A DNA stretch of 64,000 nucleotides from an uncultured Nitrospirota bacterium (GCA_937139405.1 CAKZPV010000033.1:186001-250000); one strand, 5' to 3'. Counted from the stretch's first letter, positions 1 through 64,000 are shown. Notes: generated from the letters alone by a model not told the origin. Translations and numbers: made by a program.

Positions 1-2
1 CC

Positions 3-929
3 GTATCCACTACTTCATCTGCGATACGATCAAGACTCAGCAAGCCTCGACGCCTGGATCAAGCCAGTGGGTTACGGGCTGCCATGAATCCGATTCCGTC
101 AATTCGACCACAGGTGCAAGTCATTGCTGTCAGTTCTGGAAAAGGCGGAGTGGGAAAAACCAATGTGGTGGCTAATATTGCCGTGGCATCTGCGAGACAA
201 GGCCGGAAGGTCTTGGTTATGGATGCAGATCTTGCGCTGGGGAATGTGGATATTCTCTTAGGGCTCACACCGCAATATACGATTGAAGATGTGCTCTCAG
301 GACAACGGCGATTGGAAGATGTGCTGGTAACTGGTCCAGAAGGCATTCAGCTGCTTCCGGCGACATCGGGTGGCCAAGCCTTTACCCAGCTCACGCTTGA
401 ACAACAGTTGATGTTGCAAACAGCTTTTCTCGAATTACCGCATACCCCAGATCTCTTGCTCATCGATTGTGCCGCAGGCATCTCTCCAAATGTTCTGTAC
501 TTTAGTGTAGTGGCGCACGAAACTGTGGTGCTGGTTTCTCCAGATCCTACATCACTGACTGATGCCTATGCACTCATTAAAATTCTTTCTACACGCTATC
601 ACTTACACACCTTCAGACTATTGATCAATAAAGTAAAAAATGTTCAAGAAAGCAAAGAAGTATTTCGTAAGTTTAGCTTGGTAACTGATCGTTTTTTGTC
701 GGTCTCCCTGGATTACATGGGCTGCATTCCGTCAGATGAGTACGTCACGATGGCGGTGGCTCAGCAAAGAGCGGTGTGTGATCTCTACCCCCGTGCTCCA
801 GCGAGTCGAGCATTGACCTCTCTGGTATCTACGATTCATGACTGGCAGAGGGATCAAGCTTGGCAAGGAGGCTTTCAATTATTTGGACCGTCGGCTTTAG
901 CCGCGACTCGAACTGTGACGGAAGGATAA
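3..929 (+). CDS. flhG: FlhG/FleN flagellar number regulator (MinD-like ATPase), 5' end cut by window
   Basis: MinD/ParA-type ATPase that limits flagellar number by acting on the GTPase FlhF at the inner membrane. Counted from the ATG at 84 it has a deviant Walker A, GKGGVGKT, at residues 19-26, then the DADLALGN switch region and the LLIDCAAG Walker B-like segment. The frame is open upstream of that ATG to the window edge. Just before the ATG it encodes DQASGLR (bases 57-77), matching the N-terminal DQAxxLR motif by which FlhG proteins bind and activate FlhF. The true start therefore probably lies outside the window, and 84 is an internal Met. It is followed 3 nt later by fliA, as is common in polar-flagellar operons (flhF-flhG-fliA). 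Confidence 0.9.
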   Translation, partial: VSTTSSAIRSRLSKPRRLDQASGLRAAMNPIPSIRPQVQVIAVSSGKGGVGKTNVVANIAVASARQGRKVLVMDADLALGNVDILLGLTPQYTIEDVLSGQRRLEDVLVTGPEGIQLLPATSGGQAFTQLTLEQQLMLQTAFLELPHTPDLLLIDCAAGISPNVLYFSVVAHETVVLVSPDPTSLTDAYALIKILSTRYHLHTFRLLINKVKNVQESKEVFRKFSLVTDRFLSVSLDYMGCIPSDEYVTMAVAQQRAVCDLYPRAPASRALTSLVSTIHDWQRDQAWQGGFQLFGPSALAATRTVTEG

Positions 930-932
930 CGA

Positions 933-1712
933 ATGAAACGTGGTGCTGTGACAGCTGCTCTGGAAAAGCCCAAGACGGTGCTTCCAACGAAACTTTCGCT
1001 GAACAATCAAGAGCGCGAAAACCTCATTAAAGAATTCTTGCCGGTTATCAAATACATGGCCATGCGGTTGGCCATGCGGGTCTCGAGTGGGCTCAATGTC
1101 GAAGATCTGATGAGCGCAGGAATGGTGGGCCTCCTCGATGCGTTGACGAAGTTTGATCCTTCACGAGAAATTAAATTTCGTACTTATGCTGAATTTCGTA
1201 TTCGTGGCGCCATGCTTGATGAAATACGAGCCATGGATTGGGTCCCACGTTCTCTTCGCGAACGCATTGGGAAAATTCATCATGCCGCAAATGAATGGAC
1301 GAAGCGTAAAGGTCGTCCACCGACAGAAGCCGAATTAGCGGAATCTCTCGGTATGGAACCACAAGAAGTGGATGAGACACTCTTGCAAGCCAAAGGGGCG
1401 GTCGTATTGAGTTTGGATGATTTAGGGAGTAACGATGAAGATGCTCATCCTATTTTAGATGCTTTGGCCGACCGTGATCAGCCCAATCCGTTGGAATCGT
1501 TGGTGTCGGAAGATGCGCGTCGAGCCTTAGTCGACGCGATCGAGCGCTTGCCTGAACGCCAACGGTTGGTCTTAACCTTATACTATTTTGAAGAACTGAC
1601 CATGAAAGAAATCGGGGTCATTCTTCATGTGACAGAATCTCGTATCTGTCAACTGCATGCCCAGTCCATGGTTCGCTTGAAAGCACTTCTCCATTCTCGC
1701 CTTTCAAGATAA
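933..1712 (+). CDS. fliA: Flagellar sigma factor sigma-28
   Basis: Sigma-70 family factor of the FliA group, 259 aa, the usual length. It directs RNA polymerase to late flagellar and chemotaxis promoters and is held inactive by FlgM until the hook is complete. Region 2 spans roughly residues 35-105 (GLNVEDLMSAGMVGLLDA and the FRTYAEFRIRGAMLDE stretch). Region 3 follows (WVPRSLRERI), and region 4 with its helix-turn-helix ends the protein (LPERQRLVLTLYYFEELTM). It begins 3 nt after the flhG stop, so the two are co-transcribed. Its antagonist FlgM is encoded here at 42298, and candidate target promoters are listed separately. Confidence 0.95.
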   Translation: MKRGAVTAALEKPKTVLPTKLSLNNQERENLIKEFLPVIKYMAMRLAMRVSSGLNVEDLMSAGMVGLLDALTKFDPSREIKFRTYAEFRIRGAMLDEIRAMDWVPRSLRERIGKIHHAANEWTKRKGRPPTEAELAESLGMEPQEVDETLLQAKGAVVLSLDDLGSNDEDAHPILDALADRDQPNPLESLVSEDARRALVDAIERLPERQRLVLTLYYFEELTMKEIGVILHVTESRICQLHAQSMVRLKALLHSRLSR

Positions 1713-1822
1713 ATGAAGAAGTCAGGAGTGAATAGCAAGGAGTCAATTGTGAGCAGACAAATTAGTTGTATTGTTCTTCTTACACTTTTCTCTTGACCCA
1801 CAGTCTTTATTCCTGATTGTTT
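1713..1822. repeat. Intergenic heptamer-derived inverted repeat, copy 1
   Basis: Directly after fliA is a purine-rich arm (about 1716-1758) built of degenerate 7-nt units such as AGTCAGG and AGTGAAT in exact 7-nt phase. A pyrimidine-rich arm (about 1773-1820) reads as its approximate inverse complement. The same organisation recurs in many other gaps of this window. It could fold into a long imperfect hairpin; its function is unknown. Confidence 0.6.
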
Positions 1823-1912
1823 TCGCCATACCTTCCTCATTTTTTCTCTTGAGTTTCAAGGTAAATAAACCGAAAAAGAGCAAGTCGTATTTTATATGCC
1901 CAAGGTCCTGTC

Positions 1913-3157
1913 TTGAATGTTATTGAATCAGAGCAAGCTGTTGAACTGGTGAGGAAGGCGAGTCGACTTTCAGAGCCTAGCTATACCATCTTGCTGGTCG
2001 ATGATGAAAAATTGGTGCGAATGGTGGCCAAACGACGTCTGAGTAAATTGCAGCATCGGATGCTAGAGGCAGAAAATGGTAAGGAAGCCTTGGCAATTCT
2101 TGAACGGGAAAAGGTGGATTTAATTATAGCCGATTGGATGATGCCCGAACTGGATGGTCCTGGATTATGTGAAACGATAAAAAAGGACAATCGTTATCGA
2201 GCAATTCATTGTATTCTCATGACGGCCTTAGATCAGCCTGCGCAAATTGCTGAAGGACTCACTCGTGGGGCTGATGACTTTTTGACAAAATCGGCATCCG
2301 ATCAAGAAATTCTTGCGCGAGTGAGTGCGGGACTTCGCTCACGACAATTATTATTAGATCTTGAAGAATCCTATCATGTAATCGAAGAAAAACAGACGCA
2401 GCTTGAAAATGAATTGCACGCAGCATCGGGATTTGTGCGATCGCTATTGCCCGCGCCAGGAGAGGTGGCGCCTGGAATACAGTTGGAATGGGAATTCCTT
2501 CCGTCGGCACAGTTGGGTGGTGATTTATTTCAAGTCGAACAATGGGGAGATGATCACCTGGGCATTATGGTGCTGGATATGTCTGGGCATGGTACGGGAC
2601 CTGCGCTTCGAGCGGTCTCTCTGTCCATGTGGTTTAAAGGAGAGCATATTACGCAGCTTTTTCCGGATTTCGACCCTGGCAAAATCGTGACCCGGTTGAA
2701 CGCCGAAAATCCGCTGACGGATCAGGGGGAGTATTTCACGATTTGGGTGGGTGTACTTCAGCTCTCAACTCGTGAACTGCGTTTTTCCAGCGCAGGGCAT
2801 CCTGCTTCAATTTTACTCAGAAAAGATGCGTCGACTGAAATTTTAGGAAAGAAATCGTGGCCAACGGGATTTTCTCCTGACGAAATCTATCAGACCCAAT
2901 CCGTCACACTCACCGAACAGGATCGACTGTATTTATTCAGTGATGGAATTTATGAGGTGCTCAGTGCGCAAGAAGAAATTTTTGGGAAAGACCGTTTACA
3001 GGAGGCGCTTGAAAAGGATTTCACACGTCCGATGAAGTTCAGTCTCCAAAGACTCATTCATACGGGTCGTTCTTGGCAGAAAGATGGCGTTTTTGAAGAT
3101 GATGTCGCCGTGATCGGTTTAGAGCTCAAATCGAAAACCTCAGTGCACTATTCATGA
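1913..3157 (+). CDS. Response regulator with PP2C-type (RsbU/SpoIIE) serine phosphatase output
   Basis: Receiver domain at about residues 25-140 with phosphoacceptor D74 (ADWMMPELDG) and acidic pocket VDDE, a coiled linker, then a PP2C/SpoIIE phosphatase domain at about 195-405. Metal-binding motifs are visible: GGDLF, DMSGHG and DDVAVI near the end. Such proteins dephosphorylate a STAS anti-anti-sigma protein when the receiver is phosphorylated. The start used is TTG at 1913; no in-frame ATG fits better. It overlaps the REC-HATPase gene by 4 nt, and a STAS gene follows, giving phosphatase, kinase and substrate of a partner-switching module. The nearest described parallel is HsbR of Pseudomonas aeruginosa, where the two outputs sit on one polypeptide. 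The target here is inferred. Confidence 0.85.
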   Translation: MNVIESEQAVELVRKASRLSEPSYTILLVDDEKLVRMVAKRRLSKLQHRMLEAENGKEALAILEREKVDLIIADWMMPELDGPGLCETIKKDNRYRAIHCILMTALDQPAQIAEGLTRGADDFLTKSASDQEILARVSAGLRSRQLLLDLEESYHVIEEKQTQLENELHAASGFVRSLLPAPGEVAPGIQLEWEFLPSAQLGGDLFQVEQWGDDHLGIMVLDMSGHGTGPALRAVSLSMWFKGEHITQLFPDFDPGKIVTRLNAENPLTDQGEYFTIWVGVLQLSTRELRFSSAGHPASILLRKDASTEILGKKSWPTGFSPDEIYQTQSVTLTEQDRLYLFSDGIYEVLSAQEEIFGKDRLQEALEKDFTRPMKFSLQRLIHTGRSWQKDGVFEDDVAVIGLELKSKTSVHYS

Positions 3158-4107
3158 AAAAGAAGCAACCACGAATCCTAATTGTCGATGATGATGACTT
3201 GAACATGGACGTATTAGTTGAATGTCTAAGGGATGAGCCTTATGACCTGGTTCAGGCACATGATGGGGCTCAAGCCTTGACACTCCTACGGAACGATCAC
3301 CAAGAGTTTGATGCAATGATTCTGGATCGCATGATGCCTGGATTGACGGGGCTCGACGTCATGATGGAATTGAAGGCGGATGAACAATTTAAATGGATAC
3401 CAGTAGTCATGCAGACGTCTGCGGCCTCGCCCAACGAAATTTGCGAGGGTATGGAAGCGGGGGTATTTTTTTATCTCACGAAGCCGTATGAGCAACAGGT
3501 GTTAATTCGCTTGGTGCATGCAGCTCTTGAGGAAGGACTGAAATGGAAGAGCCTTGCGCATAACCTCGAGGTTCAGGGCAAGACTCTTGGTTGTTTGCAA
3601 CAAGGACGATTTCGTGTGCAGACGATGGACGAGGCCTATGACCTTGCGTTGTTAATTGCGCAAGCCTGTCCGAATTCAGAGAAAGTAGCCTTTGGTCTTA
3701 ACGAATTAATTGTTAACGGCATTGAACATGGAAATTTGCGCATTGGTTACGATGAAAAAACCATGCTTCAACAAACCGATCAATGGGAAGATGAATTAGC
3801 TCGTCGTCAATTATTACCTGAGTATGCTGACACATTCGTAGAAATCATCTTTGAACGCCATGCGGAAAAGATCCAAGTGACCGTGATCGATCAAGGTCTT
3901 GGATTTAATTGGAGCGAGTATGAGGAAATCAAAGCCGACCGAATGCTAGAAAGTCATGGAAGGGGAATCGCCATGGCCAAAGCGTTGAGCTTTGATTCCT
4001 TGGAATATCAAGGAATTGGCAATCAAGTTGTTTGTCACGTGAATATAGCTGAGCAGGTTCCTGCACACCCCACCAGACGTCAGGGATTGGTCAGGGAAGA
4101 ACGGTAA
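3154..4107 (+). CDS. Response regulator with HATPase (RsbW-like switch kinase) output
   Basis: An N-terminal receiver (residues 1-125, D58 in MILDRMMPG) is joined to a GHKL ATPase domain at about 150-300. The N-box is NELIVNGIEHG and the G-box region is VIDQGLGFNW. There is no dimerisation/His box, so this is not a classical histidine kinase. It resembles anti-sigma serine kinases of the RsbW/SpoIIAB type that phosphorylate STAS proteins. An ATGA overlap with the upstream REC-PP2C gene shows translational coupling and suggests opposing activities on the same STAS partner (4580 or 19540). Its receiver could switch the kinase by phosphorelay from the CheA or hybrid kinases nearby; that link is inferred. 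Confidence 0.8.
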   Translation: MKKKQPRILIVDDDDLNMDVLVECLRDEPYDLVQAHDGAQALTLLRNDHQEFDAMILDRMMPGLTGLDVMMELKADEQFKWIPVVMQTSAASPNEICEGMEAGVFFYLTKPYEQQVLIRLVHAALEEGLKWKSLAHNLEVQGKTLGCLQQGRFRVQTMDEAYDLALLIAQACPNSEKVAFGLNELIVNGIEHGNLRIGYDEKTMLQQTDQWEDELARRQLLPEYADTFVEIIFERHAEKIQVTVIDQGLGFNWSEYEEIKADRMLESHGRGIAMAKALSFDSLEYQGIGNQVVCHVNIAEQVPAHPTRRQGLVREER

Positions 4108-4579
4108 GCCCATTCCCGGTGTTCTCTTAACGGTTCGGGTGGATGACGATCTCGAGAAGTTTTCTCCGTAGAATCAGGTTTGACTTTACGTTACGGACTT
4201 TTCCTGTCGTTGATGCACTCCAGATCCATTCCAATGCTATTGAGGACATCTTAGAGATCAACGTTCAGATTCAAATGCAAATCGATTACCCTGTCCATCA
4301 GAGAAAAGTAGATCCAGGGATGAGAGAGGCGCCAAAACCTGCCCATATGGCTGTTGGGCGCACCATGTTTGTTGGGAGGATGAGTAATTGAATGTGCAGG
4401 AGAACATTTATGAAATTCTCAAGTCCATATAAAGATCTCCCGATATTTTCACTTATCTGGGTGGATTGGACGACTCGTGCTGTTTGTGATGTGAGGCAAG
4501 ATAGAGGTCTGAGATTCCTTAGCTCTAAGGAATAATTTTCTATGAAAATGTAAGTCGCACTAAGAAAACGAGGAAAAAC
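4108..4579. other. Gene-free stretch with one short hairpin
   Basis: This 472-bp gap holds no convincing gene. An open frame of 82 codons at 4143-4391 lacks a ribosome binding site and any recognisable domain. The only clear structure is a perfect inverted repeat at 4514-4533 (arms ATTCCTTA and TAAGGAAT, 4-nt loop). It is followed by a weak T-run, 47 bp before the STAS gene, and may be a weak terminator or a leader hairpin. Confidence 0.4.
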
Positions 4580-4882
4580 ATGAAAGAAAAAGAAGCCGAG
4601 AAAGTGCTTCCTCCTGATTCTATTTTGAAGCCCATTGGTGATCTGAGCATTTTTGAAGCGGGCCAGTTTCATGAAGATCTTCTTTCTCTTCTTCAGCAAG
4701 AGGGTCCAGTGGAATTGAACTTATCAGAGGTCGATCGCATGGATTCTTCAAGCATACAGTTGATTGTTGCAGCGACACGCTCTGGCCGGCTGAAATTACA
4801 CGGGTATTCATCGCAAATACGAGATCGATTCGAACAAATTGGTTTTGCTCAGTTTCTTTCAACGGAAGAAGGGGCATCTTAA
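4580..4882 (+). CDS. STAS-domain protein (anti-anti-sigma / HsbA-like)
   Basis: Single STAS domain, 100 aa, with the typical strand-loop-helix segment VDRMDSSSIQLIVAA. The serine of the DSS motif (around residue 58) is the usual phosphorylation site in SpoIIAA/RsbV-type proteins. It is a good candidate substrate for the REC-HATPase kinase and REC-PP2C phosphatase encoded just upstream. In Pseudomonas the comparable HsbA binds FlgM. Here a direct link to FlgM/FliA is a hypothesis; an alternative is a scaffold role with the receptor and CheA downstream. Its TAA stop overlaps the ATG of a tiny frame (TAATG) that leads into the receptor gene. Confidence 0.75.
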   Translation: MKEKEAEKVLPPDSILKPIGDLSIFEAGQFHEDLLSLLQQEGPVELNLSEVDRMDSSSIQLIVAATRSGRLKLHGYSSQIRDRFEQIGFAQFLSTEEGAS

Positions 4883-4947
4883 TGCCTGCAATGGGTCGCA
4901 AGAAATTTTTGAGTGGTGAGACTTCAAGAAAACGAGGTGATGAGTAA
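4882..4947 (+). CDS. Possible 21-codon coupling ORF
   Basis: A 21-codon frame (begins MPAMGRKKF, rich in Lys/Arg) exactly fills the gap between the STAS gene and the receptor gene. Its ATG overlaps the STAS stop as TAATG, and its own TAA overlaps the receptor ATG as TAATG. No domain can be recognised. The double overlap suggests a translational-coupling micro-ORF, but chance is possible because the gap is short. Confidence 0.3.
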
Positions 4948-6080
4948 TGATTGATTGGATGATCGGGAGTGTTTTCTTAATTATCGGAGCAATAGGGGGA
5001 TATATCCTTGGACGTCGATCCGGAGAATCTCGTATTGCTGATCTTGAACAAGAAGCGCGAAATTTAGCGATGGGGTTGGCCAATGCTCAGCAATATTGGA
5101 AAGACTTTTGCGGGTGCCTGACTCCGATATTTCCCGTCTTCGTGGGGCAATTAAAAGCGGTTATTCAGGAAACGGAACAAGCCGCCTCTGGATTGATTCA
5201 GCGGTTTCAAAAAATTTCTCAACAGGCTCGAGAATCAGCGTCTGAGACGGAAACCATTCTCTCGATGAGTGAAAAAGGAGAGGGAGAGGGGATGACGGTA
5301 GAGCGCATTCTCAATGATACGAAAGACACTATGAAAATGTTTGTGGATCAAGTCACCCAAACCGCGACTGTCACGGTCTCCACGGTAACCGTTATGGAAG
5401 AGGCTCTTGATACAACTTCTCGAATTTCCGAGGTCGTCGAAGAAGTTGAATTTATCGCTGATCAGACTCGGTTGTTAGCGTTGAACGCTGCGATCGAAGC
5501 AGCTCGAGCAGGTGAACATGGTCGTGGATTTGCGGTGGTTGCAGATGAAGTGACCAAGTTGGCCAATCGATCAGGACAAGCTGCTGAACAAATTCGAGCT
5601 TTGGCTACAGCAGTGAAGGCAACAACCGAATCCGCTATGTCTGAATTGCAAGTTCTTGCTGCCTTGGATTTAAGCTCAACGTTACTGGCTCAACAAAACA
5701 TTATGGCTATGACCGAGGTCATGGTCGCAAAGAATGCCGCCCTCAAGGAAAGTGTCGGACAAAATTCTGGACGGGCCAAAGAGCTCGGTGACGATATTGG
5801 ACAGATTGTGATGTCCATGCAGTTTCAGGATATTACTCGACAGAAATTAGAACATGTGTATCAACCTCTTGAACGCATTTACGCATCGTTACAGCCGGTA
5901 GTCGAAAATACTGGAAGAACCCATATGTTGCCCAATATCATCGAAGAACTGCGCAACCTGGAACATGGTTCTAGCATGGAATCGGAACGCCTGACGATCG
6001 AGGCCGCGCAAACTGGGGAAGCGGCGGTCCTGGTAGGAACTGGCAGAACTGAGGATGGCGAAAATGTCACGTTGTTCTAA
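4947..6080 (+). CDS. Short membrane-anchored chemoreceptor with CheZ-like FQD...Q motif
   Basis: 377 aa. One N-terminal membrane segment (about residues 5-22) is followed directly by a cytoplasmic coiled coil. There is no periplasmic sensor and no recognisable HAMP. The hairpin tip matches methyl-accepting receptors ([20 protein letters not shown]), although the usual QTNLL reads QTRLL. After the descending helix the sequence [11 protein letters not shown] places D295 and Q299 in the same DxxxQ spacing as the catalytic D143/Q147 of CheZ. It lies just upstream of cheY and cheA of system 1, which has no separate CheZ gene. It may act as a signalling scaffold or as a receptor with CheY-P phosphatase activity; the latter is inference from the motif. 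Confidence 0.8.
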
Positions 6081-6198
6081 TAGCTGTGAGACGAGAAAAG
6101 ATGTCGCCTGACTCTTTACGAAAGATCCGCTTTTGAATTAACGAAAATGATTCAAGTGAGACGATATTCAAGTAACCCGATAAAAGAGAGGGAAAATC

Positions 6199-6570
6199 AT
6201 GGGCAAGACCGTACTCGTAGTTGATGATTCCGTTTCCATGCGGCAAATGGTGAGTTTTACTCTCACTGGAGCTGGGTATGAAGTGGTAGAAGCTGGTGAT
6301 GGAAAAGAAGCTGTCGATAAATTGAACGGTGGGGCCAAACCTAATCTGGTGATTACGGATTTGAATATGCCCAACATGGATGGTATTTCGCTTATTAAAG
6401 CGATCAGAGGAATGGCCCCTTATAAGTTTACTCCAATCTTGATGCTTACGACGGAGTCATCGGATGATAAAAAGAAAGAGGGACAAGGTGCCGGAGCCAC
6501 TGGTTGGGTCATCAAGCCCTTCAATCCTGAGCAAATGCTCGCCACCATTAAAAAAGTGATGCCCGGGTGA
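6199..6570 (+). CDS. cheY: Chemotaxis response regulator CheY (system 1)
   Basis: Stand-alone receiver of 123 aa with acidic pair D9/D10, phosphoacceptor D54 (VITDLNMPNMDG), the conserved Thr in MLTTES and Lys in VIKPFNPE. As CheY-P it binds the flagellar switch. It lies between the short CheZ-motif receptor and cheA, 45 bp upstream of the latter, so CheA1 is its natural kinase. Its sequence differs clearly from the second CheY at 25314 (no N-terminal extension, different alpha-4 region), suggesting separate system membership. It has a good ribosome binding site (GAGAGGG) before the ATG. Confidence 0.93.
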   Translation: MGKTVLVVDDSVSMRQMVSFTLTGAGYEVVEAGDGKEAVDKLNGGAKPNLVITDLNMPNMDGISLIKAIRGMAPYKFTPILMLTTESSDDKKKEGQGAGATGWVIKPFNPEQMLATIKKVMPG

Positions 6571-6606
6571 ACACCATTTATAACTATTCACTTCTGACCA
6601 TTCACG
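6571..6606. repeat. Right-arm fragment of the heptamer element
   Basis: A short pyrimidine-rich run with 7-nt phase (units ATTCACT and TCTGACC) lies between cheY and cheA. It resembles only the right arm of the inverted repeats found elsewhere; no left arm is visible. It is probably a truncated copy. Confidence 0.35.
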
Positions 6607-6615
6607 AGGCAAAGC

Positions 6616-8718
6616 ATGGCTGTTGATCTCTCTCATTTCCAGGAATCATTTTTTACAGAATCCGCTGAGCATGTAGAAACCATAGAAACGGGCTTGTTGG
6701 AGTTGGAGCAACGCTCACAAGATTTAGATTTGCTGAATCGAATTTTTCGGGCAGCCCATTCAATCAAAGGCAATGCGGGAATGTTTGATTTCACCGCGAT
6801 TGGTGGCCTGACTCATAAGATGGAAAATGTATTGGATCTTCTGCGGAATGAAAAAATGCCGGTGACCCCTCAGGTGATTGACGTGCTATTGCGAGCTCTC
6901 GATGGACTGAAGAGTTTGTTAGATGCGGCACAAGGGAGTGGTGAGGTCAATGAAGACGTTATTCAGGGTCTTGAAGAAGAACTGCAAGCATGCCAAGAAG
7001 GTGATAATGGAAACGAAGTGACGGCAAAAGAACCTGTGTTCACTGAATCAGTTGGAACCCAAGCTGATCCATGGCGGTTGATAAAAATTGATTGGGTACC
7101 GTTGCCAGAATTGTTTCAACGGGGCTTAGATCCATCGCAAATTTTTAAAGAGCTCCATGAATTGGGCATGATCAAAGGTTTACAAGTTCGTACCGAACAG
7201 ATTCCGGCTTTGGAGGTGATGGATCCTGAACGATGTTATCTAAGCTGGGCTGTTGAGCTCGAGACTGATGCTCAAATGAGCCAAGTCGAAGCAGTGTTCG
7301 ATTTTGTTCGGGATGGCAGTGAATTGGTGATCACCGATTGTGCGCCCAAACCAACTGAACCCTATAAACGGGTTGGAGAAATATTGATCGAAGAAGGTGC
7401 GGTCACACCTAGAGAGCTTTCCGATAGCTTGGCGAAACAAAAGCCATTAGGACAAATTCTCGTCGAAGAGAAAAAAGTCACTCCACAGCAAGTGGATAAG
7501 GCTCTTCAAAAGCAAAAACAGCTCAAAAAAGGTGAAGCAGCCTCGATTCGAGTGGATACCGAGAAAATCGATAAGCTCATCAATTTGGTCGGGGAGTTAG
7601 TGATTACACAATCCATGATCACTGATCTTGGAGAAAAATTTACGATTGATCAATTGCCGGTTCTTCAAGAACGAATTGTCCAATTAGAGCGGAATACTCG
7701 CGAACTGCAAGAACGGGTGATGTCGATTCGAATGATGCCAATTGGATCAGCCTTTCATCGGTTCCCGCGCTTGATCCGTGATTTGGCCGGAAAGAGCGGT
7801 AAACAGATTCAACTCGTGATGTCTGGTGAAGAAACTGAACTCGATAAAACGTTGATCGAAGCCATTGGTGATCCATTAACACATTTGGTGCGCAACTCAG
7901 CGGATCATGGGTTGGAAGGACCGGAAGAACGTGTGGCGGCTGGAAAGCCAGAGCGCGGCACGGTTCGTTTGCATGCCTATCATGATGGTGGCAATATTTG
8001 TATAGCTGTTGAGGATGATGGTCGAGGCTTGAATCGCGACAAAATTGTAGCCAAAGCGATTGAACGTGGTCTTATTGCTGATGGGGCGACGATGAGTGAT
8101 GAAGACGTCTATCAATTAATCTTCCGCGCAGGATTTTCCACGGCCGATGCGATTACAGATGTGTCGGGTCGAGGGGTTGGCATGGATGTTGTGAAAAGAA
8201 ATATTGAAGGTCTTGGAGGATCGGTCGGTATCCGGAGCAACCCAGGAAAAGGTTCGATGCTCACCCTCAAACTTCCGCTGACGTTGGCGATCATTGATGG
8301 GATGACCGTTCGAGTCGGAACCGACAATTATATCATTCCATTAATCACGGTCACCGAGTCGATTCGTCCAAAAGCCAGCGATCTACAGAGGATTGTGGGA
8401 AAAGGCGAAGTGGTGAATTTACGAGGAGAATGGGTTCCGCTGGTTCGTCTCTATGAAGCATTTAATGTTACCCCAGAATATACAGATCCGTTGGAAGCTC
8501 TACTGGTCATTGTCGAAGTGGAAAATCGTCGAATCGCTGTCTTGGTCGACGAATTGACGGGTCAACAGCAGGTGGTGATTAAGACGTTAGAGCAAAATTA
8601 TCGAAAGGTCGACGCCATTTCGGGAGCCACGATTTTGGGAGATGGGCAAGTCGCCCTCATTTTGGATGTACCTGGTTTGGCGAAGTTAGCCAGAGCTGGT
8701 CACACTGCAGCAGCATAA
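6616..8718 (+). CDS. cheA: Chemotaxis histidine kinase CheA (system 1)
   Basis: 700 aa. An Hpt (P1) domain carries H48 in AAHSIKGNAG. A P2-like/linker region (about 130-250) is followed by a short segment at 252-305 with two copies of a GEILIEEG...VTP pattern, resembling the N-terminal domain of GspE/MshE ATPases. Then come the P3 dimerisation helix pair (VGELVITQSMI), the P4 ATPase (N-box LVRNSADHGLEG, DDGRGL, GRGVGMDVV) and a C-terminal CheW-like P5 from about 560. It autophosphorylates and passes phosphate to CheY and CheB. The flanking cheY and cheW complete a core array unit. Geobacter-type CheA proteins also carry such an inserted GspE-N-like stretch. Confidence 0.95.
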   Translation: MAVDLSHFQESFFTESAEHVETIETGLLELEQRSQDLDLLNRIFRAAHSIKGNAGMFDFTAIGGLTHKMENVLDLLRNEKMPVTPQVIDVLLRALDGLKSLLDAAQGSGEVNEDVIQGLEEELQACQEGDNGNEVTAKEPVFTESVGTQADPWRLIKIDWVPLPELFQRGLDPSQIFKELHELGMIKGLQVRTEQIPALEVMDPERCYLSWAVELETDAQMSQVEAVFDFVRDGSELVITDCAPKPTEPYKRVGEILIEEGAVTPRELSDSLAKQKPLGQILVEEKKVTPQQVDKALQKQKQLKKGEAASIRVDTEKIDKLINLVGELVITQSMITDLGEKFTIDQLPVLQERIVQLERNTRELQERVMSIRMMPIGSAFHRFPRLIRDLAGKSGKQIQLVMSGEETELDKTLIEAIGDPLTHLVRNSADHGLEGPEERVAAGKPERGTVRLHAYHDGGNICIAVEDDGRGLNRDKIVAKAIERGLIADGATMSDEDVYQLIFRAGFSTADAITDVSGRGVGMDVVKRNIEGLGGSVGIRSNPGKGSMLTLKLPLTLAIIDGMTVRVGTDNYIIPLITVTESIRPKASDLQRIVGKGEVVNLRGEWVPLVRLYEAFNVTPEYTDPLEALLVIVEVENRRIAVLVDELTGQQQVVIKTLEQNYRKVDAISGATILGDGQVALILDVPGLAKLARAGHTAAA

Positions 8719-8838
8719 TAACTAGAGAATAGTTAGAAGTAGGTAGTGAACAGAAGTCAAGGTTAAAGAGTGAATAGAGTCTCTAAAGAATTTTATTGTT
8801 CTAACTCCTGAATCTCTACGACTCACTTCGTACGAGGA
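8719..8838. repeat. Intergenic heptamer-derived inverted repeat, copy 2
   Basis: Between cheA and cheW, a purine-rich arm with units AGTTAGA and AGTGAAC (about 8725-8782) is followed by a pyrimidine-rich arm (TAACTCC and TGAATCT, about 8800-8832) of opposite polarity. It has the same plan as the copy after fliA, with more decay. Confidence 0.5.
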
Positions 8839-8889
8839 AACACAAAAAATTGGGAATGACCACGACATTCATAACCAAGGAGCACACCC

Positions 8890-9438
8890 ATGTCCACGGC
8901 AACAGTTGAACAGGCAGAGCAACAAGACATTCGAACAAGTTTTTCTAGTGATGATCAACAGTTTCTGACCTTTAATTTGGCTGGAGAATTTTATGGGGTG
9001 GATATTTTGAAGGTTCAGGAAATTAAAGGCTATACCAATGTGACCAAGATTCCCAATACACCAGAGTATTTAAAGGGTGTGTTAAATCTCCGGGGAACGA
9101 TTGTGCCGATAGTCGATTTGCGCATGAAGTTTGGGATGGGGGTAACAGAACCGACGTCCTTTACCGTGGTAGTGGTGGTAAATGTTCGCAATCGGGTCAT
9201 GGGATTTTTAGTGGATGCGGTGTCCGACGTTTTAGATTTGAATGCGAAAGATATTCAACCGCCACCAGAAATGGGTAATACAGTTGATATCACTTTTGTC
9301 GCTGGGATTGGAAACTCAAACGACCATCTTGTGACCTTATTAGATATTGATCGGGTATTAACGGATGACGAAGTTAAAGCCGTCGGGGAGATTCCAGCTG
9401 AAGCTGAGTCAGTGGAGCCAGGAGCGTCAGAAGAGTGA
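8890..9438 (+). CDS. cheW: Chemotaxis coupling protein CheW (system 1)
   Basis: 182 aa CheW-domain protein coupling CheA to receptors. Typical motifs are visible: VDILKVQEIKGY, LKGVLNLRGTIVPIVDLR and MGFLVDAVSDVLDL. The acidic C-terminal tail (about 160-182) is variable in the family. A strong AAGGAG ribosome site precedes the ATG. It stands immediately after cheA and before two large receptors, so it probably serves the system 1 array; it shares its role with the second CheW at 35136 and with CheV. Confidence 0.94.
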   Translation: MSTATVEQAEQQDIRTSFSSDDQQFLTFNLAGEFYGVDILKVQEIKGYTNVTKIPNTPEYLKGVLNLRGTIVPIVDLRMKFGMGVTEPTSFTVVVVVNVRNRVMGFLVDAVSDVLDLNAKDIQPPPEMGNTVDITFVAGIGNSNDHLVTLLDIDRVLTDDEVKAVGEIPAEAESVEPGASEE

Positions 9439-9566
9439 AGGATAGATTAGGACCGTGAGTGATGCTGAGGAACGTAATAAAGAATGTGCAAAAAACGGAT
9501 TGCTGACTGGAATGCTTCAGGTCGCAAGACGCGAACAACACACTTTCAATGAAGGATGAACAGGCC

Positions 9567-11759
9567 ATGAACAATGTATTACGTAAATTTCTGAGTTGGG
9601 GTATTGCCGCTAAGTTAGTCACGATTTTTGTCATTTTTGGGGCAGTCCCCATGACTGCCGTTGGTCTCATTGCCTTCGGGGCCGCCGATGATATGAAAAC
9701 CAAAATTGGTGGAAGATTCATGGCGGAAGCCGCTGGGTTAGCCGATAAAATTGATCGTAATCTTTTTGAACGTTATGGCGACGTTCAAGCCTTCGGTTTT
9801 AACGATGCCATCACGCGTACCTCGCAATGGTATGACGATTCGGAATATAACGTCGTCAGCCAAGTCATGAATAAATATGTTGTTGCCTATGGAATTTATG
9901 ATTTGTCCTTGTTAGTAGATCCTGTTGGCGATTTGATCGCGGTGAATTTTCAAAACGCACAAGGTGAGCCGATTGATGTGAAATGGTTGTTTAAAAAGAA
10001 CTTTAAGGAAACGGCCTGGTTTAAAGCTTTGGAAGCGGGGGAATTCACGACGAAAATGCCGTTCACGGCGGCAGGGAACGATATTTCCTCCGGCACGTAT
10101 ATTGAGGATGTACATTTTGATGAAGATGTGAAGCACGCGTTGGGCAATGATGGGTTGGTGATGGGCTTTTCGGCGCCAGTCTATGATGAGAATGGAAACG
10201 TGGTGGCCTATTGGTCTAATCGTACGAACTTTACTGTGGTAGAGCAAATGTTCCAATACTCCTATGCCTCCTTGAAAGAGGGCGGTTTCCCAGGGGCAGA
10301 ATTAACGTTGCTGGACAGCAAAGGCCGAGTGCTTGTGGACTATGATCCTTCAGTCTCAGGAACGACCAATGTCGTACGTAATTATGAAATTCTCGGTCAA
10401 TTAAATCTAGTTGAAAAGGGTGTTGCAGTAGCTCAAGCAGCGGTCAGGGGCGAATCGGGATTTTCAACTGCCATGCACATACGAAAACAGATTAATCAAG
10501 TGGGAGGCTATGTGCATTTAGAGGGTGCCTTAGGTTTTCCGGGTATGAATTGGTCAGTGTTAGTAAGGGTCCCTGAAAAAGAAGCCGCCGCTGAAGCTAA
10601 TGCGATCCAAAATAAAGTCCTCATGACTGGAATTATTTGTCTGGCTCTGTTGATCCCCTTGGGTTGGTGGGTTGGCCGCAAAGGGGCCAGAAGTTTAGTG
10701 GCCATCAGTACTGTGGCGCAACAAGCCGCCGATGGCGATCTCAGTCAACGGGCGTCGATTTCCAGTAAAGATGAATTAGGGCAATTAGGTCAGGCCATGA
10801 ACACCATGTTAGACAACATTGCCAACGTGGTGGGCGAAGTGCGACAAGCCGCCGAGCATGTCTCCACTGGGTCTGCGGAAATCAGCCAGGGCAATGAGGA
10901 TCTCTCGCAACGGACTTCGGCCCAGGCGGGGGCGTTAGAAGAAACCAGTGCTTCGATGGAAGAGATGACTTCGACCATCAAACAAAATGCCGATAATGCC
11001 AAGCAGGCGAATCAATTGGCTGTCACCGCGCGAGAAGTGGCTGAGAAGGGTGGTGCGGTCACAGATAAAGCCGTCAACGCCATGGATGAAATCAACAAGA
11101 GTAGTAAGAAAATTGCGGATATCATTAACGTGATTGATGAGATTGCCTTCCAAACGAATCTCTTGGCATTAAATGCGGCCGTAGAAGCTGCGCGGGCGGG
11201 CGAACAAGGTAGAGGGTTTGCCGTGGTGGCCTCGGAAGTGCGCAATCTCGCGCAACGTTCAGCGACGGCGGCCAAAGAAATTAAGACCTTGATCAATGAA
11301 TCGGTGCAAAAGGTGGGCGACGGCAGTGATTTGGTGAATAAATCAGGGCAAACGTTGGAAGAAATCGTTAATTCGGTCAAACGGGTCACGGACATTATTG
11401 CCGAGATCAGTGCGGCGTCCCAGGAGCAGGCCAGTGGGATCGATCAAGTCAATAAAGCGGTCATGCAAATGGATCAAGGGACCCAACAAAATGCGGCGTT
11501 AGTGGAACAGGCGACTTCAGCCTCGCAATCCATGAAACAGCAAGCCGGTGCGTTACTGGACCAAGTGGCGTTTTTCAAGGTAGCCGAAGGCCGTTCGGGC
11601 TTCAGTGCCCAAGGGGCCATGCGGCCACAGACTGAGGCCAAACCGATAAACGTCTCGACGAAGACACCGATCAAAGCGATTCCCCAACCGGTGGGCGGTG
11701 GTAGCAGTAATGGGCATCAATCATCCAAAGGAGATGATGATTTCTTCGAAGAATTTTAG
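9567..11759 (+). CDS. Methyl-accepting chemoreceptor with dCache-like periplasmic sensor
   Basis: 730 aa from the preferred ATG at 9567, which has GAAGGA 10 nt upstream; an in-frame ATG at 9549 lacks a good site. Membrane segments lie at about 16-39 and 350-372, bracketing a roughly 310-residue periplasmic domain with double-Cache character. HAMP (373-425) and a methyl-accepting signalling domain follow, with hairpin tip [20 protein letters not shown] around 527-546. The ligand is unknown. The C-terminus ends in a Gly/Ser linker and the tail DDDFFEEF, which fits the aromatic-x-x-aromatic CheR/CheB tether pattern. Bases 10947-11542 are identical to 12808-13403 in the next receptor gene. Confidence 0.93.
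10947..11542 (+). repeat. 596-bp direct repeat, copy A (receptor signalling domain)
   Basis: This segment, encoding most of the cytoplasmic hairpin, reads base for base the same as 12808-13403. It is bounded by mismatches at 10946/12807 (C versus T) and 11543/13404 (A versus G). Sensor domains on either side of the block are unrelated, so a recent gene-conversion event or selected domain swap is likely. Confidence 0.9.
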
Positions 11760-11763
11760 GCAG

Positions 11764-11806
11764 GTGTAAAGCGTGAGACGAAGAATTCTTTTTTCGTCTC
11801 ATTATC
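11764..11806. repeat. Hairpin after receptor gene (GTGAGAC-type element)
   Basis: Arms TGAGACGAA (11774-11782) and TTCGTCTCA (11793-11801) pair perfectly. The T-run is in the loop and 3' arm rather than after the stem, so this is not a classic terminator. The 36 nt from 11748, spanning the stop codon and the left arm, recur exactly after the next receptor gene. Confidence 0.55.
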
Positions 11807-11853
11807 TATAAGCCTGGTTGAATTTTTAACAGGCATAAGGAGGGCAAGGATTT

Positions 11854-13659
11854 ATGAGTACGGGACCACAAGGAAAGTGGAATGAATTGGGGATTGGCCC
11901 AAAAGTTATTGTGAGCACGTTGCTTGTTTTTGCGGGACTTTTACTAGCTGGAGCCTATTTTCTTGGACAGCAACTACAAGCAGACCTGAATCGGGTCTTA
12001 GCCACGCAGGCTTCGATCATTGAAAAACAGATTCAAGTCACGCGGGCTTATGTGGCCAAACAATTTGTGGTCAAAGCCAAAGGTGCGGGGATGAAGGTCA
12101 GTATGGACCATGATGCCTCTGACACCATTCCATTTCCTGCAACCTTTACTCGTGAAACGTCCGAAGCTCTGGCGAAAGATGGCGTCTATAATGCACGTGT
12201 GATTAGTGCGACTCCGTTGAATAACGCTAACGCACCTCAAGATAGTTTTGAACAGCAAGCTCTTGAAGCTCTTACAACGGGGCAAACAGAATTTACAAGT
12301 ATCGAATCTGTGAATGGGGGCATGATGTTTCGAAGGGCCACTGCAGATTTTGCCAGTGTCCAAGCCTGTGTGTCATGTCATGCCGGCAAACAGGTCGGTG
12401 ACATGCTGGGGGCGGTGTCCGTGCAAATTCCAATGGACATTCCCATGGCACAACTCAATAGCAATTTGAATAGCATGTATATGGGAATTCTAGTCGTTGG
12501 AATAGTTACGATGGTGATGTTGTTCATTTTGCTTTCAAAATTCGTCGTCAGGCCGATGAAAAATTTAGAAGCCATGGCTGCCAGAGCCAAAGACGGAGAT
12601 CTGACGGTTCGGACCACAGTTGTGAGTCGGGATGAAATTGGACGAACCGGTGAATCCTTTAATGCGATGTTTGATCAGGTGGGTGATGTTGTCCAGTCAG
12701 TAAAATTAGCCGCTGGCGGGATTACAACAGGAACAATCGAAATTTCTCAAGGCAATGAAGATCTCTCGCAACGGACTTCGGCTCAGGCGGGGGCGTTAGA
12801 AGAAACTAGTGCTTCGATGGAAGAGATGACTTCGACCATCAAACAAAATGCCGATAATGCCAAGCAGGCGAATCAATTGGCTGTCACCGCGCGAGAAGTG
12901 GCTGAGAAGGGTGGTGCGGTCACAGATAAAGCCGTCAACGCCATGGATGAAATCAACAAGAGTAGTAAGAAAATTGCGGATATCATTAACGTGATTGATG
13001 AGATTGCCTTCCAAACGAATCTCTTGGCATTAAATGCGGCCGTAGAAGCTGCGCGGGCGGGCGAACAAGGTAGAGGGTTTGCCGTGGTGGCCTCGGAAGT
13101 GCGCAATCTCGCGCAACGTTCAGCGACGGCGGCCAAAGAAATTAAGACCTTGATCAATGAATCGGTGCAAAAGGTGGGCGACGGCAGTGATTTGGTGAAT
13201 AAATCAGGGCAAACGTTGGAAGAAATCGTTAATTCGGTCAAACGGGTCACGGACATTATTGCCGAGATCAGTGCGGCGTCCCAGGAGCAGGCCAGTGGGA
13301 TCGATCAAGTCAATAAAGCGGTCATGCAAATGGATCAAGGGACCCAACAAAATGCGGCGTTAGTGGAACAGGCGACTTCAGCCTCGCAATCCATGAAACA
13401 GCAGGCTCAAGATCTGTTACAACAAGTAGAATTCTTTAAGACCAACCAAGAACAATCTGGAAATGGCAGTCGTGTGGTGATCAGTTCAAGCCGGACTTCC
13501 AGCTCTTCGCTGTCCGTGTCCAAACCTGTGAGTTCGTCACCCAAGTCATCCAGCTCTGTGAAGCCAGCTCCTAATTCGCCAATATCAAGAGTTGGTGTCG
13601 GAAGTAGCAATGGGCACAGTTCCTCAAAAGGAGATGATGACTTTTTTGAAGAATTTTAG
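11854..13659 (+). CDS. Chemoreceptor with Tll0287-like (DUF3365) c-type haem sensor
   Basis: 601 aa. A membrane segment at about 17-39 is followed by a periplasmic Tll0287-like domain with a CxxCH haem-attachment motif (C172, C175, H176), a second membrane segment (208-232), HAMP and a methyl-accepting signalling domain. A Ser/Pro-rich linker of about 50 residues ends in the same DDDFFEEF tail as the preceding receptor. Proteins with this sensor bind haem covalently and are thought to report redox state or small gases; the exact stimulus here is unknown. It is followed by a stand-alone secreted protein of the same fold (13907). The signalling domain shares the 596-bp identical block with its neighbour. 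Confidence 0.9.
12808..13403 (+). repeat. 596-bp direct repeat, copy B (receptor signalling domain)
   Basis: Partner of 10947-11542 at a fixed offset of 1861 bp; no mismatch was found on reading the two side by side. Upstream of the block similarity continues with scattered third-position differences; downstream the sequences diverge until the shared C-terminal tail. Confidence 0.9.
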
Positions 13660-13662
13660 GCA

Positions 13663-13728
13663 GGTGTAAAGCGTGAGACGAAGGATTATTTTTTTGTCTC
13701 ACGCCTCACGATTCATGCCTCACAAAGA
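13663..13728. repeat. Hairpin with heptameric GTGAGGC-type right arm
   Basis: The left arm GCGTGAGAC (13671-13679) pairs with GTCTCACGC (13696-13704). The right side continues in 7-nt phase (GCCTCAC units) to about 13728. The left half duplicates the sequence after the preceding receptor gene, so it arose with the receptor duplication, and its composition ties it to the heptamer element family. Confidence 0.55.
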
Positions 13729-13775
13729 TTTTCCCCACTCCGCGTTTTTTCGTTATTCGTTCTCATTCATATTGA

Positions 13776-13818
13776 CCTGGCACAATAGACCGAACAGTTT
13801 TACATTGACTGTTCCAGG
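13776..13818. promoter_or_regulatory. Nested inverted repeat upstream of the CxxCH protein gene
   Basis: Inner arms GAACAGT (13792-13798) and ACTGTTC (13808-13814) form a perfect 7-bp inverted repeat with a 9-nt spacer. CCTGG (13776) and CCAGG (13814) extend the symmetry outside. It lies about 90 bp before the start of the haem-domain protein gene and may be an operator or a leader hairpin; no regulator can be named. Confidence 0.35.
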
Positions 13819-13906
13819 TAATGTCGGCTAACCTTAGGCCCCCCATATGACCAGGATGGTTCAACCATAAGTTGTGGTTTTCTCACATTCACAGGAGGAG
13901 GGCTCA

Positions 13907-14446
13907 ATGAGACGATTGACCGCGATTGGGAAAGTGTTTGGAACATTGATGATTGGTTTCTTGCTAATCTTACCAGCCGGGCAAGCGGCAGACATGGACA
14001 AAGGCAAAGCCGTCGAGATGGTTTTGAACACGGTCAAGGCAGCACGGACTGTTTTTGTGAAGGGCGTGCTTGCTGATGCCAAAAAAGGTGGCATTAAGGG
14101 TAATGAAGATTGGGTCAAAGATGATCATGGTATTATGCTTCCTGCCCAGTTCGTGAAAGAAATCGGCAAAGAAATTCGAGGCTTTGAGCTTGGTCTCCTC
14201 GGCACTGACCCGCTATATGCTTCCAACGCCGCGAAAAGTGACAAAGAAAAAGAAATGCTTGCCGCTTTAGCCGGTGGAAAACAAAAAGTCATCACCGGAG
14301 AAGATGGTGGGAAGACCATTGGGATGTCTGCCGATTTTGCGATTGTTGAAAGTTGTGCCAGTTGCCACAATGAGCACCCTAAGACTACCAAAAAAGATTG
14401 GAAAAAAGGTGATTTCATGGGCGCGATTGTTGTACGGATGAAATAA
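13907..14446 (+). CDS. Secreted Tll0287-like (DUF3365) CxxCH protein
   Basis: 179 aa from the ATG at 13907, which has a strong AGGAGG site 7 nt upstream; an ATG 33 nt earlier has none. A signal peptide is evident (MRRLTAIGKVFGTLMIGF..., cleavage after GQAA, about residue 25). The mature protein is one domain with the haem motif C150-A-S-C153-H154 near the C-terminus. It has the same fold as the sensor parts of the receptors at 11854 and 31704 but no membrane anchor or signalling domain. It may be a periplasmic haem-binding partner or competitor for those receptors, or a small electron-transfer protein. The terminator just downstream and its own upstream palindrome suggest a separate transcript. 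Confidence 0.85.
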   Translation: MRRLTAIGKVFGTLMIGFLLILPAGQAADMDKGKAVEMVLNTVKAARTVFVKGVLADAKKGGIKGNEDWVKDDHGIMLPAQFVKEIGKEIRGFELGLLGTDPLYASNAAKSDKEKEMLAALAGGKQKVITGEDGGKTIGMSADFAIVESCASCHNEHPKTTKKDWKKGDFMGAIVVRMK

Positions 14447-14471
14447 GGTTTCTACTCTAAGTAACTGAAAA

Positions 14472-14509
14472 GGCGTGGGGGGTATTTCATCTCTCCACGT
14501 CTTTTTTTT
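14472..14509 (+). terminator. Rho-independent terminator
   Basis: A GC-rich stem (GCGTGG paired with CCACGT/C, interior loop of about 16 nt) is followed immediately by eight T residues at 14502-14509. It lies 25 bp after the stop of the secreted CxxCH protein gene and ends that transcript before the cheR group. Confidence 0.8.
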
Positions 14510-14591
14510 GTGGTTTCCCTTCCTCTTCCTTCCTCCTTCTTCTTCCTGTCTTTCTTTTACTTGATTCGCAAATAAAAGCTAAGAGTTTGCC

Positions 14592-14619
14592 TAATTTCTT
14601 TAGCACGTTGTGCCGATAG
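14592..14619 (+). promoter_or_regulatory. Candidate sigma-28 promoter
   Basis: TAAT (14592-14595), a 16-nt spacer and GCCGATAG (14612-14619) resemble the FliA consensus TAAA-N15-GCCGATAA, with one mismatch in each box and a spacer one base long. It stands 213 bp upstream of cheR in a gap otherwise holding only a heptamer element. Confidence 0.4.
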
Positions 14620-14684
14620 ATACCTGAGAATGAGAAATTCTCAAAAGATATTCGATATTTCTCTGGATGTTGCTTTATTGGTCC

Positions 14685-14766
14685 ACAGGGTGAGGAACAT
14701 AAGGCGTAGGGGGTAGGTGAAACAAGAACAGTTATTCTCGCCTTACACTTAAGGTCTTACGCCATA
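14685..14766. repeat. Intergenic inverted repeat element (GTAAGGC type)
   Basis: The left part (AAGGCGTAGGGGGTAGGTG, about 14700-14718) and the right part (CGCCTTACACTTAAGG and TTACGCC, about 14740-14765) are approximate inverse complements with 7-nt phasing traces. It fills the rest of the 385-bp gap between the terminator and cheR, in which no gene is visible. Confidence 0.45.
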
Positions 14767-14831
14767 GAATTCCTTTTGGTATGCACGGTTGCTTCAGGTT
14801 TTATGCTCTTCATCCATTATTCGTATAGGAC

Positions 14832-15659
14832 ATGTCAATGAATGCGACATTAACTGACAAAGAGTTTGTGCAATTTCAATCGTTGATTTATGAGCAGGTT
14901 GGGATCACTCTTGATACCCCCAAGAAAAGTTTACTGACTTCTCGTTTAGGTAAACGGTTGAGAGAATTAGAACTCCCTTCTTACCAAGCCTATTTTGATC
15001 GCGTGAGTGGAAAAGGGGGAGAGGATGAGCTGGTCCAGTTGGTCGATCTGGTCTCGACCAATAAAACGGATTTTTTTCGCGAGCCTGTTCATTTTGATTT
15101 TCTTCGAGAACAAGTCCTGGCAGAAATAGCTTCGACCCGTTTTTTGCGAATTTGGTCTTCCGCTTCATCATCCGGTGAAGAACCCTATACGATTGCGATG
15201 ACGTTGCATGATGCAATTCCTGATTGTTCTCAATGGGACATCAAAATTTTGGCGTCCGATATATCTACGAGAGTCTTGGCCAAAGCTGCTTCGGGAATTT
15301 ACGACGATGAACGGGTCACGCAACTGCCTCAAGAGGTCGTGCGGCGACATTTCCTCCGTGGCAAAGGAGAACAGACAGGAAAATTAAAAGTCCGAAAACA
15401 TCTTTCTGAAATGATCGCATTTCGTCGCGTTAACTTGATGGCTCCGGCTTTTCCTATTAAAACCCCTCTAGATATTATTTTTTGCCGTAATGTCATGATT
15501 TATTTTGACCGGCCCACACAAGCATCACTTGTTGGAAAATTTTATCGCTATCTTCGTCCAGGAGGGTTCCTCTTCATTGGACATTCCGAAAGTTTGCAGT
15601 GGGTGGAGCATCAGTTTGATTACATTAAGCCGACGATTTATCAAAAACCGTTCGAGTGA
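14832..15659 (+). CDS. cheR: Chemoreceptor methyltransferase CheR (first copy)
   Basis: 275 aa SAM-dependent O-methyltransferase that methylates receptor glutamates. The N-terminal helical CheR domain (MNATLTDKEFVQFQSLIYEQ...) leads into the catalytic domain with SSASSSGEEPYTIAM (SAM pocket), ASDIS and IFCRNVMIYFD. Length and motifs are standard. It is followed by cheD and cheB, forming the adaptation block. The two receptors upstream end in an aromatic pentapeptide-like tail that could tether this enzyme or the second CheR; which one binds cannot be told from sequence by eye. Confidence 0.95.
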   Translation: MSMNATLTDKEFVQFQSLIYEQVGITLDTPKKSLLTSRLGKRLRELELPSYQAYFDRVSGKGGEDELVQLVDLVSTNKTDFFREPVHFDFLREQVLAEIASTRFLRIWSSASSSGEEPYTIAMTLHDAIPDCSQWDIKILASDISTRVLAKAASGIYDDERVTQLPQEVVRRHFLRGKGEQTGKLKVRKHLSEMIAFRRVNLMAPAFPIKTPLDIIFCRNVMIYFDRPTQASLVGKFYRYLRPGGFLFIGHSESLQWVEHQFDYIKPTIYQKPFE

Positions 15660-15752
15660 GGTGTAACGACGCGCAGGGTAAGTCATGAAAGGTCATATGA
15701 TTATCGTCGTTTCATCCCTTATGCCGTACGAAACATTTCACCCCAACTTGGT
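15656..15752. repeat. Intergenic inverted repeat element between cheR and cheD
   Basis: A purine-rich arm from 15658 (GGTGTAACGACGC, then GGGTAAGTCATG) and a right arm (CGTCGTTTCATCCC, then CATTTCACCCC) pair imperfectly across about 95 bp. It belongs to the same family as the other intergenic hairpins. Confidence 0.45.
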
Positions 15753-15782
15753 GAATCAAGGATTGAAGAGGTTTATTCATTC

Positions 15783-16394
15783 ATGGCGATATCAGCAAGC
15801 TTGATGGAATTTGGACATATTCGGCGGATACAAGATACGCGCTTTCCGTATGAAGTGGCAGTGATTTTGCCAGGTGAATATTTTGTGAGCGATGAGCCTA
15901 AGGTGGTGTATACCGTCTTGGGTTCCTGCATTTCAGTCTGTCTGCGCGATCCGTTTGTCAACGTTGGAGGCATGAATCATTTTATGTTGGCGGCGCCCTC
16001 CAATTCGGACGGCCATGACAATTGGGCCGATTCTGGTCGATATGGCAGCTTTGCGATGGAGATGTTGATCAATGAAATTCTCAAGCGTGGCGGTCAAAAG
16101 AAGCGCCTTGAAGCTAAGGTCTTTGGTGGAGGAAAGATTTATGACGGTACCATCGACATCGGGGCAAAAAACGCAGCATGGGCATTAGATTACTTGGAGC
16201 AAGAAGGTGTGCCTCTCGTGAAAGCCAACGTTGGGGATGTGTGCCCACGAAAAGTATATTTTTTTACCGATTCGGGAAAAGTTCTGCTAAAAAAACTTGA
16301 TCGAGTTGTCGCCAAAACCATTGCCGAGGAAGAGGGGCAGTATCAAGCCAAACTGAAACACGCTCCTGTGCAGTCTGAGGTCACGCTCTTTTGA
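15783..16394 (+). CDS. cheD: Chemoreceptor glutamine deamidase CheD
   Basis: 203 aa CheD-family deamidase, converting receptor Gln to Glu at methylation sites; in Bacillus it also cooperates with CheC. Catalytic residues are in place: C49 in VLGSCISV and H66 in GGMNHFML. The family signature GSCxxVCLRDP is clear, as are AKVFGGG and VGDVCPRKVYFF. The N-terminus is about 20-30 residues longer than minimal CheD. It sits between cheR and cheB as in many adaptation operons. No cheC is visible in the window, so deamidation is the likelier role. Confidence 0.93.
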   Translation: MAISASLMEFGHIRRIQDTRFPYEVAVILPGEYFVSDEPKVVYTVLGSCISVCLRDPFVNVGGMNHFMLAAPSNSDGHDNWADSGRYGSFAMEMLINEILKRGGQKKRLEAKVFGGGKIYDGTIDIGAKNAAWALDYLEQEGVPLVKANVGDVCPRKVYFFTDSGKVLLKKLDRVVAKTIAEEEGQYQAKLKHAPVQSEVTLF

Positions 16395-16395
16395 T

Positions 16396-16473
16396 GAGAA
16401 AACGTAAGGGGTTAGCATGAGGTGAGTAAGAATTTTTTGTCTGATGCTTCATGCCTTATAGTTTATTCCTGAG
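16396..16473. repeat. Intergenic inverted repeat element between cheD and cheB
   Basis: A left arm with GTAAGGGGTTAGCATGAGG and a right arm with GATGCTTCATGCCTTA pair imperfectly around a T-run. It has the same layout as the element between cheR and cheD. Confidence 0.45.
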
Positions 16474-16490
16474 ATTTTTAGGAGATGGAT

Positions 16491-17564
16491 ATGAGTGAAA
16501 AGAAAATTCGTGTATTGATCGTTGATGATTCGGCATTGATTCGTGGAGTGATGACTGAAATTTTAAATGAAGATCCACAGATTGAAGTTGTCGGAGCTGC
16601 TCCCGACCCGTATGTCGCACGAGATAAGCTGAAGACTCTTAAGCCGGATGTTCTGACACTTGATGTGGAAATGCCCAAGATGGATGGGTTGACTTTTCTG
16701 CAAAAACTTATGGCTGCTCGTCCCATGCCTGTCGTGATGGTCAGTTCTCTGACCGAGCAGGGTGCCGCGACAACCATGCAAGCGTTGGAATCTGGGGCTG
16801 TGGATTTTGTCACTAAGCCTTCAGTGGATATTCAGCATGGCTTGGCCGAATTAGCTGAGCAAATCACCAGTAAAGTCAAAATAGCGGCACAATCAACCGT
16901 GAAGAAACGTTCTCAGCTTGATTCGGCTGAGAGCGCTGAACGAATCAAAACGTTGGCTGCCCAATCAGCGATGATTAAGACAACCGATACGCTGATTGCC
17001 ATTGGATCTTCCACAGGAGGTACCGAAGCTTTGCGGGAGTTGTTAGAGGTGTTGCCTCCTAACACACCACCGATTCTCATGACTCAACATATGCCAGAAC
17101 ATTTTACAAAAACTTTTGCAAATCGTTTGAATGAACTTTGCCAAATTCACGTCAAAGAAGCAGAAGAAGGTGATAGCGTTATTCCAGGACAGGCCCTCTT
17201 AGCGCCTGGAAGTTATCATATGGAATTACGGCGAAGTGGGGCCAAATACTATGTGTCCCTCAATCAAGAGCCACCAGTCAATCGACATCGTCCAGCGGTG
17301 GATCCAATGTTTCAGTCGGTGGCGCGGTATGCTGGGGCAAACAGTGTTGGCGTGATTTTAACTGGTATGGGCAATGACGGCGCAGCCGGCATGTTGGAAA
17401 TGAAAAAAGCCGGAGCCTTTAATCTCGCTCAAGATGAGAAGTCTTGTGTCGTCTTTGGTATGCCGAAGGAAGCCATCAAAACAGGAGGAGTGGATAAAAT
17501 TCTTCCGCTCTCGGACATTCCTGCCGCAATACTTGCTCATCTAAAAATGGTTTCTTCTCGATAA
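16491..17564 (+). CDS. cheB: Chemotaxis methylesterase CheB (first copy)
   Basis: 357 aa from ATG 16491, which lies 6 nt after AGGAG; the ATG at 16485 abuts that site. The receiver carries D58 (LTLDVEMPKMDG). The C-terminal methylesterase has the serine in IGSSTGGTEAL, histidine in QHMPEHFT and aspartate in GMGNDGAAGM. It removes receptor methyl groups when phosphorylated by CheA. It forms the cheR-cheD-cheB-cheR block between the two chemotaxis core clusters. A second CheB is at 33892. Confidence 0.95.
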   Translation: MSEKKIRVLIVDDSALIRGVMTEILNEDPQIEVVGAAPDPYVARDKLKTLKPDVLTLDVEMPKMDGLTFLQKLMAARPMPVVMVSSLTEQGAATTMQALESGAVDFVTKPSVDIQHGLAELAEQITSKVKIAAQSTVKKRSQLDSAESAERIKTLAAQSAMIKTTDTLIAIGSSTGGTEALRELLEVLPPNTPPILMTQHMPEHFTKTFANRLNELCQIHVKEAEEGDSVIPGQALLAPGSYHMELRRSGAKYYVSLNQEPPVNRHRPAVDPMFQSVARYAGANSVGVILTGMGNDGAAGMLEMKKAGAFNLAQDEKSCVVFGMPKEAIKTGGVDKILPLSDIPAAILAHLKMVSSR

Positions 17565-17660
17565 AATGGTTACTGAACATTTTGGCGACATACTTTAAGA
17601 AATGGAATGTGTACGATTCAACTCGGTCCGTTTTGTAAATCATAGAGGACGCTTATCATT

Positions 17661-18539
17661 TTGACTCAGAAATATTTTTGCCAAATAGATTTGAACGGTG
17701 AATATGATCGTTCCCATGAAATGACGTTGCAGGATTTGGCGGTTGTTCAAGATCTGGTTCGAACTCATTCTGCGATCGTGCTAGAAACGGAAAAAGTCTA
17801 TTTGGTGAAATCGCGTTTAGAGCCTCTTGCCAAGAGCGAGGGATTTGTGTCTTTAACTGAGTTGATACAGAAACTACGACAGTCTCCCTATGGGGTTTTA
17901 CATAAGAAAGTGGTTGAAGCGATGACTACGAATGAGACAAGTTTTTTTCGTGACTTAGTTCCATTTGAAGTTTTACGGAAACAGTTGCTTCCAGAAATAA
18001 TGGCTCGAAAAGCGACATCGAAACGTTTGAATATGTGGTGTGGTGCGAGCTCTAGTGGGCAAGAGCCCTATTCTGTCATGTTCACGATTTTAGAACATCT
18101 TCCTGAATTGCAAAATTGGGTGATTCAGTTTATTGCCACGGATATTTCTGAAGAAATGCTGGCCAAATGTCGAGCGGGTACATACAGTCAACTGGAAGTG
18201 AAACGAGGTCTTCCCGCCTCATTGTTAACAAGGTATTTCGTGAAAAAAGGGATGGGCTGGCAAATCCGAGAGGATATTCGCCGAAGGATTGATTTTAAAC
18301 GGATGAACTTGGCTGGACCATGGATTACGTTTCCGTCAATGGATTTAGTGTTTCTTCGCAATGTCATGATCTATTTTGATATGGAGACAAAAAAACAGAT
18401 ATTAGGAAACATTCGAAAAATTTTGAATCCGAATGGGTATGTGCTTTTGGGAGGATCAGAAACGACCTTGAATCTTGATGATAAGTACGAACGCGTCGAC
18501 TTTAGTGGTACCGCATGTTACCGAGTGAAGAAGGCATAG
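17661..18539 (+). CDS. cheR: Chemoreceptor methyltransferase CheR (second copy)
   Basis: 292 aa. The N-terminal CheR helical domain starts at MTLQDLAVVQDLV. The catalytic domain has CGASSSGQEPYSVMF, ATDISEEML and VFLRNVMIYFD. The frame begins with TTG at 17661 (GAGGA 11 nt upstream); an in-frame ATG at 17721 would remove 20 residues that are not part of the domain, so the start is uncertain. It is clearly divergent from the first CheR (ATNETSFFRD in place of STNKTDFFRE). Two CheR and two CheB proteins match the two CheA systems, though gene order does not show which pairs with which. Confidence 0.92.
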   Translation: MTQKYFCQIDLNGEYDRSHEMTLQDLAVVQDLVRTHSAIVLETEKVYLVKSRLEPLAKSEGFVSLTELIQKLRQSPYGVLHKKVVEAMTTNETSFFRDLVPFEVLRKQLLPEIMARKATSKRLNMWCGASSSGQEPYSVMFTILEHLPELQNWVIQFIATDISEEMLAKCRAGTYSQLEVKRGLPASLLTRYFVKKGMGWQIREDIRRRIDFKRMNLAGPWITFPSMDLVFLRNVMIYFDMETKKQILGNIRKILNPNGYVLLGGSETTLNLDDKYERVDFSGTACYRVKKA

Positions 18540-18550
18540 GAGAACTCCAT

Positions 18551-18833
18551 ATGCAATTTCTTGAAGAGAAAATTTTAGAAAAAACTGAAACGACATGGCA
18601 GTCAATGTTGATAGAGGATATTCACTTTCACGCCCTCCCGACTTTGATGGTTTTAGCCGAAGGACATTTCACCGGCGAAGTAGAAATTTCCTGAGCTCTG
18701 TCAGCTTTCATTGCTCTGTATGGAATCGATAACAGACGCACATTTGCGGATTCTGGGCATAGAAAATGTAAGTGAACTGGTTAATGATTGGCAGGAACAA
18801 CCGCTTGTTGTCTCCGTTTGGCAACGACAATAA
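18551..18833 (+). pseudogene. Possible frameshifted small gene after cheR
   Basis: A 47-codon frame starts at 18551 with AGGAG 8 nt upstream and ends at TGA 18692. Around that stop another frame, shifted by one position, continues (ATG at 18720) to TAA at 18831. Joined, they would give a protein of about 95 aa (start MQFLEEKILEK, middle HFTGEVEIS, end VVSVWQRQ). No family can be named; a loose likeness of the GxVxxSFPE area to CheX-type domains is speculative. It may be a decayed chemotaxis accessory gene, a sequencing error, or simply a short ORF followed by non-coding DNA. Confidence 0.35.
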
Positions 18834-18844
18834 AGACAAAACAA

Positions 18845-18936
18845 CGTAAGGAATAAGTAGTCAAGCGTGAATAATTAAGAAAGAAGAAGAGTTCAGAGTT
18901 TTCTTCCTTTGTGCTCCTTTCTTTCTTCAAGAAAAG
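18845..18936. repeat. Intergenic inverted repeat element before the PilZ gene
   Basis: A purine-rich arm (GTAAGGAATAAGTAGTC and onward) is followed by a pyrimidine-rich arm (TTTTCTTCCTTTGTGCTCC). The internal AAGAAAGAAGAAG can pair with CTTTCTTTCTTC. The PilZ gene's ribosome site follows within 20 bp. Confidence 0.4.
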
Positions 18937-18943
18937 GTGATGT

Positions 18944-19333
18944 ATGAGCGTTGAAGAGAATCATCGAGAGTTTACACGGGTGAAAGTGGCGATCCATGTT
19001 GAGTTGCGTATGGGGGGGGATGTGGTGATTCAGGGAGAGTTAGACAATGTCAGTTTGAATGGTCTCTTACTGCGCTGTGAAACGATGCTGCCTGAACACG
19101 CGCCATGTCGGATTTTTCTGCATTTGGATGGCGGACAAGGCGGTCCGACTATTGAGGCAGAAGGATTGGTGTCGCGGACGGAAACCCATAAGCTCGCGAT
19201 TCAATTTACGGAACTCATTGGTAATGACAGTGCCAATCATTTGCGAAATTTGGTGCTGTATAACAGTGGATCCCATGCAGGTCGAGTGGAAGAAGAGTTT
19301 GAGGCGCATGTAGGACTTTATCCTAAATCCTAA
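18944..19333 (+). CDS. PilZ-domain c-di-GMP receptor
   Basis: 129 aa PilZ domain. The c-di-GMP-binding RxxxR motif is R8-E-F-T-R12, and the second motif is the DNVSLNG stretch (consensus D/NxSxxG). A beta-barrel follows, with hydrophobic strands to about residue 105. There is no YcgR-N domain, so this is a single-domain adaptor. Together with the HD-GYP phosphodiesterase (20026) and GGDEF cyclase (46087) it completes synthesis, degradation and reception of c-di-GMP in the motility locus. A role in braking or steering the flagellar motor is plausible from context but not shown by the sequence. Confidence 0.85.
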   Translation: MSVEENHREFTRVKVAIHVELRMGGDVVIQGELDNVSLNGLLLRCETMLPEHAPCRIFLHLDGGQGGPTIEAEGLVSRTETHKLAIQFTELIGNDSANHLRNLVLYNSGSHAGRVEEEFEAHVGLYPKS

Positions 19334-19432
19334 GTGAGACGACGCAAGACAAGAGAAGTAGGGGTAAGCATGAAGAGTAAAAAAGAGGAAGAATAGAGTG
19401 CTTTTCTCTTTAGACCTGATGTTCCCAAATTT
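19334..19432. repeat. Intergenic heptamer-rich element after the PilZ gene
   Basis: A purine-rich run with AGTGAGACGACG at its start and GAAGAGTAAAAAAGAGG further on has a short pyrimidine arm (CTTTTCTCTTTAGACC) near 19410. The phase is looser than in the best copies. Confidence 0.4.
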
Positions 19433-19455
19433 TTTAGTAATCGTGAATTACTGCT

Positions 19456-19482
19456 TAATTTTTATTGAGGAAAGACCGATAT
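19456..19482 (+). promoter_or_regulatory. Candidate sigma-28 promoter before STAS gene
   Basis: TAAT (19456-19459), a 15-nt spacer and ACCGATAT (19475-19482) match the FliA consensus TAAA-N15-GCCGATAA at the core CGATA with the exact spacing. It lies 58 bp upstream of the STAS gene start. Confidence 0.4.
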
Positions 19483-19539
19483 TCTTAAAAGACATGGTGT
19501 GAGATTTGAGGCTTTTGGTTCGGAAAAAAGGAGCGGTTC

Positions 19540-19893
19540 ATGAATATTACACAAGATACAGTTAATGGGAAGAATATTCTTCACTTGGATGGACGATTTG
19601 ATTTTGGTGCGAGAAAAACTTTTAAAGAGGCCGTCGATCGGGTTGCTGAAGAGGGAAGTCCGGTTGTCTTAGACTTGGAAAACGTCGCGTTTGTGGATAG
19701 CTCAGCTTTAGGTCTACTTGTGATTTGCCATCAAAACCTTAAAAATAAGAACGTTTCCCTTTATTTGGTGAATCCGCAAACATATGTGAAGCAGGTCTTG
19801 GATTTAGCTAATATCGGAAAAATGATTCCAATCTATGAGACCTTGGCAGAACTTCCGAAAGGAAATCACATTCCTGCTGGCGCTCCTGTCTAG
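19540..19893 (+). CDS. STAS-domain anti-sigma factor antagonist (SpoIIAA/RsbV type)
   Basis: 117 aa single STAS domain with the canonical phosphorylation-site segment AFVDSSALGLLVI (serine around residue 57) and the C-terminal helix of the fold. It is closer to classical SpoIIAA/RsbV proteins than the STAS protein at 4580. It could be the alternative substrate of the REC-HATPase and REC-PP2C pair encoded at 1913-4107. It stands alone between a PilZ gene and an HD-GYP gene, with its own strong ribosome site (AAAGGAG) and a candidate sigma-28 promoter, suggesting late flagellar expression. Confidence 0.88.
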   Translation: MNITQDTVNGKNILHLDGRFDFGARKTFKEAVDRVAEEGSPVVLDLENVAFVDSSALGLLVICHQNLKNKNVSLYLVNPQTYVKQVLDLANIGKMIPIYETLAELPKGNHIPAGAPV

Positions 19894-20025
19894 TTTTCTC
19901 TTCCTGGCGGAGGGCTAAAGGTTTTGTGTGTCAGTTGGAGATGTCCATTTCTGTCAGATTCTCTCTTTCATTCATTTCTTTAGCACACATGTTTTTTGTT
20001 CATAACGGTAAATTGGTGATGTGGT

Positions 20026-21345
20026 ATGCCCAGTCGGTCTGAGTCCACAGTTACTCCTTCGAATAGTTCCCTTCAACGTATTTCTACTAGTCAATTACGA
20101 CCCGGTATGTTTCTGGTTCGGGTCCTTGATTCGTGGTGGAAGTCTCCCTTCTTTGTCCATCGGCGTTTGCTGAATTCTCCTACTGACGTTCAACAACTTA
20201 TGAGTTCCGGTATTCGAGAAGTAGAAATCGATACGTCTTTGGGTGTGAAGATATCAGGTCTAGTCTCTGAGGGAGGTATGACAGACGAGACTGAAAACCA
20301 GACCATCACTTGTAATCATAATGATTCTAGCGCGGATGAACCCTTCGTTGCTTCCGTAAGTTTAGAATCTTCCCTGGATTCCGAACCCTGCTCACAGGAG
20401 TCAAAAAACCGAGAAGAAGTCGTTCAATTGCGTGATGCGGCAATCGCCGCGATGGAAGGCGCTTTTGAAGGGGTGAAGTCTGGTCAACCTCTTTCTCAAC
20501 CGACAATTCATGGCGCAGCGCAAGCTCTGGTTCAAAAAACGCTGGCGAATCCTTCCCTTGTTGCAGAAATCTTGCTGATCGATTCTCTGAAACAATGCGA
20601 TAAAACGCTCTATGCGCATGTCGTGGATACAGCTGTGTACTCCATTCTGGTCGGTCTGCAATTAGGATGGGATGAAGGGAAATTAGAGCGCGTAGGCGTT
20701 GCTGGATTATTGCACGATGTTGGATATATCCGTCTACCTCAGAATGTGGTGAAAGCCCATTGGGAGGGAAGACATGATGCCGTGTTGTTACAGAAACATG
20801 TCGTGATGGGTGAGACGTTAATGAAGCGTCAAACGGAATTTTCTGAAGATATTCTGCGAATGGTGAGAGAGCATCATGCCTATCAAGATGGGTCTGGGTA
20901 TCCTGAAGGAGAGGGGGGTGCCTTGCTTTCGGATTCAGGCCAACTCATAGGTATTGTGGATTACTTTGATGAATTAATCACAGTCGGCGGGCCTTCAGGA
21001 GCGATCCCCGTGGCTTTAGCCATTCGACGACTCTATCAAGAAGCGCAGAAGGGGAAATTCTCTACATTTTATATTGAAGCGATGATTCGAATAATGGGTG
21101 TGTTTCCTGTTGGCACGGTAGTGCAACTGTCCACAGGTGAGCAGGCCGTTGTTGTGAAACAACATCCAGAGTTCGGACTAAAACCTTTGGTGAAAATCTT
21201 TCGTAATTTACATGGCAAGATGCTTGATGAGCCACAGATTTGCGATTTAGCGAAGGATGCCAACTTGGGACATGATATGAGTGTTGCCAAAGTGTTGGAC
21301 CCCACAGAATATGTTCTCGATCTTCAGGAGTATTTTGAATCGTGA
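20026..21345 (+). CDS. HD-GYP c-di-GMP phosphodiesterase with DUF3391 N-terminus
   Basis: 439 aa. A DUF3391-like N-terminal region (RISTSQLRPGMFL to about 80) is followed by an HD-GYP hydrolase domain at about 170-350. Metal-binding signatures include H230-D231 in GLLHDVGYIRLP and the REHHAYQDGSGYP segment with G291-Y292-P293. This family hydrolyses c-di-GMP to pGpG or GMP. It overlaps the hybrid kinase gene downstream (stop TGA within GTGATG), so the two are translationally coupled and probably act in one pathway. Lowering c-di-GMP favours motility, consistent with its place in a flagellar cluster. Confidence 0.9.
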   Translation: MPSRSESTVTPSNSSLQRISTSQLRPGMFLVRVLDSWWKSPFFVHRRLLNSPTDVQQLMSSGIREVEIDTSLGVKISGLVSEGGMTDETENQTITCNHNDSSADEPFVASVSLESSLDSEPCSQESKNREEVVQLRDAAIAAMEGAFEGVKSGQPLSQPTIHGAAQALVQKTLANPSLVAEILLIDSLKQCDKTLYAHVVDTAVYSILVGLQLGWDEGKLERVGVAGLLHDVGYIRLPQNVVKAHWEGRHDAVLLQKHVVMGETLMKRQTEFSEDILRMVREHHAYQDGSGYPEGEGGALLSDSGQLIGIVDYFDELITVGGPSGAIPVALAIRRLYQEAQKGKFSTFYIEAMIRIMGVFPVGTVVQLSTGEQAVVVKQHPEFGLKPLVKIFRNLHGKMLDEPQICDLAKDANLGHDMSVAKVLDPTEYVLDLQEYFES

Positions 21346-24308
21346 TGTGGAGTAACCCAGCTCTTCTCCAAGTGCTATGGGATGGCCTTATGGTCGGTGC
21401 TTGTGTGGTTGATGATGAGGGGCTAGTGACACAAATGAATGTTGCGGGCTCGCGTCTTTTAGGTTGGGGTGCGATCTGCCCAACCAAGATTTTTTTTGAG
21501 GAAGTGTTTGATCGTTCTGCCCTTGGGGAGGATGAGTTACCAACGGGGCAGTCGCTTTTGGATAGACTTAAGGAAAAAAAGATTGTCTGGTTCCCTAGGA
21601 TACGTCTGTGCTGTCGACAAGAAACATGGTCCTGGGTCGAACTCAAGGGCATAGCCGTTGAAGATGGCGAAAGGATTCAATTCCTCTTTCTGTTTCGGGA
21701 TCTTAGCTCGGAAGCTCAATTAACAGAGGAATTTAGTCGGTTAGCTTCTATTCCAGAAGAAAGTCCTTTTCCCATTATTGAGATTGATGCAGTAGGACAT
21801 TTGTTGTATGCCAACCCTTCCATGGTGCGTTTAATGGAAGACGCGCAGATCGGTGAAGATGGATTTACCACAGCCCTGCCAGATCATTTTCCAGACCTAG
21901 CCACCCGATGTTTTGCTCAAGGACATCTAGAATCCAACATTGAAGTGCGAGTGGGCGAGAAACATTATTCTTGGTCTTTTTCCTCTCATCCCGAACTTGG
22001 ACGTCTTCGCGGCTATGGCATAGATATTACTGATTCAAAGCTGGCTTCCGCTGAATTGTCAGCATTTGCAGAGACGTTGGAATACAAAAACCAGGAATTG
22101 GATCAAGCTTTGATGAAGGCCGAAGCCGCCACTCGAGCAAAGGCCGCGTTTCTTGCCACCATGAGTCATGAAATTCGGACACCTCTCAATGGTGTGATTG
22201 GGATGGCTGAGCTACTGTTGAATTCGACTTTGGATGTGGAACAGCAGGAATGCACGAAGATTATTCGAAAGTCGGGTGAAGGGTTACTGTCAATTATTAA
22301 TGACATTTTAGATTTTTCGAAAATTGAATCTGGCCATATGGCATTAGAAACAATTGGCTTTAATCCTTTGGTGCTCGTCGAAGAAGTCTTGGATTTGTTT
22401 TCTGAACGAGCCTTTCAGAAGAGATTGGATTTGGCCGCCTATGTGTCACCCACGGTTCCTTCAAATCTTTTAGGTGATCCGCATCGGTTGCGACAAATTT
22501 TGTGTAATTTTGTTTCAAATGCCCTCAAATTTACGAGTCATGGTTCTGTGCTGATCGAAGTCGCATGGCTCCCTGTTTGTGAGAAAACAGTCATTGTTGC
22601 TGACGTAACGCGCACTGGACCCTATGGGTCGGCATCGGATGGCCACATGCGTTTTACCGTGAGAGATACGGGGATTGGAATATCTCAGTCTGTTCAAGGG
22701 AAAATCTTTCAAGTCTTCACGCAAGCCGATAGTTCTATGAGTAGGAAATTTGGTGGATCAGGATTGGGCTTGGCGATTTGTAAACAATTGGCAGAACTGA
22801 TGAATGGAACCGTCGGAGTTGAGAGTCAGATGGGAATTGGGACAGCCTTTTGGTGCGACCTTCCTTTCTTGCTTTCCTCGATGTCTGTGGATATGCCAGT
22901 TGAGCCGACATTAAGTAATCATCAAGATATTCTCGTGTGCTCTATGTCGGATGCTTCGACAGACGTCCTGTCTCGCTATTTGAACGATCGGGGTATGCGG
23001 GTAGTCCGAGTTGAGCACGTAAGGGACGCGGTGGAATTTTTAGAACATAAACAACCCTCCGTTTCTGATGTGTTGGGAGTCATTATGGGGCGAGAAGCGA
23101 GCGATGAAGCCTGGCGATCATGGCTCAAGGCTGTGCGGTCATCTTTCCTCACGAATGTAAAAATATGGAATTTGACACCTTTTTGGTTGCGGAATGGCAT
23201 GGCAGACTCATCTTTCACATTTGATGATGTGATTACATTACCCATTCATCGCGAGCAATTGTATAACACGTTGTTTCATTCATTGAATGGGCTTGTGGAC
23301 AAGAATGTGATTGATAAAGAGGAAGAGTGTGATATTTCACAGTGTGATTCAGAACAGGTCCATGCTGAACATTGGTCTCAAGGCGACAATCATCATGATG
23401 AAAAATTAGGTCCTTCAATCTTGATTGTTGACGATAATCCAGTCAATCAAAAAGTTGCTGCTGGGTTATTCAGGAAATTGGGTTGCGAGGTCTATGTTGC
23501 TGAATCAGGGAATCAGGCACTGAGTCTAGTTCAAGAACATCCGGTCGATGTCGTGATGATGGATTGGGAAATACCTGGGATGGATGGTTTTGACACAGCT
23601 CGAGCTATTCGAGAATTAGAAAATGCGCATCGCCTGAAACCGAGGAGTTTGTTACATCACAATCCAGATGAAGCAAAGGCTCTTCCTTGCGCACGTCTTC
23701 CCATTGTAGGCATGACGGCTCACGGGCATTCTGATCGGAATCCCTCTCGTTGGGAACAGGTGATGGATGATTGTATAGGCAAACCTTTTCATTTGCAGGA
23801 TTTGGCTCACGTCCTTGAGCGATGGGTTGGGTATGGGGTTCGAGCTGGAGTGTCACACCTTTCATCAGGGAAGGCTTGTTTACAGAAGAATTTGAACATG
23901 GATCACACCGTTCAACCTCTGACGGTGGTGCATGACGTGGAAGACCAGCAGGCACTGTGTGAGCTCTACGATTATTCGGCAGTCCTGGAGAGCTTGGCAG
24001 GCGATGAAGCCTTGTTACATTCGCTCTTTGAAATTTTTCTGGAAACTGGCCCTCGTGTAATAAAGAGCTTAGGAGAAGCCATTGTTTCCGAGAATCGGCA
24101 AGAAGTCCAACGTCATATACATCAATTGAAAGGTTCGTTATTTGCCTTAAACGCCTCTCGCCAGGCCGCCGTCGCAGAGCGGCTTGAAGTCGAAGCGTCT
24201 GTGGCCTTGTTTGCGGTGCTTCAACATGAATTTGAAGAAATGGAACATGAGATGAAAGCATTATCCACATTATTTAGGAAAATACTGTTAGAAAGTAGAA
24301 AGAAGTGA
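21345..24308 (+). CDS. Hybrid sensor histidine kinase (PAS-PAS-HisKA-HATPase-REC-Hpt)
   Basis: 987 aa. Two PAS-like regions (about 5-120 and 125-235) precede a HisKA box with the phospho-accepting His near residue 275 (TMSHEIRTPLNG). A HATPase with GGSGLGLAICKQL follows, then a receiver-like region without the usual Asp (about 530-640). A functional receiver has Asp near 740 (VVMMDWEIPGMDG), and an Hpt domain has His near 926 (HIHQLKGSLFALN). No membrane segment is visible, so it is probably cytoplasmic. It may pass phosphate via its Hpt to a stand-alone regulator such as the REC-PP2C or REC-HATPase proteins. ATG at 21345 is used; GTG at 21342 is possible. It is coupled to the HD-GYP gene. 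Confidence 0.9.
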   Translation: MWSNPALLQVLWDGLMVGACVVDDEGLVTQMNVAGSRLLGWGAICPTKIFFEEVFDRSALGEDELPTGQSLLDRLKEKKIVWFPRIRLCCRQETWSWVELKGIAVEDGERIQFLFLFRDLSSEAQLTEEFSRLASIPEESPFPIIEIDAVGHLLYANPSMVRLMEDAQIGEDGFTTALPDHFPDLATRCFAQGHLESNIEVRVGEKHYSWSFSSHPELGRLRGYGIDITDSKLASAELSAFAETLEYKNQELDQALMKAEAATRAKAAFLATMSHEIRTPLNGVIGMAELLLNSTLDVEQQECTKIIRKSGEGLLSIINDILDFSKIESGHMALETIGFNPLVLVEEVLDLFSERAFQKRLDLAAYVSPTVPSNLLGDPHRLRQILCNFVSNALKFTSHGSVLIEVAWLPVCEKTVIVADVTRTGPYGSASDGHMRFTVRDTGIGISQSVQGKIFQVFTQADSSMSRKFGGSGLGLAICKQLAELMNGTVGVESQMGIGTAFWCDLPFLLSSMSVDMPVEPTLSNHQDILVCSMSDASTDVLSRYLNDRGMRVVRVEHVRDAVEFLEHKQPSVSDVLGVIMGREASDEAWRSWLKAVRSSFLTNVKIWNLTPFWLRNGMADSSFTFDDVITLPIHREQLYNTLFHSLNGLVDKNVIDKEEECDISQCDSEQVHAEHWSQGDNHHDEKLGPSILIVDDNPVNQKVAAGLFRKLGCEVYVAESGNQALSLVQEHPVDVVMMDWEIPGMDGFDTARAIRELENAHRLKPRSLLHHNPDEAKALPCARLPIVGMTAHGHSDRNPSRWEQVMDDCIGKPFHLQDLAHVLERWVGYGVRAGVSHLSSGKACLQKNLNMDHTVQPLTVVHDVEDQQALCELYDYSAVLESLAGDEALLHSLFEIFLETGPRVIKSLGEAIVSENRQEVQRHIHQLKGSLFALNASRQAAVAERLEVEASVALFAVLQHEFEEMEHEMKALSTLFRKILLESRKK

Positions 24309-24428
24309 AAATTCAATAATAAGTAGTTAGGAGTAAGTAATGAGTGGCGTGAAAGATAACAAGAGCTTTGAAATGTTCTCTTATTATTTTCCATTGCTCT
24401 CTCATTATTGGCTATTTTTCACTGGGTT
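24303..24428. repeat. Intergenic heptamer-derived inverted repeat, well preserved
   Basis: The left arm (about 24304-24364) contains AGTTAGG and AGTAAGT units in 7-nt phase. The right arm (24379-24420) reads CTCTTATTATTTTCC and onward, and pairs closely with the left part GATAACAAGAG. A 62-codon open frame across it is an artefact of the repeat. Confidence 0.6.
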
Positions 24429-24541
24429 TTTGGAGATTAGAGATAACAAAATTTCTAGTATCTGCAAAAAAGTCTTAAGTTTTCAAAATATCAGTCCGAT
24501 ACGTGAAACATTATTGGCCAAACTCTAATGAGGGTATTACG

Positions 24542-24769
24542 ATGAAAGATTTGCTGACGTTAAGTGAAGTGTCCACATTCTTGAAAGTGCCGAAGTCGAC
24601 TATTTACAAATTAGCGCGTGAACGCCGACTTCCTGGTCATAAAGTTGGGAAACATTGGCGATTTGTGCGGGAAGAAATTGAAGCCTGGGTTCAAAATGCT
24701 GGAGCCGATGAATCAATGGTTGGGGCGGCTGTCGGAAATAGCAGTCGTGACCGGTTTAGTTTGAATTAA
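24542..24769 (+). CDS. Small excisionase-type (HTH_17/MerR-like) DNA-binding protein
   Basis: 75 aa from ATG 24542 (GAGGG 8 nt upstream); an earlier ATG at 24503 would add 13 unrelated residues. The helix-turn-helix is of the excisionase/SinR-like HTH_17 type: LLTLSEVSTFLKVPKSTIYKLARE, then a wing with GHKVGKHWRFVREEIEAWV. A 20-residue hydrophilic tail follows. No integrase or phage gene is nearby, so it is more likely a small regulator than a true excisionase. It stands alone between the hybrid kinase and the second cheY, flanked by non-coding DNA; its targets are unknown. Confidence 0.8.
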   Translation: MKDLLTLSEVSTFLKVPKSTIYKLARERRLPGHKVGKHWRFVREEIEAWVQNAGADESMVGAAVGNSSRDRFSLN

Positions 24770-25313
24770 TCGCCTCTTCCTTATCATATCGATTCCTTGA
24801 ATTTTATATCACAGCTGCGTGATTCGAGGCCTCAAGCATACTCATCGACGGTCCCAATTCTGAGGAGAGGATGCCTCAGTCTGGGGCGTCGGTCAAAGTG
24901 GTTTCTCACCGTTTGCCTGCCAGTCTCTACTATATCTGAGTTATGTGCGCGGAAGGGCCTGATTCATGTCTTTTCTTTTACGTACGTAACCTCATGAGCC
25001 ATGCACTTGCCTCGAATCTCATTGTGAATGAGTTGCCAAAGCTCTTCGTCGATTTCCTTTTCGGTGCTTACGAGTATCAGTTATCCGCCATAAATCAATC
25101 CTACCGAGAAAAATCAGATGGACTGATCAAACAATCATTCGCAAAGAAACATTTTCGAACAGACATCTAAAGAATGCGATTGAAATGACCGAATTTCTCT
25201 GTACCGCATGTGTTTATTACTTTTGAATTGTGATCAGTTCATTGTACATCTATTAATTATTTTCAGGGAAACTCTCAGAGGGGAGTCTAGCTCTGAGTGG
25301 TAAGGAGTTCAGC
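24770..25313. other. 544-bp non-coding stretch before cheY of system 2
   Basis: No supported gene. Two plus-strand frames of 66 and 75 codons overlap each other, lack ribosome sites and have no domain. A hairpin with CTGAGG and CCTCAG arms lies near 24860-24880, and a second one sits just before the cheY ribosome site (listed separately). A promoter for the large cheY-cheZ-cheA operon should be here, but no clear sigma-28 or sigma-54 match was found. Confidence 0.5.
25274..25307 (+). promoter_or_regulatory. Leader hairpin next to the cheY ribosome site, possible CsrA target
   Basis: CTCAGAG (25274-25280) and CTCTGAG (25291-25297) form a perfect 7-bp stem. The 10-nt loop begins GGGAG, so GGA is exposed, as in CsrA-binding hairpins. 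A second GGA lies in the adjacent ribosome site TAAGGAG (25301-25307). The two-site arrangement is typical of CsrA-repressed leaders, and csrA is in this window. This is an inference from pattern only. Confidence 0.35.
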
Positions 25314-25724
25314 ATGAGTATGATTGATACCAGTCTTAAAGTCTTAGTAGTTGACGATATGTCGACAATGCGGCGGATCGTGAAGAATGTGCTCAAACAA
25401 ATTGGGTTTTCAGACATGGTTGAAGCCGAAAATGGGCAAGATGCGTTGAATAAACTCAAAGCTGCGGATGCGGGCATTGGTTTAGTGGTGTCGGATTGGA
25501 ATATGCCAGTTATGCAAGGCATTGAATTGTTGCGGGCAGTGCGTGCCGACTCAGATCTGAAGCATCTCCCATTCTTAATGGTGACTGCGGAAGCCCAAAA
25601 AGAAAATATTATTGAAGCGGTTCAAGCCGGGGTCAGCAACTATGTAGTGAAACCCTTTACCGCTGAAGCCCTACAGGAAAAATTAGAGAAAATCTTCGCC
25701 AATCTTAAAACAGCCAAAGCTTAA
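25314..25724 (+). CDS. cheY: Chemotaxis response regulator CheY (system 2)
   Basis: 136 aa receiver close to enterobacterial-type Che[17 protein letters not shown], phosphoacceptor D61 in [12 protein letters not shown], Thr in MVTAEA and Lys in YVVKPFT. It leads the cheY-cheZ-cheA block, the classical arrangement for a motor-controlling CheY with its own phosphatase. Compared with the CheY at 6199 it keeps the motif pattern recognised by FliM and CheZ in proteobacterial systems, so it is the stronger candidate for direct motor control. It has a strong AAGGAG site. Confidence 0.94.
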
Positions 25725-25774
25725 ATTCGATTGCCAGTGAATGGTATTGATCTCAATGGATGAAGGAGAAATCT

Positions 25775-26395
25775 ATGTTGGTAGACCGTGATATAGAGTC
25801 AGACGATGTCGATACGCCAGAAGAAGATCATTCAATTAATAACGAATTGGCTGAACTTACTAAATATGTCGAGATGATTACCAGTACGGTTCGGGATATG
25901 GAATCACCTGTTACGACCACGTCTGACCAACTTCCTCAAGCGACTGCGCATTTGAATGATTTAGCCAAGTTGACAGAAGAGGGGACGCATCGGGTGTTGG
26001 CCTTAACCGAAGCAATTGAAACGAATCGTGGAGTGATGCAAATGGCTCTTGAGCAATTACGGAAACACCTCGGCAGTGAACATGCAAGAGATCTTGAACA
26101 ATTGCTTGAAATGGTGAATGCGGATGAGCGCCGTCTGACGGATATTCATGTGGCTTTGTCGTTTCAAGATCTTGTGGCACAACGGGTTGCCAAGCTGGTG
26201 ACCATTCTGAACGACGTCCAACACAAATTACTTAAGCTCGTTGTCGTGTTTGGCATCAAGAAAAAGAAGGATGGGACAGGGGGAAAAGACGGGGGACGTG
26301 GAGATGAGATGCTTCGCCAACTGGAAGCCTCTCAAACGACGGCACTTGAACAAGATCTTGTGGATGATATTTTATCTGAATTCGGACGTTCGTGA
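25775..26395 (+). CDS. cheZ: CheY-P phosphatase CheZ
   Basis: 206 aa from ATG 25775 (AAGGAG 6 nt upstream); the ATG at 25760 overlaps that site. A long four-helix-bundle-type helical protein with the catalytic motif LSFQDLVAQ, where D132 and Q136 correspond to D143 and Q147 of E. coli CheZ. The C-terminal helix EQDLVDDILSEFG matches the CheY-binding tail (QDQVDDLLDSLGF in E. coli). A charged low-complexity linker (KKKKDGTGGKDGG) separates the two, as expected for a flexible tether. It is flanked by cheY and cheA, which fixes its role in terminating the system 2 signal. Confidence 0.93.
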   Translation: MLVDRDIESDDVDTPEEDHSINNELAELTKYVEMITSTVRDMESPVTTTSDQLPQATAHLNDLAKLTEEGTHRVLALTEAIETNRGVMQMALEQLRKHLGSEHARDLEQLLEMVNADERRLTDIHVALSFQDLVAQRVAKLVTILNDVQHKLLKLVVVFGIKKKKDGTGGKDGGRGDEMLRQLEASQTTALEQDLVDDILSEFGRS

Positions 26396-26460
26396 TGCGG
26401 CGATCGCATATGTGAGGGTGATCTGATGCATGGTGCCTATGGGGTTGAAGAAGGTGATCT

Positions 26461-28350
26461 ATGAACGATGAAATGCAAGAGATACTAAGCGATTTTCTCG
26501 CCGAAAGCTCGGAAATGTTAGAGGCGCTTGACCAACATTTTGTCAAGCTAGAAAGCGAGCCCACAAATGCCGATCTCTTGAATGAGATCTTTCGTTGTAT
26601 GCATAGCATGAAGGGATCAGCAGGATTTCTTGGGTTTACGCATTTGGTTGAAGTTGCACATCAAGGCGAAAGCTTATTGAATAAATTGCGGCAAGGGGAA
26701 ATGAGTGTGTCGCCTTTTATTATCGATATCATTCTGGAAGCGGTTGATGCTGTTAAGCTTTTACATGCGGATATTCGAGAGACTGGAGAAGATTCGCATG
26801 TCGATACAGCATTAATTGTGAACAAATTGACGCTCACAATGGATAGCGCTGATGACCTCAAGGATCTCATGCCCGCTGCTCCGGCGGTGACAAGTCCTCC
26901 TCCTGCAGTGACAGAGCCATCTGTTGAAACGACGCCAACGTCGGAAATTGTAGCCAACGAAGCCTCTGATGGGAAAACAATACAGTCAGAAGAGGACGTT
27001 CAAGTCGAGCCTCCTGTGGCTATTGAGGCATCTGTGCCTGTGTTCGAAAGTGCACCGGGACTTTCTGAAGTATTGAATAAAATGCAAGAGGCGGCTTCAC
27101 GGACAGCAAAGGCGGCTTCTTCTTCACCGGCTAAATCTTCAGGAAAAGAAGAAGATGTGACCGTTCGAGTCGAGACCAGGCGACTGGATCAAGTCATGAA
27201 TTTAGTTGGAGAATTAGTTTTGGGGCGCAATCGACTGATGAAGCTTGGATATGGCCTTGAAGAAAAATATGAGACGGATCCAATTATCCGTGAGTTGGGT
27301 GTAGCCTTTGCGCAGCTTAATATCGTGACATCGGATTTACAGTTAGCAGTGATGAAGACTCGAATGGTTCCTATTCGGAAGGTCTTTTCACGGTTTCCCC
27401 GCTTAGTTAGGGATCTATCCAGTAAATTAGGAAAGCAGGTGCGGTTAGACCTTGTCGGCGAAGAAACTGAAGTTGATAAATCGGTGGCTGATGAATTGAG
27501 TGACCCTTTGGTGCATTTGGTGCGGAATTCTATGGACCATGGTTTAGAAACAGTAGAAGAACGCAAACGAACGGGGAAAAGTCCTGAAGGCTCTGTGCGG
27601 TTAGCGGCTTATCATGAAGGCAATAGTATTGTCATTCGTATTGAAGATGATGGGCGTGGCTTGCAAGTGGAGAAGATTGCAAAAAATGCGTTGGACAAAG
27701 GATTGGTTAGCGAGGCTGAACTTTCAAGTATGGGTCCTCGAGACATCATGAACCTTATTCTTCTGCCAGGGTTTAGTACTGCTGCGCAGGTGAGTGATTT
27801 GTCCGGACGCGGTGTTGGGATGGATGTGGTTCGGACCAATATTAGCCGAATGAATGGCAGTTTAGAATTAGATTCCGAGCCCGGTCGCGGGAGCCAGGTG
27901 ACCATTAAGCTTCCTTTAACCGTGGCCATAATCCAAGCCCTGTTAGTTGAAGTGGGCAATGCTACCTTTGCGGTTCCTCTAGCTTCGGTGGTTGAAGCCG
28001 TGAAGGTCACGAAAGAAGATATTAAAAGTGTCAATGGTCATGCTGTTTTAAATCTTCGAGAGCGAATCCTTCCGTTGTTGAATCTGGCTCAAACCTTCCA
28101 AGTTCCTCATGAACGCACAACTGACGAATGCTACGTGGTGGTGGTGGCTATAGGCGCTCAACGGTTCGGAGTTGTGGTAGATCGCTTACGGGCCCAAGAA
28201 GAAGTGGTGATCAAATCATTAGGTGCCTTTTTGGCTAATGTTCAAGGTGTGGCTGGCGCGACGATCACTGGAGATGGAAAAGTTGTGCTGATTTTAGATA
28301 TGGCAGATTTAGTAAAGAATGTGCCTGGGTCGTCATTTGCTTCAATGTGA
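26461..28350 (+). CDS. cheA: Chemotaxis histidine kinase CheA (system 2)
   Basis: 629 aa. The Hpt domain carries H48 in CMHSMKGSAG. A Pro/Glu/Ser-rich linker (about 135-235) has no P2 domain. The dimerisation segment (LDQVMNLVGELVLGRNR), the ATPase with LVRNSMDHGLE, DDGRGL and GRGVGMDVV, and a CheW-like C-terminal domain (IIQALLVEVGNATFAVPL...) follow. It lacks the GspE-N-like insert present in the system 1 CheA. It lies after cheY-cheZ and before cheV and two receptors, forming a complete second array. Without P2, phosphotransfer to CheY would rely on direct docking. Confidence 0.95.
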   Translation: MNDEMQEILSDFLAESSEMLEALDQHFVKLESEPTNADLLNEIFRCMHSMKGSAGFLGFTHLVEVAHQGESLLNKLRQGEMSVSPFIIDIILEAVDAVKLLHADIRETGEDSHVDTALIVNKLTLTMDSADDLKDLMPAAPAVTSPPPAVTEPSVETTPTSEIVANEASDGKTIQSEEDVQVEPPVAIEASVPVFESAPGLSEVLNKMQEAASRTAKAASSSPAKSSGKEEDVTVRVETRRLDQVMNLVGELVLGRNRLMKLGYGLEEKYETDPIIRELGVAFAQLNIVTSDLQLAVMKTRMVPIRKVFSRFPRLVRDLSSKLGKQVRLDLVGEETEVDKSVADELSDPLVHLVRNSMDHGLETVEERKRTGKSPEGSVRLAAYHEGNSIVIRIEDDGRGLQVEKIAKNALDKGLVSEAELSSMGPRDIMNLILLPGFSTAAQVSDLSGRGVGMDVVRTNISRMNGSLELDSEPGRGSQVTIKLPLTVAIIQALLVEVGNATFAVPLASVVEAVKVTKEDIKSVNGHAVLNLRERILPLLNLAQTFQVPHERTTDECYVVVVAIGAQRFGVVVDRLRAQEEVVIKSLGAFLANVQGVAGATITGDGKVVLILDMADLVKNVPGSSFASM

Positions 28351-28352
28351 TC

Positions 28353-28492
28353 ATAGAATCTGGAGTGAAGAGTAAAAGTGGGAAGTGAAAAGTCAGAAGT
28401 GAAAAGCAAGAGAAAAGGCAAAAGGGAAAAATCAGAATATTTCTTCTGCCGATTTCTGGCCTTCCACTCCTTACTTCTCACTTATAAGAGGA
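28353..28492. repeat. Intergenic heptamer-derived inverted repeat, best left arm
   Basis: After cheA a left arm (28362-28430) carries at least six near-exact heptamers of the AGTGAAA/AGTCAGA type. The right arm (about 28455-28485) reads CTTCCACTCCTTACTTCTC, the inverse complement in polarity and phase. The cheV ribosome site (AAGAGGAG) follows directly. Confidence 0.65.
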
Positions 28493-28499
28493 GCATGTA

Positions 28500-29456
28500 A
28501 TGGCAAAATGGATGGCAGAGATTGATCAGCGAACGAGTTTAGCTGGAGCCAATAAAATGGAACTGTTGATGTTCCATCTTGGCACGAATGAGATTTATGG
28601 CATTAATGTATTCAAGATTCGAGAAGTCATGAAAATGCCTCCAGTCACGAAAATTCCTGATTCTGATCCAAGAATTTTGGGACTCGTCAATCTTCGAGGA
28701 GAAAATATCGCGCTCATTGATTTGGCTCAAGCCATTGGTTTGAGTCCTATGAATCTAGAAGGAACAAAACTGATTATTGCGGAGTATAACGATCATAAAC
28801 AGGGGTTTCTTGTTGGGGGTGTTGATCGAATTATTCGCATGTCATGGGAACGTATTCAAATTCCGCCAGTCATGGTGCAGTCTAGTCGTCATGGTGCTGT
28901 TACGGCAGTTACCAAACTAGAAGATGGTCGGATGGTACTCATTCTGGATGTGGAAAAAGTGTTGGCGGAATTGCATCCTCATGCGGATGAGGAAGTTTTT
29001 GTTGGGATTGAAATGGTAAAAGAGCTAGCCGGAAAGCGCGTTCTTATTGCAGATGATTCTGTTGTGGCTCGAAAGCAGATCATGAAAACTTTGGAACGTT
29101 TAGGGATGAAATGGGAAGAAACTCAAACTGGAAAAGAGGCATTGGCCCGTTTGCAGCAGTTTGCTGAAGCCGCCGAAGATGCAGGGCAATCCATTCATGA
29201 TTTCTTGTCAGGAGTCATTACCGACATTGAAATGCCGGAAATGGATGGCTTTTCTCTGACGAAACATATTCGAGCAGATTCGCGTCTGCAAAGCCTACCT
29301 ATTTTGATGCATTCTTCGCTTTCGGGCCAATGCAATGTCGAAAAGGGTAAATCGCTGGGCGTCACTGATTATGTCGGAAAATTTCAACCGGCAGAACTTC
29401 GGGATAAATTGATCAAGCACATCGGGCGAACGCATGTTGAATCCGTTGTTGGATGA
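28500..29456 (+). CDS. cheV: CheV: CheW domain fused to receiver
   Basis: 318 aa. The N-terminal CheW-like domain (residues 15-160: YGINVFKIREVMKM, LGLVNLRGENIALIDL) is joined to a receiver (175-315) with phosphoacceptor D242 (VITDIEMPEMDG) and VLIADDS. CheV couples receptors to CheA, and its receiver, phosphorylated by CheA, aids adaptation. It stands between cheA2 and two receptors, so it probably serves as the main coupler of system 2 beside the CheW at 35136. Length and domain order are standard. Confidence 0.94.
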   Translation: MAKWMAEIDQRTSLAGANKMELLMFHLGTNEIYGINVFKIREVMKMPPVTKIPDSDPRILGLVNLRGENIALIDLAQAIGLSPMNLEGTKLIIAEYNDHKQGFLVGGVDRIIRMSWERIQIPPVMVQSSRHGAVTAVTKLEDGRMVLILDVEKVLAELHPHADEEVFVGIEMVKELAGKRVLIADDSVVARKQIMKTLERLGMKWEETQTGKEALARLQQFAEAAEDAGQSIHDFLSGVITDIEMPEMDGFSLTKHIRADSRLQSLPILMHSSLSGQCNVEKGKSLGVTDYVGKFQPAELRDKLIKHIGRTHVESVVG

Positions 29457-29551
29457 GAGTGAGATGATTCGGTCAGGAGATAAATTGTTCAAGATTTGTT
29501 GTTCGGTCGAATGCAAGAGCGTGCGATTATAACCAGACGGAAGCTATACAT

Positions 29552-31660
29552 ATGTCCATACATATTTTTCGGAACATCGGTATGACCAGCAAGCTTGTCT
29601 CGATTCTTGTTTTCTTTTCTCTTATACCCCTGAGCGTTCAAGTCTACTCCCTTTACAAGACCGTAGGGATTTTGGAAGAGGGTGTTGGTATGCAATATCA
29701 ATCAGTAGCGGACCATCTCTCCTATAATCTTGAACAGTATCTCGGCGAGCGTTCAGGTGATGCCAAGACCATGAGTCAGAATCGGATTTTTCGGGACCGG
29801 ACATTGTGGTATCAGCCAGGGAATATGTCGAATGAATTAGTTCAAGTCCTGAATGAATATGTTCAATCGTCTAGCGCGTATTCATTAATACAAGTGGTGG
29901 ATCATGAAGGCCAGCTCATTGCGGTGAATGATCGAGATAGTCAAGGGCACTTGATTCGGACGGAAGAGTTGTATGGAAAAAACTTTCGCTCAACGGTTTG
30001 GTTTCAAGCGCTTCAACAACAAGAAAGTAGAACACTTTCTGAAGGCGGTTCGGCTCATTCTTTAGGTGACTCGGACGTGTTTGTGGAGGACGTTGCGGTG
30101 GATCGATATGTTAAATCGATTTTTCCTAATGAGAACGCCCTAACTGTTGGTTTCTCTGTTCCTTTGTACGACCATGGTGAAATTATCGGTTATTGGACGC
30201 AGCGGTTGAAATATTCCATGGTCGAAAAGATTATTCAACAAGCGTATCAAGGTCTAAAGAAGTCTGGATTTCCTGGGGCAGAATTGACTTTGCAAAATGG
30301 TCAAGGGTTTACGATCTTAGAATATGCACCAACCGTTCATCAGAATGAAGCCGTGATTCATGATCTTGAGAATGTGTTGTTTCGGACTAATCTCGCTCAA
30401 ATCGGATTAGATGCGGCTCAATCAGCTGTTCAGGGGAAATCAGGATTTTCTCATAACTTCCATCCTGGCAAACAAGGCATGCAAGTGATCGGTTTTAGTC
30501 ATCTTCAAGGAGGTCAAGGATTTAAAGGCCTACATTGGTCGATCCTCGTGCAAATTCCAGAAGAAGAAGCACTCCAACAAATTAGTGACATTACGAATAA
30601 AACACTACGAGAAATGTTCTTGGGTTTGCTTATGGTTATTCCTATCGGGATTGTTATGGGGCGGAAAGTGATCGGTCGCCTAAAGCCATTTTGGGAAGTG
30701 GCAGCCCAAGCCTCTAGTGGGGATTTAACGCAAAGAGTACCCATTACGACACAAGACGAATTGGGACAAATGGGAGAGGCATTGAATCATTTGTTAGATC
30801 AATTGAATGGAATGCTTCTCCAAACTCAAAAGGTCGCCCATTCGTTATCACAAGCTTCAGATGATTTGTCGATTGTTGGGCGCCAAGTCGTCCAAGTAAG
30901 CCAGGCGCAAGTGAATCAGGCGACTCAGGTGGCCACCTCTGTTGAGGAAGTGGCATTCACGGCCGACGAGATGGCTCGGAATACGCAAGGATTGGCCTCT
31001 ACGGCAACCGAGGTGAATGAATCGGCCGTGCGAGGGGGAGAAATTGTGTCTTCCTCAATTCATGGCATGGAGTCAGTCTCAAGTCGAATGCAGGAATCAG
31101 CGAGTCGCATTCAAACGTTAGGACAACGTTCTCAAGAGATTGGAGATATTATCGGAGTGATTGAAGATATTGCAGAGCAAACAAATCTTTTGGCCTTGAA
31201 TGCGGCTATTGAGGCTGCAAGGGCAGGAGACCAAGGCCGAGGTTTTGCCGTGGTGGCGGACGAAGTCCGGAAACTCGCGGAACGAACGGGTAAAGCGACG
31301 AAAGAAATCGCGACCGTTATTGAATCTGTCCAAGAAGGTACGCATGAGGCGGTCCATTCAATGGAAGCCGGCACTCAAGAAGCCCACACCGGTATGCGTT
31401 TGGCTCGGGAAGCAGGCATTCGTCTGACTGAAATTGTGAATGGTGTCCAGCGAGTGGTGGAGATGATTCAACATTTTGCGGAATCAACGAAGCAACAGTC
31501 TGATGTCTCTGGACAATTATCTTCGAGTATTCATCAGGTCGCTCAGTTGAGCCAAGAAAATGAAGGACATGTGCAGGGAGTGGCAAAAGCTACACAACAT
31601 TTTGCTGGATTGGCAGCAGACTTACAAACATCGCTGAGTCGGTTTACCTTAAAAGGATAA
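29552..31660 (+). CDS. Methyl-accepting chemoreceptor with dCache-like sensor (system 2)
   Basis: 702 aa. Membrane segments at about 13-35 and 350-370 bracket a periplasmic double-Cache-like domain. It is homologous in pattern to the receptor at 9567 (shared [11 protein letters not shown] / GFPGAELTL-like stretches), so the two are paralogues. HAMP and a signalling domain follow, with tip [20 protein letters not shown] near residue 541. There is no FFEEF tail; it ends FTLKG. The signalling domain differs strongly at DNA level from the near-identical pair at 9567/11854, fitting allocation to a different array. It lies 16 bp before the next receptor gene. Confidence 0.92.
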
Positions 31661-31703
31661 ATCTGTAGGGAAGTCGGTGAAACATTTCAAGCGGGGAACA
31701 CAT

Positions 31704-33380
31704 ATGAGAAATTTGAGGATTGGACCAAAATTTATTCTGTCTCTTGGCATGTTAGCTACAGCCTTACTCCTTTGTGGTCTTTGGGGTATTTATCAGCAAG
31801 AAGAGGGACGTTTGCGAGCCTCCTTAGAAGAAGAAGGGCGAATTATTCAATCTCAAATTGAAGTCACACGAGCCTATATCGCAAAAAACTATGTTGGGAA
31901 AATGAAAAAAACTCCTTTTGGCTCGCAGCTCCATGTGGCTCGGGATCATAATCGCGATCCAGTAGCCATTCCCTTTCCGGCTACGGCAACTCAAGAAATT
32001 GGACGAGAACTAGCTGAGCGTGGAGTCTATCAATCTCGGTTGGTGAGCGATCAGCCAATGAATCCTACCAATGCTCCCAAGGATGCGTTTGAAGTCAAGG
32101 CAATGAAATTGATCAATAATGGTGCCGATAACGTGAGTGACGTTCAGATGATTAATGGAGTGCCAACGTTTCTGAGAGCGAGTGCTGATCGAGCTTCGGT
32201 TGAGGCTTGCGTGAATTGCCATGCAGGGAAAAAACTAGGTGATGTGGTAGGTATGCTATCCGTGGCGATACCCATGATTGATGCACAAGCCTCCATGCAG
32301 AGTTCCGTCGTGCATTCAGGGATATGGATGATTGCGATCATTGCAGTATTTTTGGTGGCGGTATATTGGCTTATGCATCTCTTTGTCTTAAAGCCACTTC
32401 ATGCATTGGCGGAAATTTCTCACGATATTGCTCAAGGTGAAGGCGATTTGACGAAGCGGGTACCGGTTGGGAGTGGATCAGACGAAATTACTAGTTTGGC
32501 ACGAGATTTTAATCTTTTTATTCAAAAAATGCATGGTGCGGTTTCGCTAGTGAATCAAGCAACGAATCGGTTAGCCAACTCAACCATTGAGTTGTCATCC
32601 ACGGCTGATAATGTTGTCCGTGCCGCAGAAGGGCAGGAAGCACGGGCGGTTCAATCTGCCTCAGCAGTTGAAGAAATGACTATGACGGCAGGGGATGTTG
32701 CGCGCAACTCTACTGAAGCCGCACGCATTGCGCAAGAAACTGCGGAAACTGCTCGAGGTGGGCAGGAAGTCATGATGCAAACCGTGTCAGGGATGCAGCA
32801 GGTCTCTGAAGCTGTCGTGCAGGCGGCGAATATTATTACCACGTTAGGACGATCATCAGATCAAATCGGAGAAATTGTTCGCGTGATCGAGGATATTGCC
32901 GATCAAACAAATCTGTTAGCCCTCAATGCGGCTATAGAGGCCGCTCGAGCTGGTGAGCAAGGCCGAGGTTTTGCTGTGGTTGCGGATGAAGTGCGGAAAT
33001 TAGCCGAGCGTACGACCAAAGCAACCAAAGAAATTGGGGATATGATTCGGCAAATTCAGCAGGACACTAAAAGTGCGGTGGCTTCAATGGATCAAGGTAC
33101 TAATCAAGTTGGACAAGGCGTGGAATTAGCCAATAAGACTGGAGAGGCTCTTTCGCAGATTCATTCGATGATTAATTCAACCGCTGGCATGATTCAACAA
33201 ATCGCCAGTGCTGCGGAAGAGCAATCCAATGCGACGCGGCAAATTGCGAGTGACTTAGAATCAATGACACAAACGACTCGGGAAACGTCGAGTGGCATTG
33301 CAGAGTCAGCTCAAGCCTGTCATAAATTAAGTACCTTAGCCGACGATCTGCAGAAGACTGTGAGTGCCTTCAAAGTGTAA
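31704..33380 (+). CDS. Chemoreceptor with Tll0287-like haem sensor (system 2)
   Basis: 558 aa from ATG 31704 (GGGGA 7 nt upstream); a GTG at 31677 is an alternative start. Membrane segments lie at about 11-31 and 206-229. The periplasmic Tll0287-like domain has CxxCH at C169, C172, H173. HAMP and a methyl-accepting domain follow, with tip [20 protein letters not shown] near 397. It is the counterpart of the haem receptor at 11854 and pairs with a dCache receptor in the same order, so the two-receptor cassette appears duplicated between the two chemotaxis systems. It has no aromatic C-terminal tail. Confidence 0.9.
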
Positions 33381-33381
33381 G

Positions 33382-33409
33382 TGGATGAGGCTCATGTTGA
33401 CCTCATCCA
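33382..33409. terminator. Hairpin between convergent genes
   Basis: TGGATGAGG (33382-33390) pairs perfectly with CCTCATCCA (33401-33409) around a 10-nt loop. It begins one base after the receptor stop and sits between that gene and the convergent minus-strand gene. T-rich tails are weak on both sides, so it is a plausible bidirectional terminator with low certainty of strength. Confidence 0.5.
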
Positions 33410-33451
33410 TAGGCGTTAGATTTTGTTGAAGATTGCGACTCTTGAGTCAAA

Positions 33452-33715
33452 TTACTCAAGAGAATGTGGAGTTTCAGAAGGAGTTGATGAAGGGGGGGGA
33501 AGTTGATTTTTTTGATTCACGACCTTTTCAAGCAAGCCGACAGAATCTTTCAACAGGTCCGCTGCGCAGGTCAAGGTGACATGCAGTTGTTTCCATGCAT
33601 CATCCCAACGTTCTTCACGTTGAAGGTCTTGAAAACGTTGGTGTTGTGCTTGGAGAATGGCTTTTTTCGCATCAAGCATCAAGCGATCAGCTTGAGAACT
33701 AGCAGGTCTGTCCAT
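33452..33715 (-). CDS. Small helical protein of unknown function on the minus strand
   Basis: 87 aa, predicted almost entirely helical to residue 70 (ADRLMLDAKKAILQAQHQRF, KQLHVTLTCAADLLKDSV) with a Pro/Ser-rich end. A ribosome site AAAGGA lies 9 nt before its ATG on the minus strand, and amphipathic patterning supports a real gene. It is the only minus-strand gene visible. Size and helical make-up recall flagellar chaperones (FliT/FlgN type), but no motif supports such a name. A plus-strand frame crossing it (33503-33859) lacks these signs and is rejected. Confidence 0.6.
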   Translation of the reverse strand: MDRPASSQADRLMLDAKKAILQAQHQRFQDLQREERWDDAWKQLHVTLTCAADLLKDSVGLLEKVVNQKNQLPPPSSTPSETPHSLE

Positions 33716-33891
33716 AATGATGAATCCTTTATGAAAATCAATAGACGAATAATATTTTTACCCTATCAGAGTAGAGATTGGAGCCACAAGAATTTACAAC
33801 GTGGATTTAATAGAGAATTCATAGAGATGTGTGACATTCATGCATATTTGTGCGTGTGATATTTCAGAGTAAGAATAGTTGACGGACGACA

Positions 33892-35055
33892 ATGAGTAAA
33901 AACGATCAGGCTATTAGAGTATTGGTGGTTGATGATTCGGTATTTATGCGTAACATGCTTTCCATGATGTTGATGAAATGTGTTGGTATCCAAGTCGTTG
34001 GAACGGCGATGAATGGGCGAGATGCCATTGCTCAAGCTTTGCGGACTCAGCCTGATGTCATGACTCTCGATATTGAGATGCCCGGCATGAATGGTTTGGA
34101 GGTCCTCGATCATATGATGGTTCACGATCCGCTTCCAATCATTATGGTGAGCGCGCTGACGGAAGAAGGAGCTGAAGTGACGCTCCAAGCTCTCGAACGT
34201 GGAGCCGTGGACTTCATTGCCAAACCAATGAATCAAGATCTATCCGGTATTGGAGCGATTGAGGAATTGCTTCATGCAAAAGTTCTGGAAGCCTTTCAGG
34301 CGAGATTTAGCATCCACACGATTCGGCATAGAGGAATCCGTAGCGAAGCCCATGCTTATGATGTGTCGTTACATGTCCCTGCGCGCGACAATCTTATGCC
34401 GTCTATGAGTTTAGTTGGGGAATCGCCACATTATAAGGGCTCTGAAACAACAGCGATGTGCGATTTTCCTCTTGCTGTTATCGGGGCGTCAACAGGAGGC
34501 CCCAATCTTTTGAAAGCCATTATTCGAGATTTGCCGGCATCGTTTCCAGCTGCGCTTCTCATTGTTCAACACATGCCAAAGTTTTTTACGAAAGTGTTTG
34601 CAGAGAATTTGGATGCGCTGGCTTCCTTTTCCATCCGAGAAGCTCAAAATGGTGATGAATTGCAAGTTGGAATGGGCTTTGTGGTTCCTGGGGATCATCA
34701 TATGAGGGTGACACGTACGTCTGATGGTCGAGCCATCCTTACTATCGAATCTGAATCACAAGATCTTCCCTATCGGCCTTCAATCGATTGTGCCATGGTT
34801 TCCGCAGCAGAACAGTTTGGTCAATCGACGGTCGGTCTTGTTCTCACTGGAATGGGTAATGATGGCTTGGTTGGAAGTCAAAAGATTAAAGCATGTGGAG
34901 GAAGAGTGTTGGTTCAAAATGAAGCCACTTCTTTGATCTATGGTATGCCACGAGCTGTGGCCGAAGCTGGCGTGGCAGATGCTGTGCTACCTGATGTTCA
35001 ATTAGGGGGAGCGTTGGTAAAGGCTGTCGATTCCGTCTGTGTAGTGAACAGATAA
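33892..35055 (+). CDS. cheB: Chemotaxis methylesterase CheB (second copy)
   Basis: 387 aa. The receiver carries D60 in MTLDIEMPGMNG. A linker of about 60 residues precedes the methylesterase domain, whose catalytic residues are in IGASTGGPNLL (Ser), QHMPKFFTKVF (His) and GMGNDGLVGS (Asp). The linker is longer and different from that of the first CheB. It lies in the system 2 block before cheW, consistent with service to the receptors at 29552 and 31704. It is separated from them by the only minus-strand gene, so it probably has its own promoter. Confidence 0.94.
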   Translation: MSKNDQAIRVLVVDDSVFMRNMLSMMLMKCVGIQVVGTAMNGRDAIAQALRTQPDVMTLDIEMPGMNGLEVLDHMMVHDPLPIIMVSALTEEGAEVTLQALERGAVDFIAKPMNQDLSGIGAIEELLHAKVLEAFQARFSIHTIRHRGIRSEAHAYDVSLHVPARDNLMPSMSLVGESPHYKGSETTAMCDFPLAVIGASTGGPNLLKAIIRDLPASFPAALLIVQHMPKFFTKVFAENLDALASFSIREAQNGDELQVGMGFVVPGDHHMRVTRTSDGRAILTIESESQDLPYRPSIDCAMVSAAEQFGQSTVGLVLTGMGNDGLVGSQKIKACGGRVLVQNEATSLIYGMPRAVAEAGVADAVLPDVQLGGALVKAVDSVCVVNR

Positions 35056-35135
35056 TTCAAGATGTCAGATTCAAAAGATTTTTTACATTGATCCAAGCAT
35101 GTTGAAGAATATTAGCCTTTGAGAGGAAATAATCC

Positions 35136-35621
35136 ATGACTGCCATAATGAATGCTGTGCCTCATGATGAGACGTACGAGGGAAGTGGTGATGTGTTGCA
35201 ACTTGTTAGTTTTCGGTTAGGCCCAGAGGAATATGCCATTGATATTCTGGGTGTGCAAGAAATCATTCGTATGGTTGAAATCACTCATGTCCCTAATGCC
35301 CCTCATTATGTAGAAGGAGTTGTGAATCTTAGAGGAAAAGTCATTCCAATCATCAATCTTCGCACTCGTTTAGGGGTGTCGTCGGTCGACCCGACAAAGG
35401 ATACGCGCATTGTGGTTGTGGAGGTTGGACATTTGATCTTGGGCTTTATTGTAGATTCGGTCGAAGAGGTCTTGCGATTGCCAGAAGAATTCATTGAACC
35501 GCCTCCTACCACCGGTCGAGGTGGAGCTGATGATTTTCATAAAGGTGTCGGTCGAGTAGAAGGACGTTTGTTGATCTTGTTGGATTTGGAATTACTATTT
35601 GATATTGGAGTTGTCTGTTAA
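35136..35621 (+). CDS. cheW: Chemotaxis coupling protein CheW (system 2)
   Basis: 161 aa, the usual size. CheW-domain motifs: YAIDILGVQEIIRM, VEGVVNLRGKVIPIINLR and LGFIVDSVEEVLRL. It follows cheB and precedes motA by 15 bp, so chemotaxis and stator genes are probably co-transcribed here. It resembles canonical enterobacterial-type CheW more than the CheW at 8890, which carries an acidic tail. Confidence 0.94.
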   Translation: MTAIMNAVPHDETYEGSGDVLQLVSFRLGPEEYAIDILGVQEIIRMVEITHVPNAPHYVEGVVNLRGKVIPIINLRTRLGVSSVDPTKDTRIVVVEVGHLILGFIVDSVEEVLRLPEEFIEPPPTTGRGGADDFHKGVGRVEGRLLILLDLELLFDIGVVC

Positions 35622-35636
35622 GGAACGCTAAGCACG

Positions 35637-36398
35637 ATGGATATTTTATCAGTACTAGGAATAATTATCGCTCTTGGGGCGATTGTGGGTGGACAACATT
35701 TAGAAGGTGGTCATCTCAGTTCAATTCTACAATTTACTGCGTTTCTAATTGTTTTTGGAGGAACAATAGGGGCCGTGATGCTCCAGTTTCCGCTTTCTAT
35801 TTTTATGAAAGCCTTGGGTAGTGCGGGAATGGTTTTTGGCAATGTGTCTGTTGATATGAAAGGTGTGATTACTCAGGTTGTGGAGTTATCCAATGTGAGT
35901 CGCAAACAGGGGCTTTTGGCATTAGAAGGACAGATGAAGAATATTGCCGATCCTTTTATGGCGAAAGGAGTCCAACTTGTGGTGGATGGTACGGAGCCAC
36001 CTAAAATCCGTGAAATTCTTGAAGTAGAAGTGAGCGTGATTGAAGATGAATATACGTCCTATGCAAAAGTTTATGAGGCGTTTGGTGGCTATGCCCCATG
36101 TGTGGGGATCATCGGTGCAGTGTTGGGCTTGATTCATGTGATGGAAAACCTTGCTGATCCGTCAGCCTTAGGCGGTGGAATTGCTGTTGCATTTGTGGCG
36201 ACCATTTATGGGGTGGGAATGGCAAATCTGTTATTTCTGCCAATGGGGAGTAAAATTAAAATAAAAGCCAAAGATATCATTGCCGGGAAGCTGATGGTTG
36301 TTGAAGGGCTGATGAGCGTGGCGCAAGGAGAGAACCCACGAATGATTGAAGAAAAACTGAGTGGATTTTTACCAAGTTCTGAGAGAAAAAAGAAGTAA
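35637..36398 (+). CDS. motA: Flagellar stator protein MotA
   Basis: 253 aa inner-membrane stator subunit. Hydrophobic segments at about 1-20, 30-55, 150-172 and 185-208 give four helices, with the large cytoplasmic loop between helices 2 and 3. The family segment ILEVEVSVIEDEY...YAPCVGIIGAVLGLIHVM is clear. The sequence resembles the PomA/MotA group with a short 2-3 loop; whether it conducts protons or sodium cannot be read reliably. It pairs with motB 38 bp downstream. Confidence 0.94.
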   Translation: MDILSVLGIIIALGAIVGGQHLEGGHLSSILQFTAFLIVFGGTIGAVMLQFPLSIFMKALGSAGMVFGNVSVDMKGVITQVVELSNVSRKQGLLALEGQMKNIADPFMAKGVQLVVDGTEPPKIREILEVEVSVIEDEYTSYAKVYEAFGGYAPCVGIIGAVLGLIHVMENLADPSALGGGIAVAFVATIYGVGMANLLFLPMGSKIKIKAKDIIAGKLMVVEGLMSVAQGENPRMIEEKLSGFLPSSERKKK

Positions 36399-36436
36399 AG
36401 AGGCTTTTATCGTTGCTGTGGTAATCGAGTTGTTAT

Positions 36437-37177
36437 ATGAAGAAAAAGCATGAAGAACATGAAAATATGGAACGGTGGTTGGTTTCGTATGCCGACTTCA
36501 TTACTCTTCTGTTTGCCTTCTTTGTGGTGATGTATTCAGTATCCTCGGTTAATGAGGGAAAATATCGTGTGTTAAGTGATTCCCTCTCCAGTTCATTTTC
36601 AAAAACAAAAGCTATCGGTGATCTTTCTATGATGAATCTGCCGATTTCGAAAAAACAGCAGATTGTGGTGAAAGATCGTCCAAAATCTCAAGACAACGCT
36701 CGATCCTACCTGAAAGTAGCCAACGCGATTGCAACGGCTAAAGTTCCGAAAGGTGTAAAAGTTACATCAACCGAACGAGGACTCAGCATTCAGATTGCTG
36801 ATGATACTCTCTTTGGTAGCGGGAATTCGGTGATTACTCCTCAGATGAAAGAATTTCTTGATTTGATTACCGGATTGGTCAGAGATCTTCCTAATTCGAT
36901 TGCAGTCGAAGGCCATACGGACAATCAACCTATCAGAACGGCTGAATTCCCATCCAATTGGGATCTCTCTACTGGCCGGGCAAATGCGATAATTCGGTAT
37001 TTCACTGAACATCATCAATTGAGAGCGGATCGTTTTTCCTCAGCGGGCTTTGCGGGTACTCGCCCCATTGAGTCGAATTCCACAGTGGAAGGACAATCCG
37101 CGAATCGTCGCGTGGAGTTGATCGTCTTGCGTGACACCAACCCTCGTGCTTCTGAATCTCATCCCTTTCTCCCTTGA
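36437..37177 (+). CDS. motB: Flagellar stator protein MotB
   Basis: 246 aa. A short cytoplasmic N-terminus leads to a single membrane helix containing the ion-conducting Asp at position 20 (SYADFITLLFAFFVVMYS). A plug/linker region and a C-terminal OmpA-like peptidoglycan-binding domain (about 120-235) with VEGHTDNQPIR and the SAGFAGTRPI segment follow. It forms the stator with MotA. Length is slightly short for the family but complete. Confidence 0.94.
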   Translation: MKKKHEEHENMERWLVSYADFITLLFAFFVVMYSVSSVNEGKYRVLSDSLSSSFSKTKAIGDLSMMNLPISKKQQIVVKDRPKSQDNARSYLKVANAIATAKVPKGVKVTSTERGLSIQIADDTLFGSGNSVITPQMKEFLDLITGLVRDLPNSIAVEGHTDNQPIRTAEFPSNWDLSTGRANAIIRYFTEHHQLRADRFSSAGFAGTRPIESNSTVEGQSANRRVELIVLRDTNPRASESHPFLP

Positions 37178-37500
37178 GAAATTAAGAAGAGAGGGAAAAA
37201 GCAGAGAGCTACGAATTTTTCGTCCTGTCTTGTGCCTTTCCTGTTTCTCACGCCTTTCTTTTCACTTTTTTGGTCACTCGAGTAGGCAGCTTTCTGCACA
37301 TAGGGAAAGTTCTGCCGATAGTCTTTTAGAGAGTATCGAAAAATTCTTTCTCCTTCTCAGTTCAGTAATCACCATACGTTAGGCAAAAAGTGCCAAACAA
37401 TTCTCTCGTTTTTCCCATTTGTACAAAGAATCTAGTACGAATATTCCTATGAGGCCACTCATGCGATTGCGCAATAGAGCTAACTTCCTTGAAGAAGCCT
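37178..37500. repeat. Non-coding stretch before flgF with a degraded inverted repeat
   Basis: From the motB stop to the sigma-54 promoter (about 320 bp) no gene is visible. The first 90 bp show a purine-rich arm (GAAGAGAGGGAAAAAGC) and a pyrimidine-rich arm (CCTTTCCTGTTTCTCACGCC), a decayed member of the intergenic element family. The remainder is AT-rich with no repeat. GCCGATAG at 37314 resembles a sigma-28 -10 box, but no -35 partner is present. Confidence 0.4.
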
Positions 37501-37516
37501 TGGCACATGCGTTGCA
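37501..37516 (+). promoter_or_regulatory. Sigma-54 (RpoN) promoter for the flgF operon
   Basis: TGGCAC, five bases, then TTGCA: a full match to the RpoN -24/-12 consensus, including the invariant GG and GC ten bases apart. It lies 34 bp upstream of the flgF start codon, giving a predicted transcript start near 37526-37530 and a short leader with an AAGGAGG ribosome site. An enhancer-binding activator (FleQ/FlrC type) would be required; none is in the window. Confidence 0.85.
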
Positions 37517-37549
37517 CAAATCGAATTGAACGCATGGAAGGAGGCAACT

Positions 37550-38269
37550 ATGAATCGTGGTATCTATCCACCCCTCGCAGGGGCTCTGGCTCTTGAACGT
37601 CGATTGGAGGTCCTCTCGCATAATATCGGAAATTTACAGACGACTGGGTTCAAGAAGGATAAGCCAATTTTTGGCACTGTTCTTGGTCAAGTCTCTGGTC
37701 CTTCCGTAGCGGGCATAGATTTATTTCCTGTCATTGATGGATTGCCCTCAGATCGCTCCCAAGGTGTTCTAGCTCATACGGGAGCCCCTTTAGATGTGGC
37801 ATTACAAGGGGAAGGGTTTTTAGTGGCTGAAACTTCAGAAGGACTTCGTTACTATCGTGGCGGAAAACTCCATCGCAACGCCAATGGGAATTTACTCACC
37901 CATAATGGAGATCCTTTGCTAGGAAAAAAAGGCCCGATTAAAGTTCCGCCAGGAGAAATTGTCATTGATAATCGAGGAAATGTCAGTGTGAATAATGTTG
38001 ATGTTGGGGGATTGCGACTTGATCAAATTCCGGAGGGGAAAACCACTGAGAAAGTTGGCGATTTATATTGGACGGTTCCCTTAAAACCAACCCCAGCGAG
38101 TGGGACCATGGTGCATCAAGGCATGTTGGAAAAATCCAATGTGAATCCTTCGTTGGATATGGTGGAACTGATTAAAGTCACTCGGGAATATGAACAAATG
38201 CAAAAAGCCATTCAAGCGATGGATGAAATGGCAAGTCAAGCCATTCAAGCTGGTCGAGTCCAAGGATAA
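37550..38269 (+). CDS. flgF: Proximal rod protein FlgF
   Basis: 239 aa from ATG 37550 (AAGGAGG 5 nt upstream); an earlier in-frame TTG at 37526 lies at the predicted transcript start. Flagellar basal-body rod family: the N-terminal heptad segment LEVLSHNIGNLQTTGFKKD and C-terminal KSNVNPSLDMVELIKVTREYE are typical. A short central domain separates them. Its length and lack of the FlgG-specific region fit FlgF. First gene of the flgFGAHIJ series, directly behind the sigma-54 promoter. Confidence 0.88.
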   Translation: MNRGIYPPLAGALALERRLEVLSHNIGNLQTTGFKKDKPIFGTVLGQVSGPSVAGIDLFPVIDGLPSDRSQGVLAHTGAPLDVALQGEGFLVAETSEGLRYYRGGKLHRNANGNLLTHNGDPLLGKKGPIKVPPGEIVIDNRGNVSVNNVDVGGLRLDQIPEGKTTEKVGDLYWTVPLKPTPASGTMVHQGMLEKSNVNPSLDMVELIKVTREYEQMQKAIQAMDEMASQAIQAGRVQG

Positions 38270-38361
38270 GTTGTGAAAAGTCGGACGTAAAAAGTAAGGA
38301 CTGAACAGACGGAACGTAGGCGAAGAGGAACGAGAGATTTGGGGCTACGACTAAGGAGATT
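38266..38361. repeat. Left-arm-only heptamer element between flgF and flgG
   Basis: A purine-rich run starts with GTGAAA and proceeds in 7-nt steps (AGTCGGA, CGTAAAA and further) to about 38330. There is no convincing pyrimidine-rich partner arm. It shows the heptamer array exists without the inverted half. Confidence 0.5.
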
Positions 38362-38390
38362 GTTGTGAAAATAAATAGAGAGGGTTACTT

Positions 38391-39182
38391 ATGATTCGAG
38401 CGATGCAGACGGCTTCCACGGGTATGTTTGCCCAACAACTCAATATTGACACCATTGCTCATAACTTGGCTAACGTGAATACCACGGGGTTTAAGCGTAG
38501 TCGCGCAGAATTTGCGGACTTGTTGTACCAAGCTTCGCGGGTGCCTGGAGCGAGCGCTTCAAATGTTGGAGTGTTTCCGGTGGGGATACAAGTGGGACTC
38601 GGTGTTCGGCCTGTGACTGTGTCAAAAGAATATGTGCAAGGAAGTTTAAAACAAACATTCAATGAATTGGATATTGGCATTGATGGGGCGGGATTTTTTC
38701 AAGTGCAACGTCCAGATGGTACGACCATGTATACCCGAGCCGGATCTTTTAAAAGTGATAGTACAGGTAATGTGGTGACTGGCGATGGGGATCTCATTGT
38801 TCCAAATATCACGATTCCTGATGGAACGTTGACATTGAATATTGGGCAAGATGGTACGGTCTCGGCTCTACAGGCTGGTGCGACTCAAGCTACCCAAGTG
38901 GGACAAATACAACTCGTGCGATTTAATAACCCTTCTGGATTGATTGCACAAGGAAATAATTTGTTTACAGAGAGTACGGCTTCTGGCCCGGCCCAACAAG
39001 GGACCCCAGGCTTTTCCTCAGGATTTGGTTTGATTCAGCAAGGGTTTCTAGAAACTTCGAATGTGAATATCGCTGATGAAATGGTGAATATGATAGTGGC
39101 GCAACGTGCCTATGAGCTGAATGCGAAAGCCATCCAAGCCTCGGATGACATGATGCAAGTGGCGAATACGTTGAGACGGTAA
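38391..39182 (+). CDS. flgG: Distal rod protein FlgG
   Basis: 263 aa, standard length. N-terminal signature AMQTASTGMFAQQLNIDTIAHNLANVNTTGFKRSRAEF region (first 45 residues), FlgG-specific FFQVQRPDGTTMYTRAGSF, and C-terminal LETSNVNIADEMVNMIVAQRAYELN. It forms the distal rod. flgA follows 3 bp downstream, so the genes are co-transcribed. Confidence 0.96.
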   Translation: MIRAMQTASTGMFAQQLNIDTIAHNLANVNTTGFKRSRAEFADLLYQASRVPGASASNVGVFPVGIQVGLGVRPVTVSKEYVQGSLKQTFNELDIGIDGAGFFQVQRPDGTTMYTRAGSFKSDSTGNVVTGDGDLIVPNITIPDGTLTLNIGQDGTVSALQAGATQATQVGQIQLVRFNNPSGLIAQGNNLFTESTASGPAQQGTPGFSSGFGLIQQGFLETSNVNIADEMVNMIVAQRAYELNAKAIQASDDMMQVANTLRR

Positions 39183-39185
39183 ACG

Positions 39186-39929
39186 ATGAGAATCCTGTTC
39201 TTCATAGGAGTGATGTTCCTCGGTGGAGGGTGGTGGCCAGACGTAGAAAGCGCTCTGGCCACCAAACGTCAATCGGATCGTGCAGGGCAACAGTCTATTC
39301 ACGCCCAAGATTTTGAGAAGGTTATTTATTCCATATTCACTCGCCAGTATGGTCGGCCTCACCATCGTGTGAGCGTGCGAATCTTATTTCCTAAAAAACC
39401 ATTGGCTGTTTCAGCAGGAAAAGTTGGTCTAGAGGTTGAACCATTAGTTGGTGGAGCTCGGACGGGTCGTCGATCTTTTCGTGTCGGACTATTTATTAAT
39501 GGGCAATTCCAAAAGACTATTAATGTTGTGGGAGATGTGAAGGCACAGGCTATCGTGGCGACACCTGTACGATGGATCAAGTCGAAAGAAATCATTGAGA
39601 AAGAAGATCTCACGTTCATGACGGTAGATGTGCCATCACTCACGCATGATTTTACTCTTCAGCAAGATGAGGTGATTGGGAAACGAGTGATTCGATCTCT
39701 TTCTCCGAGACAGCCTATTAGGAAAATCATGTTAGACGATCCTCCCCTTGTCCATAAAGGGGATCGTGTCATGATTGAAGTTCGCCAAGGAGGTCTGTTG
39801 GTCCAGGCTGTCGGTTTGGCCAAGGCCGAAGGGAAATCAGGGGACACGATTCTAGTTAAAAATAAAAATTCAGGCCGGGAGGTGCTTGCTACGGTTCTGA
39901 GCCCTGGCCTGGTCGAGGTGAGCTTTTGA
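39186..39929 (+). CDS. flgA: P-ring assembly chaperone FlgA
   Basis: 247 aa with an N-terminal signal peptide (MRILFFIGVMFLGGG..., cleavage near residue 25). The C-terminal SAF/ChapFlgA domain is at about 110-245: VRWIKSKEIIEKEDL, RSLSPRQPIRKIM, and the final VKNKNSGREVLATVLSPGLVEV. It helps FlgI assemble into the P ring in the periplasm. It overlaps the flgH start by 4 nt (TTGA), indicating translational coupling. Confidence 0.9.
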   Translation: MRILFFIGVMFLGGGWWPDVESALATKRQSDRAGQQSIHAQDFEKVIYSIFTRQYGRPHHRVSVRILFPKKPLAVSAGKVGLEVEPLVGGARTGRRSFRVGLFINGQFQKTINVVGDVKAQAIVATPVRWIKSKEIIEKEDLTFMTVDVPSLTHDFTLQQDEVIGKRVIRSLSPRQPIRKIMLDDPPLVHKGDRVMIEVRQGGLLVQAVGLAKAEGKSGDTILVKNKNSGREVLATVLSPGLVEVSF

Positions 39930-40630
39930 GTGACATTTTGCGGTTGACATTTTTTCTATTTGGGTGGCTCTTTGCCAGCATCGGAGTGTTGGGATTCACA
40001 GGCTGTGCAAATCTACAAAAAACACAGCCGCACATTGAAACTGAATCTGAAGTTTTTCTGGAACCCGAGGCGAGTTATATGGGTTCCCTTTGGGAGCCTG
40101 ACAATGGTCGGGCGTATATGTTTGAGGATCGGCGAGCGAGTCGTGTTGGGGATATCGTCGTTGTCCAAATTGTGGAGCAACATAGTGGATCTAAGACAGC
40201 CAATACGAAGTCGGATAGGAGTACGACGTTTGGAGCCGGTGCCAGCGGAGGCTTTTTTGACATCAAGGACTTATTAGGAGATTTTCGCAACCTTTTTAAT
40301 GCTGATGTGACTTCGAGCAATGAGTTTGAGGGAGATGGGTCAACCAGCAGAGAGGATAGCTTAACAGGGACGATTGCTGCTCAGGTTGTGGAAGTCTTGC
40401 CCAATGGAGATTTGCGTATTCAAGGAAAACGACGAGTGAAGGTGAATAGTGAAACGCAAACCATGATGATAAAGGGCATCGTACGTCGAATTGATTTAGA
40501 TACACAAAATACCGTCCTGTCATCTGCTGTGGCGAATGCCGACATCTCTTACACGGGCCTAGGAGCTGTGGATGATGTTCAAACGCCAGGGTGGGCGGTT
40601 CGAGTGTTCAACTGGGTCACACCATTTTGA
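39926..40630 (+). CDS. flgH: L-ring lipoprotein FlgH
   Basis: 234 aa from TTG 39926, overlapping the flgA stop, with GAGGTGAG just upstream. A lipoprotein signal with Cys at residue 27 (GFTGCANLQ) is visible. The FlgH domain follows: EDRRASRVGDIVVVQI, GTIAAQVVEVLPNGDLRIQG and IDLDTQNTVLSSAVANADI. It forms the outer-membrane L ring, direct evidence that this is a diderm organism. Confidence 0.94.
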   Translation: MSDILRLTFFLFGWLFASIGVLGFTGCANLQKTQPHIETESEVFLEPEASYMGSLWEPDNGRAYMFEDRRASRVGDIVVVQIVEQHSGSKTANTKSDRSTTFGAGASGGFFDIKDLLGDFRNLFNADVTSSNEFEGDGSTSREDSLTGTIAAQVVEVLPNGDLRIQGKRRVKVNSETQTMMIKGIVRRIDLDTQNTVLSSAVANADISYTGLGAVDDVQTPGWAVRVFNWVTPF

Positions 40631-40672
40631 TCAAGAAGTGAAAAGTGAGAAGTAAAAAGTGAAAAGTTATCA
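40631..40672. repeat. Heptamer array overlapping the flgI start codon
   Basis: AGTGAAA and AGTGAGA type units run without interruption from about 40636 to 40667, in exact 7-nt phase and without a right arm. The GTG start of flgI at 40659 lies inside the third or fourth unit, so the repeat has become part of the gene's initiation region. Confidence 0.65.
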
Positions 40673-41843
40673 TAAAAGGCTCTATGAGTGGTTTTGCTGG
40701 CCCGTTGTCGTATTTCTTGTGTTTTCTTGGGTCTCTCCGTTAGGTCTGGGGTTGGGAAGTCCAACTCCCTCTGAAGCGGCACGGATTAAGGATATCGCCT
40801 CCATTGAGGGGGTTCGAGACAATCAGTTAATTGGCTATGGCTTGATTGTGGGTCTCGATCGAACTGGTGACTCGGTCGTTGGGGGACAATTTACGGCACA
40901 AGCTATCATCTCAATGTTGAATACCATGGGAGTGAATCTCAAAATTGATCCTAATCAATTGCTTACGAAGAATACGGCTTCGGTGATGGTGACAGCCAAA
41001 CTTCCCCCGTTCGCCAGACCTGGGATGAGATTAGACGTCCAAGTGTCCTCGTTAGCCAATGCCAAAAGCTTGAAAGGAGGAACTCTGTTGCTGACACCCC
41101 TAAAAGCGGCCAATCAACAGGTCTATGCGGTTGCCCAAGGTCCTATTTCCACTTCGGGGTTTTCAGCTGGCGGAGGTGGAACTACGACGGTGAAAAACCA
41201 ACAATCCGGTGGCATCATTCCAGGCGGTGCCATTGTGGAGAAGGCTGTGAAGATTGACATGAATAGATGGGACAAATTTTCTTTGACCATGCACCAAGCT
41301 GATTTTACAACGGCTCTGCGCGTCTCGGACGTCATAAATGAACATATGGGAACTGACTTAGCAGCAGCCGTGAGTTCTGGGCAAGTTCAGGTTGCTGTGC
41401 CGGAACGATTTCAAGGGAAAATTGTACAAATGATTGCGGCTGTCGAAAAACTGAATGTGCATGTGGATGTGAGTGCCAAAGTGGTGGTGAATGAACGCAC
41501 CGGAACCATAGTCATGGGTGAACATGTTCGGTTGGCTAGTATGGCTATTTCCCACGGAAATCTGACTATCAAGATTCAAACGGATTTTAATGTCTCTCAG
41601 CCAAATGCTCCGCTGGCCCTGGGGAGAGGAGCGAGTACAGGTGGGAGTACAGTCGTAACTCCAGATATCGAAACTGAGATTGAAGAAGAGGAAAGTCGAG
41701 TGATTCAAGTTGATGGGTCAGTAACGCTCGGGGATTTGGTGAGAGCCTTGAATTCTGTCGGTGTGACCCCGCGCGATTTGGTGGCTGTTCTGACTGCAGC
41801 CAAAGCCGCGGGAGCCTTGCAAGCTGACTTAGAACTGATTTAG
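40659..41843 (+). CDS. flgI: P-ring protein FlgI
   Basis: 394 aa from GTG 40659. Signal peptide to about residue 45 (hydrophobic PVVVFLVFSWVSPLGLGLG), then the mature start ARIKDIASIEGVRDNQLIGYG. FlgI motifs are unmistakable: GLIVGLDRTGDS, LLTKNTASVMVTA, VVVNERTGTIVMG and the end LGDLVRALNSVGVTPRDL. It forms the periplasmic P ring. The ribosome site is poor: the start codon and its upstream region are made of the heptamer repeat, with only AGTGAGAAG available. No downstream in-frame ATG would keep the signal peptide. Confidence 0.94.
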   Translation: MKSYHKRLYEWFCWPVVVFLVFSWVSPLGLGLGSPTPSEAARIKDIASIEGVRDNQLIGYGLIVGLDRTGDSVVGGQFTAQAIISMLNTMGVNLKIDPNQLLTKNTASVMVTAKLPPFARPGMRLDVQVSSLANAKSLKGGTLLLTPLKAANQQVYAVAQGPISTSGFSAGGGGTTTVKNQQSGGIIPGGAIVEKAVKIDMNRWDKFSLTMHQADFTTALRVSDVINEHMGTDLAAAVSSGQVQVAVPERFQGKIVQMIAAVEKLNVHVDVSAKVVVNERTGTIVMGEHVRLASMAISHGNLTIKIQTDFNVSQPNAPLALGRGASTGGSTVVTPDIETEIEEEESRVIQVDGSVTLGDLVRALNSVGVTPRDLVAVLTAAKAAGALQADLELI

Positions 41844-41879
41844 GTGGATTCGTAATTGACTGCGTATAGGAGATAGCAC

Positions 41880-42236
41880 ATGTTGAATGGCATTGGACCA
41901 CTAGAGACTTCTCATGTCACAGGTACTCTAGCCGGAGCAAAAGTAGAACAGTTGGAGCAATTGGGGCGGAGAGGAAATTTGCTGAAAGCTGGTCAAGAAT
42001 TCGAATCGTATTTTGTATCCTATATGTTAAAAGTCATGCGTGAAACGGTTCCCCAAGGAGAATTGACGGCAAATAAGATGGGAGAAATGTTTTATTCCTT
42101 TTATGACCAAGAAATTGGTAAGCGTGCTGCTGAATCAGGAGGAATAGGCCTTTCTGACTACATTTTAGCGGCAGTTGCCCGCAATGAAGATCTGGCTCGT
42201 TCCCCCTCCAATTCATCGACTTCTGTGAAATCTTAA
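41880..42236 (+). CDS. flgJ: Rod-binding protein FlgJ (N-domain only)
   Basis: 118 aa. The rod-binding domain is complete (AGQEFESYFVSYMLKVMRETVP, MGEMFYSFYDQEIGKRAAESGGIGL), but the C-terminal muramidase domain of enterobacterial FlgJ is absent, as in many phyla outside the gamma- and betaproteobacteria. A separate hydrolase must open the peptidoglycan and is not seen here. It is the last gene of the flgF operon before a candidate sigma-28 promoter. Confidence 0.88.
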   Translation: MLNGIGPLETSHVTGTLAGAKVEQLEQLGRRGNLLKAGQEFESYFVSYMLKVMRETVPQGELTANKMGEMFYSFYDQEIGKRAAESGGIGLSDYILAAVARNEDLARSPSNSSTSVKS

Positions 42237-42245
42237 GGCGTTCAG

Positions 42246-42273
42246 TAAAGTTTTATGGTGTTGTCTCCGATAC
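42246..42273 (+). promoter_or_regulatory. Sigma-28 promoter before flgM
   Basis: TAAAGTTT (42246-42253), 12 bases, then TCCGATAC (42266-42273). The -35 box is a perfect match to the extended FliA consensus, and the -10 matches at CCGATA with the spacer one base long. It lies 25 bp before the flgM start; the AAGGAGG ribosome site begins at 42282. Sigma-28 control of flgM-flgN-flgK-flgL is the known pattern for late genes. Confidence 0.6.
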
Positions 42274-42297
42274 ATAAAGATAAGGAGGCATGATGCC

Positions 42298-42612
42298 ATG
42301 ACAATACCGGGCCTTGATCCCAGTGGAGAGCTGGGAAGACTCTTTTTTCAAGTTCAATCCAAATCCAATGATGAGAAAGATGTTCGTCAGACCAAACCGG
42401 TTCCTCAAGGATCTACCGATGCGGTAGATCTGTCTCGATTAGCACAGGAGATTCGCACGCATTCTACGCGTGCAGCGGAACTGCCAGATCTTCGAACAGG
42501 TAAGGTTGAACGTATTCAGCAGGCATTGACACTAGGCGTGGAATTGGCAACGCCAGGGCAGTTGGCTGATGCCATTGCTCGAGAGACCATTCTCAATGCC
42601 TTGGGTTCCTAA
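42298..42612 (+). CDS. flgM: Anti-sigma-28 factor FlgM
   Basis: 104 aa. The C-terminal half carries the FliA-binding helices (DAVDLSRLAQEIRT, LRTGKVERIQQALTLG, ADAIARETILNALG), and the N-terminal half is disordered-looking, as expected for a secreted FlgM. It inhibits FliA (933) until exported through the finished hook. A sigma-28 promoter just upstream gives feedback control. It may also be a target of the STAS partner-switch at 1913-4882 by analogy with HsbA. Confidence 0.9.
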   Translation: MTIPGLDPSGELGRLFFQVQSKSNDEKDVRQTKPVPQGSTDAVDLSRLAQEIRTHSTRAAELPDLRTGKVERIQQALTLGVELATPGQLADAIARETILNALGS

Positions 42613-42641
42613 GGTTCTTAAAAAAAGAGGAAACAGATCGA

Positions 42642-43139
42642 GTGTTACATCGTTCGTATGAAACGTGGGATGGCTTGCTAAGCCTCTTAAGAGAGATGCA
42701 GGAGGTCTTTCAGAAGTTTCTATCTCTTCTGTGTGAAGAGGAACGTCTTTTGTTCGCTATGGATCGGGAAGGAGTCGCCGATATTACCGAGAAGAAAGAA
42801 CACGTTCTCGAAATGATGTGTCGATACGAACAACATGTGATGAGTTTGCTTCAGCATCTTGCCGGGTCTGAAAATCGTGACTCACTTGGAGCATGGTTGA
42901 AGGATGTTCGACGTCCTCAAGCCTTCAAAGCTAATACCATTTTTCATGAATTATTTGGATTGGCTCAAAAGATACAAGCACAGGGTAAAAAGAATGAAGC
43001 ACTCATTCGTCGAACGCAACATGTCGTTCGTGAAGCCGTCAATTTAATTTATACGGGCTTAGGTACCGGTCCGGTCTATCAAGGCTCCGGGGCCTTGCAA
43101 TTTTCGTCGGTCCCTAGTTCGGTCAATCTTCACGGATAA
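42642..43139 (+). CDS. flgN: Flagellar export chaperone FlgN
   Basis: 165 aa, helical throughout, starting at GTG 42642 with GAGG upstream. It follows flgM and precedes flgK, the conserved position of the FlgK/FlgL chaperone FlgN. The FlgN-type pattern is visible: long amphipathic helices with LLREMQEVFQKFLSLLCEEE, then a short charged turn and the helix with TRRTQHVVREAVNLIY-like spacing. The ending SSVPSSVNLHG is flexible. Assignment rests on helical make-up and gene order. Confidence 0.8.
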   Translation: MLHRSYETWDGLLSLLREMQEVFQKFLSLLCEEERLLFAMDREGVADITEKKEHVLEMMCRYEQHVMSLLQHLAGSENRDSLGAWLKDVRRPQAFKANTIFHELFGLAQKIQAQGKKNEALIRRTQHVVREAVNLIYTGLGTGPVYQGSGALQFSSVPSSVNLHG

Positions 43140-43146
43140 GAGAATT

Positions 43147-44793
43147 ATGGCTGGAATTAGTCACATTTTTAATATTGCGCGCTCGGGGATTCAAGCTCAT
43201 CAACAAGGTTTGGCTACGACGTCCCATAACATTGCCAATATCAATACCAAAGGGTTTTCTCGACAAGAAGTAGTCTTGGAAAATGCTCGGCCAGCAGAGG
43301 GGGTTATTGGGAGTGGGGTTCAGGTCGGGCAGATCAGAAGGACGGTCGATACATTTCTGGAAAACCAATTGACTGCAGAGAATGAAGACTTTGGTTTTAT
43401 TACGGCCAAACATGCTTTGTTGGTACAAGCTGATGGGATTGTCAGTGAAACAGATGATTCAGGGCTCTCTCACAGTGTGACTGAATTTTTTAATGCTTTG
43501 CGGGATGTGGCCACCAATCCGGAAAGCCCGATTCAACGGACGGTACTTCTAGCAAAAGGCCAAACTCTTTCTTCCGTATTTGTGAGTCAAGCGGAAGCAC
43601 TAAGTCAAATACGATTAGATGCGAACCAAGAAATTCTCCGACATGTGGAGACGGTGAATGGGTTGACAATTCGTATAGCCTCGCTCAATGACGACATTTT
43701 TAAAGCCGAATCGAGTGGGCGGAACGCTCCAGATTTACGAGATCAACGCTCCGTATTGATTAATGATCTTGCAGAATTGATTGATATTGAACAAGTTCAG
43801 CTTCGCGATGGTATAGGTATCAATGTGGGGGGGCAGTTACTTGTTGGCGGCAATCATGCCAATGGGTTGTCTACGATTCCAGATGCAGATAATCCACCCA
43901 TGAACGATGTAGCATTTGTACGAAGTAATGGGAGTGCTTTTGCCATTTCTTCAAAGTTGAGCGGTGGGAAAATTGGTGGATTGCTTCAGGTAAGAGATGT
44001 TGATGTCGTAGGTTTTCAAGATCGTGTCGACCGGTTAGCGGCAACGTTGATTAATGAATTCAACCAACAGCATGAGGCTGGGTTTGCCTTGGATAGCACG
44101 ACAACGAATTCATTTTTTACAGCCATAACCCCACCAGCTCCCGTTGCACGTGATACCAATAGTGGTACAGCCGTGGGAACGTCTGTGGCCATCACCGATC
44201 CCACATTGCTGACGTTCCAAAATTATGAAGTCCAATTTTCTAGCGCTTCAGCCTATTCCATTGTGAATACGGACAGTGGATCCACTGTCACGACAGGGTC
44301 CTACACCTCAGGAGTCGCTATTAATTTCGATGGAATTGATGTGGTGTTAACGGGAGCGGCCGCCACAGGGGATGTCTATGCTGTGAATGTCCAACAGGGT
44401 TCGGCTCAACGATTTGGTCTGGCTTTGACGAATGTCGACAAAGTGGCGGCATCTTCAACGGCACTCGGTGTCCCAGGAAACAATATTAATGCGTTGGCCT
44501 TGGTGAATCTGCATACCAATCAGCAATCGACGCTTGGGAATTTAACATTGAATGATTATCACACGATTACCACTGGCAATGTGGGCAGTGCCACGCGCGA
44601 AGCTGAATTACTCTTGAATACCACGACGCTTGAATTCGAGCAATTGCAAGGTCTTCGCGAAAGTGTGTCCGGAGTTTCGTTGGATGAAGAACTGACAAAT
44701 TTATTGAGTTTTCAGCGCTCTTTTGAAGCTTCCGCCCGTATGATTACCGTGGCGGATGAGTTATTGCAAACCGTCATAAGCTTGGGTCGATAA
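43147..44793 (+). CDS. flgK: Hook-filament junction protein FlgK (HAP1)
   Basis: 548 aa. The N-terminal flagellar rod/hook signature (IARSGIQAHQQGLATTSHNI) and FlgK helical region (HSVTEFFNALRDVATNPES), and the C-terminal LLSFQRSFEASARMITVADELL, are typical. A central beta-rich insert (about 330-420) has YEVQFSSASAYSIV and FDGIDVVLTGAAATGD. A matching insert occurs in FlgL downstream. It starts 7 bp after flgN, in the same operon. Confidence 0.94.
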   Translation: MAGISHIFNIARSGIQAHQQGLATTSHNIANINTKGFSRQEVVLENARPAEGVIGSGVQVGQIRRTVDTFLENQLTAENEDFGFITAKHALLVQADGIVSETDDSGLSHSVTEFFNALRDVATNPESPIQRTVLLAKGQTLSSVFVSQAEALSQIRLDANQEILRHVETVNGLTIRIASLNDDIFKAESSGRNAPDLRDQRSVLINDLAELIDIEQVQLRDGIGINVGGQLLVGGNHANGLSTIPDADNPPMNDVAFVRSNGSAFAISSKLSGGKIGGLLQVRDVDVVGFQDRVDRLAATLINEFNQQHEAGFALDSTTTNSFFTAITPPAPVARDTNSGTAVGTSVAITDPTLLTFQNYEVQFSSASAYSIVNTDSGSTVTTGSYTSGVAINFDGIDVVLTGAAATGDVYAVNVQQGSAQRFGLALTNVDKVAASSTALGVPGNNINALALVNLHTNQQSTLGNLTLNDYHTITTGNVGSATREAELLLNTTTLEFEQLQGLRESVSGVSLDEELTNLLSFQRSFEASARMITVADELLQTVISLGR

Positions 44794-44875
44794 GACCATC
44801 ATTTCTGGAAACAAGAGATATGAGAAGAAAACAGGTATTTCCGGACAGACGACAAGAAAGTATGGGAGTGGTCAA

Positions 44876-46027
44876 ATGCGTGTGACGGAACGTCAACAAG
44901 TTGATGCCCTGATAACGGCTATCGGAAATCTTCGTAGTGGAATGGCGACGGCCAGTGAACAAATTTCCTCTGGTAAACGAGTGAATCGCCCTTCTGATGA
45001 TCCAGCTGCCGCAGAACGTATAAGCCAATTTCGCAATATATTACGGACAACTGAGCGTCGCTTGCAAACGGTCAATGAGGGAATTGGACGGTTAAATTTA
45101 TCTGATAAGGTGTTGGAGCAAGCCGGAAATACTTTTCAACGGGCAGGTGAATTAGCTGTGGGGATGCGGAATGATACCAATACGGCTGTTGAGCGACGCA
45201 ATGCTGCACAGGAAGTGCAGCAGTTAATTTTAGGGTTGACCGGTATTGCGAATACGCAACTGAATGGACGATTTGTGTTTGCGGGTAATGAGACGCAAAC
45301 GGAACCTTATGTTTTGGGAACTGCAACGGGATCAGTCAATACAGCCAATACAGGTGGCGCGACAATTGCTGCTTCAGTGGCGACTCCGACTGCGCTACAA
45401 CCTGATGGTTATCAAATTCAATTCACCTCTCCCACGCAATTCGATATTCTGAACTTGACCACCAGTCAAACTGTTTCGACAGGGAATACCTATACGTCTG
45501 GGGCCGCGTTTACCTTTGATGGACTCAGTGTCACGATTACGAATGGTGGTACTCCACCAGCGACAGGCGACCAATTCAATGTTCGTGTTGGATATTCCTA
45601 TCAAGGTGATGGGGCAGCACTCGCATTAGAAATTGGAGATGGCCAGACGGTTCAATCGAATATTCCTGGTAGTCAAGTATTTTCAGGACCGACAACCAAT
45701 TTGTTTGAGAATCTTCAAGACTTTCACCAAGCTCTAGTGATAAACGATGTGGATGGAATTGACACAGCGATTGGGCAATTCAATCAATCCTTGGCGCAAG
45801 TGAATAATGCACGTGCCACGCTCGGGGCGAATGGGAATCGTTTAGATACGGTGAAAGATAGCCTAGATTTATTGGCGGTTAATACCCAAGGCCTTCGATC
45901 AGATTTTGAAGATGCGGATATTGCGAAAGTGGCTTCGGATTTGGCTTCCCTACAAGGAACCTTAGAAGCCTCCATGGCCACGTTGACTCGTCAATTTCAG
46001 ACGAGTTTATTGAATTTTATTCGGTAG
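44876..46027 (+). CDS. flgL: Hook-filament junction protein FlgL (HAP3)
   Basis: 383 aa, with flagellin-like ends: an N-terminal helix with SSGKRVNRPSDDPAAAERIS and a C-terminal LASLQGTLEASMATLTRQFQ. The central insert (about 165-240) with YQIQFTSPTQFDIL and FDGLSVTITNGGTPPATGD parallels the FlgK insert. FlgL lies at the junction to the filament. Last gene of the sigma-28 flgMNKL unit. Confidence 0.94.
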   Translation: MRVTERQQVDALITAIGNLRSGMATASEQISSGKRVNRPSDDPAAAERISQFRNILRTTERRLQTVNEGIGRLNLSDKVLEQAGNTFQRAGELAVGMRNDTNTAVERRNAAQEVQQLILGLTGIANTQLNGRFVFAGNETQTEPYVLGTATGSVNTANTGGATIAASVATPTALQPDGYQIQFTSPTQFDILNLTTSQTVSTGNTYTSGAAFTFDGLSVTITNGGTPPATGDQFNVRVGYSYQGDGAALALEIGDGQTVQSNIPGSQVFSGPTTNLFENLQDFHQALVINDVDGIDTAIGQFNQSLAQVNNARATLGANGNRLDTVKDSLDLLAVNTQGLRSDFEDADIAKVASDLASLQGTLEASMATLTRQFQTSLLNFIR

Positions 46028-46086
46028 ATTTTTTCAACTTCATCATTGTCAGTTTCTCATAAAGGAAAACAAATTTTTAGATTATT

Positions 46087-47058
46087 ATGAAAATTCTTGT
46101 TGTTGATGATGATCCGTTAACGCTACATATGGTGGTCTACCGATTGCGCCAATGGGGGCATGAAGTGGTTTCGTGTACGGACGGAGCTTCTGCTTGGAAA
46201 ATTCTCGAGGGTGGGATGGTACCTAACGTCGCCATCCTAGATTGGATGATGCCTGGTATCAATGGGCCTGACCTTTGTCAAAAAATTCGTTCTAGAATGG
46301 ACTGCCCATATGTCTATATTGTCTTGTTAACGGGAAGAAATAATCCCGAAGATTTGATTGTTGGCCTGGATGCAGGAGCTGATGACTATCTCACAAAACC
46401 GTTTCATTTAGGCGAGTTGGAAGCACGATTGCGAGCGGGGAAACGCATTGTGGATTTGCAAAACGAATTGATATCGGCTCGAGAAACCCTGCGGATTCAA
46501 GCGATGCAAGATCCCTTGACGCAAATTCTCAATCATGGGGCGATATTGGATGCTCTTTTGAACGAAATTAACCGCGCGCAGCGCGAGCATCAACCCTTAA
46601 GCCTTATTCTTGCTGATCTTGATGCGTTTAAAAACGTGAATGATACGTATGGCCATGTTGCGGGTGATCAAGTGCTCATTGAAGTGGCAAGACGCATGCG
46701 CAATTGTTTGCGGTCTTATGATGCTATCGGACGCTATGGTGGAGAAGAATTTTTAGTGGTCTTACCGAATAGCGATGATTCGCAAGCCAAGGGTCTGGCT
46801 GAACGCATTCGGTTGGCCATTTCCTCGGAACCGTTTCGATTCTACCAGGTCGATTTGACGGTCACCGTCAGCCAAGGGGTGACAACCTGGACTGATCCGG
46901 ACTCGATTCCCATCGAACGGTTGATTCAGTCGGCTGATCGTGCTTTGTATGGAGTGAAACATAGTGGCCGAAATGCTGTTCAGCATGTGCAATTCGACTC
47001 TGAAGCTGAAGAGGCTTTTACCCCAATCTTTGTGTCGCCAATTTCCAGCGAATCATAA
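46087..47058 (+). CDS. Response regulator diguanylate cyclase (REC-GGDEF)
   Basis: 323 aa. The receiver carries D52 (AILDWMMPGING) and conserved Lys in DDYLTKPFH. The GGDEF domain has an intact active site GGEEF at 218-222. Five residues upstream is RSYD (209-212), a complete inhibitory I-site for c-di-GMP feedback. It makes c-di-GMP when phosphorylated. Two bp separate it from the next hybrid kinase, which has a final receiver and may also feed it, so kinase and cyclase form a pair. Placed between flgL and fliW, it ties c-di-GMP to filament assembly by location only. Confidence 0.92.
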   Translation: MKILVVDDDPLTLHMVVYRLRQWGHEVVSCTDGASAWKILEGGMVPNVAILDWMMPGINGPDLCQKIRSRMDCPYVYIVLLTGRNNPEDLIVGLDAGADDYLTKPFHLGELEARLRAGKRIVDLQNELISARETLRIQAMQDPLTQILNHGAILDALLNEINRAQREHQPLSLILADLDAFKNVNDTYGHVAGDQVLIEVARRMRNCLRSYDAIGRYGGEEFLVVLPNSDDSQAKGLAERIRLAISSEPFRFYQVDLTVTVSQGVTTWTDPDSIPIERLIQSADRALYGVKHSGRNAVQHVQFDSEAEEAFTPIFVSPISSES

Positions 47059-47060
47059 GT

Positions 47061-49421
47061 ATGTCTACATTGCTTGTCATTAACGATGATCCTGTCCAAC
47101 TCCATCTGTTGGCGAGTCTGCTTGAACAAGATCATGAGCAAATTATCCGCTTTTCATGTTCCGAGTCGGCTTGGCAGTGGCTTCGAGAAGGCCACATTCC
47201 AGATGGTATTGTATTGGATCTTCATATGCCAGGGATCAACGGGTGGCGGTTTTGCGAGTTGCTTCATACGCAGGGCCAACCAGGGCAATCTGTGCCGCCT
47301 GTGCTAATTGTTTCTGCGACCTATTCCGGGAGCGATGCAGATGATTTGTTGACAGACATGGGGGCTTCTGCATTTTTATCCTTACCTGCAGAGCCCATAC
47401 GAATTCGCCAGGAAGTCCGACGACTTCTTGAAGAACCGGTTGCATTACAACGCTTTCATGTTTGGATAGCTTCTACGAACAATTCAGAAATAGAACGCCT
47501 TCGTGTGGTCTTTGCGGAGCGGGGTTGGCAGGTTCACGGTTGGGAGAGTGGTGCGCAGATGAAGGCGACGTCATCTGTGCCGTCGCCTGACATCATTATC
47601 ATTGATGATCCTCTTTCTGACATTCCGACCCCCGCTCTTTTGGAAATGTGTAAGCGTGAGCACCCTCAGGCTCTGTGCTTAGTGATGGGCTGTCAATCTT
47701 TCGAGTCAGGCCACTCCTCTTTTACGAACGGGTCTACGATGTATCTGCCCAAGGATTATGACTCGCAATCAGTTATGACTCTGGGTGAGAAATGGCGCTG
47801 GGAACGAGCGTTAATTCGAGTTGAACATCTTCTTGAAGTACGGACGAGCGATTTGAAAGAATCGGAAGCTCAATTTCGAGGTTTATTCGAAATGCTTCCA
47901 GATGTCTTAGTGATCTATGACGAACAAGGTCTGATTCAACATATCAATATTTGTGGAGCTCAACAATTAGGATATACGCCTGATGATCTCATTGGTACGT
48001 TGCTCAGTGACATTCAATCTCATCGCTTAAGCGAATCATCTACGCGTCTTTCCGTTGAGGTGGAAATTGAGGATGGATTTCCCGAGTGGGTAGAAGCAAG
48101 ACTTCAGCGAAAAGATGGCACAGATTTTCCTGTTGAAATGATGGAGCGAGCCGTTCGGTTTCATGGTCAACGACAAACCTTATTTGTCGCCCGAGATATG
48201 ACAGTTCGACAGCATATGGCAGATGAAAATGCCACGTTGGAAAACCAGCTCCGGCAAGTACAAAAAATGGAAGCTGTGGGTCGGTTGGCTTCTGGCGTGG
48301 CGCACGATATGAATAATATTTTAACGGCCATTCTTGCCCACGCGAGTCTGATAAAAGCGCGAGTTGATGAGTTTAATCCATCTTGGAAGGCAGGGGATGT
48401 CATCGAAAAAGCGGTACATCGCGGCAAGGAGCTCACATCTCAACTCTTAGGTTTTGCGCGACAGGGGAAACATCATCATGTTCCTGTGGATATTCATGGT
48501 GTGATTCAAGAAGTCACTGGATTGCTTGGACGGACCGTAGAGAAAACAATATCCTTACAAACGAATCTCATCGCTGATGAGCCATGGGTCGTCGGTGATC
48601 CAAATCAGTTGTATCAAGTGCTCATGAACTTGGCCGTGAATGCCTCTGATGCGATGTCTGACAAAGGCGAGCTAATTTTTTGCACAAGTAACGAACAGGT
48701 TTCTTTTGCACAGGCAGCCACGATTCCTGGGCTCGCTGCGGGGGAGTATGTTGTGATACGGGTTACCGATACCGGTGAGGGAATGCCTCAAGATTTACAG
48801 GCACATATCTTTGAACCGTTCTTTACCACGAAAGAACAAGGGAAAGGGTCCGGAATGGGCTTGGCCATGGTCTATGGCATTGTGAAAAATCATCATGGAT
48901 ATATTGGGGTGACGAGTACGCCAGGTGTGGGAACTACCATGCGAGTGTACCTTCCTTCGGTGCTGTGTGATGAGCCTCAGGTGAAGTCAGGAGTAGCGGT
49001 GAAACGTTCTGAAGGAACTGGACATGTGTTGATTGTTGATGATGAGAAAGCGGTAGCTGAGGCCGCTGAAGCGATTCTTATGTTTTTGGGATACACCACT
49101 GCGATTCGGTTGAGTGGCAAAGAGGCTGTGGACTTCTTCCAAGATTCTTCACAGCATGTGGATTTGGTGTTGTTGGACATGGTGATGCCGGATATGAGTG
49201 GGTCAGAATGCTTTGCAGAACTACGCCGCATTCATCCAGAAATTAAAGTGCTTTTGTGCACAGGCTATGATCGAAATCATGCGGTGCAAGAATTGTTGAA
49301 TCAAGGAGTCGTGGGATTTATTCAAAAACCCTATGACTTAGATGAGTTAGCGCATGTGTGTGCCGAAGCGCTGAAACAGCCTGCACCGGTCGTTGCTTGT
49401 TTATCTGTAAGCCAGAGTTAA
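47061..49421 (+). CDS. Hybrid histidine kinase (REC-pseudoREC-PAS-HisKA-HATPase-REC)
   Basis: 786 aa. An N-terminal receiver has D53 (IVLDLHMPGING). A second receiver-like fold at about 130-250 has IIIIDDPL in place of the Asp motif. PAS (about 270-385) is followed by the HisKA box with H415 (SGVAHDMNNILTAILAHASL), HATPase (VGDPNQLYQVLMNLAVNASD, GMGLAMVYGI) and a C-terminal receiver with D706 (VLLDMVMPDMSG). No membrane segments are seen, so it is cytoplasmic. The HDMNN-type His box resembles NtrB-like kinases. Coupled to the preceding cyclase gene. Confidence 0.92.
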   Translation: MSTLLVINDDPVQLHLLASLLEQDHEQIIRFSCSESAWQWLREGHIPDGIVLDLHMPGINGWRFCELLHTQGQPGQSVPPVLIVSATYSGSDADDLLTDMGASAFLSLPAEPIRIRQEVRRLLEEPVALQRFHVWIASTNNSEIERLRVVFAERGWQVHGWESGAQMKATSSVPSPDIIIIDDPLSDIPTPALLEMCKREHPQALCLVMGCQSFESGHSSFTNGSTMYLPKDYDSQSVMTLGEKWRWERALIRVEHLLEVRTSDLKESEAQFRGLFEMLPDVLVIYDEQGLIQHINICGAQQLGYTPDDLIGTLLSDIQSHRLSESSTRLSVEVEIEDGFPEWVEARLQRKDGTDFPVEMMERAVRFHGQRQTLFVARDMTVRQHMADENATLENQLRQVQKMEAVGRLASGVAHDMNNILTAILAHASLIKARVDEFNPSWKAGDVIEKAVHRGKELTSQLLGFARQGKHHHVPVDIHGVIQEVTGLLGRTVEKTISLQTNLIADEPWVVGDPNQLYQVLMNLAVNASDAMSDKGELIFCTSNEQVSFAQAATIPGLAAGEYVVIRVTDTGEGMPQDLQAHIFEPFFTTKEQGKGSGMGLAMVYGIVKNHHGYIGVTSTPGVGTTMRVYLPSVLCDEPQVKSGVAVKRSEGTGHVLIVDDEKAVAEAAEAILMFLGYTTAIRLSGKEAVDFFQDSSQHVDLVLLDMVMPDMSGSECFAELRRIHPEIKVLLCTGYDRNHAVQELLNQGVVGFIQKPYDLDELAHVCAEALKQPAPVVACLSVSQS

Positions 49422-49488
49422 TGAGATGTGGAGAGGGGTTTCAAGGACCCTATGTGTCGAATCTTCAGAATGATTAGGAGTACAACAC

Positions 49489-49968
49489 ATGGTAACGATT
49501 CAAACTGGTCAATGTGGTGAGATTAAAGTGTCGGAAGACACCTTGCTGACCTTTCCTGCTGGGCTCGTGGGATTTCCGAATGTCCAACAATTTGTAGTCT
49601 TGGATGCGGCAGAGGATTGTCAGTATCAATGGTTTCAGGCTGTTACGGAACCAAATTTAGCCTTCATCATTATTGACGTGCATCTACTCAATCCAGAATT
49701 TCAAGTCGAAGTCTCAGATGAAGGACTCGCAGAATTAGAGATCACTCATGAGGATCCCGTCTTGATTATGGCAGTCGTGACGATTCCAACAGGACAGCCG
49801 GAGCATGCTACGGCGAACCTACGCGCACCTCTTGTCGTGAATTTACGAACGCGGAAAGGCAAACAACTGATCTTACATGAATCCATTCCTTTGCGATTCT
49901 CTTTGCTGCCTGAAGATAACGCGGCCCGGACTGAAGCAACAAAAGTGAGCGAAACAGCATCGGTGTAA
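49489..49968 (+). CDS. fliW: Flagellar assembly factor FliW
   Basis: 159 aa. FliW motifs: LTFPAGLVGFPNVQQFVVLD, QWFQAVTEPNLAFIII and ANLRAPLVVNLRTRKGKQLIL. It binds free flagellin and, when released, sequesters CsrA. csrA follows 57 bp downstream, the standard pairing. Flagellin itself is not in the window. Confidence 0.95.
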   Translation: MVTIQTGQCGEIKVSEDTLLTFPAGLVGFPNVQQFVVLDAAEDCQYQWFQAVTEPNLAFIIIDVHLLNPEFQVEVSDEGLAELEITHEDPVLIMAVVTIPTGQPEHATANLRAPLVVNLRTRKGKQLILHESIPLRFSLLPEDNAARTEATKVSETASV

Positions 49969-50025
49969 AATCGTGCGGATAAGATAAGTTCCGTAAGTGA
50001 TCATCCCTTAGCCAAGGAAGGCATC

Positions 50026-50268
50026 ATGCTCATATTGACCAGAAAAAAAGATGAGGCCATACGTCTCGGCGAAGATATCCGGATTGTTCTTGTGCAAATT
50101 AAAGGTGGGCAAGTCCGCCTCGGTATTGAATGCCCCTCTTCTATGCGTGTTCTTCGAGAAGAGCTTTACGAAGCCGTCCGTAAAGAAAATCTGAATGCTT
50201 TATCATCCGATCCTTCTCAACTCAAAGCTTTATCAAATCGTCAGATAACACCTCAAAAATCTTCATAA
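50026..50268 (+). CDS. csrA: Carbon storage regulator CsrA
   Basis: 80 aa RNA-binding dimer. The start MLILTRKKDEAIRLGEDI and the IRIVLVQIKGGQVRLGIECP strands are canonical; the C-terminal tail is slightly extended (to residue 80). With FliW it controls flagellin translation by binding GGA motifs at the leader. Candidate GGA-loop hairpins in the window include the cheY leader at 25274. A hairpin directly after the gene (50274-50291) may end the transcript. Confidence 0.95.
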   Translation: MLILTRKKDEAIRLGEDIRIVLVQIKGGQVRLGIECPSSMRVLREELYEAVRKENLNALSSDPSQLKALSNRQITPQKSS

Positions 50269-50273
50269 ATTGT

Positions 50274-50291
50274 TAAGGGCAGTCGCCCTTA
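50274..50291 (+). terminator. Hairpin after csrA
   Basis: TAAGGGC and GCCCTTA form a perfect 7-bp stem with a 4-nt AGTC loop, 5 bp after the csrA stop. There is no T-run after the stem, so termination is uncertain; it may stabilise the 3' end. Confidence 0.4.
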
Positions 50292-50784
50292 TCTGGGCCA
50301 TCATTTGGTTTTCCTTCCTTCCGACCCCTTACTACTAGTTATGGCATGTATATTGACTGTTTATACAATGGCGCGAAAAATGCGCGATGAGGAAAACTTT
50401 GCCGAGATGCCAAAATTCTAGAATCAACATACCGAAGAAAAGAGAAATGAGGTTTTACGCGAGTGGTTGCTTTAGAAGATGGCATGAAGAAAGCCATTGA
50501 ATGATTTGAGAAGTATGTTTCTGAGGAATCTCCGAGTTTGCTGTATAAACGTGTTCTCTGTTGAAAACAAATGTTTTCCCTTTAGAGGCAGTTCCTGAAA
50601 AGAGAGATAGGTAAAATTAACCGATAGGCAGTTATTGTCGAGGTGCGCCGATTGGAGAAGATTCGACCCGAGTTGGTTTTACAAAGAGAAGATGAACTTC
50701 CAAATTCTAATTTGAGGGATACTAAGAATGGCATAGCATTTGTAGGCCATAGAGGATTATTCATAAAGGGGCGATGTAGGAAGT
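50292..50784. other. Non-coding stretch between csrA and gmd
   Basis: About 490 bp without a working gene. It contains the remnant of an epimerase C-terminus at 50463-50564 (separate entry). TGGCAT-N5-TTGTA at 50729-50744 only partly fits a sigma-54 site because the invariant GC is GT. No flagellin fragment was found. This gap marks the border between flagellar and glycan genes. Confidence 0.5.
50463..50564 (+). pseudogene. Remnant of an NAD-dependent epimerase/dehydratase C-terminus
   Basis: The frame reads VVALEDGMKKAIE, a stop (TGA at 50502), then FEKYVSEESPSLLYKR. Intact sugar-nucleotide SDR enzymes end with patterns like LEEGLKKTIEWF, with Trp exactly where the stop stands (TGG to TGA). 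No upstream part of such a gene is visible. It suggests loss or rearrangement of an epimerase gene at this border. The short length limits certainty. Confidence 0.4.
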
Positions 50785-51915
50785 ATGAAGAAGCGTAAAA
50801 ACGATGCAAAGCATGCAGAGTCCTGTTCAGATCGGGTGGCCCTTGTCACAGGAATAACTGGACAAGACGGTTCATACTTGGCCGAATTTTTGTTAAAGAA
50901 AGGATATACCGTTGTCGGATTAATGCGCCGTTCGAGTTCTTTTAATACTGCACGTATCGATCATCTTTATCAAGATCCGCAGCATCCAAATCCTCGTTTG
51001 CAATTGATATATGGGGATCTCAATGACGCCAGTTCTCTGAATAAAATATTAGATTCTGTACAGCCTGATGAGATCTATAACCTGGGTGCACAAAGTCATG
51101 TGCGCGTGAGTTTTGATATACCAGAATATACAACAGAAATTACAGGTGTTGGAACCTTACGTTTGCTCGAAGCCATTCGTGATTCTGAAGTTCACTGTAA
51201 GTTTTATCAAGCATCTTCAAGTGAGATGTTTGGCAAAGTCCAAGCTATTCCTCAGAACGAAAAGACCCCATTTTATCCTAGGAGCCCTTATGGGGTTGCG
51301 AAGGTGTATTCCTATTGGATCACAGTCAATTATCGCGAAGCCTATAACTTGTTTGCTTGCAATGGAATCCTTTTTAACCACGAATCTCCTCGTCGTGGGG
51401 AAACCTTTGTTTCTAGAAAGATTACGAAAGCGGCAGCGCGAATAAAGCTTGGCATTCAAAAGGATTTATTTTTGGGAAATTTAGATGCTAGACGAGATTG
51501 GGGATATGCAGGGGACTATGTTGAAGCGATGTGGCTCATGCTTCAGCAAGAAAAGCCAGATGATTATGTCATCGCGACAGGAATTGACTACTCAATCAAG
51601 GATTTACTGAATATCGCGTTCGAAGAGGTGAAACTGAATTGGCAGGACTATGTGAAGCTTGACCCACGATATTATCGCCCTACCGAAGTAGATTTATTAG
51701 TTGGGGACAGTCAAAAAGCGAATGCGCAATTGGGTTGGCAACCAAAAATGTCTTTTCAGAAATTGATTCGAACCATGGTGCGTGCGGATTTAGAAGAAGA
51801 AGCAAAACGGTTATATGGCCTCAATCATGTGATGACTGATTCTGAGGACTCAGTGGTGCAAGGACAGGAAAAAATTGTAGAGACTGTTGATGTAGGACAT
51901 ACGTTCCAGTGGTAG
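50785..51915 (+). CDS. gmd: GDP-mannose 4,6-dehydratase
   Basis: 376 aa SDR enzyme converting GDP-mannose to GDP-4-keto-6-deoxymannose. NADP-binding GITGQDGSY (24-32), RRSSSFNT, the catalytic SSSEMFG around 144-150 and Y169-x3-K173 (YGVAK), then [16 protein letters not shown], are diagnostic of Gmd. It heads the glycan cluster. The product could go on to deoxysugars (fucose, rhamnose) or amino sugars (perosamine); no fcl/WcaG gene of standard type is recognised next to it. The N-terminus (first 15 residues) is a charged extension. Confidence 0.95.
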
Positions 51916-51964
51916 CAGGATAAGAAATACGCTGGAGTGCTAGATGAGGATATTTTATTAAGTT

Positions 51965-54900
51965 ATGTGGAAAAAAGATATTGATGTCATTAAGCGACTT
52001 CATGAGGAATTGCATTTTCAGAGACCTTTATTAGATGTCGGAGGATTAGAAAATCCTTGTATAGCCGATTACGATATTTCTGCGAAAAAAGCGCATCGAG
52101 TCTCCGTGCAATTGGATGGGCAGCCAAGAAATATTGTTGTTCCACACGTCAATCAAACTGATCGTTATGTCAATATCACTCGGCCATGGAGTTTCATTGA
52201 TTCCCATTATCGAATTCTGAATCCGGAATATGGAGATCCAGGAATTGAAGACCTGCCCAAATTTTACTCGGAAGCCTTTAATACGGTGGTTCTGGTCTCG
52301 GTGCTGGAGCATGTGATTGATCCTTTTGAATGTAGTCACGCGCTCTTTCAAATTCTTCGACCTGGAGGATATCTCTTTACTTCCGTGCCCTTCATGTTTC
52401 CCATTCATGATACTCGTGATAATTGGCGGTTCTCTCCAGAAGCTCTAAAAACTATTTACATAAAATCAGGGTTTGAACATATTGAAGGGGATTACCATGT
52501 TCAATACAGTATGAATGATGGAATTGGGAACCTTCATAACCCGAATGAATCACAGCCGGTACTAGGGTGTTTTGCCATATGTCGGAAGCCAGTCAAGCGT
52601 TCTTTTTCTATGAAGGAAATTCGCGACGAAGAACAACATACGAATGTCAATGAGTCAATCTCCGGTCAATTGGAAAAAGAGCGAGCAACGATTCCGAGGC
52701 CTGCATTGAATGATTTAGATAGGAAGTTGTCGAAGTATCTTGATTTTACAGAAGGTTTTTTTGTCGAAGCAGGGGCAAATGATGGATTTAAACAAAGTAA
52801 CACCTATTATCTCGAAAACGCATTAAGATGGAAAGGGATCTTAATAGAGGCTATTCCAGAGCTGTATGAACAGTGCAAAAAACAAAGGAAAAATTCACGC
52901 GTTTACAATTACGCATTGGTTGCACCTGAATTTTTAGAAAGCACAGCGTTAGTTCACTATGCAGATCTCATGTCGGTCGTAGATGGAGCGCTTAAAAATG
53001 AGGAATGTCAGGAAGAGCACATTCGAGCCGGCTTAGCATGTCAGAAAATTTCGCATAGTTACTCCATCGAAGTCCCTGTAAAAACATTGGAAGCAATCAT
53101 AGATGAGGTATGTCCAGGAACGATTGATCTGTTGTCTTTGGATGTGGAGGGCTATGAACTTAATGTATTAAAAGGCTTGAATTTTGAGAAATACAGGCCT
53201 CAGTTTATTCTCGTTGAAGCAAGATTCTATGATGAAGTCAATGAGTTCTTGCGTTTGTATTATGAACAAGTGGATCAGTTAAGCCACCATGATTATTTGT
53301 ATCGAGTGAAGCCCTCTTCTGAATTTTCTATAAAAAATGGCAGTGCTTTTTCTAAGAAATCTTCCATGTCTTTTCCTAATGGGGCGTCGTTTATTCCATT
53401 ATCTCATCATAAAAAGACCTGTGTATTTCTGAATACCTATTACCCAGGATTTTTAGATTCACATTTTTCTAAGACTTCCGAGTTGATCAGCTGTTCGTAT
53501 CAAATACAAAAAGACGCTCTGCAATCTGAGTGTTTTGGTGACAGTGACTTCTATTCTGAAGCTATCAAAAAGCATGGATGGGATGCGCAAGATTTTATCG
53601 TCAATTGTGAAAGGCTTCAGCAATCTTGGGCTGTGGAGCATCATGTGAATGGACAGGGATTACAAATAGCCGTCGAGCAGATCCGACAATTAACCCCCGA
53701 TGTGGTTTATTTGCAAGATCTAAATCTGGCTACTGCTGACTTTATTGCTGCCATACGCCCATTCACAAAACTTATCGTTGGACAAATTGCTTCAAAAGTG
53801 CCTCCGCAAATCGACTTGCTAGTGTTCGATATATTATTTTCGTCGTTTCCTCATTTCGTTAAAGAGTTTCGGAAAGAAGGGATTACTGCCTATTACCAAC
53901 CTCTTGCATTTGATCCTCGTGTTCTTTCGGAACAGAAATTTAACAGCAAGAAATACGAAATAACGTTTGTCGGTACCCTGTCAGCAGATCATAGTCGACG
54001 TATGGAGTTTTTAGAAGACCTCCAAGGACATGTGCCATTTGATTGTTGGGGATATCAAATCAGTCCACTCGCTAATAACTCTCGAATGCAACGACAGTAT
54101 CACGGAGAAGCCTGGGGTGGAGAGATGTTTACACTTCTTCAAGAATCTAGCATGACGTTAAACTATCATGTCGATGCGGCAGAGCAGTTTGCCAATAACA
54201 TGAGATTATTTGAGGCAACAGGGTGTGGGGCGCTGTTGATAACTGATTATAAGGATAATCTGCAAGAGCTATTTGATGTTGGTCGAGAAATCGTGGCCTA
54301 TCGATCATTAGACGAATGCGCAGACTTGATACGATTTTATGGACTTCATCAAGATGAAGCCCGCCAAATTGCCAAGGCTGGGCAAGCCCGTACCCTTCGA
54401 GACCACACTTACGATATACGGATGGCACAAACAGCAGAGATTCTTGAACGCCACTTAAATAGTAAGTTTGAAAAATCCCACTTTTCTTCCTCAGATTTAT
54501 CTCGAATCTCGTATGGATATGAGTCAATAAAGGAAACTGAAGTCACGACTTGCATGACAAATGCATGGAAAAATTCCGACATTCCTCATAAGCAAAGAAC
54601 ATTAGTCCAGACTGAACTGCATGCAATGTATTCCGGCAAACCCCCAATCGTATTCCAGGTGTTAGCTAATTGCTTGCAGCCTTATGTCAGACCTCAATCA
54701 ACAATTCTAGAAATTGGGTGTGCAAGTGGCTATTACTATGAAATACTTGAATACTTATTAGGAAAACGCTTGGTTTATACAGGAGTAGATTATTCGGAGC
54801 CACTTATTTCCATGGCCAAAAGCTACTATCCTTCTCCAACGTTTCACGTCGCGAACGGAGAAAATCTTCCTTTTCTTGATGGACAATTCCAAATCGCCAT

Positions 54901-55195
54901 ATCTTCTTGCATTCTTCTCCATGTGCCGGAATACCGCGAGCATATTCGGGAGACCGCTCGCGTGGCTCAAGACTATGTCGTGGCTCATCGGACACCTGTC
55001 TGTAAAAAAACACCAACGCAACTATTTAAAAAATATGCCTATGAAATCGAAACGGTGGAGCTACGGTTTCATGAAAAAGAATTCCTTGAAGAATTTTATG
55101 AGGCAGGCTTAACCCTTCTTCATGCAATGGAATATTCATCTTCTCCTCATGTTGATCAATATGATGTGACCTATGTATTCAGAAAAACGCAATAA
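51965..55195 (+). CDS. Multidomain protein: methyltransferase, FkbM methyltransferase, glycosyltransferase, methyltransferase
   Basis: 1076 aa with four catalytic-type domains. Residues 1-215 are a class I SAM-methyltransferase-like region (LLDVGGLENP, VVLVSVLEHVIDPFE). About 235-430 is an FkbM-type methyltransferase (FFVEAGANDGF, LLSLDVEGYELNVLKGL). About 490-840 is a CgeB/DUF3880-like glycosyltransferase (ITFVGTLSADHSRRMEFLE, FEATGCGALLITDY). About 890-1060 is a second class I methyltransferase (ILEIGCASGYYYEIL, FHVANGENLPFLDGQF). There are no membrane segments or signal peptide, so it is cytoplasmic. It probably builds and O-methylates a glycan or protein-linked sugar chain; acceptor unknown. 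It overlaps the next gene by 23 bp. Confidence 0.85.
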   Translation: MWKKDIDVIKRLHEELHFQRPLLDVGGLENPCIADYDISAKKAHRVSVQLDGQPRNIVVPHVNQTDRYVNITRPWSFIDSHYRILNPEYGDPGIEDLPKFYSEAFNTVVLVSVLEHVIDPFECSHALFQILRPGGYLFTSVPFMFPIHDTRDNWRFSPEALKTIYIKSGFEHIEGDYHVQYSMNDGIGNLHNPNESQPVLGCFAICRKPVKRSFSMKEIRDEEQHTNVNESISGQLEKERATIPRPALNDLDRKLSKYLDFTEGFFVEAGANDGFKQSNTYYLENALRWKGILIEAIPELYEQCKKQRKNSRVYNYALVAPEFLESTALVHYADLMSVVDGALKNEECQEEHIRAGLACQKISHSYSIEVPVKTLEAIIDEVCPGTIDLLSLDVEGYELNVLKGLNFEKYRPQFILVEARFYDEVNEFLRLYYEQVDQLSHHDYLYRVKPSSEFSIKNGSAFSKKSSMSFPNGASFIPLSHHKKTCVFLNTYYPGFLDSHFSKTSELISCSYQIQKDALQSECFGDSDFYSEAIKKHGWDAQDFIVNCERLQQSWAVEHHVNGQGLQIAVEQIRQLTPDVVYLQDLNLATADFIAAIRPFTKLIVGQIASKVPPQIDLLVFDILFSSFPHFVKEFRKEGITAYYQPLAFDPRVLSEQKFNSKKYEITFVGTLSADHSRRMEFLEDLQGHVPFDCWGYQISPLANNSRMQRQYHGEAWGGEMFTLLQESSMTLNYHVDAAEQFANNMRLFEATGCGALLITDYKDNLQELFDVGREIVAYRSLDECADLIRFYGLHQDEARQIAKAGQARTLRDHTYDIRMAQTAEILERHLNSKFEKSHFSSSDLSRISYGYESIKETEVTTCMTNAWKNSDIPHKQRTLVQTELHAMYSGKPPIVFQVLANCLQPYVRPQSTILEIGCASGYYYEILEYLLGKRLVYTGVDYSEPLISMAKSYYPSPTFHVANGENLPFLDGQFQIAISSCILLHVPEYREHIRETARVAQDYVVAHRTPVCKKTPTQLFKKYAYEIETVELRFHEKEFLEEFYEAGLTLLHAMEYSSSPHVDQYDVTYVFRKTQ

Positions 55196-56225
55196 GCAAT
55201 TTAGCGAATTCTCCTCGAAGCGAGTGCTCATTACCGGAGGACTTGGGTTTATTGGATCAAACCTTGCTATTTCTCTCGTAGAGCTTGGAGCCCATGTGAT
55301 GATTGTTGATAGCTTAATTCCTGAATATGGAGGGAATCTTTGGAATATTCATGAAATACGGGAACAGGTTCAAGTAAATATTTCAGATGTGCGAGATGAG
55401 TATTCTCTGAAGCATTTGGTGAAGGGTCAGGATTATGTGTTTAATTTGGCCGGACAAACCAGTCATGTCGATTCTATGAAAAATCCTTACCAGGATTTAG
55501 AAATTAACGCTCGAGCTCAACTGTGTATTTTGGAGGCCTGTCGACAGGCTAATCCCGATACAAAAATTGTGTTTGCGAGTACACGTCAAATGTATGGAAA
55601 GCCTGAATATCTTCCTGTAGACGAACGACATGTCCTTTGCCCAGTTGATGTAAACGGCATTAATAAAATGGCTGGAGAATGGTATCACCTCGTCTATGAT
55701 TCCGTTTACAAGGTCCGAGCTGTTGTTTTGCGATTGACGAATACGTATGGGCCAAGAATGCGTGTGAAAGATGCAAGACAAACATTTTTGGGAGTATGGG
55801 TCAGGAATATTATTCAGGGTAAACCCATTCAAGTGTTTGGGGATGGGAAACAAATTCGAGATTTCAATTATGTCGATGATGTGGTTCACGCATTGTTACT
55901 CGCGGCTCTTTCAGAAAAAGCGAATGGAGAAATCTTTAATTTAGGGGCGGAGGATCCTATTTCGCTATCTGATACGGCTGACTTGCTTCTTTCCATACAT
56001 GGGAGTGGAGCAAAAGAGTTCGTCCAATTTCCTAGTGATCGGAAAACTATTGATATTGGTGATTATTATGGTGATTATCGGAAAATTCGTGCTCGACTCG
56101 GATGGAAGCCAACGACGTCGTTAGATGAAGGTCTGCGGAAGACACTTCCCTATTATCAGGAATTTGCTCAATCCTATTGGGATGTAGAAGAGGCCAATGC
56201 CAGCTATTCCCTTTGCCAATCCTAA
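55173..56225 (+). CDS. NAD-dependent epimerase/dehydratase (SDR) with altered active site
   Basis: 350 aa extended SDR. NAD-binding [22 protein letters not shown], the serine/threonine position ASTRQMYG (S136/T137) and [16 protein letters not shown] are typical of sugar-nucleotide epimerases. The usual YxxxK catalytic pair reads N161-G-I-N-K165: Lys is kept but Tyr is replaced by Asn. The enzyme may therefore use another base or have changed its reaction. It overlaps both neighbours (23 and 29 bp), so it is translated with the glycosyltransferase and aminotransferase. The substrate is probably the product of gmd or a related sugar nucleotide. Confidence 0.88.
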
Positions 56226-57312
56226 GGCCCAATATCTTTCCCGAAAGAGGGAGATTGATGCCGCGATAGTTCGAACGCTTGAGAGCGGCAGGTATATCCT
56301 CGGAACAGAGGTGGAAAGTTTTGAAAATGAATTTTCTACTTTTCTGGGGGTCCGTTGTTGCATAGGTGTCGGCAATGGGACCGATGCCCTTGCTCTTGCC
56401 CTGAAAGGTGTCGGTATTACACCAGGTCATGAGGTGATTACGGTGGCGAATTCTGCTGTGGCAACGGTCGCGGCCATCGAACAAATTGGGGCTATTCCAG
56501 TATTTGCAGATATTGATGAACAGACACGATGTCTTGATCCGCAGGAGATCGAAAGGCTTATGACTTCTCGGACGAAGGCCATTGTTCCTGTACATCTTTT
56601 TGGGCAACCGGCACCAATGGAAGAGATTACTCGAATATCTAGGAACCTGGGCTTGAAGATTGTTGAGGATTGTGCTCAGGCGCATGGCGCAGAAATACAG
56701 GGGAAGAGGGTAGGGTCATTTGGTGATGCCGCCGCCTTTAGTTTCTATCCAACAAAAAATCTTGGTGCGCTTGGTGATGGTGGTGCCGTCGTTACAAATA
56801 TAATTGAAGTGGCTGAAGCTGTGAAGCGACTTCGCGAATATGGTTGGACCGAACGCTATGTCAGTAGCCGACCTGGAGTCAATTCTCGTTTAGATGAAAT
56901 TCAGGCTGCCATTCTTCGAGTCAAACTTCCTTTTATTGACGCAGACAATGCTCGTAGGCGGGATATTGCACAACGATATGAAGGCGCGATGCGCGCGCCA
57001 AAAATAACTGCTCCACCAAGAATTCCAGGTACAGTTTCAGTCATGCATTTGTTTGTCGCAAAGAGCGAGAACCGAAAAGATTTAAGTGCGTATTTAGAAA
57101 AGCAAGGGATTGGGACGGCTGTTCATTATCCTATGCCCATTCATCAGCAACCTGCCTATGTGAATCGATTTCGAGGGCGAGACCGGTTGCCCTGTACGGA
57201 ATCGTTGGCTGAAAAGATTTTGAGTTTACCAATGTATCCTGAATTGACCGAAATCCAGGTGAATAGCATTTGTGCCGCGTTGAAGAATTGGTGTGAGGAG
57301 GGGAGAGATTGA
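56197..57312 (+). CDS. DegT/DnrJ/EryC1/StrS-family sugar aminotransferase
   Basis: 371 aa PLP enzyme that transfers an amino group to a keto sugar nucleotide. The PLP lysine is K187 ([15 protein letters not shown]), the Asp of [10 protein letters not shown] binds the pyridine ring, and [13 protein letters not shown] is the phosphate loop region. The start pattern [18 protein letters not shown]...[14 protein letters not shown] resembles QdtB/FdtB/WbpE-type C-3 aminotransferases more than the PerA type, so a 3-amino sugar is a reasonable guess. It overlaps the SDR gene by 29 bp and the giant glycosyltransferase gene by a TGATG junction. Confidence 0.9.
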
Positions 57313-60300
57313 TGAAGCGATTCTATTGCACGTACTTCGACAAAAATTATCTCGTAAGAGCTCTCGCCCTTATTAACTCTCTCCAGCAGCATGAAAAGAG
57401 TGATTTCGTGCTTTTCGCTGTGTGCATGGATGAACTCAGCCGAGCGTTTTTAGAAAAACTCGCCTTAGAAAATGTCGTGCCCATTCCGATTCACCAGATT
57501 GAATGTGGGGACAAGGCTTTAATTTCAACAAAAGAAACACGATCTTTAGTTGAATATTACTGGACGGCTACCCCTTCGATTATTTTGTATTTCATTGAGC
57601 ATTATCCTGAGATTGAGATACTGACCTATTTGGATTCAGATCTTTTTTTCTTTTCCAGTCCGGATCCGGTCTTTCAAGAATTAGGACAGCAATCAATTCT
57701 TCTGCATGAACATCGTTTTTCTTCTTCTTTGATGCATCTTGCGGAGCACAATGGAAAGTATAACGTGGGGTTGCTGTGCTTCCGGAATGATACCCATGGT
57801 ATCCATGCGCTCAGATGGTGGAGAGAACGGTGTTTGGAATGGTGTTTTACACGTTATGAGGATGGAAAATTGGGCGACCAAATGTACCTCAATGATTGGA
57901 AGGAACGGTTTCAGAAGGTTGTGGAATTGCAACATATTGGCGGAGGATTAGGGCCCTGGAATCAAGAGCAATATGTCTTTCAAAAAAATATCTTCGGCAA
58001 GACTCTAGTTAATGAGCTCCCAGTCATTTTCTATCACTTTCATGCTTTACGGTTCGTCAATCCTGAAATTATCATACCGGTCGATCATCTTCATTATCCA
58101 ATGAATCTCTTGGTTCTTGAACATTGTTATGTGCCATATATTTTGGCACTTTCAAACAGCCTGCAAGTTCTCAAGACCGTGATGCCAAGCTTCGATTGTG
58201 GCCTACGAAGTGAAGAGACAATTTCTGTCAACCACATAATTTTTGGGAAGGCATGCTTGGCTGATGCTCTGAAAGCACAAGCAATCCCTCAAACTCCCAT
58301 ACGCATGCATCCTGATTGGGACTGTTATTGTCCAGAACAGATAAAGGGTAAGAGCGAAAGCGTCAATGGCCACATGTCGGAAAGGATTTGTAATCAGAAT
58401 ATTAATAGCGAACATGCTTCGGATCAAAAAATGCCATCAAAGAATCACCAAATTGTCATACATAATCAGTATCAACTCTTTTCTCTTCTTCAACAGGATC
58501 CTCTTGTTAATCGGGTACAGGCTTTATACGTGATCGGTGCGCATTTGTTTCAGGAACATGAGATGCTGCTAGGCATGTTGCCCGATCTTCAACATATCTA
58601 TCTTTTTGAGCCGATTCCTGATTGTTACAGCTATCTGAAGAAATTTGAGACCCAAGATTCACGAATCAAGGTATTTCCCTATGCTCTCTCTCAAGAGAAT
58701 GGAACTGCAGAATTTTTTCTGACGGATAATCAGGGCGAATCGAGTTCACTGTTACCCATGGAAAAACATCTTGAGATTTTTCCGCAAGTCCATCATGTAC
58801 AAACGGTTAGGGTAGAAACTCGAAGATTAGAAAGTGTGATTCAAGAATTTCATTTGGTGAAACCGGATATGCTGTTTCTTGACGTACAAGGTGCCGAATA
58901 TCAAATTCTCTCTTCCATATCTGAATGTCTTCTCTCACAAATTCATCTCATATATGCGGAAGCCAGTTTAGAAGAGCTTTATCGAGGGTCAAAAACGTTA
59001 CAAGATATGAGAGAGTTGCTTAGCCCTTATTTTGATTTTTCCGGTTATGCTCCTATGTCAGAACAAACTCCAACACATGGGAACGCGTTGTTTGCAAATA
59101 AGGGAAAACCAATCACGAGTGAAGGGGCAACATCAATGATTTCAAATAAGAGAGAGCCTCTGATCTCAGTTATTGTCTCAACCTATAATTCACTAGAATT
59201 TATCCGTGAATGTTTAGAAGACCTTGAACGTCAGACTCTTATCGGACAAATGGAAATTATTGTCGTGGATGCCGCTTCTCCTCAACACGAAAGATCGGTC
59301 ATTGAAGAATTTCAAGAACGCTTTGGCAATATTGTGTATATACGGACTTCTAAAAGAATTACGGTCTATGCTGCTTGGAATTTAGCCATTCGTGCATCAG
59401 AAGGGAAATACATTACCCCCTTCAGTACGAATGACCGTTTGAGGAAAGATGCCTATGAAATCCTTGTCAGGGCTTTAGAGAATAATCAGAATATTCCGCT
59501 TGTCTATGGAGATACCTACGTGACTCAAGTGCCACATGAAACCTTTGAAAGTCATACGCGTTGCGATGAATGGAGATGGCCTGAATACAGCTTTGAAGAT
59601 CTTCTTTATAATTGTCGAGTCGGGCCACATCCTATGTGGCGAAGAACCATTCATGAAACAATTGGCTATTTTGATGAAGAATATAAGGCACTTGGGGATC
59701 AAGATTTGTGGTTGCGCATAGCAGAAAAACATCCTTTGTTACATGTGCCGGAGTTTACAGGCCTTTATTGGAACTCTCCTCTTGGATTGTCATGCCAATC
59801 TGATATTGCTGATCCTGAACATTTAAAAATTCGCAAGATGTATATTGCCCGCTTTCAGGAGAGAGCAACTCCTAGTCGGATGAGAAATGCTATTGATAAT
59901 TCGCAAAGAACAATAAAGTCTAGTCTAGCTTCGGAAAATGCTCTGGTCATGCACCAAAAATCGAAGCCTAGCTCTACTATTCATGATTCGGAAAATTCGC
60001 AGAAGCGAATTACCCTCATTCCAAATGATGAAATTTGTGGTTACATCAGGTTGTACCAACCCTTACTTGCGGGAAACCATCTCTGGCAAAGCAATGAGGA
60101 AACTAATCAGAAAATTTTTCCGCCACCAGGTCATCAGATTTCCTTGCCCATGGGTTCACGTGAGGTTTGGGTTACGCAACGTAACAGTGTGTTGACTGAG
60201 CAACAAATTAAAGAAGCTCAAAGCCAAGGTACCCGTATCATCCATGATTGTGATGATCTGTTATGGAAAATCGATGACAATAATTATAATTCGAAATTTC

Positions 60301-62714
60301 TGAAGCCCGGTGAAATTGACAGAATGTTTCGATTAATGAAGCTGGCTGATTGTGTCACGGTATCAACAGAAGTCCTTCGAGAAAAACTTGAAGGATGGGA
60401 CATCCAAGCTGTTGTGTTGCCGAATTGTCTTTATACCGAGGATTGGAAAGGTCTAGAGGGTAAACGACGTATGGGATCTCGCCCTCGAGTAGGGTGGGCA
60501 GGGCAGGCGGATGTTCATCTGGATGACCTATTTCTTATAGGCAAGCTGGTTGAAGTGATGGGGGATGAAGTGGAATGGGTCTTTTTTGGTTCTACTCCTG
60601 AACATATTCAAACGTTAGCTCCACAATGTGAAGTTTATCCTATGGTAACAATTCACGATTTCCCCAAACAATTAGCGCAGCTTAATCTGGATTTGGCACT
60701 CGCCCCTCTTTTCCCGAGCGCATTTAATGAAGGAAAGAGTGATTTGCGTATTTTGCAATATGGGATGCTTGGATATCCTGTGATTGCCACAGATATTCAA
60801 CCCTACAAGGATACACCTGTGACACGGGTATCCCACGATCATCATGTTTGGGTTGAGACGATACGAGAACGGCTAGCTGATATGGATAGTCTGGAAAGAG
60901 AAGGCGATCAACTACGAGAGTGGGTTCTTGCTAATCGTATGCAGGGTCAGGTGATGAGTCAGTATCAGTTAGCCTGGCTAGGTTCATCAGGCAGAGACTC
61001 TAATGAGCCTAGCCAAACCACACATTCTTCTATTTTGAAAAGTGATTTGCCGACATCTGAGACAAAGGAGCATTTTCTCTGTTCAATTGTTATACCTGTC
61101 ATGAATAAACTTGAATTGACGCGACAATGTTTAACGAGCTTGGCGGAGGTAACAAAGGGTTGTTCTTACGAAGTGATTGTGGTTGATAACGCCTCAACTG
61201 ATGGTACAGTGAAATTTTTATCTTCGTTACATGGCGATATTTCCATAATTAGTAATACGGAAAATCTTGGATTTGCGAAAGGCTGCAATCAAGGTGCTCG
61301 GGCGGCCACGGGGCAATATGTGGTGTTTTTAAATAATGACACGATCCCGTTGTCAGGGTGGTTGGAAGAGTTGGTCACGGAGGTCGAAACGCATCAAGAC
61401 GTCGCCGTGGTTGGGAGTAAGTTATTATACCCAGATGATAAAGTTCAGCATGCTGGGGTTGTTCTGTCTCGGAGTGAACAAATTCCATATCATATATTTC
61501 AGAATGTGTCACAGGATTTACTCGCGGTGAACCAGCGGCGAGAATTTCAGGCTGTGACTGCGGCCTGCATGTTGGTGAGAAAGGAGACCTTTGAAGACGT
61601 AGGAGGATTTGATGAAGGCTATGTGAATGGTTTTGAGGATGTCGACTTGTGTTTGAAAATTCGTCAAATGGGTAAGAGAATTATTTATCAGCCGAAGAGT
61701 TGCCTGTACCATTTAGAAAGTCAAACACCAGGAAGAAAAAAATATGATAAGGCCAACGCACGACGTTTAGCCGCTCGCTGGGAGCATCAATGGTTGGGGG
61801 ATGAGGATCTGGTGGCGTATCAAAACGGTTACATCATTCAACAACATGTTTCGGAAGACAACTTACGTAGTCAATTAGTTCCAATACAAAATATAGCCAA
61901 TCATACTACTTGGCAGCGAGTGATAGACCTTCAGCAACAATTGTTTGGTCGGGAACACCAATCACTAGCTAAAATGGATGATCAGCAAAGAATTCGTGGT
62001 CTACTGGACAAGGTAGAAGAGTGGCCTTTGGACATTGGAATTCTTGCCTGGGTTGGCAGAGTCTGTGAGACCTTGGGGTGTGAACCTGAAGCCATGAAAT
62101 TTTGGGAGAAATTGCTCGAATTTGGAGATTTTTTGGATGCCAGGTTAGGCTTGGCGCGTGGAACGTTAAAGAATGGAGAGTTTGCCGAAACCCAAAAACA
62201 TCTTGATGTATTATTTAAAGTTTTTTCTCCAAGAGGAGAAACATGGACCTTGCAAGGAATTCTTTCTATGCAGCGGCACAACTATTCCGAAGCCAAACAA
62301 GCATTTGAGCAGTCGTTGATTATTGACGAGGAGAATATTAAAGCTCGTATGGGTCTAGGAATGGCGTGTATGGGACTTGGACAGCATGCAGAAGCCTGGA
62401 GCATTTTCGAGCAAGTGTTGTCTATCAATCCGGATCATGTTGAGGCCATACGGTGTTTGATTCAAGCTGGGACGGCTTTACAACGATGGGACGTTTTAGC
62501 AGGTGATTTGACCCGGTTTGTTGAACGAAATCCAACGGATTGTGATATCCGATTTGCCTTGGCTGGAGTCCAATTCAGAGCGGGCGCTTCTGAAAAGTCT
62601 AAGGAACACCTCACTTGGCTACGCCTTGTTCAGCCAAACTATGAAGGATTGGAAGATTTAGAAAGGTTGTTGGCAACTTCTCAGTCCCGCAGCAATTTGG
62701 TTCCCGTACGTTAG
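57312..62714 (+). CDS. Giant multidomain glycosyltransferase (GT, FkbM, GT2, GT4-like, GT2, TPR)
   Basis: 1800 aa from ATG 57312; a TTG at 57309 is possible. Domains in order: an N-terminal nucleotide-diphospho-sugar transferase-like domain with DxD motif (YLDSDLFFF), residues 1-270; FkbM methyltransferase, about 378-585 (MLFLDVQGAEYQILSS); GT2, about 616-830 (ISVIVSTYNSLEFI); a GT4-like domain, about 897-1228 (IIHDCDDLLW, PRVGWAGQADVH); a second GT2, about 1257-1500 (SIVIPVMNKLELTRQCL, NNDTIPLSGW); and TPR repeats, about 1563-1795. Several sugar transfers and a methylation could thus be carried out by one polypeptide, with TPRs docking the acceptor. Flagellin is the likely acceptor by context. 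No export signal. Confidence 0.88.
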   Translation: MKRFYCTYFDKNYLVRALALINSLQQHEKSDFVLFAVCMDELSRAFLEKLALENVVPIPIHQIECGDKALISTKETRSLVEYYWTATPSIILYFIEHYPEIEILTYLDSDLFFFSSPDPVFQELGQQSILLHEHRFSSSLMHLAEHNGKYNVGLLCFRNDTHGIHALRWWRERCLEWCFTRYEDGKLGDQMYLNDWKERFQKVVELQHIGGGLGPWNQEQYVFQKNIFGKTLVNELPVIFYHFHALRFVNPEIIIPVDHLHYPMNLLVLEHCYVPYILALSNSLQVLKTVMPSFDCGLRSEETISVNHIIFGKACLADALKAQAIPQTPIRMHPDWDCYCPEQIKGKSESVNGHMSERICNQNINSEHASDQKMPSKNHQIVIHNQYQLFSLLQQDPLVNRVQALYVIGAHLFQEHEMLLGMLPDLQHIYLFEPIPDCYSYLKKFETQDSRIKVFPYALSQENGTAEFFLTDNQGESSSLLPMEKHLEIFPQVHHVQTVRVETRRLESVIQEFHLVKPDMLFLDVQGAEYQILSSISECLLSQIHLIYAEASLEELYRGSKTLQDMRELLSPYFDFSGYAPMSEQTPTHGNALFANKGKPITSEGATSMISNKREPLISVIVSTYNSLEFIRECLEDLERQTLIGQMEIIVVDAASPQHERSVIEEFQERFGNIVYIRTSKRITVYAAWNLAIRASEGKYITPFSTNDRLRKDAYEILVRALENNQNIPLVYGDTYVTQVPHETFESHTRCDEWRWPEYSFEDLLYNCRVGPHPMWRRTIHETIGYFDEEYKALGDQDLWLRIAEKHPLLHVPEFTGLYWNSPLGLSCQSDIADPEHLKIRKMYIARFQERATPSRMRNAIDNSQRTIKSSLASENALVMHQKSKPSSTIHDSENSQKRITLIPNDEICGYIRLYQPLLAGNHLWQSNEETNQKIFPPPGHQISLPMGSREVWVTQRNSVLTEQQIKEAQSQGTRIIHDCDDLLWKIDDNNYNSKFLKPGEIDRMFRLMKLADCVTVSTEVLREKLEGWDIQAVVLPNCLYTEDWKGLEGKRRMGSRPRVGWAGQADVHLDDLFLIGKLVEVMGDEVEWVFFGSTPEHIQTLAPQCEVYPMVTIHDFPKQLAQLNLDLALAPLFPSAFNEGKSDLRILQYGMLGYPVIATDIQPYKDTPVTRVSHDHHVWVETIRERLADMDSLEREGDQLREWVLANRMQGQVMSQYQLAWLGSSGRDSNEPSQTTHSSILKSDLPTSETKEHFLCSIVIPVMNKLELTRQCLTSLAEVTKGCSYEVIVVDNASTDGTVKFLSSLHGDISIISNTENLGFAKGCNQGARAATGQYVVFLNNDTIPLSGWLEELVTEVETHQDVAVVGSKLLYPDDKVQHAGVVLSRSEQIPYHIFQNVSQDLLAVNQRREFQAVTAACMLVRKETFEDVGGFDEGYVNGFEDVDLCLKIRQMGKRIIYQPKSCLYHLESQTPGRKKYDKANARRLAARWEHQWLGDEDLVAYQNGYIIQQHVSEDNLRSQLVPIQNIANHTTWQRVIDLQQQLFGREHQSLAKMDDQQRIRGLLDKVEEWPLDIGILAWVGRVCETLGCEPEAMKFWEKLLEFGDFLDARLGLARGTLKNGEFAETQKHLDVLFKVFSPRGETWTLQGILSMQRHNYSEAKQAFEQSLIIDEENIKARMGLGMACMGLGQHAEAWSIFEQVLSINPDHVEAIRCLIQAGTALQRWDVLAGDLTRFVERNPTDCDIRFALAGVQFRAGASEKSKEHLTWLRLVQPNYEGLEDLERLLATSQSRSNLVPVR

Positions 62715-62745
62715 GAAGGAAATTGTTGCCGAGTCAAACCAGTCG

Positions 62746-63996
62746 ATGTCTCGTTCTCTCCTATTACAGTTAGCACGATTGGGTGATCTGATCCAGTCTC
62801 TTCCGGCTATTTCTTCTCTGCATTCGTCTCTTCCTGATCAACCATTAGATCTTCTGTGTGCAGCCCCGTTGACATCTATTGGCAAACTTTTCTCAGGTAT
62901 TCAGGGAGTTTATCCCTGGGAAGGTGAGCGATGGCATACCTTTACCACCCAGGATAGAGTTGAGAAACAAGACCTAATCAAGATGGCAGAACAATACTTG
63001 CAAGATTGTGCTTTGCCTTCGTATGCCTTGGCCTATAATTTGAATAATCATCCTCGGAGTATTGTGGCATCTCATTTGTTAAGTGACCGTGTGGTTGGAG
63101 CAGGTGACCAGGGTCCATTAAATTCTAATATTCCCCCATGGGTGGCCTATTTACGCCAAGTGGCGAGAGAGCGTGGACCCAACCGCATTCATCTGGCCGA
63201 TGCCTTTTGTGGGGTGTGTGGAATAACCCCTCCGTCCGTGACTCCGACTATTCAAGCCACGCATGTTGATTTACCTACGGATTTTGTACAAATGGTGAAT
63301 GATGAGTCAGTGGAACGAATTGGAATTGTTTTAGGAGCTGGAGATGGAGATCGCAGAGTTCCGCTCACAGCATGGCGGCGATTGATTGAAAGCTGTATTG
63401 ATCATCTTCCCAATTCTCTGTGTCTGTTGATTGGTGGAGCAGGCGAACGAGAAGCGGCGCTGGCCTTAGAGGATCAGCTTTCGTCTCAGTATCTCTCACG
63501 GTTGCTCAACTGTGTGGGAAGGACGACTTTGCCGGAACTTGCACATGTCTTGAATCGATGTGAGTGGGTTGTGGGATCGGATACCGGCCCCTTGCATTTA
63601 GGCGTGGCCTGTGGTGCACGGGCCATTGGTTGGTATTTTTCGCGAGCTCGTGTGCATGAAACCGGTCCGTATGGGGAGGGATATTATGTGTGGCAGTACC
63701 AGGGAAATTCGCATTTGGAACCCACGGGCAGTTCAGATATGAAGAGGCAACCTCAGCTTCCTTCTTCATGGCCGGTGCTGGAAACTCTTCAACTTATGCA
63801 AGATCAATATAGTGGTGAAAGTCCGGCGGAATGGGAACTATGGAATAGTCATCGCGATGAGTGGGGCGTATTTTATACGAATGGAGAAAATTCGGAATCT
63901 CTGTTTGCAAAGAGGGAAACGATATGGAAAGAGTTGTCGGCGATGACGTTAAATCAACAGGTGTTTTCCAATAGCAATGTCATCATAGCAGGATAG
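62746..63996 (+). CDS. Glycosyltransferase family 9 (heptosyltransferase-like)
   Basis: 416 aa. GT9 start LLLQLARLGDLIQSLPAISSL, and C-terminal IGIVLGAGDGDRRVP, LLIGGAGEREAAL and VVGSDTGPLHLGVACGARAIGWY, the nucleotide-sugar pocket with the conserved DTGPLHL. In LPS synthesis such enzymes add heptose; multidomain clusters with flagellin glycosylation also use GT9 proteins. It lies 31 bp after the giant glycosyltransferase and has a C-terminal extension beyond residue 330 of unknown role. The gene ends 4 bp before the window edge. Confidence 0.9.
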   Translation: MSRSLLLQLARLGDLIQSLPAISSLHSSLPDQPLDLLCAAPLTSIGKLFSGIQGVYPWEGERWHTFTTQDRVEKQDLIKMAEQYLQDCALPSYALAYNLNNHPRSIVASHLLSDRVVGAGDQGPLNSNIPPWVAYLRQVARERGPNRIHLADAFCGVCGITPPSVTPTIQATHVDLPTDFVQMVNDESVERIGIVLGAGDGDRRVPLTAWRRLIESCIDHLPNSLCLLIGGAGEREAALALEDQLSSQYLSRLLNCVGRTTLPELAHVLNRCEWVVGSDTGPLHLGVACGARAIGWYFSRARVHETGPYGEGYYVWQYQGNSHLEPTGSSDMKRQPQLPSSWPVLETLQLMQDQYSGESPAEWELWNSHRDEWGVFYTNGENSESLFAKRETIWKELSAMTLNQQVFSNSNVIIAG

Positions 63997-64000
63997 AAAT

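Follow-up and report, generated by a model that had tools for sequence, protein, structure and literature searches.

The window analyzed here is a stretch of 64,000 nucleotides from contig C33, part of a 4.46-Mb host genome whose nearest named relatives are Nitrospirales MAGs. Near its start lies fliA, the gene for sigma-28 (933-1712, +; TIGR02479, 262.9 bits against a cut-off of 189.6), followed by a gene for a SpoIIE-type phosphatase, REC-PP2C (1913-3157, +, TTG start uncertain; Pfam Response_reg 4.9e-25 and SpoIIE 1.9e-34), and one for REC-HATPase, a protein of the RsbW/SpoIIAB/LvrC type that is predicted to be a serine kinase or an anti-sigma factor (3154-4107, +; Response_reg 9.2e-23 and HATPase_c_2 1.5e-7). 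The stop codon of the first enzyme gene and the start codon of the second share ATGA (3154-3157). A 473-bp gap with the remnant of another gene inside it separates REC-HATPase from STAS1 (4580-4882, +; STAS_2 2.4e-11, STAS 3e-10), which heads the che operon and is itself followed by a gene for an MCP-like protein (4947-6080, +; MCPsignal 8e-27). The layout given in a previous sequence-only reading of this DNA, with REC-PP2C, REC-HATPase (4-nt overlap) and a STAS gene between fliA and the che genes, agrees with the domains, the shared ATGA and the fliA score. Farther along lie a second STAS gene, STAS2 (19540-19893, +; STAS 6.3e-23), a gene for a hybrid histidine kinase whose last domain is Hpt (21342-24308, +; HisKA, HATPase_c, Response_reg, Hpt) and a gene for a FlgM-like anti-sigma-28 factor (42298-42612, +; PF04316, 27.5 bits). 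FliA-type promoters (up to two mismatches) were matched five times in the window versus 4.95 times by chance, with none at these genes, and scans for sigma-70 promoters and terminators from 1600 to 6200 gave nothing above chance.

Several other features of the window were observed. The MCP-like protein, possibly a CheY-P phosphatase-like protein, ends in QFQDITRQ, which we take to resemble the CheZ phosphatase motif D-x-T-x-Q. Several of its orthologs in the sister family of the host's family are only about 165 to 185 amino acids long, and the ortholog in G189 (L147:328-825) keeps the QFQDITRQ part while the MCP signaling domain is apparently absent. Antisense open reading frames at 11012-11395 and 12873-13256, over two neighboring MCP genes, translate to the same 127 residues; this identical stretch indicates a recent duplication or conversion of the signaling halves of the two genes. 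A REC-GGDEF protein (46087-47058), encoded behind a flgL-like gene in the flagellar cluster, is a possible c-di-GMP link by analogy to HsbD in Pseudomonas aeruginosa.

The active sites of both enzymes were found to be complete. Each receiver has its two acidic residues, phospho-acceptor Asp, Thr and Lys (D, D, D, T, K), no metal ligand is missing from the PP2C domain, and REC-HATPase has intact N, G1 and G2 boxes, its N-box carrying both the Glu and the Asn typical of active SpoIIAB-type kinases. The dN/dS values of both genes relative to three sister species were approximately 0.1, with dS near saturation, which indicates that both enzymes are under constraint and leads us to reject their decay once the local STAS gene was lost. 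The view that phosphatase and kinase are separate polypeptides beside fliA, each with a complete receiver, is thus upheld by the intact residues and by a gene order kept in 22 genomes. Among relatives in the host's family, the REC-PP2C receiver is damaged in several cases (both acidic residues are Asn in G191 and G316, one is Asn in G311, and Asp is replaced by Glu in G322), and the REC-HATPase receiver is intact wherever the gene occurs; two working inputs are therefore not required in every relative. The host genome also holds an unsplit REC-PP2C-HATPase gene with a STAS gene of its own behind it (C4:106249-108320), a layout nearer to that of HsbR-HsbA. Two other candidates were set aside upon inspection: the HATPase_c_2 match over the cut-off at C4:417795 belongs to an ordinary histidine kinase, and a third SpoIIE match, on C34, is a PP2C of another type that has no receiver.

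We then compared the locus across 296 sampled Nitrospirota genomes, many of which are MAGs and possibly incomplete. Orthologs of REC-PP2C occurred in 70 of them, all belonging either to the host's family (f1, 49 genomes sampled) or to its sister family (f2). Within f1 the ortholog was present in 29 of the 49 genomes, and those that lack it are mostly from one genus with small genomes. In the 22 f1 genomes read, REC-PP2C comes after fliA and has REC-HATPase immediately behind it, and in most of these STAS1 and MCP-like-CheY-CheA-CheW come next. A protein matching the hybrid kinase is encoded between REC-HATPase and STAS1 in five relatives (G137, G241, G206, G304 and G301), that of G137 being a PAS-HisKA-HATPase kinase. 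In G153 (L314:6188-14976), a large kinase-like protein, a REC-HATPase and a hybrid-kinase-like protein are encoded behind STAS1, where relatives have CheY-CheA.

In f2 the enzymes were found in a different setting. A cassette with the order STAS(-STAS)-REC/PP2C-Hpt-REC/HATPase lies within the che cluster in 15 of the 18 f2 loci read, including that of Candidatus Nitrospira defluvii (G055, FP929003), and it mostly follows CheB, with MotB preceding it in G245 and G141. Pfam confirmed the STAS, Hpt and REC-HATPase members in G055, the Hpt in G088 and the REC-HATPase in G110; the remaining Hpt genes were recognized by similarity or by an HxLKG motif. At the same che end, G189 has the order HATPase-STAS-STAS-PP2C. 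The STAS proteins adjacent to the phosphatase retain D-S at the phosphosite, and the cassette may be described, by analogy, as a split HptB/HsbR/HsbA-like set. Conservation of the three-gene order next to fliA, which the sequence-only reading had raised for the phylum, was therefore found in f1, with STAS1 in most of the 22 genomes, but not in f2, where the cassette sits at the che end and away from fliA in the loci read. We infer that the enzyme pair has come to lie at opposite ends of the che cluster in the two families, beside fliA in f1, with the direction of the move not proven. The f1 kinase is of a lineage other than that of the f2 cassette kinase, although long branches call for caution here.

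Separation of the two activities as such is not new among sequenced relatives. Of the best 80 REC-HATPase relatives in named genomes, a sample biased toward the split form since it was picked by similarity to a split protein, 78 have no fused PP2C, 27 have an adjoining PP2C gene on the same strand, and 6 have a STAS gene within 4 kb. Azonexus and Zoogloea, for example, encode a REC-HATPase and then a REC-PAS-PP2C. Separate enzymes are thus common, and a keyword search of the literature gave nothing specific on the split architecture.

Which STAS protein the enzymes act upon was less simply read from gene order. By alignment search, 95 of the 296 genomes have STAS1 relatives; the weaker ones from outside the order Nitrospirales may be other STAS proteins. 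In 24 f2 loci (L237 to L260), STAS1 heads MCP-like-CheY-CheA, mostly behind MotA-MotB, and no PP2C or HATPase gene adjoins it. STAS1 formed a clade separate (100/100) from the RsbV-like STAS proteins of the host and its relatives, in trees that rest on about 117 columns and in which short STAS proteins resolve poorly. The residue that follows the conserved Asp of STAS1 is Ser in nearly all f1 genomes and Thr in G269, whereas in f2 it is Thr in most loci, Ala in seven and Gly in one. Ala or Gly at the phosphosite excludes STAS1 as the phosphorylated partner in several of the f2 genomes. STAS1 had been taken to be the HsbA equivalent, and as a statement about descent this was not sustained: it belongs to a che-operon STAS lineage that has no adjacent enzymes in f2 and carries Ala or Gly in eight loci. 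Ser is found almost only in f1, the family in which the enzymes adjoin STAS1, making a later recruitment possible, and from these residues STAS1 could have become the phosphorylated partner in f1.

The second local STAS protein shows a different pattern. Both carry a phosphorylatable Ser (MDSSSIQ in STAS1 and FVDSSALG in STAS2), and in f1 STAS2 keeps D-S-S-A and its position after a CheR-CheD-CheB run. The STAS2 copies of G137 and G307 score highest to the lineage of PP2C-adjacent STAS proteins, their scores against STASb and the G189 STAS being clearly above those against STASa; the host STAS2 scores equally to STASa and STASb. The sequence-only reading had listed the gene at 19540 as a possible side branch; it is a real STAS gene that corresponds to the phosphatase-adjacent STAS of f2. 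The natural STAS partner of the enzyme pair is probably not its neighbor STAS1, and STAS2 is the best candidate for the inherited substrate.

Taken together, these results lead us to consider it fairly probable that the two genes provide the enzymes of a split partner switch with two receivers, which forms part of a Nitrospirales chemotaxis supercluster and acts on a STAS protein of the che cluster. REC-HATPase would add, and REC-PP2C would remove, a phosphate on the Ser of an RsbV/HsbA-type STAS protein, and phosphorylation of each receiver by a histidine kinase or an Hpt relay would set the activity of its enzyme. The substrate would be STAS2 in the first place, by inheritance, and perhaps STAS1 in addition, recruited in f1; the final target need not be FlgM. 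One phosphorelay, instead of the two independent inputs suggested earlier, may feed both receivers because a histidine-kinase-like gene lies between the kinase and STAS1 in five relatives and a single Hpt gene lies between the phosphatase and the kinase in f2. The phosphate donor could be either CheA (6616) or the hybrid kinase at 21342 with its final Hpt domain; this donor and the final target are the weakest parts of the mechanism. The intact domains and active-site residues, the constraint on both enzymes and the order kept in 22 genomes argue for this reading, as do the f2 cassettes, in which the REC-PP2C ortholog is accompanied by STAS, Hpt and REC-HATPase genes, the D-S of STAS2 with the scores of its G137 and G307 copies, and the presence of a STAS gene in or beside the enzyme cassette in G301 (between the two enzyme genes), G317, G318, G320, G310 and G189. 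Against it, STAS2 of the host lies 15 kb from the enzymes and scores alike to STASa and STASb, trees of short STAS proteins resolve poorly, the kinase lineage differs from that of the f2 cassette, and the Ser of nearly all f1 STAS1 proteins suits STAS1 as the substrate. The explanations weighed here overlap, and their probabilities need not sum to one.

The resemblance to the P. aeruginosa Hsb system is one of analogy. In that organism, HsbR in its phosphorylated state removes the phosphate from HsbA, after which HsbA binds FlgM, and HsbR also acts on RpoS (PMC5085249, PMC6482189). The likeness to our locus consists of receiver, PP2C and HATPase activities that would act on a STAS protein, the Hpt gene of the f2 cassette, and a flagellar and chemotaxis location. 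Conversely, HsbR combines REC, PP2C and HATPase in one protein, whereas here there are two proteins, each with a receiver; most f2 cassettes carry two STAS genes; and at the host locus an Hpt was seen only as the domain of the kinase at 21342 and not as a stand-alone gene. "Split HsbR" fits as an analogy of domains and gene order. The RsbU/RsbW/RsbV and SpoIIE/SpoIIAB/SpoIIAA systems likewise share PP2C phosphatase, HATPase kinase and STAS domains with the locus but differ in that both enzymes here bear receivers and no sigma-B/sigma-F-type sigma factor is encoded beside them in the host. The REC-PP2C architecture itself is that of RssB of Pseudomonas and of RsbY, a REC-PP2C response regulator of Bacillus cereus; REC-PP2C matches the RssB model NF045505 over 334 residues (1e-32), at 113.7 bits against an equivalog cut-off of 700, and differs from both systems in having a kinase partner that also carries a receiver.

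The alternative that fares best, although it is more tentative than the reading given above, is that STAS1 is the main substrate in f1 and that the switch acts on the chemotaxis machinery (MCP-like protein, CheY and CheA) and not on a sigma factor. STAS1 does come after the enzymes in most f1 genomes, its phosphosite contrasts with the Thr, Ala or Gly of f2, and its structural model was most like RsbV bound to RsbW in 6m36. The same gene is present in the che operon even where the enzymes are not adjacent, however, G269 has Thr despite adjoining enzymes, the f1 Ser may be a single ancestral change, and other STAS genes lie nearer to the kinase in several relatives. The more specific version, a partner switch wired into chemotaxis in which two receiver-gated enzymes set the phosphorylation of STAS1 and STAS1 acts on the MCP-like protein or on the CheA signaling complex, seems to us unlikely.

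A third candidate partner was provided by the remnant in the gap between REC-HATPase and STAS1. In G317, a 414-amino-acid STAS-HDOD fusion is encoded directly behind REC-HATPase (L120:4921-6165); the gene at this place has one in-frame stop in G318, is divided into separate STAS and HDOD genes with Arg replacing Ser in G310, is reduced to its STAS part in G320, and is represented by a decayed HDOD in G319. The host gap holds 105 bp of the 3' end of this gene (4182-4286, +; tblastn E 7e-7 to the G317 protein), and a blastn match to G318 (77 bp, 82%, E 7e-18) at the same place and on the same strand rules out chance. An intact STAS-HDOD gene for 410 amino acids is present elsewhere in the host (C31:90680-91909), and its product is 57% identical to the G317 protein and falls in the same STAS clade; in both fusions, a STAS of the anti-anti-sigma type carries HDOD as its output domain. 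That the lost gene simply moved to C31 is not favored, since the scar resembles the copy at the G318 locus (74%) more than it does C31 (62%). These forms suggest that in the host's genus the kinase partner might be the STAS-HDOD protein, with the C31 copy serving in place of the lost one, which we hold to be improbable in view of that relationship of the scar, a C31 phosphosite that reads F-I-N-S-A with no usual Asp, the Arg in G310, and the absence of the gene from the locus in most f1 genomes. Comparison of the loci does indicate that STAS partners were gained or lost while the enzymes stayed.

It is likewise doubtful that REC-HATPase resembles LvrC in binding a sigma factor directly, as an anti-sigma factor under receiver control, with STAS phosphorylation minor or absent. 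LvrC of Leptospira shares the REC plus Bergerat/HATPase architecture, matches REC-HATPase over its full length (phmmer E 2e-11) and, as PDB 9qih, ranked first in Foldseek for its AlphaFold model, and 74 of the 80 best relatives have no STAS gene within 4 kb. In the portions of the LvrC report consulted (PMC13269768), LvrC is proposed to sequester a sigma factor as an anti-sigma factor, and no PP2C or STAS partner is mentioned. A PP2C gene adjoins REC-HATPase in 27 of those relatives and in most PP2C-bearing f1 genomes, however, and the Glu and Asn of its N-box speak for an active kinase. The link of the pair to FlgM and FliA is one of position. Because the f2 cassettes read lie away from fliA, at the che end, we consider least probable of all the earlier model in which, by analogy to HsbA, an unphosphorylated STAS protein binds FlgM and frees FliA: the f1 position beside fliA, the binding of FlgM by HsbA, and two FlgM genes in the host, a weak one in the flagellar cluster (42298-42612, about 26 to 27.5 bits) and a stronger one at C3:91566-91727 (60 bits), are set against the distance of both from the STAS genes, a FliA-type promoter signal not above chance, and the action of HsbR on RpoS as well, with about 14 sigma factors over the cut-off in the host.

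By these comparisons the enzyme pair is real, old and tied to chemotaxis genes, and the new element is the f2 che-operon cassette STAS(-STAS)-REC/PP2C-Hpt-REC/HATPase, where the orthologous REC-PP2C lies at the far end of the operon. A limited literature search found no description of a che cassette with Hpt and STAS genes and no paper that brings Nitrospira together with chemotaxis and anti-sigma factor antagonists. Because some species have a STAS gene at the locus and others do not, the pairing of kinase and STAS protein can be tested directly. Partner switches are usually read as controls of sigma factors; across the Nitrospirales, which include nitrifiers such as Candidatus Nitrospira defluvii with its f2 cassette, the two activities belong to separate response regulators, a kinase and a phosphatase, whose genes lie within the chemotaxis operon or next to it, and the position of the cassette, the lineage of the kinase and the STAS partners vary among related genomes.
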